NCBI GenBank assembly: GCA_024400545.1
Contig: JAKSMO010000016.1
Span: forward strand, 1-43,254
Length of the DNA stretch: 43,254 nucleotides
Direction of reading: 5' to 3'
Source: Bacteroidales bacterium
GTDB lineage: Bacteria; Bacteroidota; Bacteroidia; Bacteroidales; P3
Numbering within the stretch: position 1 is the first letter of the stretch; each line of letters opens with the position of its first letter. Under the pieces are notes generated by a model that was not told the origin of the DNA, did no database searches, and saw only the letters and a list, made by a program, of their open reading frames with translations. Both the position numbers and the translations under genes were made by a program. This document shows, in pieces, positions 1 through 43,254 of this stretch.

Positions 1-7
1 CATAATT

Positions 8-571
8 TTAGACGTTCTTAATAAATTTTGCAGGAATACCACCGACAACAGTTCTTGGTGCCACATCCTTTGTCACTACTGCTCCGGCGGCCACGATGGC
101 ACCTTCGCCGATAGTAACGCCTTGCAGCACGGTGGCATTGGCGCCGATCCATACCTTGTCTTCGATGCGGATGGGGGCAAAACTCATATCGCCGCGATGG
201 TCAGGGTCGGGATTGTGATTGATGGTGCAGAGGGTGACGTTGTGCCCCAGTAGGCAGTCATCGTCGATGAAAATGCCGCCCTGGTCCTGGAACTTGCAGC
301 CGCTATTCATGAACAGACGTTCACCGATGTGGGTATTCTTGCCGCAGTCGGTGTTGAAGGGAGGGAACATGGCGAAACCCTCGGGTATCTCGATGCCCCA
401 TAGTTCGGAGAAGAGCACTCGCAGTTCCTCGGGGGTGTGATAGCGGTTGTTAATCTCCATGGTGATGCGGATGGCATCTTGCGCCATTTGGTGCATGAGC
501 TGATGAGCCTCTGATCCGTTCTCCACGGGGAGGCCTGCCGCCATGTGTTTTCTGAATTGTTCTATCGTCAT
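8..571 (-). CDS. Sugar O-acetyltransferase (maltose/galactoside acetyltransferase-like, left-handed beta-helix)
   Basis: A 187-residue acyltransferase expected to move acetyl from acetyl-CoA to a sugar hydroxyl in the cytoplasm. The N-terminal ~60 residues form the helical Mac-type segment. From about residue 80 to the end there are hexapeptide repeats ([38 protein letters not shown]) and the usual [11 protein letters not shown] end. The histidine in TINH (about residue 119) matches the catalytic His of the family. I chose ATG at 571 over an upstream TTG at 586, because 571 lies directly after the stop codon of the upstream gene (573-575), so the two are probably co-transcribed. The acceptor sugar cannot be told. 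Length is normal for the family. Confidence 0.9.
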
Positions 572-572
572 G

Positions 573-1067
573 CTATTTCTTTTCAAACTTTATGGGTGTG
601 CCTTTCTCAAAGGTCTGAAACATCTCCGTGAGTTGGGGGCTCTCGCCCTCTTGGTAACCGTCGAGCACCAGTTCGGGGATGTTGCCTCTGATGCTGTAGA
701 TTTTTACGAACTGGTGGCCGGCCACCATCAGCTTGCCGTCCAGCAACGACACCGGGTACAACGTGCCCTGCGAGCGTATCGAGCCCAGAGCCACAATCCG
801 ACCCTCATCGTCCAATGCAAAAAGGCTTGCCTCGACGGCCTCGAGGTCGGTCTTTTCATTCATACCAAAGGTCTCTTGCGACACGAGCAGTATCTTGCGG
901 CCATCCATCTCTGTGTAGGCAAAAGCTGCCGACTTGCTGAAATGTTCACAAAATGCTTCGAAAGCGGCTGTGCTGTCATCCTTTTGCCTGTCATGGCCGC
1001 AGGCGGACATGGCAAAAAAAGCCAGTAGGATGGGGAGTGGTAGGAGTTTTTTCATGGATTGTTTCAT
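573..1067 (-). CDS. Small putative lipoprotein, unknown function
   Basis: About 164 residues. The N-terminus is a lipoprotein signal: basic MKQSMKKLL, a hydrophobic run, then the lipobox MSAC with Cys near residue 23. The mature part is a short beta-rich domain (repeated short strands such as [18 protein letters not shown] and [15 protein letters not shown]) that I do not recognise. It would be anchored in the periplasm or on the surface. It sits immediately upstream of the acetyltransferase gene and probably shares its transcript. A second in-frame ATG at 1055 would give MKKLLPLP and is an equally good start. Confidence 0.7.
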
Positions 1068-1103
1068 ATGCGTACAATAACAGGAATGGGGACTAGCTTG
1101 CTC

Positions 1104-1829
1104 TTATGCAATTGCGAGCCATTTGAGCATGAGCAGAGAGGTAGATGCTGCGGCCAGCACAATCTGCTGTTCGGCGGGAAGCGTAGTATCAATCCAGGCC
1201 AAGCCCTTGCCCTCAGAATCCACTGCGGCAACACATCTGTCACCGTCGAAGATGGAATAGTAGAAACGTGTGCGAAGGAACATCACATCTTTGCCGGTAG
1301 AATAGTTGCGCCCACGAATGGTGTAGGCTTTCCCATTGTCGGCATACAGCACGCCACAATCAAAATCCTCTTCGGCAAAGGAGGTGTTGCAAGCCATGTG
1401 CCAGACACCAGACTGTGGGTCGTTGATGTCCACAGCATAGTCCAGACCTTTATCTACATTGACTGAAAACAGTTTCGCAATTTTGGCGAACTCATCATTG
1501 TTGAGGTTCTGCTTCACTTTGACCTTGACAGCCATCTCGCCCAGTTGCTGTTTGAACTTGATAGTAGCCTCTTTGCGCCAGGCGGCATAGAAGAGGCGCG
1601 ACCTGACGGTCTCGGTTTCGATAAGTGTGGCGTAGGAAGTGGAGAAATCGCCATAACTGATGCGATGCTTGAAACCCAGGTTGTCGGCACCCGTCACGGG
1701 CCACATCTCAGGTTGTCTTTCAGCAATGTATTCGACACTAGTGCTACGGGATTCGGTAGGTTGGTCTTGGGCGTTGAGGGTCGTGCAAATCAACAGGCAC
1801 AGCACTGACATGAGAATAATCTTCTTCAT
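1104..1829 (-). CDS. Secreted protein of unknown function
   Basis: About 241 residues from ATG at 1829, which begins with a clear signal peptide (MKKIILMSVLCLLICTTLNA, then QDQ). The frame is open for 40 more codons upstream, but they look non-coding and overlap the promoter region. The mature protein has alternating strands (RFYYSIFDGDRCVAAVD) and a hydrophobic C-terminal helix (IVLAAASTSLLMLKWLAIA) that could sit in a membrane. A beta-barrel plus terminal helix recalls the tubby/scramblase-like fold, but this is only an impression. A promoter-like TATCTTTG lies ~110 bases upstream. Confidence 0.65.
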   Translation of the reverse strand: MKKIILMSVLCLLICTTLNAQDQPTESRSTSVEYIAERQPEMWPVTGADNLGFKHRISYGDFSTSYATLIETETVRSRLFYAAWRKEATIKFKQQLGEMAVKVKVKQNLNNDEFAKIAKLFSVNVDKGLDYAVDINDPQSGVWHMACNTSFAEEDFDCGVLYADNGKAYTIRGRNYSTGKDVMFLRTRFYYSIFDGDRCVAAVDSEGKGLAWIDTTLPAEQQIVLAAASTSLLMLKWLAIA

Positions 1830-1938
1830 AACTATGTTATTTTTTACTTTTGAACTGACGTGTTGAGAGGCGAAATACTGCAGAACTATTTGATAGCCAA
1901 ACAGCAGAACGCTTCGGCACTTCATTGTTTTATTTCTG

Positions 1939-1946
1939 CAAAGATA
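1939..1946 (-). promoter_or_regulatory. Bacteroidetes-type -7 box (TATCTTTG)
   Basis: On the minus strand the bases read TATCTTTGCAG, matching the TAnnTTTG consensus of the Bacteroidetes housekeeping sigma factor. No TTG at the -33 spacing is seen. It would serve the secreted protein gene starting at 1829. Confidence 0.5.
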
Positions 1947-1960
1947 CACAATTTTTTTAC

Positions 1961-3130
1961 TTATTGAGATTCTTTATTGGTGATTGTGACCGGCGAAAGG
2001 CTGATGGAGCAGAGCTGTGCGGCCAGTGTATTGAGCATTTCGCACACGGACTTGGTGCATTGCCGATTGGGGTTGTACGACCAAGGGGAGATCTGCAACA
2101 ATAGGCCACGAAAGCAGGCATCTATATGTGGGCCACTGGGCTTATAGTATGGTGAGAAACCGTTCAACCACAGCATAATCACCCTTAGTCCTCGTTGATA
2201 GGCCGCTTGAACCAAAGCCTGCTCGGCAGGAGAGATGCACGGAGTGACCAGCACGGCGCCCCTCTCCGCTTCTGCAAGATAGGGTCGTATGCTTTCAGCC
2301 ACCTCCTCTTCTGTCTTTATGCGCTTGGGCAGCAAATATATGCCGTCAGCATCGGTGGCATAGCGAGAGATTCGCACTGGGATGCGCCACGGCCAGTCGA
2401 GGAGGAACATATTGCCCATCAAGTCAAAACTATGGCCGGGAATCAACTCTTTGCGCCAGACCTTGCGAAACAGATCAGGATGCTCCTGACGCAACAAGAG
2501 ACGGCGCATATTATCTCGAATATAACGGAAGTACGCATCTAACTGGCCACGGCGGATCACCACACCATCGTTATAACCATCCTCAAAAAGTTTTGGCAAG
2601 GAGGGTGGCTTTGTATTATTCGTCGGCAAAACCGACGATGGGAAGGCAGGACATGGGAATGCGCTTTCCGGCAAGCATCCTTTAGAAATCAAATCTGGCA
2701 TCAACAATCCTGTGTTCTGTCCTTCCTGAGTCTGTTTAGCAGACTCAGCAGCAGATAATTCACGCATAATACGGCGGCAGCCGGCATGGAATCCATTGAC
2801 CAGATGCCCCAAATGCTTGGGTAATGGCTCTTTGACCCAATACAACACATGAATATGGTCGGGCATTACCTGGCGACATTTCACCACCACCTTCCCTTCC
2901 CACTGAGTACCCAGCATACCATATTGCAGTTCGTTCACCACCTTTTGGCCAAACAGCGTATAATGCATTCTCGGACCACCTTCATGCCCTCGTGGTATTC
3001 GGCTATCTCCTACCACCTCGCCAAACACATGCCGACGCCCCTCAACCACCAAAGTGATAAAGTAATATCCCGGCTCGCAATAGTTCCAGCGGGGCATTCG
3101 TTGCTTATTAGGGTCTTTGTTCTTGCTCAT
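1961..3130 (-). CDS. REP-associated tyrosine transposase (RAYT, Y1/HUH) with C-terminal Rossmann/DprA-like extension
   Basis: 389 residues. Residues ~12-215 match the Y1_Tnp/RAYT family: MPRWNYCEPGYYFITLVVEG start, the HUH motif in MPDHIHVLYW (His92, His94), and a candidate catalytic Tyr in LDAYFRYIRDNMRR (~200-203). RAYTs are single-strand nucleases linked to dispersed palindromic REP elements. Residues ~125-182 are a Pro/Ser-rich insert that splits the domain and whose DNA holds two perfect hairpins. Residues ~240-350 form an extra domain with RGAVLVTPCISPAEQALVQAAY, WLNGFSPYYKPSGPHIDAC and LLLQISPW, resembling the DprA/SLOG-type Rossmann fold. The extra domain call is inference from motif shape; the transposase call is firm. 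No terminal repeats of a complete insertion sequence were found around it. Confidence 0.85.
   Translation of the reverse strand: MSKNKDPNKQRMPRWNYCEPGYYFITLVVEGRRHVFGEVVGDSRIPRGHEGGPRMHYTLFGQKVVNELQYGMLGTQWEGKVVVKCRQVMPDHIHVLYWVKEPLPKHLGHLVNGFHAGCRRIMRELSAAESAKQTQEGQNTGLLMPDLISKGCLPESAFPCPAFPSSVLPTNNTKPPSLPKLFEDGYNDGVVIRRGQLDAYFRYIRDNMRRLLLRQEHPDLFRKVWRKELIPGHSFDLMGNMFLLDWPWRIPVRISRYATDADGIYLLPKRIKTEEEVAESIRPYLAEAERGAVLVTPCISPAEQALVQAAYQRGLRVIMLWLNGFSPYYKPSGPHIDACFRGLLLQISPWSYNPNRQCTKSVCEMLNTLAAQLCSISLSPVTITNKESQ
2621..2637. repeat. Perfect hairpin inside the RAYT gene
   Basis: CGTCGG CAAAA CCGACG: a 6-bp stem with a 5-base loop, within the insert between the two halves of the transposase domain. 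The CGAC/GTCG foot resembles that of the palindromes in the defence island. Confidence 0.55.
2726..2748. repeat. Perfect 9-bp stem hairpin inside the RAYT gene
   Basis: Stem CTGAGTCTG paired with CAGACTCAG around the loop TTTAG. It lies in the codons for the same non-conserved insert of the transposase, so it is not explained by conserved protein sequence. Confidence 0.6.
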
Positions 3131-3187
3131 ACTCTACCAAACATAACGGCTCAAAGCAAATAATATTGCATATCACACAAAAAGCAC

Positions 3188-3219
3188 AAAGGACTGCCCC
3201 AAAAGCGGAGCAGTCCTTT
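3188..3219 (-). terminator. Rho-independent terminator of the M13 peptidase gene
   Basis: AAAGGACTGC pairs with GCAGTCCTTT around a short loop, 26 bases past the M13 stop codon. On the minus strand a T-rich stretch follows the stem. Confidence 0.8.
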
Positions 3220-3244
3220 ATTACATATGATTGAAGGTAATTGA

Positions 3245-5296
3245 CTACCAGAGCTGGGCGCGCATCTCGGGAGCGAGATACATAGCGCAACCGGGCTGGA
3301 TGCCGAAGGCTTCGAGGAACTCGGTAACGTGAGGCAGAGTCACGTTTACGCGGTTCTTAGCCAGGGAGTGAACATCAATCTGGGTAAGCTGGATAGCTGC
3401 CTCGGGACGGATGTTGCTAGCCCAAACGCCTGCATAGGCAAGGAAGAAACGCTGCTCGGGGGTGAAACCGTCCATCTTCTCCTTGTTGACCTGGCCCTTG
3501 GCAATAGCGTTCTGCATGGCGAGGTAGCTGATGTGCAGACCGCCGTTGTCGGCAATATTCTCGCCAAGGCTGAGTTCGCCATTAGCATAGAGGGTGTCGG
3601 GGTCGGTGGAAACGATAACCTTGTTGAAGCAGTCAACGAGTACCTGGGCACGCTGTTTGAAGTTGTCAGCATCCTGGGGAGCCCACCAGTCGTTGAGGTT
3701 GCCGTCCTTGTCGTACTGACGACCCTGATCGTCGAAACCGTGGGTCATTTCGTGGCCGATAACCACGCCGATAGCACCGTAGTTGACAGCGTCGTCGGCA
3801 TTCATGTCGAAGAAGGGTTTCTGCAGAATACCTGCGGGGAAGCAGATCTCGTTGGTGGTGGGATTGTAGTAGGCGTTGACGGTCTGAGGAGTCATGCCCC
3901 ATTCGCTCTTATCAACGGGCTTGTCAATCTTGCTGATAGCATAGTTCACATCAAACTCGTTGGAGCGGAGGATGTTGGCAAAGTAGCTGTCCTTCTCGAT
4001 CTTGAGGCCGCTGTAGTCGCGCCACTTGTCGGGATAACCAATCTTGACCATGATGGTGTTGAGCTTTTCGTGAGCCTTGGCCTTGGTGGACTGATCCATC
4101 CAGGTAGCCTGGTCGATACGCATACCGAAGGCTTCCTTTAGGTTGTTGACGAGGGTGACCATGCGGTCTTTGGCAGCCTGGGGGAAATATTTCTCGACAT
4201 AGAGCTGGCCGAGGGCCTCGCCCATAGCGCCATCAACGGTGCTGGTAACGCGTTTCCAACGAGGACGGAGCTGCTCGGTGCCGGAGAGGGCGCGGCCGTA
4301 GTACTCAAAGTTAGCGTTCACAAAATCGTCGCTGAGGTAAGCGGCTGCACTGTTGATAACCTGCCAAGCATAGTAGGCCTTGATGGTGGCCTCGTCGGCG
4401 GTAGCAAGCACCTTGCTGACTTCCTGGATGTACTCGGGCTGGCACATGTTGAAGCTGGTGAGCTTAGGCAGACCCATAGCGGCAAAGTAAGCCTTGAAGT
4501 TGACGGCGGGAGCCAGTTTGTCGGCCTCGTCGAGGGATTTCTTGTTGTAGGTCTTGAAAGGATCGCGGTTGGTGAGCTTGTCGTACTGTGCGGTAGCCAG
4601 GCGCACCTCCATGCCCATAACCATCTTGGCCAGTTTCTCGGCATCGAGGCCAGCAATCTTGTCGTAGCCGGAGAGGGCAAACTCGGTGGTCATCAGCTCC
4701 TGATAGCTCTGACGGAGAGCCTTGGAGCGGGTGTCGTTGCTGAGGTAGTAGTCGCGGTCGCCCATGCCGGTACCGGTCTGATAGATCCAGGCAATGCACT
4801 GGTTGGCGTCCTCGGCATCAGCCTCGCCAAAGAGGGCGAAGAAGGGGTCGATACCGATTTTGTGGAGACGGATAACCTCTTTCTGCAAAGCGTCGCGGCC
4901 TTTGAGAGCTGCAATTTCTTCCATAAGGCCCTTGATGGGTTCGGCACCCTGCTGCTGAAGGGTTACGCTGTCCATACCCATGTTGTAAAGGGTGGCAATC
5001 TTATCGGCATTGGTGCCCTGCTGGTTCTTGGCGGCAGAGAGGGAGTCGATAAGGGTGCGGAGCTGTTCCTGGTTGGTTTCGGCCAAAACGTCGAAAGAGC
5101 CATAGCGGCTGTGCTCGGCATCGAGGGGGTGGGCATCAAGCCAGCCACCGCAGGCGTAACGATAGAAATCGTCGGCGGGGTTGACAGTGGTGTCAAGGTT
5201 GTCGAAATTGATACCGGAGGTCAACTCGGCGCCCTTGTGACAAGCAGTCGCTGCAAAGAGTGAAAGTGCCATAACGGTTAATACAGATTTTTTCAT
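3245..5296 (-). CDS. pepO: M13 family (neprilysin-like) zinc metallopeptidase lipoprotein
   Basis: 683 residues, normal for M13. It cleaves oligopeptides outside the cytoplasmic membrane. The N-terminus MKKSVLTVMALSLFAATAC is a lipoprotein signal with Cys at ~19. The M13 N-terminal domain follows (NPADDFYRYACGGWL). The catalytic zinc motif HExxH is in VIGHEMTHGFDDQG (~515-519), and the third ligand Glu is in GENIADNGG (~580). The NAYYNP substrate-binding motif and the late RVN..L.H motif of the family are also seen. It is monocistronic: its own promoter at 5451-5480 and terminator at 3188-3219. The symbol pepO is family-level only. Confidence 0.95.
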   Translation of the reverse strand: MKKSVLTVMALSLFAATACHKGAELTSGINFDNLDTTVNPADDFYRYACGGWLDAHPLDAEHSRYGSFDVLAETNQEQLRTLIDSLSAAKNQQGTNADKIATLYNMGMDSVTLQQQGAEPIKGLMEEIAALKGRDALQKEVIRLHKIGIDPFFALFGEADAEDANQCIAWIYQTGTGMGDRDYYLSNDTRSKALRQSYQELMTTEFALSGYDKIAGLDAEKLAKMVMGMEVRLATAQYDKLTNRDPFKTYNKKSLDEADKLAPAVNFKAYFAAMGLPKLTSFNMCQPEYIQEVSKVLATADEATIKAYYAWQVINSAAAYLSDDFVNANFEYYGRALSGTEQLRPRWKRVTSTVDGAMGEALGQLYVEKYFPQAAKDRMVTLVNNLKEAFGMRIDQATWMDQSTKAKAHEKLNTIMVKIGYPDKWRDYSGLKIEKDSYFANILRSNEFDVNYAISKIDKPVDKSEWGMTPQTVNAYYNPTTNEICFPAGILQKPFFDMNADDAVNYGAIGVVIGHEMTHGFDDQGRQYDKDGNLNDWWAPQDADNFKQRAQVLVDCFNKVIVSTDPDTLYANGELSLGENIADNGGLHISYLAMQNAIAKGQVNKEKMDGFTPEQRFFLAYAGVWASNIRPEAAIQLTQIDVHSLAKNRVNVTLPHVTEFLEAFGIQPGCAMYLAPEMRAQLW

Positions 5297-5630
5297 TTTT
5301 GTTGTTTATTGTTATTAATCAATTATTCTTTTTAAGCATTTGGCCGAGCATGGTTGCAACTATTTTGCAGCAATGTTACCTTTAAACCTTTCATATTCAA
5401 AGCACACGCATGCGGCACATACAGGCAACCATCCTTTGGGCTTCACGATGCAAAAATACTACTTTTTTTTGATATAACAACAAAAAATTATCGTTTATCA
5501 ATAAAAGAATGTAGAGTGCGGACTGTAGATTGTAGAGTGGCTGCCACAAGCAGAACCCCAAACTCTACACGCTAAACTCCACACCCTACACCTTAAACTC
5601 TAAACTTTTCAAACTCTAAACTACACCCAC
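5297..5630. other. Gene-free region: promoter of the M13 gene plus a low-complexity block
   Basis: Apart from the promoter, bases ~5508-5625 are a low-complexity block of repeated CTCTAAACT, CTACACC and TGTAGATTGTAGAG-like words. Part of it (TCTACAATCTACA on one strand) recurs at about 40110-40135. No gene is visible. Confidence 0.6.
5451..5480 (-). promoter_or_regulatory. Bacteroidetes promoter, TTG-N19-TATTTTTG
   Basis: On the minus strand TTG (5480-5478), 19 bases, then TATTTTTG (5458-5451). This fits the Bacteroidetes -33/-7 consensus. It points at the M13 peptidase gene with an untranslated leader of about 145 bases. Confidence 0.75.
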
Positions 5631-6542
5631 TTACTGAGCACGAAGGCGATACTGGGGTGTAACCACCGTTTTGCCTTTTTCGTAAGGGGGCTCGGTGTAA
5701 TAGACCTCGGACTTGTCGTATTCGATTTTGAATGCGCCATTCACAAATGCCTCGCCACTATAATCAAATGCCATTTCGCCCAGCGGAGTCTTGGCCTCAA
5801 ACATGATGCTGAAGGAGCTACCCTTGCGCTTGATTTTCAGCAAGCCGTTGCGGATGATAAACACGGCGTCGGGGTTGGAGGGATCGGAAATCTCCACATA
5901 GGCGTTGGTGTCCTTGGCCAGGTCGTATTCTTTCTTCATAATGGGCTTGTCCATCACAATTCTTACAGGTGCCACGCCGCCTTTGTCGGAAAAATAATAA
6001 CGGAAATTGCCATCCTCGTAGCACACCCAACCCACGTTAAGTTTGCTCTTCTCTTTGCCACAAGCAAAATGGCCTTTGCCGTTGGACTCATCTTTCACAT
6101 TCATCTTGCCACGGTAATACACATCAATGGTTTCGTCCTTGGCGGTGGTGCCCTTCACGGTAAGTTCGGCCACATCGCCATCCTGGGCATAAGTGTAGGT
6201 GGTTTGCACGGGCGAATAGCGCAACGAACGTACTACCACTTTGAGAGGCGATTCGGCACTGCGGGCGTCGGCGGTGGTGTAGCTACCTGCGGTAAGCACA
6301 CTGCTGCCTTTGATACTCACTGTTTTGCCATCTTCGAGATAGAGCACGATAATGCCCTCGGCACGACTGGCCACAGCCGAAATAACCGATAGGTGGGTGG
6401 TGCCTATGGTAACGAGGTTGGGGCGCTGTTCGGAAGCGCCTTTCTTTTTGTCGGGCGATGCCACACTGGTAATACTCATCATGGTGGCCAGCAACAGGGC
6501 CACTGCCATAAATGTCTTTTTGAAATACACTATTTTTTTCAT
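5631..6542 (-). CDS. Secreted protein of unknown function
   Basis: 303 residues from ATG at 6542 (MKKIVYFKKTFMAVALLLATMM...SVAS), which starts directly with a signal peptide. ATGs at 6569 and 6620 are in frame but add Lys/Asn-rich, non-signal sequence. The mature protein is rich in short beta strands and has an early strand pattern (HLSVISAVASRAEGIIVLYLEDGKTVSIKG) like the N-terminus of Bacteroidetes head-GIN/auto-transporter-type proteins, but I cannot assign a family. The late part carries paired aromatic strands (MAFDYSGEAFVNGAFKIEY). It is 10 bases from the stop side of the DUF5714 gene at 6626 on the same strand, so it could be read from that gene's transcript. Confidence 0.65.
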   Translation of the reverse strand: MKKIVYFKKTFMAVALLLATMMSITSVASPDKKKGASEQRPNLVTIGTTHLSVISAVASRAEGIIVLYLEDGKTVSIKGSSVLTAGSYTTADARSAESPLKVVVRSLRYSPVQTTYTYAQDGDVAELTVKGTTAKDETIDVYYRGKMNVKDESNGKGHFACGKEKSKLNVGWVCYEDGNFRYYFSDKGGVAPVRIVMDKPIMKKEYDLAKDTNAYVEISDPSNPDAVFIIRNGLLKIKRKGSSFSIMFEAKTPLGEMAFDYSGEAFVNGAFKIEYDKSEVYYTEPPYEKGKTVVTPQYRLRAQ

Positions 6543-6625
6543 ATTAAAGTTTTTGTTCGTTTTTTTCATTAGTGAACGCTTTGTTTTTAATATTATTGCC
6601 CGAATAACATTTATTAACATGATTT

Positions 6626-7342
6626 CTATGCTTTAAAGAAAGGGCACGCCGCCAGCAGGCATTGGTTGTTCTGTTTCATCCTGTGGCAATGGGGCTTGCC
6701 ACCTTCCATCTCAACGCCCCAATGGGCTTTGGCAAAGGCTATGCCGGCCTGGAGTGCCAGATAGGTGTCGCGCTTGCAGCAACGCGGCCCGCCATACTTG
6801 CTAATCAGGGTTAGGGCCTGGGCTGTGGCTTCGTTGCTCAATCGCCAAGGCTCGGCCGTGAGCGGGGTGCTATGGGTGACCAAGGCGGTAAAGATGCCCA
6901 CGCTGATGCCGGCACCGCAAGCGCCCCAGTTGCCGCACACTCCGCCGGGTATCTGTCGCCCGCGGCGCACCATTTCGGGCAGGGTTTGCAGCAAATCCAC
7001 CGTACCGCCGGCATTGTGGTAGGCGGCAAGCAGCGCGGCTCCCACCATGGCATGATGCTCCGGCCCATGCATGTGGCAGAAAGGCATCTGCATCATGCGC
7101 TCCAGTATCTCATACGGATTCTTTGTGCGGCTATCCATACACACATGCACTATCGCATCCACCCCGCTTGTGTGACAATCATCACAAACATAATGCCCGT
7201 TCTCGCAGCACACATCGGCCACAAAAGTGCGGTGACAATAAACGCACTCCATCCGCTCTGCTTTTTCCAAATACTTCAACGGTGCTCCGCACAGCAAACA
7301 TTCTTCGCTAGTTCCCATAACATTAGATTCGTTTTTCATCAT
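6626..7342 (-). CDS. DUF5714 family cysteine-rich protein
   Basis: 238 residues. The N-terminal ~60 residues are a zinc-binding region: ECLLCGAPL, MECVYCHRTF, CCENGHYVCDDCH. The rest is the DUF5714 core, with PFCHMHGPEHHAMVGAALLAAYHNAGG, GRQIPGGVCGNWGACGAGISVGIF and GPRCCKRDTYLAL, ending in CHRMKQNNQCLLAACPFF. The many conserved Cys/His suggest metal or cofactor binding. The family occurs in Bacteroidetes, clostridia and methanogens and has no established reaction known to me. It is cytoplasmic, with no signal peptide. The downstream gene at 5631-6542 follows closely on the same strand. Confidence 0.8.
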   Translation of the reverse strand: MMKNESNVMGTSEECLLCGAPLKYLEKAERMECVYCHRTFVADVCCENGHYVCDDCHTSGVDAIVHVCMDSRTKNPYEILERMMQMPFCHMHGPEHHAMVGAALLAAYHNAGGTVDLLQTLPEMVRRGRQIPGGVCGNWGACGAGISVGIFTALVTHSTPLTAEPWRLSNEATAQALTLISKYGGPRCCKRDTYLALQAGIAFAKAHWGVEMEGGKPHCHRMKQNNQCLLAACPFFKA

Positions 7343-7464
7343 TGCTGGATATGAATTACCCTATATAACGATGAAACTGGCAAAATATTATACTACCCTT
7401 TCTTTTCCTCATTGGCACAACAACCGTTGGTCGGACACCATTTTTTGTGGCAAAAGGAACATTA

Positions 7465-7498
7465 TTTTTGTAGGAATAGGAAAAAATGGTTATCTTTG
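7465..7498 (+). promoter_or_regulatory. Bacteroidetes promoter, TTG-N20-TATCTTTG
   Basis: TTTTTG at 7465-7470 and TATCTTTG at 7491-7498, separated by 20 bases, 26 bases before the ATG at 7524. This placement also shows that the upstream in-frame ATG at 7371 is not the start of the surface protein. Confidence 0.75.
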
Positions 7499-7523
7499 CA
7501 TTTTATATATACAACATATTTTT

Positions 7524-10298
7524 ATGCCTTTCAAGCACCTCAAATACATATTATACATAGCTTTAGCATTCTTTTTGCCCGGAACTGCCAAGGCCCAATA
7601 TACGCTTAATATGACTGCCGGCACTTCCTATATTTCGGGCACCGACCACCCTGTAGGTGTTATTTATGACGATGGAGGCCCCTCAGCTAACTATTCCAAC
7701 TCTTTTCATGGCAGAGTGATTATCACAAGTACTCCGGGCTCTACAATCTACATTTATGGTTCATACAACACCGAAATACATTATGATTACATCAGCATCT
7801 ATGATGGTAGCGACAGCTCGGCTTTGATGCAGGCTAGACTGAACGACATCGGTACAATTGAGCCAATGCCTATAAACACAGGCTGCGTGGCAATCGAATT
7901 TGAAACTGACCCTCTTGATACCCGATCCGGATTTGAGATTCATTATGAATGCTGCCCTATCGACAACAGCGGCTGCAGCAAACCCTCAGACTTAGTAATC
8001 GACAGCATCACAACAACCAGTGCTCGACTGAGTTGGCATGCCGACAACCCAACTAGCACATTTGTGGTGAAAATTGGCGGCGACCAATATGTCACAAACG
8101 ACACATCATTAATTGTCAACGGTTTGCAAGAGTACTGCATGTATAATGTCATTATTTACAACATCGACGACTCTGCATCAATATGTTGTCAGCTGCGGAG
8201 CCATTTCCATACCTTATGTTCATGCGGACAAAGAATAGCCTACGACGACCTCTATGCCAGCAACGTTACCTGCCACTATGGCACTTTCGACAACCCATAT
8301 CAACACACCGGCATTATCGACCAAAGCAGTCAATCTATTCTGCCACGTCACACCATACATCTTGATCGTAATGAGATGGATCCCCGCACCAACAACCTGC
8401 TCAAATGTGTACCCGATGGATACTGTTCGTCCGTGCGATTGGGCAACTGGAACGTGGGTAGCGAAGCCGAAAGCATCACTTACACCTTCAACATCGACAC
8501 CACCGACTACAACTTGCTTATTTTGAAGTATGCTGCCGTGATGGAAGATCCTAATCACTCCGCCATCCAACAACCCAAATTCCAGTTTGGCATCTACGAC
8601 AGCCAGGGCAACACCATCAACGACTGCTACAATGCCACCTTTGTTTCCAGCTCCCAGTTGGGGTGGAACACAGGCACGTCAAACAATATTCTTTGGAAAG
8701 ACTGGACCACCGTGGGTGTGGACCTCGCACCCCTTCACGGTCAAACCATAACATTGCGACTCACCACATACGATTGCAGTAAGCTCGGCCACTACGGCTA
8801 TGCCTATTTCGTACTTGACCTTGCCAACAAGAACATGCTTTGCGAATCCTGCAGCACCATTGAAAACACTTTTTATGCTCCATCAGGCTTCAACTACGCC
8901 TGGTATCGCGTTGGCCAAGAAGACAACATTCTCTCCACCGCCGACTCACTGCATGTCACCACCGGAGGCTACTATCAGTGCCGCCTTTCCTTCATCGGCG
9001 CACCCAACGATGCCGCCCATGCCAATTGTTCGTTCACACTGAACGCCTACGCTGGCCAGCGCTATCCTGTGGCAGCATTCCACGACACGGTTATCGACAC
9101 CTCCAGCTATTGCAATGCCCGCATAATCAAAATGATCAACTCAAGCTATGTGACCACCGACCCCGAGCACACACACCTACTTCAAAACCGCTGCGAAAGC
9201 TATCTGTGGGATTTCGGTGACGGCTCCACTTCCACCGAAACCGACCCCACCCACACCTTTACCCCCGGCCTCCACAACGTAACCCTCTATGCCATGCTGG
9301 CCAATGGCGAATGTACCGACTCACTTACCCTCACCATCAATGCTGGCGAATACTGCCATAACTACGACACCACGTACGCAACCATCTGCGAAAACGACTC
9401 TGCCATCTTCTTCGACTCCGCATACTATCAAACTGGCACATACACCCATGCCGACACCAATGCCACCACCCAGGTTATCGATTGTAGCATACTGGAACTC
9501 ACGGTAAACCCCTCGGTTGTCAATTCTATCTTCGACACCATTGTGCAAAACAGCATTCCCTACACCCACCACGGCACCACCTACACCCACGACGCCGACA
9601 CCACCACCTACTGGACTGGCACACGTCCGGCCTGCGACACTATTGAGCACTACCACCTCAAGGTGTGGCCCAATATCTACGACACTATCCTGCATTACAT
9701 CTGCCACTCCGAGGTTCCTCTGGTTGATGGCGACATCGCCTTCTTCAACGACAGCACCGCCACCGTGTCGCGCAGAGGCGCTCACGGCGAGGACAGCGTG
9801 GTGACTTACATCGTTCACATCATACCCAGCACCGACACCACCATCTACGACACCATTGTTGACAGCCAGCTGCCGTGGTTCGTTCTCGACACCGTGTTCA
9901 ACGATTCCGTGGCCGACTATATCTACATCACCACTAACGAGGCCGGCTGCGACAGCACCATCCACTACTTCCTGCACATATTCTGGAATGGCGACCACTG
10001 CGACACCAACCTCACCTATCCCAACGTGGTAACCGCCAACAACGACGGTATTAACGACCGATTTGTGATTGGCGGACTCCTCGAGAATAACTGCTTCAAA
10101 TTCAACGAGCTGATTATCTACGACCGCTCCGGACGACAAGTGTATCGGACGCAGAATATCTACAACGAGAGCCAATGGTGGGACCCCAAGGCTGAGCGTT
10201 GTTCGGACGGCACTTACTTCTATGTGTTCCGCGCCCACGGGGTGAGCATCCACACTTTCCATAAAGGTGTGATAGAAGTACTGAGCGAAGAACCCTAA
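7524..10298 (+). CDS. Large T9SS cargo with CUB, Fn3, PKD and type B C-terminal sorting domain (CHU_C)
   Basis: 924 residues from ATG 7524. The signal peptide is MPFKHLKYILYIALAFFLPGTAKA. Domains in order: a CUB-like beta sandwich (~25-138; YDYISIYDGSDSSALM, CVAIEFETD...GFEIHYEC), a fibronectin type III module (~150-240; VIDSITTTSARLSWHADN), a jelly-roll-like region (~250-480), a PKD module (~520-605; YLWDFGDGSTSTETDPTHTF), beta-repeat segments rich in YDTI/CDTI, and a C-terminal gliding-motility-associated domain (~830-920; PNVVTANNDGINDRFVIGG, NELIIYDRSGRQVY, GTYFYVF). The last is the type B signal for T9SS export, so the protein is likely a surface or released adhesin. The middle is rich in Thr, Asp, Cys and Tyr. 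The next gene follows after 9 bases. Confidence 0.88.
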   Translation: MPFKHLKYILYIALAFFLPGTAKAQYTLNMTAGTSYISGTDHPVGVIYDDGGPSANYSNSFHGRVIITSTPGSTIYIYGSYNTEIHYDYISIYDGSDSSALMQARLNDIGTIEPMPINTGCVAIEFETDPLDTRSGFEIHYECCPIDNSGCSKPSDLVIDSITTTSARLSWHADNPTSTFVVKIGGDQYVTNDTSLIVNGLQEYCMYNVIIYNIDDSASICCQLRSHFHTLCSCGQRIAYDDLYASNVTCHYGTFDNPYQHTGIIDQSSQSILPRHTIHLDRNEMDPRTNNLLKCVPDGYCSSVRLGNWNVGSEAESITYTFNIDTTDYNLLILKYAAVMEDPNHSAIQQPKFQFGIYDSQGNTINDCYNATFVSSSQLGWNTGTSNNILWKDWTTVGVDLAPLHGQTITLRLTTYDCSKLGHYGYAYFVLDLANKNMLCESCSTIENTFYAPSGFNYAWYRVGQEDNILSTADSLHVTTGGYYQCRLSFIGAPNDAAHANCSFTLNAYAGQRYPVAAFHDTVIDTSSYCNARIIKMINSSYVTTDPEHTHLLQNRCESYLWDFGDGSTSTETDPTHTFTPGLHNVTLYAMLANGECTDSLTLTINAGEYCHNYDTTYATICENDSAIFFDSAYYQTGTYTHADTNATTQVIDCSILELTVNPSVVNSIFDTIVQNSIPYTHHGTTYTHDADTTTYWTGTRPACDTIEHYHLKVWPNIYDTILHYICHSEVPLVDGDIAFFNDSTATVSRRGAHGEDSVVTYIVHIIPSTDTTIYDTIVDSQLPWFVLDTVFNDSVADYIYITTNEAGCDSTIHYFLHIFWNGDHCDTNLTYPNVVTANNDGINDRFVIGGLLENNCFKFNELIIYDRSGRQVYRTQNIYNESQWWDPKAERCSDGTYFYVFRAHGVSIHTFHKGVIEVLSEEP

Positions 10299-10307
10299 TT
10301 TACGACT

Positions 10308-10973
10308 ATGAAGTTTATTCTCTTTGCGTTAGCTATAATCTCATCCCTGTCGGCCATGGCCCAATACGACCGTGCCGTAGTGTCGCTCACCCGACTGGAC
10401 TATGTTTATTACAACATCGATAACCCCATGTCGGTAGCCGTTCCCGGACTTTTGCCCCAGGATATCGAGGTGTCCGTAGGCGAAGATCGGGCCTTTCTCA
10501 ACCGCGACCCCGACGGCAGCAATCGCAACGACCTCCTCATCCGCCCCAAAGATTCCACCGGCACCATCACCGTGCATATCGATGAGCGCATCAATCCCAA
10601 CCGCACCCGCTCACGCGGCATACTGCGTTTCCGAGTGCTCACCCTCCCCAACCCCACACTCTATCTAGGATATGTGCACCAGGGCGACACAGTGAAACTC
10701 AACGACCTCCTAACCAAAGGCTATATCCAGGTAAAGGCGCTCTACAACGATTTCAACTTCCCAATTTCCGAGCCCCAGGTGCTCAGCTATCAGCTCAATA
10801 GGTCGCGATATTTCAACCTGCCTATCGAGGTAGAAGGGTCAAAACTAACCACCCAAGCAAAAGAGATGCTCAGCCAGGCACATCTCGACGAGACCATCTA
10901 TTTAGAGAATGTCCGTGTCCGTCTTCCCGACGACCGCATCGTCACCCTCAAGGCCGAATTCCCCCTCAAATAA
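10308..10973 (+). CDS. Secreted GldM C-terminal-domain-like protein
   Basis: 221 residues with signal peptide MKFILFALAIISSLSAMAQ. The mature sequence (AVVSLTRLDYVYYNIDNPMSVAVPGLLPQDIEVSV, then RGILRFRVLTLPNPTLYLG, then LNRSRYFNLPIEVEGSKLTTQAKEML) resembles the third and fourth periplasmic domains of GldM, the T9SS motor protein, without the transmembrane and helical N-terminal parts. It is encoded 9 bases after the T9SS cargo gene, so it probably belongs with it, perhaps as a stand-alone periplasmic adaptor. Similarity is judged by pattern; the job is inferred. Confidence 0.7.
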   Translation: MKFILFALAIISSLSAMAQYDRAVVSLTRLDYVYYNIDNPMSVAVPGLLPQDIEVSVGEDRAFLNRDPDGSNRNDLLIRPKDSTGTITVHIDERINPNRTRSRGILRFRVLTLPNPTLYLGYVHQGDTVKLNDLLTKGYIQVKALYNDFNFPISEPQVLSYQLNRSRYFNLPIEVEGSKLTTQAKEMLSQAHLDETIYLENVRVRLPDDRIVTLKAEFPLK

Positions 10974-11032
10974 CTCCGCTCTCGGGCATATTTTTCGCCT
11001 CCCAACTAGTACCGCACCACCCTTCTATCGCC

Positions 11033-11127
11033 CATCCTACGGTCATCTTACGGTTATTCTACGGAGTACCCCCCCTCTCGTTTAGCGTACCATCACCGTA
11101 GGATGACCGTAGAATCACCGCAGAATC
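11033..11127. repeat. 11-bp iterons in inverted arrangement (3 + 3)
   Basis: The right arm holds three consecutive units: ACCGTAGGATG (11095), ACCGTAGAATC (11106) and ACCGCAGAATC (11117). The left arm, read on the other strand, holds CCGTAGAATA, ACCGTAAGATG and ACCGTAGGATG (11064 down to 11033). The arms could pair over a ~30-base loop. The cluster lies between the ends of two converging genes. Confidence 0.75.
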
Positions 11128-11180
11128 GGTGGTACTAAAGCAAATTATTTCAGTTACTCGGAACTTTTTCTCGCTATCTC

Positions 11181-11555
11181 TTACTGGTATTTCTGGCGCA
11201 AGGCTTTGGGCAGATGGCCGAGAACTAGGAGGTATGACTCCCGCATCCAGTCCTTCAGCAATTCTTCGGCTATGCCGCTTTCGTAATAGACATCGCTCCA
11301 ATGCTTCTTGTTCCAATGATATGCGGGCTGCACTCCGCCGTATTCCATGCGCAGCGTTGTGTTGCGCTCAGGGGTGAGTTTGAGTGCGAAGTGGGGTTCT
11401 TCCATTCGCGGCCTCCCCGGGCCGTAATGCCCCAGCCATAGGCACAGGAATATCTTGCCCTCTATGCGGAAGTTCACCACGTCGTCGCCAAACACCTGGT
11501 CTTCCGTCACCCCCGGCAACGACAGAGCAAAATCCCTAACCTCTTCAACATTCAT
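11181..11555 (-). CDS. MmcQ/YjbR family protein
   Basis: 124 residues, typical of the MmcQ/YjbR (DUF419) family. Seen: the start MNVEEVRDFALSLPGVTEDQVFG, the central FRIEGKIFLCLW, and the end PAYHWNKKHWSDVYYESGIAEELLKDWMRESYLLVLGHLPKALRQ. The fold is CyaY-like with a basic surface and is often annotated as DNA-binding, but the role is not settled. Cytoplasmic. It stands alone next to the defence island and does not share that island's repeats. Confidence 0.88.
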   Translation of the reverse strand: MNVEEVRDFALSLPGVTEDQVFGDDVVNFRIEGKIFLCLWLGHYGPGRPRMEEPHFALKLTPERNTTLRMEYGGVQPAYHWNKKHWSDVYYESGIAEELLKDWMRESYLLVLGHLPKALRQKYQ

Positions 11556-11601
11556 ATTCTAAATCTCAATATTTTGTCGCATTTTTGTTGCATGAAATAC
11601 T

Positions 11602-11645
11602 AATCCTACACAACGGCAGTCGGGGAAACATCCGCCGGAACTGAA
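11602..11645. repeat. Island repeat, copy A (forms the 3' end of the STAS-like gene)
   Basis: Contains ACACAACGGCAGTCGGGG, then AACATCCGCCGGAACTGAA. The same core recurs at 14052, 15937 and 17092 in the same orientation. Here the repeat encodes the last ~12 residues (SSVPADVSPTAVV) and the TAG stop of the STAS-like gene. Confidence 0.75.
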
Positions 11646-11941
11646 CTTTGCTGTTTCAGCACCTTGTATCTTCTTTGCAGTGCTACCAACACACTTTTTT
11701 CAGCCATCGGATTAAGTCCTTTGAATGTCGTGAGCTTCTTCAGTTCTTCAAGCGGATAATCAAGCAACAATTTAGCAATGCACTCATCGGCAAAAGAGTT
11801 TGTCACCACATTCACTCCTGAGAAATCCAAAACCACAAATTCGCCTTTGACCAGCAATGGATGAATTAGATTGCGCAACTTCTCTCCCATTATCTGTGTA
11901 CCGAAATCGGTGCCATAATCTAAAAACTTAAACTCTACCAT
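11606..11941 (-). CDS. STAS-like domain protein (DUF4325)
   Basis: 111 residues. The pattern MVEFKFLDYGTDFGTQIMGEKLRNLI, FVVLDFSGVNVVTNSFADECIAKLL is that of the DUF4325 STAS-like family: one small alpha/beta domain with a strand-loop-helix where STAS proteins bind partners. It is probably a regulatory or scaffold subunit. Last gene of an operon after the ATPase and the PIN-like gene (11-base gap). The final ~12 residues come from the dispersed island repeat and are not conserved domain sequence, so the gene's end was altered by, or captured, the repeat. Confidence 0.75.
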   Translation of the reverse strand: MVEFKFLDYGTDFGTQIMGEKLRNLIHPLLVKGEFVVLDFSGVNVVTNSFADECIAKLLLDYPLEELKKLTTFKGLNPMAEKSVLVALQRRYKVLKQQSSVPADVSPTAVV

Positions 11942-11952
11942 AATTCATGATT

Positions 11953-12489
11953 TCATTTTCTATTCCTTCTTCTTGGTGGAGCTGGCATGCCTAATTGCTG
12001 AAGATCTACTTCTTCATACGATTTTAACAATGCGTCTGCCGTCAATATTTCCACTTGAAATCCTGCAGATCTGTAAGCTGTTGCTACATCAAGAATACTG
12101 ACATCACCAAGAGAATGCTTACCTGTTTCATTCATTGACATCCAACGGCCAACTACGTCGCGAAGATGATTTCCCTCCCATAAAGCATTCTGACTGCTAA
12201 AAGCTGCCCAAGGAGAATCGCCATCAATGCTTTGCTGGATTTTTTCACCAAACTCTTTTACGTATGGCATTCTGTCTCGGCCTTTAATCTGCGTAATGTG
12301 GTTTCCAGTCTCAATAATTGATGCTAAAGGAAGCACTAACAGAGTACCGTCTGCTATCTCTAATTCAATCTTTGCATTGACGCGTTCATAGTCCCAACGG
12401 TCATTATCCGATCCTGCTACTTCCATCTCAGGAACCTTCATCCAGACACAAGCCAGACAAGTGTCCACAATAAGTACTTTCTTGCTCAT
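11953..12489 (-). CDS. PIN-like nuclease domain protein
   Basis: 178 residues. It has the PIN layout: Asp9 in KVLIVDTCLA, Glu60 in LVLPLASIIETGNHI, Asp129/Asp134 in SLGDVSILDVATAY, and Asp152 in EILTADALLKSYE. Together these would form the metal site of an RNase-like active centre. The tail PPRRRNRK is very basic. It lies 6 bases downstream of the ATPase gene and 11 bases upstream of the STAS-like gene, so the three form one transcript. In context it is the likely effector of an ATPase-controlled defence operon. The family call is by motif order, not by a search. Confidence 0.7.
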   Translation of the reverse strand: MSKKVLIVDTCLACVWMKVPEMEVAGSDNDRWDYERVNAKIELEIADGTLLVLPLASIIETGNHITQIKGRDRMPYVKEFGEKIQQSIDGDSPWAAFSSQNALWEGNHLRDVVGRWMSMNETGKHSLGDVSILDVATAYRSAGFQVEILTADALLKSYEEVDLQQLGMPAPPRRRNRK

Positions 12490-12495
12490 ATCTTT

Positions 12496-13680
12496 TTATA
12501 AGTCATTGTTTGTCATCATGTCTCCGACGCTCTTAGAAGCCATCAAACGCGCCAGTTGTTCATTCTCTTCAAGAAGATGGATGTCTGTGCATCCATTTTC
12601 GTCATTACGTTTTATATATGAGATAAAAGGAATCATTTGAGGTCCGAGTTCATCTACAAATGTTGCATTATGTGTCGTGCAAATGATGTCAAGCTGTTTC
12701 TGCTTGCCAATCTCTTTTAGCATTTTTACCAAATCCTTTGCACGCGATGGATGAACACCCTTATCCAATTCCTCTAACAAAATAAGAGCCTTATCTTCAG
12801 CGGTTACCAGCATAGCAATGATTCCAGCAAATCGCAAGGTGCCATCACTCATGCCTAAGGCACTTTGTTCTTGGGTATGATTAGCTGTCCATTCTTCCGT
12901 ACAGAATAACATAGCCTTATCTGTCATAGGAATCTTATCTGCTCTAATGCTCTTAATGTCTCTGTCTGGCAGAGGCTTAAGATATTTCAGGATAGCCTCG
13001 TATGTACTAGCCTGAGATTTCTCATCCAAGTTTGCTAAATAACCAGCCAAATCCGACGCGTCTTCTGCTATAGTTTTTGATAGTGGAGCAAAGTCTCTCA
13101 TTCGCTCTGGTATTGGATTGGACATACGAATCTTTTTGAGGTTATCAACAACTGCCAGAACTGAGTCTTTTATTCTGCGTACACAGTTCACGTATTCAAT
13201 CTGTGACAAAACAGATGTTTTTGCTGAGAAATTCTGATAGCGAGGTTTTCCCTCTGTGTATAATGCCACAGAGACAAGCGATTTGTTCATCTTGTCCAGT
13301 TCTTTTCTTTCAAACAAAACAAGATTTTTCTTGGTCGTATTAAGTATGAGGCTTTCGTCTTTTATATAGACATTTCTCTGTTCGTCCAATGCGAGCGCTA
13401 CGTCAAAAATCAGTTGCTCTTTACTCTTGTCACCTTCCATAGTGATGGTAAGATTGCACAATTGTTCTCCTCTTCGGATAATACCCTCTGCGCCACCACG
13501 TACATTCTTTACTATGTCCACAATATCAACAGGGGATGCCAAGGCACTCAGCAACTTTAGCGCATCGAATATATTTGATTTTCCACTTGCATTTGTTCCT
13601 ATTATCACCGTAATAGGATCTATGAAGAGCGTCGCATCAGAAAAGCTCTTCCAATTACGTAGTCTTAATTCGGTAATCAT
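12496..13680 (-). CDS. AAA/ABC-type ATPase (SMC/OLD-like, AAA_21 type)
   Basis: 394 residues. Walker A is GTNASGKS (28-35) after the typical start MITELRLRNWKSFSDATLFI. The ABC-like signature is GMSDGTLRF (~280), Walker B is ALILLEELDKGVHP (~298), and the H-loop is in TTHNATF. The region between is helical, too short for a long SMC coiled coil. Such stand-alone ATPases often act as sensors in phage defence (as in OLD, PARIS, Septu and retron partners). No Toprim domain is fused to it, unlike OLD. First gene of the ATPase-PIN-STAS operon. No clear promoter was found; the upstream 450 bases are full of island repeats. Confidence 0.85.
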   Translation of the reverse strand: MITELRLRNWKSFSDATLFIDPITVIIGTNASGKSNIFDALKLLSALASPVDIVDIVKNVRGGAEGIIRRGEQLCNLTITMEGDKSKEQLIFDVALALDEQRNVYIKDESLILNTTKKNLVLFERKELDKMNKSLVSVALYTEGKPRYQNFSAKTSVLSQIEYVNCVRRIKDSVLAVVDNLKKIRMSNPIPERMRDFAPLSKTIAEDASDLAGYLANLDEKSQASTYEAILKYLKPLPDRDIKSIRADKIPMTDKAMLFCTEEWTANHTQEQSALGMSDGTLRFAGIIAMLVTAEDKALILLEELDKGVHPSRAKDLVKMLKEIGKQKQLDIICTTHNATFVDELGPQMIPFISYIKRNDENGCTDIHLLEENEQLARLMASKSVGDMMTNNDL

Positions 13681-13695
13681 ATCTTATTTCTTAAA

Positions 13696-13869
13696 TCATT
13701 GATCATCGTTGCTTTTAAGTCCTTTAATAAGCTTCACGAGAGGATATAACTTTGGATAGTTCGCCCATACAACATCGACAAGGCCAATGGTAAGCCATTG
13801 GATTGGAAAATGGATGTCGGTGGAACATCCACAGGGACTAAAGTCCGTGTCAAATTTGGATACATCATA
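13696..13869 (-). pseudogene. Open-frame remnant upstream of the ATPase gene
   Basis: A ~57-codon open stretch without a start codon reads ...WLTIGLVDVVWANYPKLYPL, VKLIKGLKSNDDQ, then stop. It looks protein-like at its end, but its upstream part is made of island repeat B and it begins after a TAA. Probably the tail of a gene destroyed by repeat insertion. No family recognised. Confidence 0.35.
13810..13842. repeat. Island repeat, copy B (diverged)
   Basis: ATGGATGTCGGTGGAACATC then CACAGGGACTAAA, matching the second half of the repeat core at 14052 and 15937. Contains a small palindrome GGATGT/ACATCC. Confidence 0.55.
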
Positions 13870-13918
13870 TTATATTAACGATTCCTAGTCATTATTATTG
13901 TGTCTTCCACTGCATCTG

Positions 13919-13971
13919 TTGCAGCGGATTTGCAATCCGATGCAACTTACTATTAGGATTTGCTATCCGAA
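13919..13971. repeat. Palindromic words related to the island repeat
   Basis: CGGATTTGCAATCCG (13925) and GGATTTGCTATCC (13957) are short palindromes of the same GGATT-x-AATCC type found in copies C and D. The stretch is otherwise AT-rich and gene-free. Confidence 0.55.
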
Positions 13972-14003
13972 AACATATTATTCCTTATATTATTAAATAT
14001 TAT

Positions 14004-14090
14004 CTGCGGATTACAAATCCTTATAGTACACAATGTCGGATTGCAAATCCGACACAACGACAGTCAAGGGGAACATCCGCTGGGACGGAA
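14004..14090. repeat. 87-bp direct repeat, copy C (left of the HNH/methyltransferase cassette)
   Basis: Matches 15889-15975 at 79 of 87 positions, same orientation. It holds two palindromes (GGATTACAAATCC and GTCGGATTGCAAATCCGAC) followed by the island repeat core. It ends 41 bases past the stop codon of the HNH gene. Confidence 0.9.
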
Positions 14091-14130
14091 ACATTCCAAA
14101 GTTGAAACCGAACATTCACAAGGGCTGGAC

Positions 14131-14841
14131 TTACTTTTCTTTAATAAAATTAGAAATCAAATCTTTGATAGTTTTTTCAGCTTCATCTATACCAACCAAA
14201 CCAATCAGTCTGTTATAATCCTCAATTTCATCATCTGTAAAAGTAACAACAATTTGACGCATTTCTTTCCCCGCAACATGAGAATAATTATCCGGATAAG
14301 CCCAAAAACAATTCTTACAAAATTCAATATCTTTTACCGTCCAATTTATGCAATGCTCACAAGTCCAAGATTTAGCTCTATTTGCAGAAGGACTGAGTAA
14401 CATATAACAATCAATGTTATCTGCACACTCTCCTCCGATCTCATAGGGCACTCTGTGATCTATTTGCAAAAGTCGTTCTTCCATCGGCTGAAGATAAACA
14501 AAACAAACAGGCCCATACTTATCAACAAGACTCTTCTTTAAGGCAGATGATAAAGCCGATCTCCCTGCAACCTTTGAAACTTTATTGTCAAAAATAACAG
14601 GAGTTCCAAACTTATATGCAGCAATACTTCTTCCATCCGATGCCTTAACTCGATACGTCACAAGATTCACACCACGTTCACGCACATCTCTTGCAGCACG
14701 AGGAGCATGTTCATAGCCATACTTAGTTGAGAGTTCTTCTGTCGTAATATAGCCATATTTAATAATATGCTGTATCACCGTTGATGGTCGCTTATCTTTT
14801 ATTGAATTCAGTTTATCCAGTTCTTTTTTTGTCAGCTTCAT
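14131..14841 (-). CDS. HNH endonuclease with winged-helix N-terminus, probable type II restriction enzyme
   Basis: 236 residues from ATG 14841, chosen because it overlaps the methyltransferase stop as ATGA; the longer frame to 14889 would run inside that gene. Residues ~1-80 look like a winged helix (VIQHIIKYGYITTEELSTKYGY, AARDVRERGVNLVTYRV). The nuclease core is a beta-beta-alpha-metal HNH: QIDHRVPYEIGGE (Asp128-His129), LLSPSANRAKSW (Asn154), with two zinc pairs CEHC (161-164) and CKNC (175-178). Pairing with a D12 adenine methyltransferase marks it as the cutting half of a restriction-modification system. Recognition site unknown. Base composition is clearly more AT-rich than the flanking core genes. 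Confidence 0.85.
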   Translation of the reverse strand: MKLTKKELDKLNSIKDKRPSTVIQHIIKYGYITTEELSTKYGYEHAPRAARDVRERGVNLVTYRVKASDGRSIAAYKFGTPVIFDNKVSKVAGRSALSSALKKSLVDKYGPVCFVYLQPMEERLLQIDHRVPYEIGGECADNIDCYMLLSPSANRAKSWTCEHCINWTVKDIEFCKNCFWAYPDNYSHVAGKEMRQIVVTFTDDEIEDYNRLIGLVGIDEAEKTIKDLISNFIKEK

Positions 14842-15740
14842 ATTGAAATTTCTAATTGTTTGTAAACCATTGGCCTCACTACTTCGCATAAATTTTGACT
14901 TAAATAGAGTGCCTCAATTGTTGTTTCCTTTTTTCCCAATAAAATGCTTTGACTAGACAAACCTGCATTTAGCATTATCTTTTTTAAACCCAACTCACTA
15001 GGAAGGTCAACACCATAGTGCTTATTTCCACATGACCCATCATAACTGATAATGTAATCAATACCACGCTCATTAAGGTCAGCTATGCATTCAACAAAAT
15101 CATTATAATCAATTCCTGAAAAGTAACGGCTATCCCTTGAAGCGCAAACGCCCTGATATGGTGGATCCATATATACAATATCTCCAGGAACTGCTCTTTT
15201 TGTCACTTCTCGATAATCGACGGACGTGAAATCAGTTTTACCTTTAAGAAAACTTGAAATCAAATATACATTTCTAGCAAGATTTTTGGGATTTGTCCCC
15301 ATCCTTCGTTTATCGGGTGATTGATTAAAATGTCCGGATGTACTATATCTTACAGATCCTTTAACACAACGAGCTAACAAATAAAGCATATTTGCCGCAC
15401 ATTTATCACCATTGTTAAAATCATCACGAACCTTATAAAAATGATTAACACTCCCACCCGCAAAATTCAACTGTTCTGTCCAAACTTGTGTGTATTCTTC
15501 AATAAGTTGCTGAGGATTAGTAATTGCCTCTTTTAAAATATTTACTAAAGGTTCGTTCAGATCATTTAGGTGATACCTATCCGCCCTATGTTGTGCAGCT
15601 ACAGCTATTGTGATTGCAGCCATTCCGGCAAAGGGCTCAATCAACCTATTAAACCTAATAGGTAAATATTGTAGTATTTGGGGTGCTAGATTCCTCTTCG
15701 AACCCTGATACTGAACTATATGTGGAACACTTCCATTCAT
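14838..15740 (-). CDS. D12-class (Dam-like) N6-adenine DNA methyltransferase
   Basis: 300 residues. It transfers methyl from S-adenosylmethionine to adenine N6. Seen: YQGSKRNLAPQI (~11-22), motif I EPFAGMAAITIAVA (35-48), the helical target-recognition region, and catalytic motif IV DPPY (192-195) in IVYMDPPYQGV. Length is normal for the class. Its stop overlaps the HNH nuclease start by 4 bases, so methylation is translated first. A good promoter lies just upstream. AT-rich and bracketed by direct repeats, so probably acquired as one unit. Confidence 0.92.
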   Translation of the reverse strand: MNGSVPHIVQYQGSKRNLAPQILQYLPIRFNRLIEPFAGMAAITIAVAAQHRADRYHLNDLNEPLVNILKEAITNPQQLIEEYTQVWTEQLNFAGGSVNHFYKVRDDFNNGDKCAANMLYLLARCVKGSVRYSTSGHFNQSPDKRRMGTNPKNLARNVYLISSFLKGKTDFTSVDYREVTKRAVPGDIVYMDPPYQGVCASRDSRYFSGIDYNDFVECIADLNERGIDYIISYDGSCGNKHYGVDLPSELGLKKIMLNAGLSSQSILLGKKETTIEALYLSQNLCEVVRPMVYKQLEISI

Positions 15741-15761
15741 TGCATATCAGACAAAAAAATA

Positions 15762-15790
15762 CAAATTTATATATATCAACTATTTAGCAA
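15762..15790 (-). promoter_or_regulatory. Promoter of the HNH restriction-modification operon, TTG-N18-TAAATTTG
   Basis: On the minus strand TTG (15790-15788), 18 bases, TAAATTTG (15769-15762), about 22 bases from the ATG. A second -7-like box TATTTTTG lies at 15822-15815 without a matching TTG. Confidence 0.6.
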
Positions 15791-15888
15791 ATATTATTAC
15801 TATAAAAAACATTGCAAAAATACAAAAAAAAGGTGACATAAAAAAATTACGTTTCATTGGATACAAATCCGACTCAACGCAATATTGC

Positions 15889-15975
15889 CTGCGGATTACA
15901 AATCCTTATAGTAAACAGTGTCGGATTGCAAATCCGACACAACGGCAGTCGAGGGGAACATCTACAGGGACAGAA
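15889..15975. repeat. 87-bp direct repeat, copy D (right of the HNH/methyltransferase cassette)
   Basis: Same orientation as copy C. The pair brackets a ~1.8-kb block holding only the adenine methyltransferase and HNH genes. Copy D also ends 36 bases past the stop codon of the next cassette's last gene (DUF2442). A partial extra palindromic word (ATACAAATCCGACTCAAC) lies just left of it at 15861-15878. Confidence 0.9.
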
Positions 15976-16010
15976 GAATCAACAATGTCCATAAAAATGG
16001 GAACGAGCAA

Positions 16011-16271
16011 TCAATCACAGAGTTCCAAATCTCCAGCATAGAGAGCCTCTATGGGGAAACTGAGGTCGGCATGTTTGCCCCAGATTAGGTTTCCGCAGCG
16101 GATGGAGAACTGCTTGAATAGCGAAGGCTTCTTATATTTATTATACTGTGGATGAGGGTGGTTTTCTATAAAAGCACCAAAATCTATCAGCTGTGAGGTC
16201 TTGTCGTTAAACCACACTCGCAAGGATAGACCATCGGTGTATTCGGCATGAGTGACAAATATATTTTCCAT
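16011..16271 (-). CDS. DUF2442 domain protein
   Basis: 86 residues from ATG 16271 (MENIFVTHAEYTDGLSLRVWF). The DUF2442 pattern is complete: a beta hairpin giving NDKTSQLIDFGAFIENHPHP, then FKQFSIRCGNLIWGKHADLSFPIEALY, where the WGKHADLSFP box is the family hallmark. DUF2442 genes usually sit beside a DUF4160 gene. The pair is often suspected to be toxin-antitoxin-like, but no activity is established. Here the partner upstream is internally deleted. Cytoplasmic. Confidence 0.85.
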   Translation of the reverse strand: MENIFVTHAEYTDGLSLRVWFNDKTSQLIDFGAFIENHPHPQYNKYKKPSLFKQFSIRCGNLIWGKHADLSFPIEALYAGDLELCD

Positions 16272-16275
16272 AATA

Positions 16276-16461
16276 TTACAGTTTGGTTTTAATATCAGTG
16301 CAACGAACTCTTTTCTTATAAACAAAGAAATTCACCCACTTGTCAACTATATTCTGCCAATATTTCTCAATAAATAAACGAGCGGTCTTATCATCCTTAG
16401 TTGAAAGTGGATTTGAATAGAACGAGAAGATAAAACCGAAGTATGTAAAAATATCTGGCAT
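16276..16461 (-). pseudogene. DUF4160 protein with the middle deleted
   Basis: 61 codons in one open frame. The first 17 residues (MPDIFTYFGFIFSFYSN) are the DUF4160 start. The next ~40 (ARLFIEKYWQNIVDKWVNFF, then VYKKRVRCTDIKTKL) look like the far C-terminus of longer DUF4160 proteins. The usual central block with the H.HV motif is absent, as if an in-frame deletion had joined the ends. The partner DUF2442 gene follows after 4 bases and is intact. It could still be made as a small protein; I call it a likely pseudogene. Confidence 0.6.
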
Positions 16462-16667
16462 AAATCTACTTTTTCTTTATAACGCAAGTTTAAGAATAAT
16501 ATTGCATCCACTTCAACATTAATCCCAGCTTAAATTCAACATCGGACTATATGCATTGCACAAGTGAGAGCATAAGCGAATCCCAAGTTTCGTTTATGCC
16601 GAACTCCAGCAATGACAGCGAAGCTAATCCGACACCGAAAAGTGTTCGGAACGGTACTGCGTCAGCC

Positions 16668-16957
16668 AAGTGTCGGAGACACTACTCCACAGGCCTAAGC
16701 CTGTGCTTAACCCCGCACATGAGAAATGGGCAGACCGCAGGTCACTACATTCTCATGTGTGGGGGATGGAAGTGGTAGATGGATGTTCCCCGGAGGGGGA
16801 CTTGAATAGAGGCTTCTTCCGTAGGGGCTGGTTGCCATTCAAGTGTGCCTCCTGCACACTATGCCACTGAGACTTAAACCCCCACAGAGGTTTTGCGTAA
16901 AACCTCTGTGGGGTTTCGCACCGACACAGGGTCGGCGGAGCAGTGTCTCCGACACTT
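16668..16957. repeat. Structured 290-bp element with 21-bp inverted ends and internal hairpins
   Basis: Ends 16668-16688 and 16937-16957 are inverted copies at 20 of 21 positions; each also contains a small palindrome AGTGTC-GGA-GACACT. Inside: ACAGGC/GCCTGT (16690-16705), CCCCGCACATGAGAA pairing with TTCTCATGTGTGGGG (16711-16764), CTTGAAT/ATTCAAG (16801-16843), GTGTGC/GCACAC (16843-16859), and a 14-bp stem CCCACAGAGGTTTT/AAAACCTCTGTGGG (16881-16912). This could be a MITE or a structured RNA. No reverse transcriptase or transposase adjoins it. Confidence 0.7.
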
Positions 16958-17091
16958 TGATTGTCGCAAACAAGAGCCTGAATCATCATCAATGCACTTG
17001 CACCAGGCCATCAAACATTGCGAAGAGCGAGTGCCGAACTAAGCTTGCTCAAGTTATGCCGAGTCGCAACAATGTCAGCACAGCTAATCCG

Positions 17092-17131
17092 ACACAATGG
17101 TGGTCGAGGGGGAACATCCGCAGGGGCGGAA
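17092..17131. repeat. Island repeat, copy E (right after the cytosine-type cassette)
   Basis: ACACAATGGTGGTCGAGGGG then GAACATCCGCAGGGGCGGAA, the same core as copies A, C and D with one extra G, ending 16 bases past the REase stop codon. Confidence 0.75.
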
Positions 17132-17146
17132 GGGACGGATAGAATC

Positions 17147-18301
17147 TTATTGCTTGATTAATCGGTAGCCCTCCACGAACCACTTTTTGAAAGTGTCTTT
17201 CCCGTACACTTCGAAGAACGGCTTCTTCTCGCCTACTCCGTTTTCGACTATAAGTCCATTGATTATATCGTTGGTTTCACATAGCCATGAGTCAACCCAA
17301 TCGTGACTGTTGGTAAGTGCGGGGCGGTATTCGAGTATATCTAACAACAAATCATTAGGACTGCATCGAATGCCATCAACATCATCCTTCAGCTCCAATA
17401 TAGTGCCGATAATTTTGGGAATGGTCCATTCCAATTTTTTTTCATCACCTTTGGTGTCAACCAGCGTGTCAAATCGGCCTCCCGCAGTCCACATATCTCT
17501 AAAACAATGACACACAACAGAATGTTTTGCACACAACCACATCACCGCTATATCATATTCACGACGAATTACTCCAGGAAACAGAACCAACATTTCTGCT
17601 TGAATGCGGCCTTTCTCTGCCGATGTAAGATTGCCCCACATTCTAAGTACAGGCGAAGACACATTCTCTTCTCTTTCAGTCCCCAGCCACCAAGGCATTT
17701 CATGAACGCCCTTTGCCTTAGCTTTTTGTCGGTAAAAGTCACGAACCTTATCAACCGAATGCTCATTGTTTCTCAATTCATCGTATGATATTCCCATCTG
17801 GTCGAAGATTGTCTGCCCCTTGGGCAAATCCATGTCTATCAAATAACGTGGCGAATGCGTGACTGCTATGTCATAAAGGCAACTTTCATACGGCTTGCAT
17901 CTGAACTGAGGAACAGCACCACCAAGCTTGCCGAAGAGCATGTAGATGTTCTCAACATCATCCACTCTTGTAGATTCAACGATACTACTTCCTGTAGAAC
18001 GCCAGTTGTCGTCTTTTGTAGTTTTCACCTCGACCCCATAATACCTATTGGCAATAATATCAGGAAATTTGTGTCCGGATACGAGGATTATATCGTCAGG
18101 GGGGAAAGGGGTGCTTGGTGCAACTTCTCGCAGAACTGAAAGTGCTTTATCCTCCATCGGAGTGCCATTGAGCTTGCGGAAGGCACTTGGAACGCGCTTG
18201 GCTTCTTCGTTGAGCACATATTCTGTCTTGGCCATAAAATCAGCGAAAGCCTCATTGGCTTGCTTCGTACTGGCGTTACGGATGGCAATAATATTTTCCA
18301 T
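17147..18301 (-). CDS. Type II restriction endonuclease (PD-ExK), partner of the cytosine methyltransferase
   Basis: 384 residues. The catalytic core is near the N-terminus: FPDIIANRYYGVEVKTTKDD gives PD (Asp81) and ExK (Glu91, Lys93). Upstream residues (MEDKALSVLREVAPSTPFPP) form the usual helix before the core. The remainder (~120-384) is probably recognition and dimer structure and is not recognised further. The general shape resembles NgoBV/NlaIV-like enzymes, but the site is unknown. It begins 3 bases after the methyltransferase stop codon, so both are co-transcribed, with the methyltransferase first. Confidence 0.85.
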   Translation of the reverse strand: MENIIAIRNASTKQANEAFADFMAKTEYVLNEEAKRVPSAFRKLNGTPMEDKALSVLREVAPSTPFPPDDIILVSGHKFPDIIANRYYGVEVKTTKDDNWRSTGSSIVESTRVDDVENIYMLFGKLGGAVPQFRCKPYESCLYDIAVTHSPRYLIDMDLPKGQTIFDQMGISYDELRNNEHSVDKVRDFYRQKAKAKGVHEMPWWLGTEREENVSSPVLRMWGNLTSAEKGRIQAEMLVLFPGVIRREYDIAVMWLCAKHSVVCHCFRDMWTAGGRFDTLVDTKGDEKKLEWTIPKIIGTILELKDDVDGIRCSPNDLLLDILEYRPALTNSHDWVDSWLCETNDIINGLIVENGVGEKKPFFEVYGKDTFKKWFVEGYRLIKQ

Positions 18302-18304
18302 AGC

Positions 18305-19663
18305 TTAATGTTTGAAATAGGTGTCCCACAAAGATTGTATACGCATGGCAATGTTATATGCAAGTATAGGCGGAACAGCATTCCCAATCACCTTGTATGC
18401 TCCCGACGAGTTGAGCGACAATGTACCGTTTCCGCTCTTCTTTTTCCACACAAACGGGTAGTCGGGGGGGAATGTCTGAATCAGGGCGCACTCTCTAGGT
18501 GTCAGCCTGCGCTCTATCAGACCTCTGTTAAGTTCGTCAAAATTCTTTCCTCCGTGTTCTGCGGAGAGCCTGCGAAACTCGATATTTCCATGATGTTCCG
18601 ATCGGATAGTCGGGCCAAGATCATGAAGCTTTATCTCTGTTTGCCCTTGACAATGTGAACCCATATATTTGGCTTTTGAATAAATGCGCTGGGCAGGGTC
18701 ATTCGACTCGCCGGGTTCTCGCAGCCCTTCAAATACATCCGCACAAACTACAGGCTCCGTCAACTCGCTGTTTTTCGTAGTATAGGCATGCGTTTTGGGT
18801 GGATACGGATTGTATTCTTCGAGCACATCCTCCTGAGATAAAATTTCCACCATTTCGGGAGTTAGGCACTTTTTTCGTATACCGATAAATATCACCCTTT
18901 CTCTTGTTTCGGGCACGCCATAGTCTCCTGCATGAAGCACTTGGGGATTGAGCACAATATATCCGTCACCATCAGCATGGGAAAAATCGTCTTGGATAAT
19001 CTTTTTTACGTCACCCAAGTTCATCAATCCCTTTACATTCTCGGCTATAAATACTTTGGGCTTGGTGATGTCAATCACTTGCTTCATCCAAAAGTACAAC
19101 TTGCCCCTTGTTTCCTCCGTCGGCACATCTGCATTTCGCATCTGGCCATTATGGTCTTTACTAGACTCAAATCCCATCCGCTTGCCAGCGACAGAAAAAT
19201 CCTGGCATGGGAAGCCGCCAGTCACCACATCGATGTCTTGCGGAAAAACATCAGCACCTGCATTGTGCGCTTTTACCAAATCAACGATACTGTCAAGGTG
19301 GTAAATTTCGCTACCATAATCAAAGCGTTCAAAGAAGTTCGTCCAAGCGGACTGTGCATCTTTCAAAATATCATTCGCAAAGCACAACTGGAAGCGTGTC
19401 GGCTTGACCTTAATCCAATTGCTGTTGATTTTCCGTTCCAACCAATCGGTATTATGACCGATTGATTTCTGGTGACACAGAAAACCTCCCTCAAAGCCCA
19501 AATCCATACCGCCACAACCCGAAAAGAGAGAGAGCACACGGAGGTCTTTTACGTTGGTCTTGTTCCGAGTGGCAAAGTAAATAGATGTCTGATAATCGGA
19601 GACAATACTCTCGTCAAATTCCGACGGATTAGCTTCGGGATATGTTACGTTATTGTGTTTCAT
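18305..19663 (-). CDS. DNA (cytosine-5-)-methyltransferase
   Basis: 452 residues with all main C5-MTase motifs: I LSLFSGCGGMDLGFEGG (~44-60), IV TGGFPCQDFSVAGKRMG with catalytic Cys153, VI VFIAENVKGL (~205), VIII GVPETRERVIFIG, then the target-recognition region, IX FRRLSAEHGGKNFDELNRGL/RLTPRECALIQTFPPDYPF, and X YKVIGNAVPPILAYNIA. It protects the host site cut by the adjacent nuclease. A ~70-residue insert between motifs I and IV (SNWIKVKPTRF..FPQDIDVV) is longer than in the smallest members. A -7 box TAACTTTG lies 38 bases upstream. Confidence 0.95.
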   Translation of the reverse strand: MKHNNVTYPEANPSEFDESIVSDYQTSIYFATRNKTNVKDLRVLSLFSGCGGMDLGFEGGFLCHQKSIGHNTDWLERKINSNWIKVKPTRFQLCFANDILKDAQSAWTNFFERFDYGSEIYHLDSIVDLVKAHNAGADVFPQDIDVVTGGFPCQDFSVAGKRMGFESSKDHNGQMRNADVPTEETRGKLYFWMKQVIDITKPKVFIAENVKGLMNLGDVKKIIQDDFSHADGDGYIVLNPQVLHAGDYGVPETRERVIFIGIRKKCLTPEMVEILSQEDVLEEYNPYPPKTHAYTTKNSELTEPVVCADVFEGLREPGESNDPAQRIYSKAKYMGSHCQGQTEIKLHDLGPTIRSEHHGNIEFRRLSAEHGGKNFDELNRGLIERRLTPRECALIQTFPPDYPFVWKKKSGNGTLSLNSSGAYKVIGNAVPPILAYNIAMRIQSLWDTYFKH

Positions 19664-19700
19664 GCAGTTCGCTTTATCGGTATTTTGGAAATTCGTTCTG

Positions 19701-19708
19701 CAAAGTTA
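19701..19708 (-). promoter_or_regulatory. -7 box (TAACTTTG) of the cytosine restriction-modification operon
   Basis: Minus strand reads TAACTTTGCAGAA, 38 bases from the methyltransferase ATG, after a T-rich run. The -33 TTG is not clear. Confidence 0.5.
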
Positions 19709-19970
19709 CGAAAAAAAAATAATTTAAGGGATTATTTTTCGGATGTTTGGGGGTGTTTGTTGGTATTTGGGGTGTTAAGTGATTAGAGGTCCGATGCATC
19801 GGACTTGCTTTAATCTAAACAATACTGGCATGAAATTAAATTAATAGTGATTGTTTCTAAAGAACAACTTCAATGTACAGGAATTCTAAGAAGAACTTAG
19901 CTTAGGCGCTTCGAACCTAAATTCAAACTGCAAAGTCATGCTATTATTTTCTTTTTCAATATTCAAAACA

Positions 19971-20010
19971 AAACGACAGGCTGAGGCTAACAGCACTCAA
20001 CCTGCCGTTT
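19971..20010 (-). terminator. Terminator of groES-groEL
   Basis: AAACGACAGGCTGAG pairs with CTCAACCTGCCGTTT (two mismatches or wobbles), 35 bases past the groEL stop, with a T-rich stretch beyond the stem on the minus strand. Confidence 0.7.
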
Positions 20011-20043
20011 ATACTATTTAATATTTACCAATCTTTCTTCGGC

Positions 20044-21705
<1,662 letters not shown>

Positions 21706-21815
21706 TCAGTGATCAGACAATTGAAAGTCAGAGAGCAACGATCGATTAATATTTTTTTGATAGAGCCAGATGAAGTGCGTTATCTCATCACGCTTCACTC
21801 ATCACTCTTAACTGA

Positions 21816-22085
21816 TTAAATGATAGCGTAAATGTCGCTCTCTTTCATGATCATGTACTTGGTGCCGTCGATGTCGATCTCGGTGCCGCTGTACTTGCCG
21901 TAGAGGACTTTGTCGCCCACCTTAACGGTCATCTCGTAATCCTTGGTGCCCTTGCCAACAGCCAGAACTTCGCCACGCTGGGGTTTCTCTTTTGCGGTGT
22001 CGGGGATGATGATGCCGGAAGCGGTTTTCTGCTCGGCTTCTGCGGGCTTGATAAGCACGCGGTCTGCTAAAGGTTGAATGTTCAT
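21816..22085 (-). CDS. groES: Co-chaperonin GroES (Hsp10)
   Basis: 89 residues. The heptameric lid for GroEL. Seen: [44 protein letters not shown], containing the mobile loop that contacts GroEL, and the roof and C-terminal strand [34 protein letters not shown]. First gene of the groESL pair. I could not find a CIRCE heat-shock operator upstream. Confidence 0.99.
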
Positions 22086-22366
22086 GTTATATCAATTTTT
22101 AGATGTTATTAATTCTATTTATTACAATTTCTTTTCGATTGCAACTATTTCTTATCATTTTCCGTGCCAAACCCCATCTAAATCGCCAAACATGACACAA
22201 CGGCAGACAAAATGGCAGAACACCCTATATTATTGGCCAAAATGCGACACAACCGCACCACAAGAACACCCAAATGCCGCCGCTGGGCAACAGCTGCCAC
22301 GAATCAGTGGCCCGACACAATAAAAACGGAAGATTTGCGTTACTAGAAGGAATAAATTGTATTTGT

Positions 22367-23158
22367 ATGATTACTATTGGCAATATTGTTGAGTACCTCG
22401 ACAGCGAGGTGCACCCCGAATATCAAGAGAAATACGACAACGCCGGTTTCCTACTGGGCAATCCCGAACTGGAATGCACCGGAGCGCTAGTGGCCGTGGA
22501 CCTTACCAACGAGGTGATTGACGAGGCCATTGAGAAGCAATGCAATCTCATTGTCACTCATCACCCTATGATTTTCGGCGGAGTGAAACGCATCACTCCC
22601 ACCACCACGCTGGGGCAGCAGATTTTCCGTCTTATCAAGAGCGACATAGCCGTTTATGCCGCACACACCAATCTCGACAACCTGAAAAACGGTGTGAACG
22701 GCATTTTGGCCTACCAGCTCGGACTGACAGATTGTCGCATTTTGCGTCCGATGGACGGACAGTCGTCGCCCGATGTGGGTGCCGGAATGATTGGCTCGCT
22801 CCCCTACCCTTTGCCCATCGAACCATTTTTAGACCAAGTAAAAATGATTCTCCGCCTGCCCGTTATTCGCATAGGTAGTATTAAGAATCAAGTTGTTAGC
22901 CGTGTGGCTATTTGTGGTGGTGCCGGCAGTTTCCTTATAGAGGATGCCGTTAGGGCAGATGCCGATATTTATCTTACGGGCGACCTGAAATACCACGATT
23001 TCCAACAGGCCCTCGACCGTATCACTTTGGCAGATATCGGTCATTTTGAGAGCGAACAATTCACTAAAGAATTAATTTATTCTATTATATCAAAAAAATT
23101 TAGTAACTTTGCATGTTTGATTAGCGACCGAGGCCGCAGCTTTGTTAGCTATATTTAA
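22367..23158 (+). CDS. Nif3-like dinuclear metal center protein
   Basis: 263 residues from ATG 22367 (MITIGNIVEYLDSEVHPEYQEKYDNAGFLLG); the frame is open further upstream but the sequence there is low-complexity. It is the NIF3/DUF34 family. Metal ligands show as NLIVTHHPMIFGG (~70-78), AVYAAHTNLDN (~105-112) and ADIGHFESEQFTKELIY near the end. It lacks the ~100-residue insert found in many Bacteroidetes homologues. Some members are named GTP cyclohydrolase I type 2, but this is disputed. The final codons contain a promoter box for the next gene. Confidence 0.92.
   Translation: MITIGNIVEYLDSEVHPEYQEKYDNAGFLLGNPELECTGALVAVDLTNEVIDEAIEKQCNLIVTHHPMIFGGVKRITPTTTLGQQIFRLIKSDIAVYAAHTNLDNLKNGVNGILAYQLGLTDCRILRPMDGQSSPDVGAGMIGSLPYPLPIEPFLDQVKMILRLPVIRIGSIKNQVVSRVAICGGAGSFLIEDAVRADADIYLTGDLKYHDFQQALDRITLADIGHFESEQFTKELIYSIISKKFSNFACLISDRGRSFVSYI
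23104..23111 (+). promoter_or_regulatory. -7 box (TAACTTTG) inside the 3' end of the nif3-like gene
   Basis: TAACTTTGCATG lies within the codons for the last part of the Nif3-like protein, ~90 bases before the zinc-ribbon gene. The -33 element is not clear. It suggests the downstream gene has its own start of transcription. Confidence 0.45.
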
Positions 23159-23201
23159 TTGATAAATAGAATAATATAAATATAATATACATTTTTTCAC
23201 A

Positions 23202-24026
23202 ATGTCGAAGAAAGTCAATACACCCGAAACCGAAGAGCAGGTAATCATGGAACCGGCTCACCAAATGTTAGAAGTTGACATCGCTGTTGAGCGTCGTCTG
23301 GTAGCTCTTTATACTTTGCAGCTCGTTGATTCGGAAATCGACAAGATTAAGATTATCCGTGGCGAACTGCCCCAGGCTATCGAAGACCTCGAGGACGAGA
23401 TTGCAGGTTTGCAGACCCGTATCGACAACTTTAAGGCCAGTATTGCCGAGCAGCACGATAACATCGTGAAGCGCAACAACGAGATTGCAGAACATCAGGC
23501 TCAGATTAAGAAATCCGAAAAACAGCAGGACAATGTTCGCAACAACCGTGAGTTTGAGTCCATCAACCGCGAAATCGAATTCCAGAAACTCGAAATCCAG
23601 CTCCGCGAACGCAAGAACCGCGACGCTGCCAACAAGATTAAAGAGTTGGAACAGCACATCGAAGCCGCCGAGCAGCTCATCAACGGTCGTCAGGTGGAAC
23701 TGAACTCCAAAAAAGCCGAACTCGACAGCATTATCGAAGAGACTCAGAAGGACGAGCAGCGCCTCCTGGAGAAATCGAAGGAGATGGAGCAATACATCGA
23801 CGAACGCTACCTTGTTGGCTACAAGCGCATCCGCAACCAGGTGCGCAACGGCTTGGCCGTGGTCACTATCGACCGCGACTCCTGCGGCGGTTGCTTCAGC
23901 AGCATTCCTCCCCAGCGCCAGAGTGAGATTAAGATGCACAAGAAAGTTATCGTTTGCGAACACTGCGGCCGCATGATGGTTGACGACGATATCGCTCAGA
24001 AAGCTAAAGAACAACTCGACAAATAA
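23202..24026 (+). CDS. Coiled-coil protein with C4-type zinc ribbon
   Basis: 274 residues. Residues ~40-205 form a long antiparallel coiled coil (LVDSEIDKIKIIRGELPQAI ... KEMEQYIDERYLVGY). The C-terminal zinc ribbon is CGGC (Cys228, Cys231) and CEHC (Cys252, Cys255) with SSIPPQRQSEI between, the zf-RING_7 family (COG1579). Related proteins (HP0958/CdsZ type) work as chaperones or nucleic-acid binders; the role in Bacteroidetes is not established. Cytoplasmic. The nif3-like gene lies just upstream, a very common neighbour in Bacteroidetes. Confidence 0.9.
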   Translation: MSKKVNTPETEEQVIMEPAHQMLEVDIAVERRLVALYTLQLVDSEIDKIKIIRGELPQAIEDLEDEIAGLQTRIDNFKASIAEQHDNIVKRNNEIAEHQAQIKKSEKQQDNVRNNREFESINREIEFQKLEIQLRERKNRDAANKIKELEQHIEAAEQLINGRQVELNSKKAELDSIIEETQKDEQRLLEKSKEMEQYIDERYLVGYKRIRNQVRNGLAVVTIDRDSCGGCFSSIPPQRQSEIKMHKKVIVCEHCGRMMVDDDIAQKAKEQLDK

Positions 24027-24082
24027 TCAACCCTAGCACTCCTAGGCTACCCCACTGCTTAAAAAATTAAATCTACAATATC

Positions 24083-25573
24083 ATGATCCATTATATCAAT
24101 CCTAACGAACGCCTCACTATTGCCAAAGTGCAGGAAATCGTTGACAATAAAATGACTCTTGCCCTCAGCGACGAAGCTAAGGCTCGCATCCAGAAATGCC
24201 GCGACTACCTCAACAAGAAGATGGAAACCCAGAAAGAGCCCATCTACGGTGTAACCACCGGCTTCGGCTCCCTCTGCAATATCTCTATCTCCAAGGAGCA
24301 GCTCAGCCAGCTCCAGAAAAACCTCGTCATGAGCCACGCCTGCGGTGTTGGCGACGAAGTGCCCCAGGAGGTTGTGCGCCTTATGCTCCTGCTCAAGGCC
24401 CAGAACTTCTGCTTCGGCTACAGCGGCGCTCAGCTCCAGACTGTGCAGCGTCTCATCGACTGCTACAACAACGACGTGCTGCCTATCGTTTATCAGCAGG
24501 GCAGTCTCGGCGCTAGCGGCGACCTCTGCCCCCTGGCCAACCTGATGCTCCCCGCCATCCTTGGCATGGGCGACGTGTATTACAAAGGCCGTCGTTGCGA
24601 TGTGAAGGAAGTTTATGCTGAATTTGGCTGGCAGCCCATCGAGCTCCAGAGCAAGGAAGGTCTCGCCCTCCTCAACGGCACCCAGTTCATGAGCAGCTAC
24701 GCTACCTGGTGCATCATCAAGGCACAGCGTCTCAGCAAGCAGAGCGATATGATCCTGGCCATGAGCCTCGATGCTTTCGACGGCCGTATCGAGCCTTTCT
24801 TCGAGAGCCTCCACATGGTACGTCCTCACAAAGGTCAGCTCGAAACTGCTAAGGCTATCCGCGAATATACCGAAGGCAGCGAGATCATCGCCCGCCACAA
24901 AGAGCACGTTCAGGATCCTTACAGCTTCCGTTGCGCTCCCCAGGTGCACGGTGCTGCTAAAGATACCATCGCTTATGTTGCTTCCGTTATCGAGACCGAG
25001 ATCAACTCCACTACCGACAACCCCATCGTCCTCCCCGACGAGGATATGGTTATCTCCGGCGGTCACTTCCACGGCGAGCCTCTCGCTATGGTTCTCGACT
25101 TCCTGGCTATCGCCGTTGCCGAACTTGGCAGCATCAGCGAGCGCCGCACCTACCAGCTTATCGATGCTAAGCGCGGTCTGCCCAGCTTCCTCGTGGCAAA
25201 GCCTGGCCTCAACAGCGGTTTCATGATTCCCCAGTACGCAGCAGCAGCTATCGCCAGCCAGAGCAAACAGCTCTGCACCCCCTGCAGTGTTGATAGCATC
25301 CCCAGCAGCCAGAACCAGGAAGACCTCGTCAGCATGGGCGGCAACGCTGCCACCAAGTGCTACCGCGTGATGGAGAACACCGAGCGCATCATGGCTATCG
25401 AACTGTTCGACGCAGCCCAGGCCCTCGAGTTCCGTCGTCCTCTGAAGAGCAGCCCCTTCATCGAGAAGATGCTTGCCGACTACCGCAAGGTTGTCAACTT
25501 CGTGGATATCGACCAGATCATGTACAAGCACATCCACGCCAGCGTCAAGTTCCTTCAGGACATGGCAATGTAA
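24083..25573 (+). CDS. hutH: Histidine ammonia-lyase
   Basis: 496 residues. It removes ammonia from L-histidine to give urocanate. The MIO cofactor forms from Ala144-Ser145-Gly146 in GSLGASGDLCPL. Tyr55 in YGVTTGFGSL and Asn198 in LLNGTQ are the usual active-site residues. The selectivity site reads MSHACG, with Ser-His as in histidine lyases rather than the Phe-Leu or His-Leu of phenylalanine/tyrosine lyases. The rest of the hut pathway is not in the window. Strong codon bias. A strong terminator follows at 25601. Confidence 0.93.
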   Translation: MIHYINPNERLTIAKVQEIVDNKMTLALSDEAKARIQKCRDYLNKKMETQKEPIYGVTTGFGSLCNISISKEQLSQLQKNLVMSHACGVGDEVPQEVVRLMLLLKAQNFCFGYSGAQLQTVQRLIDCYNNDVLPIVYQQGSLGASGDLCPLANLMLPAILGMGDVYYKGRRCDVKEVYAEFGWQPIELQSKEGLALLNGTQFMSSYATWCIIKAQRLSKQSDMILAMSLDAFDGRIEPFFESLHMVRPHKGQLETAKAIREYTEGSEIIARHKEHVQDPYSFRCAPQVHGAAKDTIAYVASVIETEINSTTDNPIVLPDEDMVISGGHFHGEPLAMVLDFLAIAVAELGSISERRTYQLIDAKRGLPSFLVAKPGLNSGFMIPQYAAAAIASQSKQLCTPCSVDSIPSSQNQEDLVSMGGNAATKCYRVMENTERIMAIELFDAAQALEFRRPLKSSPFIEKMLADYRKVVNFVDIDQIMYKHIHASVKFLQDMAM

Positions 25574-25600
25574 TTAGGAATTCATAATTCCATCATATTC

Positions 25601-25633
25601 ACAAAGGCTGTTGCAAGATGCAACAGCCTTTGT
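25601..25633 (+). terminator. Rho-independent terminator of hutH
   Basis: A perfect 15-bp stem (ACAAAGGCTGTTGCA with its complement) around AGA, followed by TTTATA, 28 bases past the hutH stop. Confidence 0.92.
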
Positions 25634-25690
25634 TTTATACAGACAATCCGCTAATTATTGACTCGAATACTGGCTAGAAACCATAAAAAA

Positions 25691-25717
25691 AGAAGGGCTG
25701 CCGATGGCAGTCCTTCT
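25691..25717 (-). terminator. Rho-independent terminator of the BspA-like gene
   Basis: AGAAGGGCTGCC pairs with GGCAGTCCTTCT around GAT. On the minus strand it is followed by a run of seven T. It faces the hutH terminator. Confidence 0.9.
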
Positions 25718-25740
25718 CTTGTTCTATTTGCGTAAGAATA

Positions 25741-26520
25741 TTACATTTCCTTAAGCTGGTACTGGCCCCAGATGTAGGAAGATTTGTAGGCATCAAAGGC
25801 CTTACGGGTGACATAAACAGGGATGTCGCGACCAAAGGTCAGTTCGGTGTCGCACACCGGCATAGGAGGTACTGCGCCAAAGAAGGTGACATCTTTCAAT
25901 GCCTTATAACCGCCAAAGGCATAACAACCGATGGTGCTGACACTGGCAGGAATAAGATAGTTGGTCACCGAAGAGCAGTTGAAGAAACAGCCCTCGGGAA
26001 TCTCGGTCAGCGCATGAGAGATCACAAAATGACGCACATTCTTGCAGTTGAGGAAGGCAAAAGCACCCAGCTCCACAACAGAATGCGGCATCACAACATC
26101 AACCAGCGACACACAGTCTTGGAAGGCATACTCGCCAATAGTGGTGAGGGTCTTGGGCATCTCAATGATACGCAAATCGGTACATGAGTCAAAAGCATAG
26201 TCGCCAATAACAAACATGGTGTTGGGCAACTCCACACCTTGAATGCGGATGCAGTTGGCAAAGGCACTGTCGGCAATACTGGTAACCACATAGTTCTGAC
26301 CTTCGTGTTTAACGGTGCGAGGCACTTTGATGAAGCCGCCCAACATCTCAGGATATTGGAAATAAGGGCATACACTGACCTCACCATAATCTACAATTCT
26401 GTAATACAGCACCTGACCCGTAGAACATACCGACGAGAAGTCGGGTTCAATTTGGGGCTGGGCAAAAGCCGAGGCAAGACCCATCAGTGCAAGGGAAAAG
26501 AAGATAAAGATCTTTTTCAT
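25741..26520 (-). CDS. BspA-like leucine-rich repeat surface protein
   Basis: 259 residues. The signal peptide is MKKIFIFFSLALMGLASAFAQ. After a short N-terminal strand region there are about five LRR_5 (Treponema pallidum/BspA type) repeats of ~23 residues: VTSIADSAFANCIRIQGVEL, MFVIGDYAFDSCTDLRIIEM, LTTIGEYAFQDCVSLVDVVM, VVELGAFAFLNCKNVRHFVI, VSTIGCYAFGGYKALKDVTF. The C-terminus (DIPVYVTRKAFDAYKSSYIW) is the typical end-cap. Such proteins are exported and often take part in adhesion; no T9SS or anchor signal is visible here. Monocistronic with its own terminator. Confidence 0.9.
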   Translation of the reverse strand: MKKIFIFFSLALMGLASAFAQPQIEPDFSSVCSTGQVLYYRIVDYGEVSVCPYFQYPEMLGGFIKVPRTVKHEGQNYVVTSIADSAFANCIRIQGVELPNTMFVIGDYAFDSCTDLRIIEMPKTLTTIGEYAFQDCVSLVDVVMPHSVVELGAFAFLNCKNVRHFVISHALTEIPEGCFFNCSSVTNYLIPASVSTIGCYAFGGYKALKDVTFFGAVPPMPVCDTELTFGRDIPVYVTRKAFDAYKSSYIWGQYQLKEM

Positions 26521-26552
26521 TTTTATATTGTTTATTTTTTATTTTTATTCAT

Positions 26553-29207
26553 CTAGTGTGCATCCAACCAGTTATCACCCACATCAATACCTATCTCTAT
26601 GGGGATTGACAGGGGCAGAGCGGTAAGCATGGATTCCTCCACTATGGCCCGCACCTGGCTTTCCTCGTCGCGATGACAGTCTATCACCAATTCGTCGTGC
26701 ACCTGCAAAATCATGCGCGAACGCAATCCTTGGCGCTTAAATTCCTGATAGACTTTTATCATTGCTATCTTGATCATATCGGCCGAGGTGCCTTGTATGG
26801 GCATGTTCACGGCGTTGCGCTCGGCAAAACTACGGGCCGAAGCATTGCGTGAATTGATGTCGGTCAGATACCTGCGGCGTCCCAACAAGGTCTTGGCATA
26901 TCCTGTTTCGTGAGCAAAGGCCACATTGGTATCAATATAGTTCTTGATATCGGGATATTGGGTAAAATATTCTTCAATCAGCTGTTTTGCTTCGGCTCGC
27001 GAAATGCCCAGCTGCTCGCTCAAACCAAAGGCACTGATGCCATATACGATACCAAAATTAACCGACTTGGCATTGCGGCGCAAGTCTTTGCTCACCTCTT
27101 CAATGGGCATCTTGTATATTTTGGCAGCCGTTGCGGCATGAATGTCGTAGTGGTTGGTGAAAGCCTCAATCATGTGACGGTCGTTGGCCAACGATGCGAT
27201 AATGCGCAACTCAATCTGCGAATAGTCGGCAGCCAGCAGCACATAGTCTTCATTGCGGGCCACAAAGGCACGTCTTATCTCGCGTCCACGCTCGGTGCGA
27301 ATGGGTATGTTTTGCAGATTCGGACTGCTGCTCGACAAGCGGCCTGTGGCAGTCACAGCCTGGTTATACACCGTATGCAAACGATTGGTATTGGGATTGA
27401 TTAGCTTGGGAAAACTATCCAGATAGGTGCCTATCAGTTTGTTGATCGACCGATACTCCAATATCATCGGGATAATGGGGTGTTTGTCTTTGAGCTTCAC
27501 CAGCACATCCTCGGCAGTGGAATACTGCTTGGTGGCAGTGCGGGGAGGCTTGTCGGTCACTTTCAGTTTCTCATACAGCACCTCGCCCAGTTGCTTGGGC
27601 GACGAGATGTTGAAACTCCCGCCTGCCAGGTCGCAAATCTGTTTTTCCAATGCGTCGCGCTCAACGGTGAGACGCATGGAGTATTCTTTCAAGGCATCCA
27701 CATCAATCCGCACACCCTCTTCCTCCATGCTGATAAGCACATCCACCAAGGGCAGCTCAACATCGGTATAAAGGTGTGTTAGACCCATGCTCGACAGTTG
27801 GGCGGCCAATTGGGGATAGATTTCCCACATCGAGGCGGCAGCCTCTTCAGCATCGGCCGGTTCTCTTCCCAGCACAGCCATGCTGATACTGTCGAAGGTG
27901 TGGCGAGCCTCGGCATCCACCAAGTAGTGTGCCAGTTGAATATCAAATACCTCGCCGCTAATCTCAATATCCAATTCGCGAAGCATATACTTCAGCGCCT
28001 TGAGGTCATGACACAGTTTCAACCCTTTATTCTCTTGCAGCAAACTGCGCAGTTTGGCAATATCCATGTCGCCCACCAAGGCACTATACACTTCGTCAGC
28101 ATTGAACGACAACACTACCCTCGGTCCCTGAAAATACACGGCCACATCACCGCTTACGGCAAAATCTTCCAGTCGTTTGATCTCCGACGCCCTGGTCTCG
28201 TCCACCACGGGTTGGTCAAAAAGGGTCGGCTGGTCAAACAGCGACGGAGCTTCTTCTTTTGCCACGGCTTTGGCTTTTGCCTGTGGCTTGGCATTGGCAA
28301 AAAGCATTGCCTGTGAAGGGTCGGAAACGGAAAGGTCGGTAAACAGCTTCTTCGACAGGTTTTTGAATTCCAATTCCGAAAACAAAGCCTGCACGGCGGC
28401 ATAGTCGGGTGTTTGCAGCAAAAGTGCCTGCTCGTCCAACTCCACAGGGGCATCCAGCACAATGGTGGCCAATTGTTTGCTAAAGATAGCCTGTTCGCCA
28501 TATTGTTCTACCAGATTGCGAATCTTGTCATTCTTAATCTCGTCGCTGTGCGCCACCATGTTTTCTATGGAGTCAAACTGGTCAATCAGTTTCTTGGCAG
28601 TTTTCTCACCCACTCCGGGAATGCCAGGAATATTGTCGGACGCGTCGCCCCACAAACCCAGCAGGTCTTTCACCTGCTCGCAACGTTTCACATCAAACTT
28701 TTCCTTCACCTCTTCAACACCCATGATCTGGTCGGGCTTGCCCATACGGCCAAAACGATAGATGTGCACATGGTCGGTAACCAGCTGCCCAAAGTCTTTG
28801 TCGGGCGTAACCATCAGCACTTCGTCAAAGCCCTGTTTCTCGGCCCAATACGAGGCGGTGCCTATCACGTCGTCGGCCTCATAGCCCTCACAGGTGAGCA
28901 TCGGTATGTTGAAAGCTGTGATTATTTGTCGGATATAGGGCAGACCCACCTGTATTGCCTCGGGCATTGCCTCACGATTGGCCTTGTATTCGGGAAACAT
29001 TTCGTGACGGAAGGTAGGCTTGGGCAGGTCGAAAGCCACCGCAAAATGGGTAGGTTGCAATTTCTTGATAAGGTCGTACATAGTGGTGGTGAATCCCAAC
29101 ACGGCCGAGGTGTTCATGCCTTTGGAATTCACTCGTCCCGAGCCATTGAGTGCATAATATGCACGATAAACAATGGCCATTCCGTCCAACAATACCAGCT
29201 TCTTCAT
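26553..29207 (-). CDS. polA: DNA polymerase I, proofreading site apparently lost
   Basis: 884 residues. The 5' nuclease (1-290) keeps its acidic residues (LLDGMAIVYRAYYAL, EADDVIGTASYW, TPDKDFGQ, GDASDNIPGIPGVGEKTA). The polymerase has motif A ADYSQIELRIIA, motif B RRNAKSVNFGIVYGISAFG and motif C LQVHDELVID. The middle domain (~340-470) is present, but where DTET of Exo I is expected it reads SGDVAVYFQGPRVVLSF, and no YxxxD of Exo III is seen, so 3'-5' exonuclease activity is probably absent, as in Taq polymerase. Repair and primer removal functions are expected intact. Its ATG overlaps the pdxA stop (TAATG). Confidence 0.96.
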   Translation of the reverse strand: MKKLVLLDGMAIVYRAYYALNGSGRVNSKGMNTSAVLGFTTTMYDLIKKLQPTHFAVAFDLPKPTFRHEMFPEYKANREAMPEAIQVGLPYIRQIITAFNIPMLTCEGYEADDVIGTASYWAEKQGFDEVLMVTPDKDFGQLVTDHVHIYRFGRMGKPDQIMGVEEVKEKFDVKRCEQVKDLLGLWGDASDNIPGIPGVGEKTAKKLIDQFDSIENMVAHSDEIKNDKIRNLVEQYGEQAIFSKQLATIVLDAPVELDEQALLLQTPDYAAVQALFSELEFKNLSKKLFTDLSVSDPSQAMLFANAKPQAKAKAVAKEEAPSLFDQPTLFDQPVVDETRASEIKRLEDFAVSGDVAVYFQGPRVVLSFNADEVYSALVGDMDIAKLRSLLQENKGLKLCHDLKALKYMLRELDIEISGEVFDIQLAHYLVDAEARHTFDSISMAVLGREPADAEEAAASMWEIYPQLAAQLSSMGLTHLYTDVELPLVDVLISMEEEGVRIDVDALKEYSMRLTVERDALEKQICDLAGGSFNISSPKQLGEVLYEKLKVTDKPPRTATKQYSTAEDVLVKLKDKHPIIPMILEYRSINKLIGTYLDSFPKLINPNTNRLHTVYNQAVTATGRLSSSSPNLQNIPIRTERGREIRRAFVARNEDYVLLAADYSQIELRIIASLANDRHMIEAFTNHYDIHAATAAKIYKMPIEEVSKDLRRNAKSVNFGIVYGISAFGLSEQLGISRAEAKQLIEEYFTQYPDIKNYIDTNVAFAHETGYAKTLLGRRRYLTDINSRNASARSFAERNAVNMPIQGTSADMIKIAMIKVYQEFKRQGLRSRMILQVHDELVIDCHRDEESQVRAIVEESMLTALPLSIPIEIGIDVGDNWLDAH

Positions 29208-30250
29208 TATTTCAGCGGATCTGCGATGAGTTCGTCATACTCTTTGCGGTTGCGCAAGATATCGCAAGCCAGATACACGGCACGACGGAACGACTGCTCG
29301 CTGGCTTTGTCTTTACCGGCAATATCAAAAGCGGTGCCATGCGAGGGCGAGGTGCGCACGTAGGGCAGACCGGCAGTGAAGTTCACGCCATCGGTGAACG
29401 ACATCAGTTTGAAGGGGATCAGGCCCTGGTCGTGATACAGTGCCAGCACGCCGTCGAATTTGTTGAACTCGCTGTTGCCAAAGAATCCGTCCGAAGGATA
29501 GGGGCCGTATGCCAACACGCCTTTGCCCTGCACTTCGTCGATAACGGGCTTCACCACAGTCATATCTATATCGCCAATCACGCCATTGTCGCCAGCATGG
29601 GGGTCCAATGCCAGCACGGCAATCTTGGGCATAGGCACACCAAAGTCGCGTTTCAACGATTCGTTCATCAGCATAATTTTGTCGTACAGCAAATTGTGGG
29701 TCAACGCATTGGGCACATCTTTAATGGCCAGGTGGTTGGTCACAATACCAATACGGATGCGGTCGCACACCATAATCATCAAACTGCTGCAGCCAAACTG
29801 GTGTGAGAGATACTCGGTATGTCCGGGAAAATCAAACTCGGGCGACTGGATGTTTTTCTTGCTGATAGGGGCGGTAACCAGCACATCGATAGTGCCTTTC
29901 TTCAGGTCGTCGCAAGCGCGGTTCAGCGACATGCGCGACTGCTCGCCGGCCACTTCGGTCAGCTTGCCCACATCCAGCTTCACCTCGTCGTTGGTCAGGT
30001 TCACCACATTGAACTTGCGATCCTGTGCCTCTTCGGCGTCGTGAATACCATTAAAATTGATGTCCTGGTGCAAAGCCAGCAGTTTTTTATGATAAGAAGC
30101 CACCTTGGTGGATCCATAAAGCACGGGAGTGCAATGGTCGAACATTCGGTTATCGCTGAAGGTTTTCAGTATCACTTCATAACCTACGCCATTGATGTCG
30201 CCCTGGGAGATACCCAGACGTACACGTGTTTCTTTTTTCTTTTCGTCCAT
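29207..30250 (-). CDS. pdxA: 4-hydroxythreonine-4-phosphate dehydrogenase
   Basis: 347 residues. It oxidises 4-phosphohydroxy-L-threonine in the DXP-dependent pyridoxal phosphate pathway. Seen: RVRLGISQGDINGVGYEVILK, VTAPISKKNIQSPEFDFPGHTEYL, the metal-ligand region MVCDRIRIGIVTNHLAIKDV, LALDPHAGDNGVIGDID and ALYHDQGLIPFKLMSF with GVNFTAGLPYVRTSPSHGTAFDIAGK near the end, where His residues bind the metal. Its stop codon overlaps the polA start by one base, so polA is translationally coupled. Confidence 0.96.
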   Translation of the reverse strand: MDEKKKETRVRLGISQGDINGVGYEVILKTFSDNRMFDHCTPVLYGSTKVASYHKKLLALHQDINFNGIHDAEEAQDRKFNVVNLTNDEVKLDVGKLTEVAGEQSRMSLNRACDDLKKGTIDVLVTAPISKKNIQSPEFDFPGHTEYLSHQFGCSSLMIMVCDRIRIGIVTNHLAIKDVPNALTHNLLYDKIMLMNESLKRDFGVPMPKIAVLALDPHAGDNGVIGDIDMTVVKPVIDEVQGKGVLAYGPYPSDGFFGNSEFNKFDGVLALYHDQGLIPFKLMSFTDGVNFTAGLPYVRTSPSHGTAFDIAGKDKASEQSFRRAVYLACDILRNRKEYDELIADPLK

Positions 30251-30296
30251 ATAATAGGATGATTTATATTATTGTATTTTTATTCTTAATTGTCAG

Positions 30297-31748
30297 TTAC
30301 TGGTTATTCTTCACCACCTCATACGTTTGCAGGAAAGCGTAGAGCATTCTGATGCCGTAGCCCGACCCGCCAAAAGCATAGTAGTCCTGCTTTTTCGAGA
30401 AATAGGCCACGCCGGCAATATCCAGATGGATATAGGGGGTCTGCTTGGCAAAATGGGCCATAAACTTGCCTGCGGTAATGGCGCCGGCCTGGGGTATGCC
30501 ACAATTCTTGATGTCGGCAACATCCGACTTAATCAGCTCGTCGTACTCACTCCAGAAGGGCAGTTCGGCTATGCGCTCATACACCTGCGCACCCACTATC
30601 TTCATCAGGTTCAACGGATTTTCTGCATTCTGCTGCATGGCGGCAATGCCGTAGGTGCCAATGGCTCTCACGGCAGCGCCGGTCAGTGTGGCACAATCCA
30701 CCACCAGCTCGGGATCGTAGTTGGCCACGGCATAGGCTATGGCGTCGGCCAATAGCAGACGGCCTTCGGCGTCGGTGTTCACCACTTCCACTGTAGTTCC
30801 GTCATACATGGTCAGCACATCATCGGCAGCAAAGGCATTGAAACCCGGTCTGCTGTCTGTCAGGGGCAGGAAGGCCACCAACGACACAGGCAGACTGTTC
30901 TCGGCAGCGGCAAAGACAACCGAAGCTATCGTGGCAGCGCCGGCCATATCCGACTTCATCTCCTGCATATAGTCTTCGGGCTTGAGGTTCAAACCTCCAG
31001 TGTCATACATCACGCCCTTTCCCACAAGGGCTATTGGCTTAATGTTCACCGCATTGGCAGGCTTGTATTCCAGCACCACAAAACGGGGCTCATCCACACT
31101 GCCTTTGTTCACAGCCAACAGTCCGCCCATGCGCAGGGCTTCTATCTTCTTTTTGTCAAAAACGGTGCATTTCAGTTTCATGTCGGCGGCAATGTCGCTC
31201 AGTTCCGAAGCAAATTCCTCGGCATTGAAATCGGCCACAGGCAGATTCACCCATTCGCGGCACCAATAGATGCGGTTCCACAAACGCACATTGCGGTCCA
31301 ACTCTTCTTCCGACAAAAACGACGACTCCACCACCACTTGTTCCACATGTGCGGGCACCTCTGTCTTGTAGCGGTCAAAACTGTAGTCCGCAAGGTACAT
31401 ACCTTCCACAAAAGCCACCACTTCTTCCGGTATCACACCCTCGCCAATCACGGCCACATGGGTTTCTTTCTCGGCCTTGAGCATGGTCACCACCTTGTCG
31501 GCCAAACGGCGCAGACGCTCCTGGCTCTCGGCGGGAGCCTTCTCACTATCAAAATTCACCACATAGAGATGATAGGGCAAACGGTCAAAGACCACAACAC
31601 TCTCAGCCTTCTCGTCTCGGCGGTTCTTCAAATATTCAATCTCTTTCTTGCTCAGCGGCAACACTCTTTCTGCCACCTCATTGCCATACAGGAATATCAC
31701 ATTGCCATCATATTCCTTGGAGTTTATCTTTTCAAGTGTAATCTGCAT
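30297..31748 (-). CDS. pepA: Leucyl aminopeptidase (M17 family)
   Basis: 483 residues. Cuts amino acids from peptide N-termini in the cytoplasm with two metal ions. The N-terminal domain (~1-155) is M17_N-like. The catalytic domain has VGKGVMYDTGGLNLKPEDYMQEMKSDMAGA (Lys and Asp ligands), the signature NTDAEGRLLLADAI (~323-336), and VVDCATLTGA. C-terminus HLDIAGVAYFSKKQDYYAFGGSGYGIRML. Length is normal. It lies 46 bases upstream of the pdxA start on the same strand. The symbol is by family. Confidence 0.94.
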   Translation of the reverse strand: MQITLEKINSKEYDGNVIFLYGNEVAERVLPLSKKEIEYLKNRRDEKAESVVVFDRLPYHLYVVNFDSEKAPAESQERLRRLADKVVTMLKAEKETHVAVIGEGVIPEEVVAFVEGMYLADYSFDRYKTEVPAHVEQVVVESSFLSEEELDRNVRLWNRIYWCREWVNLPVADFNAEEFASELSDIAADMKLKCTVFDKKKIEALRMGGLLAVNKGSVDEPRFVVLEYKPANAVNIKPIALVGKGVMYDTGGLNLKPEDYMQEMKSDMAGAATIASVVFAAAENSLPVSLVAFLPLTDSRPGFNAFAADDVLTMYDGTTVEVVNTDAEGRLLLADAIAYAVANYDPELVVDCATLTGAAVRAIGTYGIAAMQQNAENPLNLMKIVGAQVYERIAELPFWSEYDELIKSDVADIKNCGIPQAGAITAGKFMAHFAKQTPYIHLDIAGVAYFSKKQDYYAFGGSGYGIRMLYAFLQTYEVVKNNQ

Positions 31749-31822
31749 AACGTTGTATTTTATCGTTTTCTAGTACTTCTTGTCTTACTCGTATTTCTCG
31801 ATTATCAAGTCTTCAATTATCA

Positions 31823-33457
31823 TCAAACATGCTTGATCAATATTATCACCTTCTTCTGGGCCTTCAGCATTTCCAATGTTTCATAAAAGCGTTCGCGCGA
31901 AGGCACATCCATCCAGGCGGTGGGCTCGTCGAATATCAGCACCGGGGCATCGCTATAAAGCTGGCGTGCCAGGGCTATACGCTGCCACTGACCCATGCTC
32001 AGTTCCTCGCCGTCGTCAAACATACGGCCCAGCGGAGTCTGGTAGCCTTTGGGCAGCCGCTCAATGTATTTGTCGGCACCTGCCAGCTTTGCCACATATT
32101 TCACCCGCTCGGCGTCATAATGGTCTATATCGCCAAACGAGATATTCTCTTCGGCCGTGCAGTAAAAACGCACATAGTCCTGAAAGATGGCGCCAATGCC
32201 TCTCCGCAGTTCTTTCACATTATATTCTCTCACATCCACACCGTTCACCAGCACTTGTCCTTCGTTGGTGTCGTACAGGCGCAGCAGCAGTTTCAGCAGC
32301 GTGGTTTTGCCAAATCCGTTCTCACCCTCAATCTGTGTCACCATGCCCGCCTGGGCTTTGAGGTTATAATGGCTCAGCACATCCCGCTCCATCTTGGGAT
32401 AGCGGAAGGTGATGTCGCGAAATTCCACACTCTCCACCACTTTGGGGAACGACAGCGCGTTCTTGGGCGAGGTGATGGTGGGCTCCAGGTCAAGAAATTC
32501 AAACAAGTTGCCCACAAACAGGCGGTTGTCATACAGCCCCGTAATGGCGCTCACCAATCCCGTCATGGCAGTCTGGCCGCGACGGAATGCCTCAAACAGC
32601 ATCACAAAGGCACCCACCGTAATCACGCCGCTGGTGGCACTCTTTATCAGGAAGAGGGTCACAAACAGCAGTGCCGCCGTTTCCACTATAGCGCAGATGG
32701 AATCGTAAAATGCCAAGCGACGCGAAATCTTTATCAGTGTCTTCACCAGGCGCAAACGGATATCCACAAACTTGTCGCGGAAATGTCCGGCCAGCCCAAA
32801 GGTGCGCATCTCTTTGGCAAAATCGCGACCGCCAAGCAGAGCCGTGTAGTAGTTGGTGCGACGATAGTCCTGCGTGGTGTTGCGACGCCAGGCGTATATC
32901 TTTCTCGATTTTATTATTCTCACTATAAAGGAGGGCACCACGGCCAGCACCATCACCACGATAATCCAGCCCGAGGCCGACAGCAGCATCACCATGATAC
33001 CCGATATGGTGATCACGGAGCCCAGCAGATTCATAAAGCCGTTGAGCACCTGCAGCGGACGAAACGACGACTCCTGTTGCGCACGGTGGTAGGTGTCGTG
33101 GTATTCGGGATTGTCAAAATAGCTCATATCCAGGCGGGCCGACTGCTTCTGCATCTTGTCGCTCAGGTAGTCGATCAGGCGTTGCTGCATCACATCGGTG
33201 TTCACCCCGCTCAGCACGCCCACCAGTCTGTTGAGCAAGAAAATCAGGCAGAAAGCGCCCAGGCACCAATACACGCTCATTTCCACCCCCATCACCACCG
33301 GCACCTCGCCTGTAGTCACTCCGTCAACAAGATATTTGAGGATATACAGACTCACCAGCGGCAACACGCTCTGCATCACCACATAGAAAATCCTCAGCCA
33401 GAAACAACGCTTGTCGCACTGGCGTATCATATTGAGGGCTTTGAGTAACTGTTTCAT
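31823..33457 (-). CDS. ABC transporter, fused permease and ATPase, C-terminally short
   Basis: 544 residues. The permease (~20-320) has about six hydrophobic segments (FYVVMQSVLPLVSLYILKYL, YWCLGAFCLIFLLNRLVGVL, SVITISGIMVMLLSASGWIIVV and others). The ATPase has Walker A GENGFGKTTLLKLLL (~378), Q-loop FQDYVRFY, signature LSMGQWQRIALARQ, Walker B PVLIFDEPTAWMD and the H-loop region IILIKHV. The protein stops two residues after that histidine region, where family members usually run ~30-40 more residues, and the switch motif reads IKHV, not ISHR. So the 3' end looks truncated or altered. Its ATG overlaps the DUF721 stop (ATGA). Substrate unknown. Confidence 0.88.
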   Translation of the reverse strand: MKQLLKALNMIRQCDKRCFWLRIFYVVMQSVLPLVSLYILKYLVDGVTTGEVPVVMGVEMSVYWCLGAFCLIFLLNRLVGVLSGVNTDVMQQRLIDYLSDKMQKQSARLDMSYFDNPEYHDTYHRAQQESSFRPLQVLNGFMNLLGSVITISGIMVMLLSASGWIIVVMVLAVVPSFIVRIIKSRKIYAWRRNTTQDYRRTNYYTALLGGRDFAKEMRTFGLAGHFRDKFVDIRLRLVKTLIKISRRLAFYDSICAIVETAALLFVTLFLIKSATSGVITVGAFVMLFEAFRRGQTAMTGLVSAITGLYDNRLFVGNLFEFLDLEPTITSPKNALSFPKVVESVEFRDITFRYPKMERDVLSHYNLKAQAGMVTQIEGENGFGKTTLLKLLLRLYDTNEGQVLVNGVDVREYNVKELRRGIGAIFQDYVRFYCTAEENISFGDIDHYDAERVKYVAKLAGADKYIERLPKGYQTPLGRMFDDGEELSMGQWQRIALARQLYSDAPVLIFDEPTAWMDVPSRERFYETLEMLKAQKKVIILIKHV

Positions 33458-33744
33458 ACAAATATTATTTTTTTCACGGCATTGCGCCCTAATGATTCAT
33501 TTATCTTTTCGGCCAACGAGGTCCGGCGGTTAAAGAGTTCTTGCCGCAGGGCTGCCGAGGCCAGCTCCACGGTCAGCACTCCTTTCACAAACCGTATGTT
33601 CCATGTCAGCCGGTTGATGAAGTCGCCCACCACACGGGTGTAGGCCTGCTTCACCTCCATTTCCGTCACCGTCTCATCCATATCCAGCCGGCGATACACT
33701 TTTTTCAGCAACACCTGCAGGGTGTGTTCATTCTCGTAGCCCAT
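33454..33744 (-). CDS. DUF721/DciA-like protein
   Basis: About 96 residues from ATG 33744; an upstream TTG at 33753 overlaps the recF stop. A GGAGGG sequence, unusual for this phylum, stands ~9 bases before the ATG and favours it. The pattern (LQVLLKKVYRRLDMDETVTEMEVKQAYTRVVGDFINRLTWNIRFVKGVLTVELASAALRQELFNRRTSLAEKINESLG) is DUF721. DciA in that family loads the replicative helicase in bacteria without DnaC. It follows recF directly, the usual Bacteroidetes order, which supports a replication role. Confidence 0.85.
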   Translation of the reverse strand: MGYENEHTLQVLLKKVYRRLDMDETVTEMEVKQAYTRVVGDFINRLTWNIRFVKGVLTVELASAALRQELFNRRTSLAEKINESLGRNAVKKIIFV

Positions 33745-33749
33745 CGTCC

Positions 33750-34859
33750 TCAACCCTCCATCAGCGTCAGTTCGCCGCGTGTTACGTTAAATATCTTATG
33801 TTCCACCTGCGGTATCTCGGCAAAGATATGCTCCACACGGCCGGGCTGGGTGTCGGTCAGAAACACCTGGCCAAACCTGTCGCTGCCCACCAGCTGCACC
33901 AGCTGGGTCACGCGCAGCATATCCAGCTTGTCAAAGATATCGTCGAGCAGCAGTATAGGCTTCTGCCCGCAACGCTGGTATATGTATTCAAACTGTGCCA
34001 GCTTCAGTGCCAGCACAAAAGTCTTCTGTTGTCCCTGCGATCCGTATTTCTTCACGGCAAAGTCGCCAATCAGCAGCTCCAGGTCGTCCTTGTGGGGCCC
34101 CACCGTGGTGTATTGCGCATACTTGTCGTTCTGCCTAGCCTCCGTCAGCTGCTGCTGCAGGGGCACATCGCCCTTGCCCACATAGTTGAGCACGGCCTGT
34201 TCCGAACTGTTGGTTATCCACGAGAAGTATTGGGCAAACAATGGCAGGAATTCTTTCAGAAACGCCTGCCGGCCCTGATACAGCATGTCGCCGTGTCGCG
34301 CCAGCTGTTCGTCCCAGATGGCTATCGAGGGTTCGTCCCAATAGCGGTCTTCGTAAAACTGTTTCAGCAGTCTGTTGCGCTGGTCCAGGGCTTTCTGGTA
34401 TTGCAGCAGGTGGTCAAGATAGGTCTTGTCGGTCTGCGATATCACGCCATCCACAAACTTCCTGCGCACCTCGCTGCCTCCCTGTATGATATTCTGGTCG
34501 TTGGGCGAGATAATCACCAGCGGTATGCGCCCAATATGCTCGCCAAAGGTCTTGTAGGCCTTCTTGTTCCATCGCATCTGCTTGGGCTGCCCTTTTTTCT
34601 CCACACACGATACCAACACCTGCTCCTGGTCAAAGGCATAGTTGCCGTGTATGGCAAAGAATTCTTCGCCCTGCCGTATGTTCTGCGAGTCGATAGCGTT
34701 GAAATAGCTCTTGCAGAACGACAGGTAGTAGATAGCATCCAACAAGTTGGTCTTCCCCACCCCGTTGTTGCCCACCAGGCAGTTCACATTGGAGCAGAAA
34801 TCCACATCCAGGTCTGTGTAAGTCTTAAAGTTGCTTATTTTAAAGTTTGTCAGATGCAT
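33750..34859 (-). CDS. recF: DNA replication and repair protein RecF
   Basis: 369 residues. An SMC-like ATPase acting at gaps and stalled forks with RecO and RecR. Seen: start MHLTNFKISNFKTYTDLDVDF, Walker A GNNGVGKTNLLDAIYYLSF (~32-40), the RecF motif SYFNAIDSQNIRQG, signature GSQGQQKTFVLALKL, and Walker B PILLLDDIFDKLD with D-loop. Length is normal. Starts 10 bases after the ispH stop codon; a four-gene run ispH-recF-DUF721-ABC results. Confidence 0.96.
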   Translation of the reverse strand: MHLTNFKISNFKTYTDLDVDFCSNVNCLVGNNGVGKTNLLDAIYYLSFCKSYFNAIDSQNIRQGEEFFAIHGNYAFDQEQVLVSCVEKKGQPKQMRWNKKAYKTFGEHIGRIPLVIISPNDQNIIQGGSEVRRKFVDGVISQTDKTYLDHLLQYQKALDQRNRLLKQFYEDRYWDEPSIAIWDEQLARHGDMLYQGRQAFLKEFLPLFAQYFSWITNSSEQAVLNYVGKGDVPLQQQLTEARQNDKYAQYTTVGPHKDDLELLIGDFAVKKYGSQGQQKTFVLALKLAQFEYIYQRCGQKPILLLDDIFDKLDMLRVTQLVQLVGSDRFGQVFLTDTQPGRVEHIFAEIPQVEHKIFNVTRGELTLMEG

Positions 34860-34868
34860 CGTCGTTGT

Positions 34869-35774
34869 TTAGTTGTTTAAGTTTTTTTCCTTCCAATCAC
34901 GTTTCACTCTCTCTTCCGCTGCTTCCATCAGCCAGCGGGGGGTACTGGTGGCACCGGTAATGCCTATGGTCTCCATGCCGTCAAACCACGCCATCTCGAT
35001 CTCATCCACATCCGACACCAGCCGGGTGTTGGGCATCACATGCTTGCAGTATTCATACAGATAGTGGCCGTTGGAGCTGCCTTTGCCACTCACAAACAGC
35101 ACAATATCCACACTCCGCGCAAAGTCTTCCAACTGCACGGCCCTGTTGGCCACACGGTTGCAAATGGTGTTGTGCGCCACAAAGAAATCGCTCGCCACCT
35201 CACCGCTCTGCTGCGCTATCTTGCTCTTAAGGTTATTTATCAGCAAGTTGTAGTCTTCCTTGCTTTTGGTGGTCTGCGAATAAAGACGGATAGGACGGGC
35301 AAAGTCTATGGCCTCCAAATCGTCGGGACTGCTCACCACAATGGCCTTATTGTCGGTCTGGCCGCACAGGCCTATCACTTCGGCATGGCCGGGCTTGCCA
35401 AATATCACCACCTGTCCCTGGGGTTGCAAAGCCATCATCTCTTCATAGCCTTTGCGTATTTTCTGCTGCAGGGCCAGCACTATGGGGCATGTGGCATCTA
35501 TCAGCTCTATGCCCAAGGCCTCGGCCTGCTGATAGGTGGCGGGGGGCTCGCCATGGGCGCGTATCAGCACCTTCTTGCCTCCCAAAGCCTTCAGCTGACT
35601 GTGGTCTATCACCTGCAGCCCTTTCTGGTTCAGTCGCTGCACCTCGGCGTTGTTGTGCACTATGTCGCCCAGGCAATACAGCACCTCGGCATGTGCCAAC
35701 TCTTCCTCGGCGGTGCCAATGGCTTTCACCACGCCGAAACAGAAACCCGCATTATCGTCTATCTTTATCTTCAT
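34869..35774 (-). CDS. ispH: 4-hydroxy-3-methylbut-2-enyl diphosphate reductase
   Basis: 301 residues. Last step of the MEP isoprenoid pathway, with a [4Fe-4S] cluster. Cluster ligands: Cys12 in NAGFCFGVVKAI, Cys94 in IDATCPIV, Cys203 in HNTICNRVANR. RAHGEPP and the SQTTKS box are conserved. The stand-alone length, without the ribosomal S1 fusion, is normal for Bacteroidetes. It leads the tight operon with recF. Confidence 0.96.
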   Translation of the reverse strand: MKIKIDDNAGFCFGVVKAIGTAEEELAHAEVLYCLGDIVHNNAEVQRLNQKGLQVIDHSQLKALGGKKVLIRAHGEPPATYQQAEALGIELIDATCPIVLALQQKIRKGYEEMMALQPQGQVVIFGKPGHAEVIGLCGQTDNKAIVVSSPDDLEAIDFARPIRLYSQTTKSKEDYNLLINNLKSKIAQQSGEVASDFFVAHNTICNRVANRAVQLEDFARSVDIVLFVSGKGSSNGHYLYEYCKHVMPNTRLVSDVDEIEMAWFDGMETIGITGATSTPRWLMEAAEERVKRDWKEKNLNN

Positions 35775-35811
35775 TAATGATACATTATATTTTATGTCTG
35801 GGCCGCTGTCG

Positions 35812-36780
35812 TTAGCTCAAACACTGGTTTTCAAACATAGCGGCTTCCAGCACTTCGTCGTATTCTTCCGGACTCAGGTCGTTGAAGAAGAAATACACTG
35901 GGTTCACCTTGTTGCCGTTCTGTATCACCTCGTAGTGCAGATGATAGCCCGACGACAAGCCCGAGCGTCCCACCAGGCCTATCACATCGCCACGTTTCAC
36001 GCGTTGGCCTTGCGCCACTTTCACTTCCAGCAGATGGCCATAGAGGGTCTGGAATCCGAAGCCGTGGTTTATCACCACTGCCACGCCATAGCCGCCCATA
36101 TTGGCTCCGCGGCCTGCCACCTTCACCACTCCGTCGCCCGTGGCATACACCGGCGTGCCGCAGGCTGCGGTAAGGTCTATGCCCGTATGCATACGGCGGT
36201 AGTGCAGTATGGGGTGGTAGCGCATGCCATAGCCCGACACTATCTTGCACTGGTTCTTCTTCACAGGCATAATGGCCGGCATGGTCTTCATGCGCTGTTC
36301 CTTGGTTCCCGCCATCTTGAATATCTCGTCCAGCGACACCGACTGCGCATACAGCCGCTGCTCCAGCGAGTCTATCCTCAGCTTCGTGTCTATGATCATC
36401 CGGCTGCTGGCCCGGCCTTCCAGCTTGCTGTAGTCCTGGGCCACGGGCTGGCGCTTGCTCTCTTTCACAGGCGCCGCGCCAAAGATGGTGCGATACACCG
36501 CACTGTCGCGGTCTTCCAAATCGGCCAACACCTTGTTGCAGCGCGCCACACTCTGGTTCAGCTGCGCCAAGGCGCGGCGATACTGTGCCACGTCGCCCTC
36601 CAGCATCCGCTCTTTGGGCGAGTCGAACACATTAAACGCCACCACGGCAAAAATCACGCCCAACACCACACCCAGCAGCACGGTGGAAGATATCTTCTTC
36701 AATCTGTCCATCAGCGTGGCCTCCACCTTCTCATACGAGAGGGTGTGCGGATTGAATCGGTATATGTATTTCTTCTTCAT
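35812..36780 (-). CDS. M23 peptidoglycan endopeptidase, membrane-anchored
   Basis: 322 residues. One transmembrane helix at ~30-50 (TVLLGVVLGVIFAVVAFNVF) after a basic cytoplasmic start, so a type II membrane protein. A helical or coiled-coil stretch follows (RRALAQLNQSVARCNKVLADLEDR). The LytM domain (~180-300) has GMRYHPILHYRRMHTGIDL (His, Asp zinc ligands, ~195-199), LYGHL, and HLHYEV (~281). Cuts peptide cross-links during cell-wall growth. It lies 37 bases upstream of the ispH start on the same strand. Confidence 0.93.
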   Translation of the reverse strand: MKKKYIYRFNPHTLSYEKVEATLMDRLKKISSTVLLGVVLGVIFAVVAFNVFDSPKERMLEGDVAQYRRALAQLNQSVARCNKVLADLEDRDSAVYRTIFGAAPVKESKRQPVAQDYSKLEGRASSRMIIDTKLRIDSLEQRLYAQSVSLDEIFKMAGTKEQRMKTMPAIMPVKKNQCKIVSGYGMRYHPILHYRRMHTGIDLTAACGTPVYATGDGVVKVAGRGANMGGYGVAVVINHGFGFQTLYGHLLEVKVAQGQRVKRGDVIGLVGRSGLSSGYHLHYEVIQNGNKVNPVYFFFNDLSPEEYDEVLEAAMFENQCLS

Positions 36781-36834
36781 GTTGTGTTTGTCGCGTGGGG
36801 CGTTATTTTGTAGGCTTGTTTTTGTCCGATAGGG

Positions 36835-37950
36835 TTATAGACTATCCTGATATTTCTTAAGGGCCGAAACAAAGTGCTTGGTTTTCGACGAATCGTGCAG
36901 GTAGAAACGGAAATGCAGGTCGCGCGGAAATTCCACATACAGTTCGCCCACCACGCGCGAACGGCGATGGTGGTCGGAGCTCGACTCGCCCGTTGACATG
37001 GTGTCAACGCTCGTCAGCAAACCCTCGCCGTAGTCGTCGTAGTTGCGGCGATGGCTGTGGTGATCCTCGTCGTCGCTGGCATAGCTCTCCAGCACCTGGG
37101 CCGAAATCATATCGTAGGGCACTTCGCGGTAGGTAGCATCCACGTCTTTTATGTCATACACGTCGAAATCCACCGCGTCGCGGGCCACAATCACAAAGTC
37201 GGGATACCAAAACAGCATATTGCCCTGGCCGTCGCGCATCAGCGGGGTCATCAGGGGCGCCTGTATGTAGTTGAATATGCCCAGGTCGAAAAACACCTGC
37301 TGCATAGCCTTGCCGGTATCGCCATACGACTCACGCGAAAACCAGATTCTGTGGCTATGTGCCATCTGGGCAAACTCCATCACCACGGGGGCAAACTCTT
37401 TGTAACGCTCCTCGCCCAACCATTGGGGCACGGTAAGCTGAATGCCTCTCACCTTATGCTCCGAGGTGGCAATGTTCGACTTAATGTTGGAAAGTATGTG
37501 CGACTGATACGACGACAGCTTGCCTCTGCGCTTGCTCAGGCGTTTCATGCCGTCCATCTTGCGCTCGTTAAGCTCGGCCTCCTTGGCCAGGGGCAGCACG
37601 TTGGCATACGACTCCAGGATTTTGTCGGTAATGGGGTCCTTGCTCAAGCTCTGCTGTTCGGCCACGCGGGCCATCTCGGTGTCAAAGTCAAATTCTCTGC
37701 CCTGCACCATGTCCCAGTAGCTCTTCTTCAGCTTGGCACGCTCTTTGGCGCAAAAGCTCTTATAGGCACCCGTAGCTCCCGATCTTACAAAGAATCCCGT
37801 TCCCGGGCTGCACATCTCTACATACTGGCCCGACTTATAGGTGGTCTCGTACTTACCTCTGATACCAAACACCGAAGGACGGTAGTGTTTCGAAACCCAA
37901 ACTTTGAAATGGGGGGTTACAAATACTTTACTTCTAGGAAATAACTTCAT
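36835..37950 (-). CDS. Conserved-looking cytoplasmic protein of unknown function
   Basis: 371 residues without signal peptide or membrane segments. Parts are strongly basic (~150-185: KMDGMKRLSKRRGKLSS) or acidic/His-rich (ASDDEDHHSHRRNYDDYGEG, ~295-315). The second half has a YDxxVIVARDAVDFDVYDIKDVD stretch after FWYPDFV, and an LHFRFYL end. I do not recognise the family. It sits between lpd and the M23 gene on the same strand; a GC-rich hairpin separates it from lpd. Confidence 0.7.
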   Translation of the reverse strand: MKLFPRSKVFVTPHFKVWVSKHYRPSVFGIRGKYETTYKSGQYVEMCSPGTGFFVRSGATGAYKSFCAKERAKLKKSYWDMVQGREFDFDTEMARVAEQQSLSKDPITDKILESYANVLPLAKEAELNERKMDGMKRLSKRRGKLSSYQSHILSNIKSNIATSEHKVRGIQLTVPQWLGEERYKEFAPVVMEFAQMAHSHRIWFSRESYGDTGKAMQQVFFDLGIFNYIQAPLMTPLMRDGQGNMLFWYPDFVIVARDAVDFDVYDIKDVDATYREVPYDMISAQVLESYASDDEDHHSHRRNYDDYGEGLLTSVDTMSTGESSSDHHRRSRVVGELYVEFPRDLHFRFYLHDSSKTKHFVSALKKYQDSL

Positions 37951-37975
37951 TTTTCAAGCCTATTTTTTTATAGTG

Positions 37976-38012
37976 GGTCTGGCCCGGCAGACTTTCGCCT
38001 GCCGGCCAGACC
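37976..38012 (-). terminator. GC-rich hairpin after lpd
   Basis: GGTCTGGCCCGGCAG pairs with CTGCCGG-CCAGACC around a short loop, 14 bases past the lpd stop. No good T-run follows on the minus strand, so termination may be partial. Confidence 0.55.
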
Positions 38013-38025
38013 ATTATTTGTCATA

Positions 38026-39420
38026 TTAACCGTGGATTGCGCAGCCATAGGCAGCCTCAATGGCCTCCATCACAGCCTCGCTCATGGTGGGGTGAGGATG
38101 AATGGCACCAGCCACCTGCTTGGCGGTCAAACCGTTCTCACGGGCGGTAACGATACCGGCAATCATCTCGGTCACATTGTCGCCGCACATGTGGCAGCCC
38201 AGAATCTCGTCGGTGTTCTTGTCGATCACCATCTTGATGAAACCGTCGGTGTTGCCGCCGGCGGTAGCCTTACCGCTGGCCTTGAAGAAGAATTTGCCCA
38301 CCAGCACTTCCTTGCCGGCTTCCACAGCCTTCTTCTCGGTCAGGCCCACGCTGGCCACCTCGGGGGTGATGTAGGTGCAACCGGGAATGTTGCTGTAGTT
38401 CACCAGCTTGGGCTCATGGCCTGCCAGGTGCTCCACGCAGCAGATAGCCTCGGCGCTGGCCACATGTGCCAGAGCGGGACCATGCACCACGTCGCCAATA
38501 GCATAATAGCCGGGCACGTTGGTCTCGTAGTAGTCGTTCACCACAATCTTGGTGCGCTCCACCTCTATGCCGGTCTCTTCCAGGCCCAGGTTCTCCAGGT
38601 TGGTGATCACGCCCACGGCGCTCAGCACCACGTCGCAATCCACCATCACCTCGGTGTTTTTCTTCATATCCTTGATGGTCACATGGCAGATATCGCCGTC
38701 CACGTCAACCTTCTCCACGCTGGCGTTGGCCATCACCTTCATACCCATCTTGCGGAAACTGCGGCTGATCTGGGCTGCGGTGTCCTCGTCCTCGTTGGGC
38801 AGGATCTGGGGCATGAACTCAACCAGGGTCACCTGCACGCCGATGCTCTGATAGAAGAAGGCAAACTCGCTGCCAATGGCGCCGCTGCCGCAAACCACCA
38901 TGCTCTTGGGTTTGAAAGGCAGGGTCAGGGCCTCGCGATAGCCAATGATGCGCTTGCCGTCCTGGGGCATGCTGGGCATCACGCGGCTGCGGGCACCGGT
39001 AGCTATAATGATATGCTTGGCTTCGTATTCGGTCACATTACCTTCGGCGTCGGTCACGTCAATCTTATGCTCGGGTTTCACCTTGGCGGTACCCATTATC
39101 ACGTCCACGTTGTTTTTCTTCAGCAAAAACTGCACACCCTTGCTCATCGTGTCGGCCACGCCGCGGCTGCGCTGCACCATAGCGGTGATGTCGGCCTCCA
39201 CAGGCTGTGCTGCCACACCGTAGTTGGCCGAATGGTTGATGTAGTTATACACCTGCGCGCTCTTCAGCAGCGCCTTGGTGGGAATACAACCCCAGTTCAG
39301 GCAGATACCGCCAACGTTCTCACGTTCCACAACAGCAGTTTTCATACCCAGCTGCGAAGCTTTCACAGCTGCCACATAGCCACCAGGGCCACTTCCGATA
39401 ACGATAACATCGTAGTTCAT
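38026..39420 (-). CDS. lpdA: Dihydrolipoyl dehydrogenase
   Basis: 464 residues. FAD/NAD enzyme that reoxidises dihydrolipoyl groups of 2-oxo acid dehydrogenases or the glycine cleavage system. FAD site GSGPGGYVAAVKASQLG (~8-24), redox disulfide GGICLNWGCIPTKALLK, NAD site VCGSGAIGSEFAFFYQSIG, FAD site YAIGDVVHGPALAHVASAEA, catalytic HPHPTMSEAV at the end. Length is normal. Promoter at 39482-39510. Its partner subunits are not in the window. Confidence 0.96.
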   Translation of the reverse strand: MNYDVIVIGSGPGGYVAAVKASQLGMKTAVVERENVGGICLNWGCIPTKALLKSAQVYNYINHSANYGVAAQPVEADITAMVQRSRGVADTMSKGVQFLLKKNNVDVIMGTAKVKPEHKIDVTDAEGNVTEYEAKHIIIATGARSRVMPSMPQDGKRIIGYREALTLPFKPKSMVVCGSGAIGSEFAFFYQSIGVQVTLVEFMPQILPNEDEDTAAQISRSFRKMGMKVMANASVEKVDVDGDICHVTIKDMKKNTEVMVDCDVVLSAVGVITNLENLGLEETGIEVERTKIVVNDYYETNVPGYYAIGDVVHGPALAHVASAEAICCVEHLAGHEPKLVNYSNIPGCTYITPEVASVGLTEKKAVEAGKEVLVGKFFFKASGKATAGGNTDGFIKMVIDKNTDEILGCHMCGDNVTEMIAGIVTARENGLTAKQVAGAIHPHPTMSEAVMEAIEAAYGCAIHG

Positions 39421-39481
39421 ATTTTCAGTATTTGTTTATTATTAATTATTTACAATAAAAAGTTCTAAAAAATCAATAATG

Positions 39482-39510
39482 CAAATATACGAATTTTTTC
39501 CCAATCACAA
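39482..39510 (-). promoter_or_regulatory. Promoter of lpd, TTG-N18-TATATTTG
   Basis: On the minus strand TTG (39510-39508), 18 bases, TATATTTG (39489-39482), 62 bases from the lpd ATG. Fits the Bacteroidetes consensus. Confidence 0.7.
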
Positions 39511-39768
39511 CCGTTACGCAGATTTTTTAACGTTTATTACAATTAAAAATCTCCGTTTCACCCCATCACAGCAACTCCCACTTTAACATTTTTGCGCCAG
39601 CGCAACCCGCCTCCGATTCTGCCGACCACCCAACGCAACCTACCTTTAGGCAAGCCTCTGTCCGACTTTTTAGGTTCTCAAAGCTCGGATCGAGATTTCC
39701 GGGCAAAAATCCGTTTCTTGTTTCGTTCTGTTTTTCATATCGTTAGCAATAAATGTTTGTCGCTCGTG

Positions 39769-39893
39769 CCACGTTTTGACAGCAGAAAATCAACTTTTCA
39801 ATTTTTGTAGTTTCAAAAATGTGGGGGGGGTAAACCCCCTTCAAAAAAAAAAGACTAAAATCAATATTTCGTAAATATGCTGTCAAAACGTGG
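39769..39893. repeat. 125-bp MITE-like element with perfect 16-bp inverted ends
   Basis: CCACGTTTTGACAGCA at 39769-39784 and its exact reverse complement at 39878-39893. The interior is AT-rich and holds a small hairpin GGGGG-TAAA-CCCCC (39834-39848). No target-site duplication is obvious. Confidence 0.65.
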
Positions 39894-40007
39894 ATAGGGT
39901 GTTAAAATTTAGTTAAGATTGCTTAGTTGTTTAGTTGCTTAGTAGTTTAGGGGTTTATTGGTTTATGAGTTTATTGGGTTGCTTAGTTGAGGGGCTGCCG
40001 CCGTTAA

Positions 40008-40090
40008 CTTTCAGTTTTCCACTTTCCACTTTCCACTTTCCACTCGATTAAGCTTTCCACTTTCAGTTTTCCACTTTCCACTTTCCACTC
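40008..40090. repeat. Tandem 7-bp repeats (TTTCCAC)
   Basis: Two blocks of TTTCCAC units, each opening with CTTTCAGTT, separated by a GATTAAG spacer. Confidence 0.9.
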
Positions 40091-40146
40091 CCTCGCCCCG
40101 CCCCCGGAACTCTACAATCTACATTCTACAATCTAAAATTTTTTCG

Positions 40147-40154
40147 TATTTTTG
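40147..40154 (+). promoter_or_regulatory. -7 box (TATTTTTG) of the barrel gene
   Basis: TATTTTTGCACGG, 13 bases before the first ATG. A -33 TTG is not clear. Confidence 0.5.
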
Positions 40155-40167
40155 CACGGCAAAAATT

Positions 40168-41394
40168 ATGCATTTTATGACGAAAAAATGGCTCTTACCT
40201 TTGCTCCTCATCCCCGCCTTACACGCTGGGGCTCAGAGCATTCGGCTTACTCCTATCGATGCCCCTGGCGCTCTTTATTTCAACGTGGAGAACGCCGTAA
40301 ACTACAATATGTATGAGCATTGGCGCTACGAAATGAACGTAACCTGGGTCTATCCCAACGAATCTTCTAAGGCCGCAAAAAACACCAATTACAAGTGGAA
40401 CGCCAAAGGCTATTTTGCCTATACCACCCGCGACAAGGACTACAAATACGGCCTCTCTTCCTCCGTGCAGCTGCTCAAGAAGGGACTCAGTTTCTCGGCC
40501 TCGGCCTTCAACGATATGATACGTGCCGCCGACCGCAATCTGGGCACTTATTCGCTCCTCAACCCCTCGGCCAACACCAATTTTGTGGCTTCTTATTTTG
40601 TGGGCGTGAAGGGAGCTATGGTGTCGGCCGATTTCAAGCCACTGCCACGCTGTCTCGTCACCCTCGGCTTCCGCCAAACGTGGGAGGACTACCGTTTCGA
40701 CGGGCGCCACCTCCTCTTCCCCGCCATCGACCCCCGCGACCAGCTGCCCTTCTATTCGTTCTCCGAAGGTGTGGCCCGAGTGGAATGGAAGAAGGACCTC
40801 ATCCTCTCGCTGCGCGGAGGTTATATCGGCAACTATACTGCCAAAGGCTACCTGCGCGCTATTCTGCAATATAAGCACGCTTATTTCAACAATCAGTTAA
40901 GCCTATTCTCGCAGGCCGGTTTCGCCACCAAGGGCGCTCCCTACAGCCGCATGTTCGACCTCTCGGGCACGGCGTTCTCGGGCTATTTTTTCAACAACAC
41001 CTTCCTCACCGTGCGCCCCAATACCTTTGCCTCCAACACCTACGCCCATGTGTGCCTCAACTATACTATGGCCAAGCCGCTGTGGACTTGGTCGTTCTCC
41101 AGTCCCAAGCCCTTTGCTCAGCTCAACGCTATGTGGGGCAGCATGTTCGGACAGGATGAGCAGGGCCGCCTCTACCACGACGGCCTCGGCCTCAAAACGC
41201 CCTATCAAGGTCTCCTGGAGCCTGCCATCGGCATCGACGGCATACTGCGTTGGGGCGTGATGGATTTCGGCGTGGCTGTGGCCTATCAGGTTTGCCCCGC
41301 CCATGCCGCCTACCGCAATGCTGCCCCCGAAAACAACTGGGCCTTTGCCGTGGTGGGCAACCTAAACATACCCAGTATTATTAAAATCAGATAA
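40168..41394 (+). CDS. Outer-membrane beta-barrel protein (DUF5686 C-terminal-like)
   Basis: 408 residues with signal peptide (MTKKWLLPLLLIPALHAGAQ; ATG 40168 or 40177). The mature protein is a run of amphipathic beta strands with aromatic girdles (YKYGLSSSVQLLKKGLSFSA, ILSLRGGYIGNYTAKGYLRA) and a C-terminal segment FFNNTFLTVRPNTFASNTYAHVCLNY ... NWAFAVVGNLNIPSIIKIR. This resembles the end of DUF5686 outer-membrane proteins, but without their carboxypeptidase-like regulatory domain and with a shorter barrel. Function unknown. Next gene follows after 30 bases, so the two are likely an operon. Confidence 0.7.
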   Translation: MHFMTKKWLLPLLLIPALHAGAQSIRLTPIDAPGALYFNVENAVNYNMYEHWRYEMNVTWVYPNESSKAAKNTNYKWNAKGYFAYTTRDKDYKYGLSSSVQLLKKGLSFSASAFNDMIRAADRNLGTYSLLNPSANTNFVASYFVGVKGAMVSADFKPLPRCLVTLGFRQTWEDYRFDGRHLLFPAIDPRDQLPFYSFSEGVARVEWKKDLILSLRGGYIGNYTAKGYLRAILQYKHAYFNNQLSLFSQAGFATKGAPYSRMFDLSGTAFSGYFFNNTFLTVRPNTFASNTYAHVCLNYTMAKPLWTWSFSSPKPFAQLNAMWGSMFGQDEQGRLYHDGLGLKTPYQGLLEPAIGIDGILRWGVMDFGVAVAYQVCPAHAAYRNAAPENNWAFAVVGNLNIPSIIKIR

Positions 41395-41424
41395 CAACTT
41401 TTTCAATATTTTAACTCCCGATAT

Positions 41425-42840
41425 ATGAAGAAATACTTTATTGCTATATGGCTCCTCGTTAGCGCGCTGCCACTCTTTGCCCAAAAGTACAGTATCACGT
41501 TCCACATGCCCGCCGCCACCGACTCTATGCTCTACCTCGGCCAGCACTATCGCGACCAATTTATTGTGATCGACAGCGCGGTGCGCACGCCCAACAACAC
41601 GTTTGTCTTTGCCGGCAAGCGCCAGTGGGAAACGGGTATCTACGCCCTCTTCAACAAGGAGAAGAAAAAAAGTATTCTCGACTTCACTATCGACGGCTCT
41701 TTCAAGTTCGCCATCACCCTCAACGCCACCAACGGCGTTACCGACCCCCAGCACGATATTGTGGGCTCGCCGGCCAACACGGCTATGTACACTTACATTA
41801 ACCGCATAAACGACGCCCGAATCCGCATGCGCGAGATTGAGAAGAAAAAGAAATCCACCGACCCCGCCGTCAAGGCGCAGGGCGAGGCCGACCTGGCAGC
41901 CCTCACTGCCGAGATGGAGACGTTTGAGAAACCTTTTATCAACGCCAACCAGAAATTCCGTTTCTTCCAACTTATCAAGATGTTCGACGGTCCCGATGTG
42001 CCCGACGAGGTGGACGACAAGCCCCAGTATTATCGCAGCCACTATTGGGATGGCGTGGATTTTGCCGACCACTCGCTGGTACGCACCCCCGATTTCTTCA
42101 ACAAGATGAATTATTATTTCTTCGGCCTGCTGTATCATGCCGACAAGGACACCATCTGCCACTATGCCGACCAGGTGCTGCACCGCATTGAGGGCGACAC
42201 GCTTATGCTGCGCTATTTCCTCGACTTTATCATGCCCCGCTACTACCGCTCCACCAAAAACGTGGGCTGGGACGCCACCTGGTGCTACCTGGTGCGCCAG
42301 TATTACCTTGCAGGCAAATGCAGCTGGGCCTCGCCAAGCGAGATTACCAACAAACGGCAGACTTGCGAGTTTCTCGAAAAATCGCTCATCGGTGCCATAG
42401 GTGCCGAGCTGTGGATGGCCGACACCAACCAGTCGGAAGACCCCTCGCAGTGGATCTCGTCGCACCGATTCCCGCAGAAATATGTCATCCTCTGGTTCTG
42501 GGACCCCGACTGCCACCACTGCCAGGAGCAGACCGCCACGCTCAAAACCCTCTACGACTCGCTCTCGGCCACCGGCAACAAGCCCTTCGAGGTTTACGCC
42601 ATAGGCTACGAGTCGGATGTGGCCAAATGGAAGAAATATGTGCGCGAACACCAGCTGCCCTTCGTCAATGTGGGCGGCCCCAACGTGAATATCGACTACC
42701 AGGAGGCCTACAACGTGCACGGCGCCCCCACCATGATTATCCTCAACGAGGAACGCCGCATTATCATGAACAAAACCATCCCCACCGCCTCCATCCTCCC
42801 CTTCCTCCGCCAGTACGAACAGCGGCAAGCCAAACGCTAA
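41425..42840 (+). CDS. Periplasmic TlpA-like thioredoxin protein with N-terminal DUF5106-like domain
   Basis: 471 residues. Signal peptide MKKYFIAIWLLVSALPLFAQ. Residues ~20-110 form a beta-sandwich (ITFHMPAATDSMLYLGQHY), then a helical DUF5106-like region to ~330, then a thioredoxin fold with CHHC (Cys363-Cys366) in WFWDPDCHHCQEQ and the cis-Pro loop in VHGAPTMIIL. It probably handles disulfides of exported proteins. Located just after the barrel gene. Charged insert EIEKKKKSTDPAVKAQ in the middle region. Confidence 0.88.
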   Translation: MKKYFIAIWLLVSALPLFAQKYSITFHMPAATDSMLYLGQHYRDQFIVIDSAVRTPNNTFVFAGKRQWETGIYALFNKEKKKSILDFTIDGSFKFAITLNATNGVTDPQHDIVGSPANTAMYTYINRINDARIRMREIEKKKKSTDPAVKAQGEADLAALTAEMETFEKPFINANQKFRFFQLIKMFDGPDVPDEVDDKPQYYRSHYWDGVDFADHSLVRTPDFFNKMNYYFFGLLYHADKDTICHYADQVLHRIEGDTLMLRYFLDFIMPRYYRSTKNVGWDATWCYLVRQYYLAGKCSWASPSEITNKRQTCEFLEKSLIGAIGAELWMADTNQSEDPSQWISSHRFPQKYVILWFWDPDCHHCQEQTATLKTLYDSLSATGNKPFEVYAIGYESDVAKWKKYVREHQLPFVNVGGPNVNIDYQEAYNVHGAPTMIILNEERRIIMNKTIPTASILPFLRQYEQRQAKR

Positions 42841-43254
42841 AAGCAGACCCGAGATAGCTCCGTCGTAGTCCCCAAGAAGCCCCCAAGAAGCTCCGTCGTA
42901 GTCCCAAAGAAGCTCCGAAGAAGCTCCGCTCCAATCCCGCTCCACTTTCCCAGTGGGGTCAGCGCAGCTTCGCCCCTTCACTAAGCCTTCCCAACAGCAC
43001 CCCATCAAAGCCCCTATCCAGCCATTCCTGATCCGTGCGTTGCAGTAATACCAATACAACAATATTAGAGAACATATGGGATGGATAAGGGAGTTGATGT
43101 GATGCCACCATGGTGCCACACACACGCTGAAGCACACTTGCTAGCACATCATCTCCGTATCAGGTGCTGCCCTCCAGGCAGGGGGATGGGAGGAGGGATC
43201 GCAGCATCCGAGGGCGAGTCCTCTCGGACTTGCCCGCAGTTACTCAGGGGGTGG
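42841..43254. other. Gene-free window end with tandem repeats
   Basis: Bases 42856-42940 contain repeated AGCTCCGTCGTAGTCCC (exact copies at 42856 and 42889) and AAGAAGCTCCG words. The rest (43000-43254) shows only small hairpins such as GCTGCCCTCCAGGCAG (43161) and no convincing gene. A short minus-strand open frame at 42959-43147 has no recognisable content. Confidence 0.6.
42856..42940. repeat. Imperfect tandem repeat (AGCTCCGTCGTAGTCCC, AAGAAGCTCCG)
   Basis: Two exact 17-bp copies 33 bases apart, with degenerate AAGAAGCTCCG units after each. Confidence 0.85.

Follow-up and report, generated by a model that had tools for sequence, protein, structure and literature searches.

The stretch of DNA analyzed here (the window, 43,254 nt, contig JAKSMO010000016.1 of the Bacteroidales assembly GCA_024400545.1) harbors an array of accessory genes. 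The array is flanked on the left by a gene encoding a GldM_3rd-domain protein (10308..10973, plus strand), homologues of which lie near repeats in the related genomes G020 and G032, and on the right by groEL (20044..21678, minus strand), which has no REP downstream here while its homologue in G020 does. All genes of the array are encoded on the minus strand. A STAS-like DUF4325 gene (11606..11941; PF14213, 59.5 bits) lies beside two genes matching PADLOC candidate defence models, PDC-M07B (11953..12489; E 1.4e-39) and the AAA_21 ATPase PDC-M07A (12496..13680; E 3.4e-113). These are followed by a type II restriction nuclease-like protein (14131..14889; PADLOC REase_II, E 3.8e-47, no Pfam match) with a D12/Dam-type adenine methyltransferase (14838..15740; Pfam D12 above cut-off), by a DUF2442 protein (16011..16325) with a DUF4160 homologue carrying an internal deletion relative to G020 (16276..16461), and by a second type II restriction nuclease-like protein (17147..18301; REase_II, E 5e-36, no Pfam match) with a C5 cytosine methyltransferase (18305..19663; Pfam above cut-off).

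The labels of the initial annotation, which had been made from the DNA letters and their translations, were compared with Pfam and PADLOC models. AAA_21, DUF4325, D12 and the C5 methylase all scored above their Pfam cut-offs, and the proposed DUF4160 remnant indeed lacks an internal stretch present in the G020 homologue. For DUF2442 a Pfam match was detected, yet it remained below the cut-off (22.2 of 23.9 bits). Both proposed nucleases were recognized as such by PADLOC REase_II, while their assignment as HNH and PD-ExK proteins found no Pfam match at E 0.01. The label PIN for the neighbor of the ATPase was likewise without a Pfam match at E 0.01, and this neighbor matches PDC-M07B.

Anatomy of the repeats in the window

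With up to three mismatches allowed, AATCCGACACAACGGCAGTCG matched at 11602, 14046, 15931 and 17086, always on the plus strand, and GGGGAACATCCGCAGGGACGGAA at 14068, 15953 and 17109 (mean in 100 shuffles 0.00 for either). The genes trailed by these matches have their stops at 11606, 14131, 16011 and 17147 and are all encoded on the minus strand, confirming that each of the four minus-strand modules is trailed at its 3' end by a plus-strand copy of the same repeat; the stop-to-repeat distances reported before were obtained again from the gene and repeat coordinates. The first copy, a REP-B remnant with tail (11602..11645, plus), overlaps the stop codon of the STAS-like gene, so that the last residues of this protein are encoded by the repeat tail and its stop sits inside the repeat. 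The second (14005..14090, plus; 41 bp past the nuclease stop) consists of the REP-B 3' half with its two palindromes and the tail. It had been listed as a single copy and was found to form a BIME/REPIN-like pair with an inverted REP-B half (13906..13970, minus). REP-B 3' half and tail are also present 36 bp past the DUF2442 stop (15890..15975, plus), and half a REP-B with tail lies 16 bp past the stop of the second nuclease (17074..17131, plus). What had been taken for a diverged copy near 13810 exists as a degenerate tail only (13796..13842, plus; 10.8 bits). Two further repeats were detected, namely Element A (16658..16957, plus), a 300-bp block without a transposase in the window that matches DNA of G020 and G032, and Repeat C (16990..17090, plus), which is often fused to REP-B at GCTAATCC. 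Rfam models gave no match at gathering score in the window or in nine REP loci.

Hairpins, dispersal and the RAYT transposase of relatives

In an alignment of 36 hairpin copies, 97.8% of the cells were paired compared to 93.3% in shuffles, and 34 two-sided changes were counted (shuffles 8.9). Two weaker covariation measures did not stand out: four pairs carried such changes compared to 2.2 in shuffles, with 22 of 500 shuffles as high, and seven pair types were counted (shuffles 6.6). The arms are near-perfect palindromes. The repeats are thus palindromic hairpins whose pairs are kept by two-sided changes, as is typical of REP/BIME elements. A GT[AG]G tetranucleotide (GTAG head) was not found at the hairpin foot in the repeat alignment, which excludes the canonical REP types only, since atypical structures are described for REPs of subclass 2.6 in the part of PMC6006769 covered here.

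The distribution of the repeats is also that of REP/BIME elements: dispersed, multi-copy, mostly intergenic, and arranged as singles and inverted pairs. The window's own genome contains 16 matches over eight contigs, and four model matches lie within 2.2 kb on a single contig (C22). Among 59 genomes, REP matches were most numerous in G005 and G028 (at least 79 and at least 77, respectively, among the matches listed); 32 were found in G054, and 33 in G042, which has no RAYT-B match.

RAYT-B genes were detected in G054, G005 and G028, the only near-full-length matches among the 59 genomes, and in all three cases inverted REP copies are located on both sides of the gene. According to the part of PMC6006769 covered, TnpA-REP proteins of subclass 2.6 have about 179 aa and the motifs NH[LIV]H, WQ and YIH[QN]NP. 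RAYT-B of G054 (189 aa) carries NHIH, WQ and YIHQNP, while the third motif reads YIHMNP in G005 and YVHSNP in G028 and therefore fits the subclass in one of three proteins. With 22.6 and 20.9 bits, RAYT-B falls just short of the Pfam cut-off of 23. Neither Pfam nor a protein search revealed a RAYT in the window's own assembly, which is 96% complete with 8% contamination, and the mobilizer was therefore deduced from relatives. In G020 and G032, Element A DNA is present on both sides of an IS200-type Y1_Tnp gene encoding 149-162 aa.

Taken together, the repeats are very probably REP/BIME elements, i.e. non-autonomous single-strand hairpins of a subclass 2.6-like TnpA-REP (RAYT), mixed with a transposase-less IS200-type relative; the RAYT would account for the repeats and horizontal transfer for the modules. 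Direct support comes from the anatomy of the repeats, the paired hairpin changes, the inverted REPs around RAYT genes of sister genomes, the dispersal in the own genome and the orientation described below. A RAYT, perhaps lost or missed in the own assembly, would have placed the repeats behind genes, where they may be tolerated because neither an ORF nor a promoter is interrupted. The accessory modules probably arrived through conventional horizontal transfer, at a variable site bounded by groEL and the GldM-domain gene. The repeats are no part of a defence mechanism.

Orientation towards gene 3' ends

The conserved repeat tail faces a gene 3' end, which is one strong rule. It did so at 30 of 33 sites, compared to 115 of 234 spacer sides (49%) in the control (binomial p 4e-7). 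The side opposite the tail was at a gene 3' end in 17 of 30 cases (tail versus other side, p 0.003). The test started from 40 rows, all with tail (profile end ≥74); the groEL REP of G020 stayed outside since its profile ends at 73. Rows below 15 bits were dropped (window 13796 and L070 3022), leaving 38 rows, in 34 of which the tail was at the 3' end of a gene, and rows with a common tail-side gene were merged, resulting in the 33 sites. The rule failed at L036, L151 and L072, although at L072 a DUF1232 gene does face the REP and was displaced by the ORF caller; this site was kept as a failure. A further failing row (L147:5695) was merged with a passing one. ORFs of at least 60 aa were considered in the test, control spacers were taken from genes of at least 100 aa, and genes were called with a crude longest-ORF caller, as a codon-usage gene finder missed AT-rich accessory genes. 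In 20 stretches of G054, G028 and G005, the 31 REP clusters that had a gene at either side comprised 10 convergent, 18 tandem and 3 divergent cases, versus 14, 30 and 14 among the spacers of the same stretches, all of which are small numbers. For REPs in general, a location mostly downstream of coding regions and the ability to supply a stop codon are reported in the part of PMC3733652 covered.

Module exchange and other explanations

The initial annotation had also considered exchange of modules between REP-like palindromes, and had regarded an island order fixed in all relatives as evidence against module gain and loss. Gene content is not fixed but differs between relatives, so this objection does not apply; no true empty site was detected for the array of the window itself. 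In six comparisons, genes or modules differed beside REPs. REPs behind several modules, together with other shared spacers, could act as seams for homologous recombination. That REPs are the preferred crossover points in swaps of entire accessory modules among loci and strains, and that the array is the product of REP-to-REP recombination, is conceivable, though we consider it somewhat improbable. Several loci fit such exchange. On the tail side of a 560-680 bp repeat block, the gene differs among G000, G020 and G032, being a restriction gene, a 117-aa ORF or the STAS-like gene; a peptidase M54 module at the groEL locus of G020 is 95.3% identical at a different locus of G032, with all four module ends within 40 bp of REPs; and a 197-aa gene with its REP lies at one position in G000 and at another in G020, while being absent from that locus in G032. 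However, separate insertions of REPs downstream of different genes would also account for some of these cases, and the comparison covers only three related MAGs. Furthermore, of the 113 shared-segment ends, 23 lay within 40 bp of REPs, significantly above the 6.4 for random positions but level with the 22.6 for random intergenic positions (p 0.49, no enrichment). Since segment ends reach REPs at the intergenic background rate, no special role of REPs in exchange is claimed. The downstream neighbors of groEL vary across the genus, so variability there is not special to REP-bearing species. Thus the repeat is REP-like and the content varies, as had been proposed, and homologous recombination at REP seams is suggested at some loci, but with no preference for REPs over other intergenic positions. 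No report linking REPs to defence-module exchange in Bacteroidota was found among the titles and abstracts of journal papers, mostly open-access ones.

A conserved structured leader RNA of about 265 nt without an Rfam match, leader D, was observed in half the genomes sampled from the family; no closely fitting paper on multi-copy leader RNAs of Bacteroidales was found in the same literature. The genes between leader D and the REP are unrelated in three genomes, in favor of exchange at seams, whereas the right-hand repeat blocks of this locus are differently ordered in G000 and G020. It is doubtful that some accessory operons of this lineage are two-seam cassettes, in which leader D at the 5' side and the REP with its oriented tail at the 3' side stay while the cargo is replaced; the window array would then be a leaderless version with only the REP seam left. 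The leader-to-REP locus makes it testable whether REPs guide gene exchange.

The location and orientation at gene 3' ends would also suit functional 3' elements, mRNA stabilizers or read-through barriers, kept by selection downstream of expressed genes and without a role in mobility, and an action of REPs on transcripts is suggested in the part of PMC3733652 covered. This is unlikely, as groEL has a REP in G020 but not in G000, though these are sister species, and as one copy overlaps a coding end.

Excision of module plus 3' repeat by a tyrosine recombinase acting on an attC-like site, the integron-like cassette reading of the initial annotation, is very improbable: none of the 59 genomes has an integron integrase (TIGR02249) above cut-off (weaker tyrosine-recombinase matches occur in all 59), and the near-perfect palindromic hairpins flank RAYT genes. 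Nor is the repeat an integral part of the Dcm+nuclease and DUF2442 modules, homologues of which in other species have no REP within the surrounding 6-7 kb (Dcm+nuclease in G034; DUF2442 in G033 and G037). Repeats behind core genes, which had been named as contrary evidence, were in part observed, namely in relatives (groEL in G020, the RrnaAD rRNA dimethylase gene in G054, YicC in G005). REP repeats behind defence genes should accordingly not be read as integron-like cassettes.

Comparison with known systems places the array as follows. Integron cassette arrays, whose attC sites have extrahelical bases and R boxes, resemble the window array in their short, uniformly oriented modules with a structured repeat at each 3' end; in the window these modules comprise one to three genes and the repeat has a fixed orientation. 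The window array differs in its REP hairpins, which are associated with a RAYT in relatives. With defence islands containing type II restriction and PADLOC PDC-M07 it shares two restriction-modification pairs beside PDC-M07A/B, but its modules are separated by REPs, and nothing ties these REPs to defence itself. Element A resembles IS200/IS605-type insertion sequences and their transposase-less derivatives in flanking a Y1_Tnp gene on both sides in G020 and G032; the window copy differs in having no transposase and in lying between two accessory modules. The closest likeness is to the REP/BIME (REPIN) elements of TnpA-REP subclass 2.6, which, as far as PMC6006769 was covered, are multi-copy intergenic palindromes of Bacteroidota that occur singly or as inverted pairs and surround a Y1 transposase gene carrying the motifs given above. 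The repeats described here differ by two palindromes per half without a GTAG head, by a third motif that varies in two of three RAYTs, and by a conserved tail of about 40 nt facing gene 3' ends; neither this tail nor its orientation is described in the parts of the REP literature covered. Uncultured Bacteroidales thus contribute a further REP family together with its RAYT, distinguished by this conserved tail and its strong orientation to gene 3' ends.

Repeats behind the modules of the defence array

The repeats in question are of a well-explained kind that happens to have several copies behind the modules of a single defence array. The draft genome that holds the window as contig C14 comprises 2.64 Mb in 105 contigs. 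The array is bordered on the left by a GldM-domain gene (10308-10973) and on the right by groEL (20044-21678), and between them lie yjbR, DUF4325/PDC-M07B/PDC-M07A, Dam-type methylase plus nuclease, DUF4160/DUF2442 and Dcm-type methylase plus nuclease modules. The initial annotation had placed the same repeat behind each of four modules, which was borne out: four copies of one repeat were found on the plus strand, trailing all four modules, against a mean of 0.00 in shuffled sequences.

The full 3' half of this hairpin repeat (REP) consists of a short palindrome (GGATT-CAAATCC type), TTATAGTA, a long palindrome (GTGTCGGATTGCAAATCCGACAC) and a tail of ~40 nt containing GAACATCC...GGAC; it is often preceded by a mirror-image half, as at 13906-13970. 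In the long stem, pairing was kept despite base changes among 36 copies, with two-sided changes at 4 of 10 pairs (34 cells compared to 8.9 in shuffles), while two other covariation measures on the same alignment did not stand out from shuffles. The tail encodes the last residues of the DUF4325 protein of the window, where the homologue of the related genome G032 ends in KQQSC.

Within the array, the DUF4160 homologue (16276-16461) carries an in-frame internal deletion relative to that of the related genome G020; its DUF2442 partner is of equal length in both. In G020, DUF2442 is followed by a fragment (L069:5745-5798) that matches window 11904-11956, at the DUF4325 gene start, at 89%; it is likely left over from a module of which the window and G032 have a longer version. 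Downstream of yjbR lies a long imperfect palindrome (11034-11115) rich in CTACGG/CCGTAG motifs.

Gene content beside the repeats

To the idea of the initial annotation that modules are exchanged between REP-like palindromes, a comparison of the window's own genome (G000) with G020 and G032 was relevant. A repeat block is common to G000 and G020 (683 bp) and to G000 and G032 (561 bp), and the tail-side gene is different in all three. In G020 a peptidase M54 module lies at groEL, in G032 at another locus; the two are 95.3% identical, with 4/4 ends within 40 bp of REPs. G000 and G020 carry an AAA_14/DUF4143 gene at loci that do not correspond (91.3% identity; two of four ends at REPs). A 197-aa gene with its REP is inserted at different places in G000 and G020, the gene being absent at the locus concerned in G032 (73% complete). 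A block of REP and element A, a 300-bp repeat, follows different genes: in G000 one of 118 aa that has no Pfam match, in G020 and G032 one for a DUF1232 protein. This may reflect independent insertion.

In the compared loci, module exchange beside REPs is therefore suggestive, but not REP-specific: 23 of 113 shared-segment ends fell at REPs, and random intergenic points gave 22.6. Because these counts match, REP-specific exchange of modules is only a possibility.

On L035:1-2790 (G000), an AAA-ATPase/PDDEXK_9 gene occurs as a tandem pair, of which the contig end truncates the second member; relative to G032, the junction with a REP lies at one and the same point in each.

Leader D and its cargo

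Leader D, a strongly structured RNA-like sequence of ~265 nt, is common to nine REP loci, where it lies in front of various accessory genes (for example L143:3954-4220, L034:6032-6294, L072:5016-5280 and L036:2520-2784). It carries GTATATTTGCA, which is promoter-like by comparison with Bacteroidetes promoters. One copy folded far more stably than its shuffles (z -5.54), and the alignment of 41 copies contained 22 consensus pairs, five with two-sided changes. BLAST matches, many of them short, were obtained in 50 of 59 genus genomes, and a model of the 3' part matched in 75 of 149 family genomes and 6 of 12 genera. No Rfam family was hit at gathering score, and at E up to 10 one copy with its upstream palindrome retrieved only weak matches to eukaryotic families. 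CTATAG-type palindromes were seen upstream at three loci. A gene follows on the same strand at 29 of 30 mapped loci, the thirtieth (L195) being cut by a contig end. Leader D is absent from the window and has nine BLAST matches in the own genome (contigs C2, C11, C37, C38, C49, C62, C63, C65 and C97); at four of these (C2, C37, C62, C97) a REP lies at the operon end, and at a fifth (C38) after a minus-strand ORF.

The C38 locus was compared in G000 (L144:2983-7745), G020 (C98, L152:1-5579) and G032 (C32, L155:2464-6382). On the left, the genomes share leader D and a lipocalin gene, the latter observed in G000 and G032 and truncated in G020; on the right they share a REP and some of its flanking sequence. 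The 11 ORFs called in between showed no cross-genome similarity at E 0.001; the cargo consists of unnamed small proteins, a DUF3825/OST-HTH operon, and a radical SAM protein beside a Cys/Gly-rich 78-aa protein without Pfam match that looks like a RiPP precursor. The locus is somewhat irregular: the left gene and leader D are 1.6 kb apart in G020, the REP of G000 comes only after an ORF on the minus strand and another repeat block, and the order of the right-hand repeat blocks differs between these two genomes.

Orientation, spread and transposases

The repeat shows a strong orientation rule. Among 33 sites in G000, G020 and G032, 30 have the tail directed at the 3' end of the adjacent gene (median stop-to-tail distance 55 bp); on the non-tail side a gene 3' end was found in 17/30 cases, compared to 115/234 for control spacers of the same loci. 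A REP stands behind groEL in G020, after a terminator-like inverted repeat, whereas groEL of G000 has none, and REPs occur at the 3' ends of rRNA dimethylase and YicC genes (G054, G005), which are core genes. Repeats trail accessory modules, as in the initial annotation, and in relatives core genes as well; the gene-cassette reading is not supported. No REP was present in the stretches examined around homologues of the pair of Dcm-type methylase and nuclease (G034) and of DUF2442 (G033, G037). PMC3733652 describes both REPs located downstream of genes and REPs that provide the stop codon.

Covariance-model matches at E 0.01 numbered 16 in the own genome, 23 in G020 and 15 in G032, and at E 0.001 at least one match was found in 30 of 59 genus genomes. 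Given this distribution, the repeat forms a dispersed family and is not peculiar to defence islands. Genomes with a near-full-length RAYT-B, the Y1-type transposase of relatives, had 79 or more, 77 and 32 matches (at most 79 scored per genome), and G042 had 33 without RAYT-B. The own genome yielded no match to Y1_Tnp or RAYT-B.

In G054, G005 and G028, the ~189-aa Y1-type transposase gene is flanked by inverted hairpins of the window type, and in G017 such hairpins lie beside a transposase fragment at a contig end. RAYT-B Pfam scores straddle the cut-off (22.6, 20.9 and 23.4 bits versus 23). In G020 and G032, DNA matching element A (16658-16957) borders a different, IS200-type gene on either side. 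Flanking of RAYT genes by inverted REPs is described in PMC2817692. TnpA-REP subclass 2.6, as characterized in PMC6006769, is mostly from Bacteroidetes and has atypical secondary structures at its flanks; the G054 protein carries the motifs given for this subclass, whereas the third motif differs in the G005 and G028 proteins.
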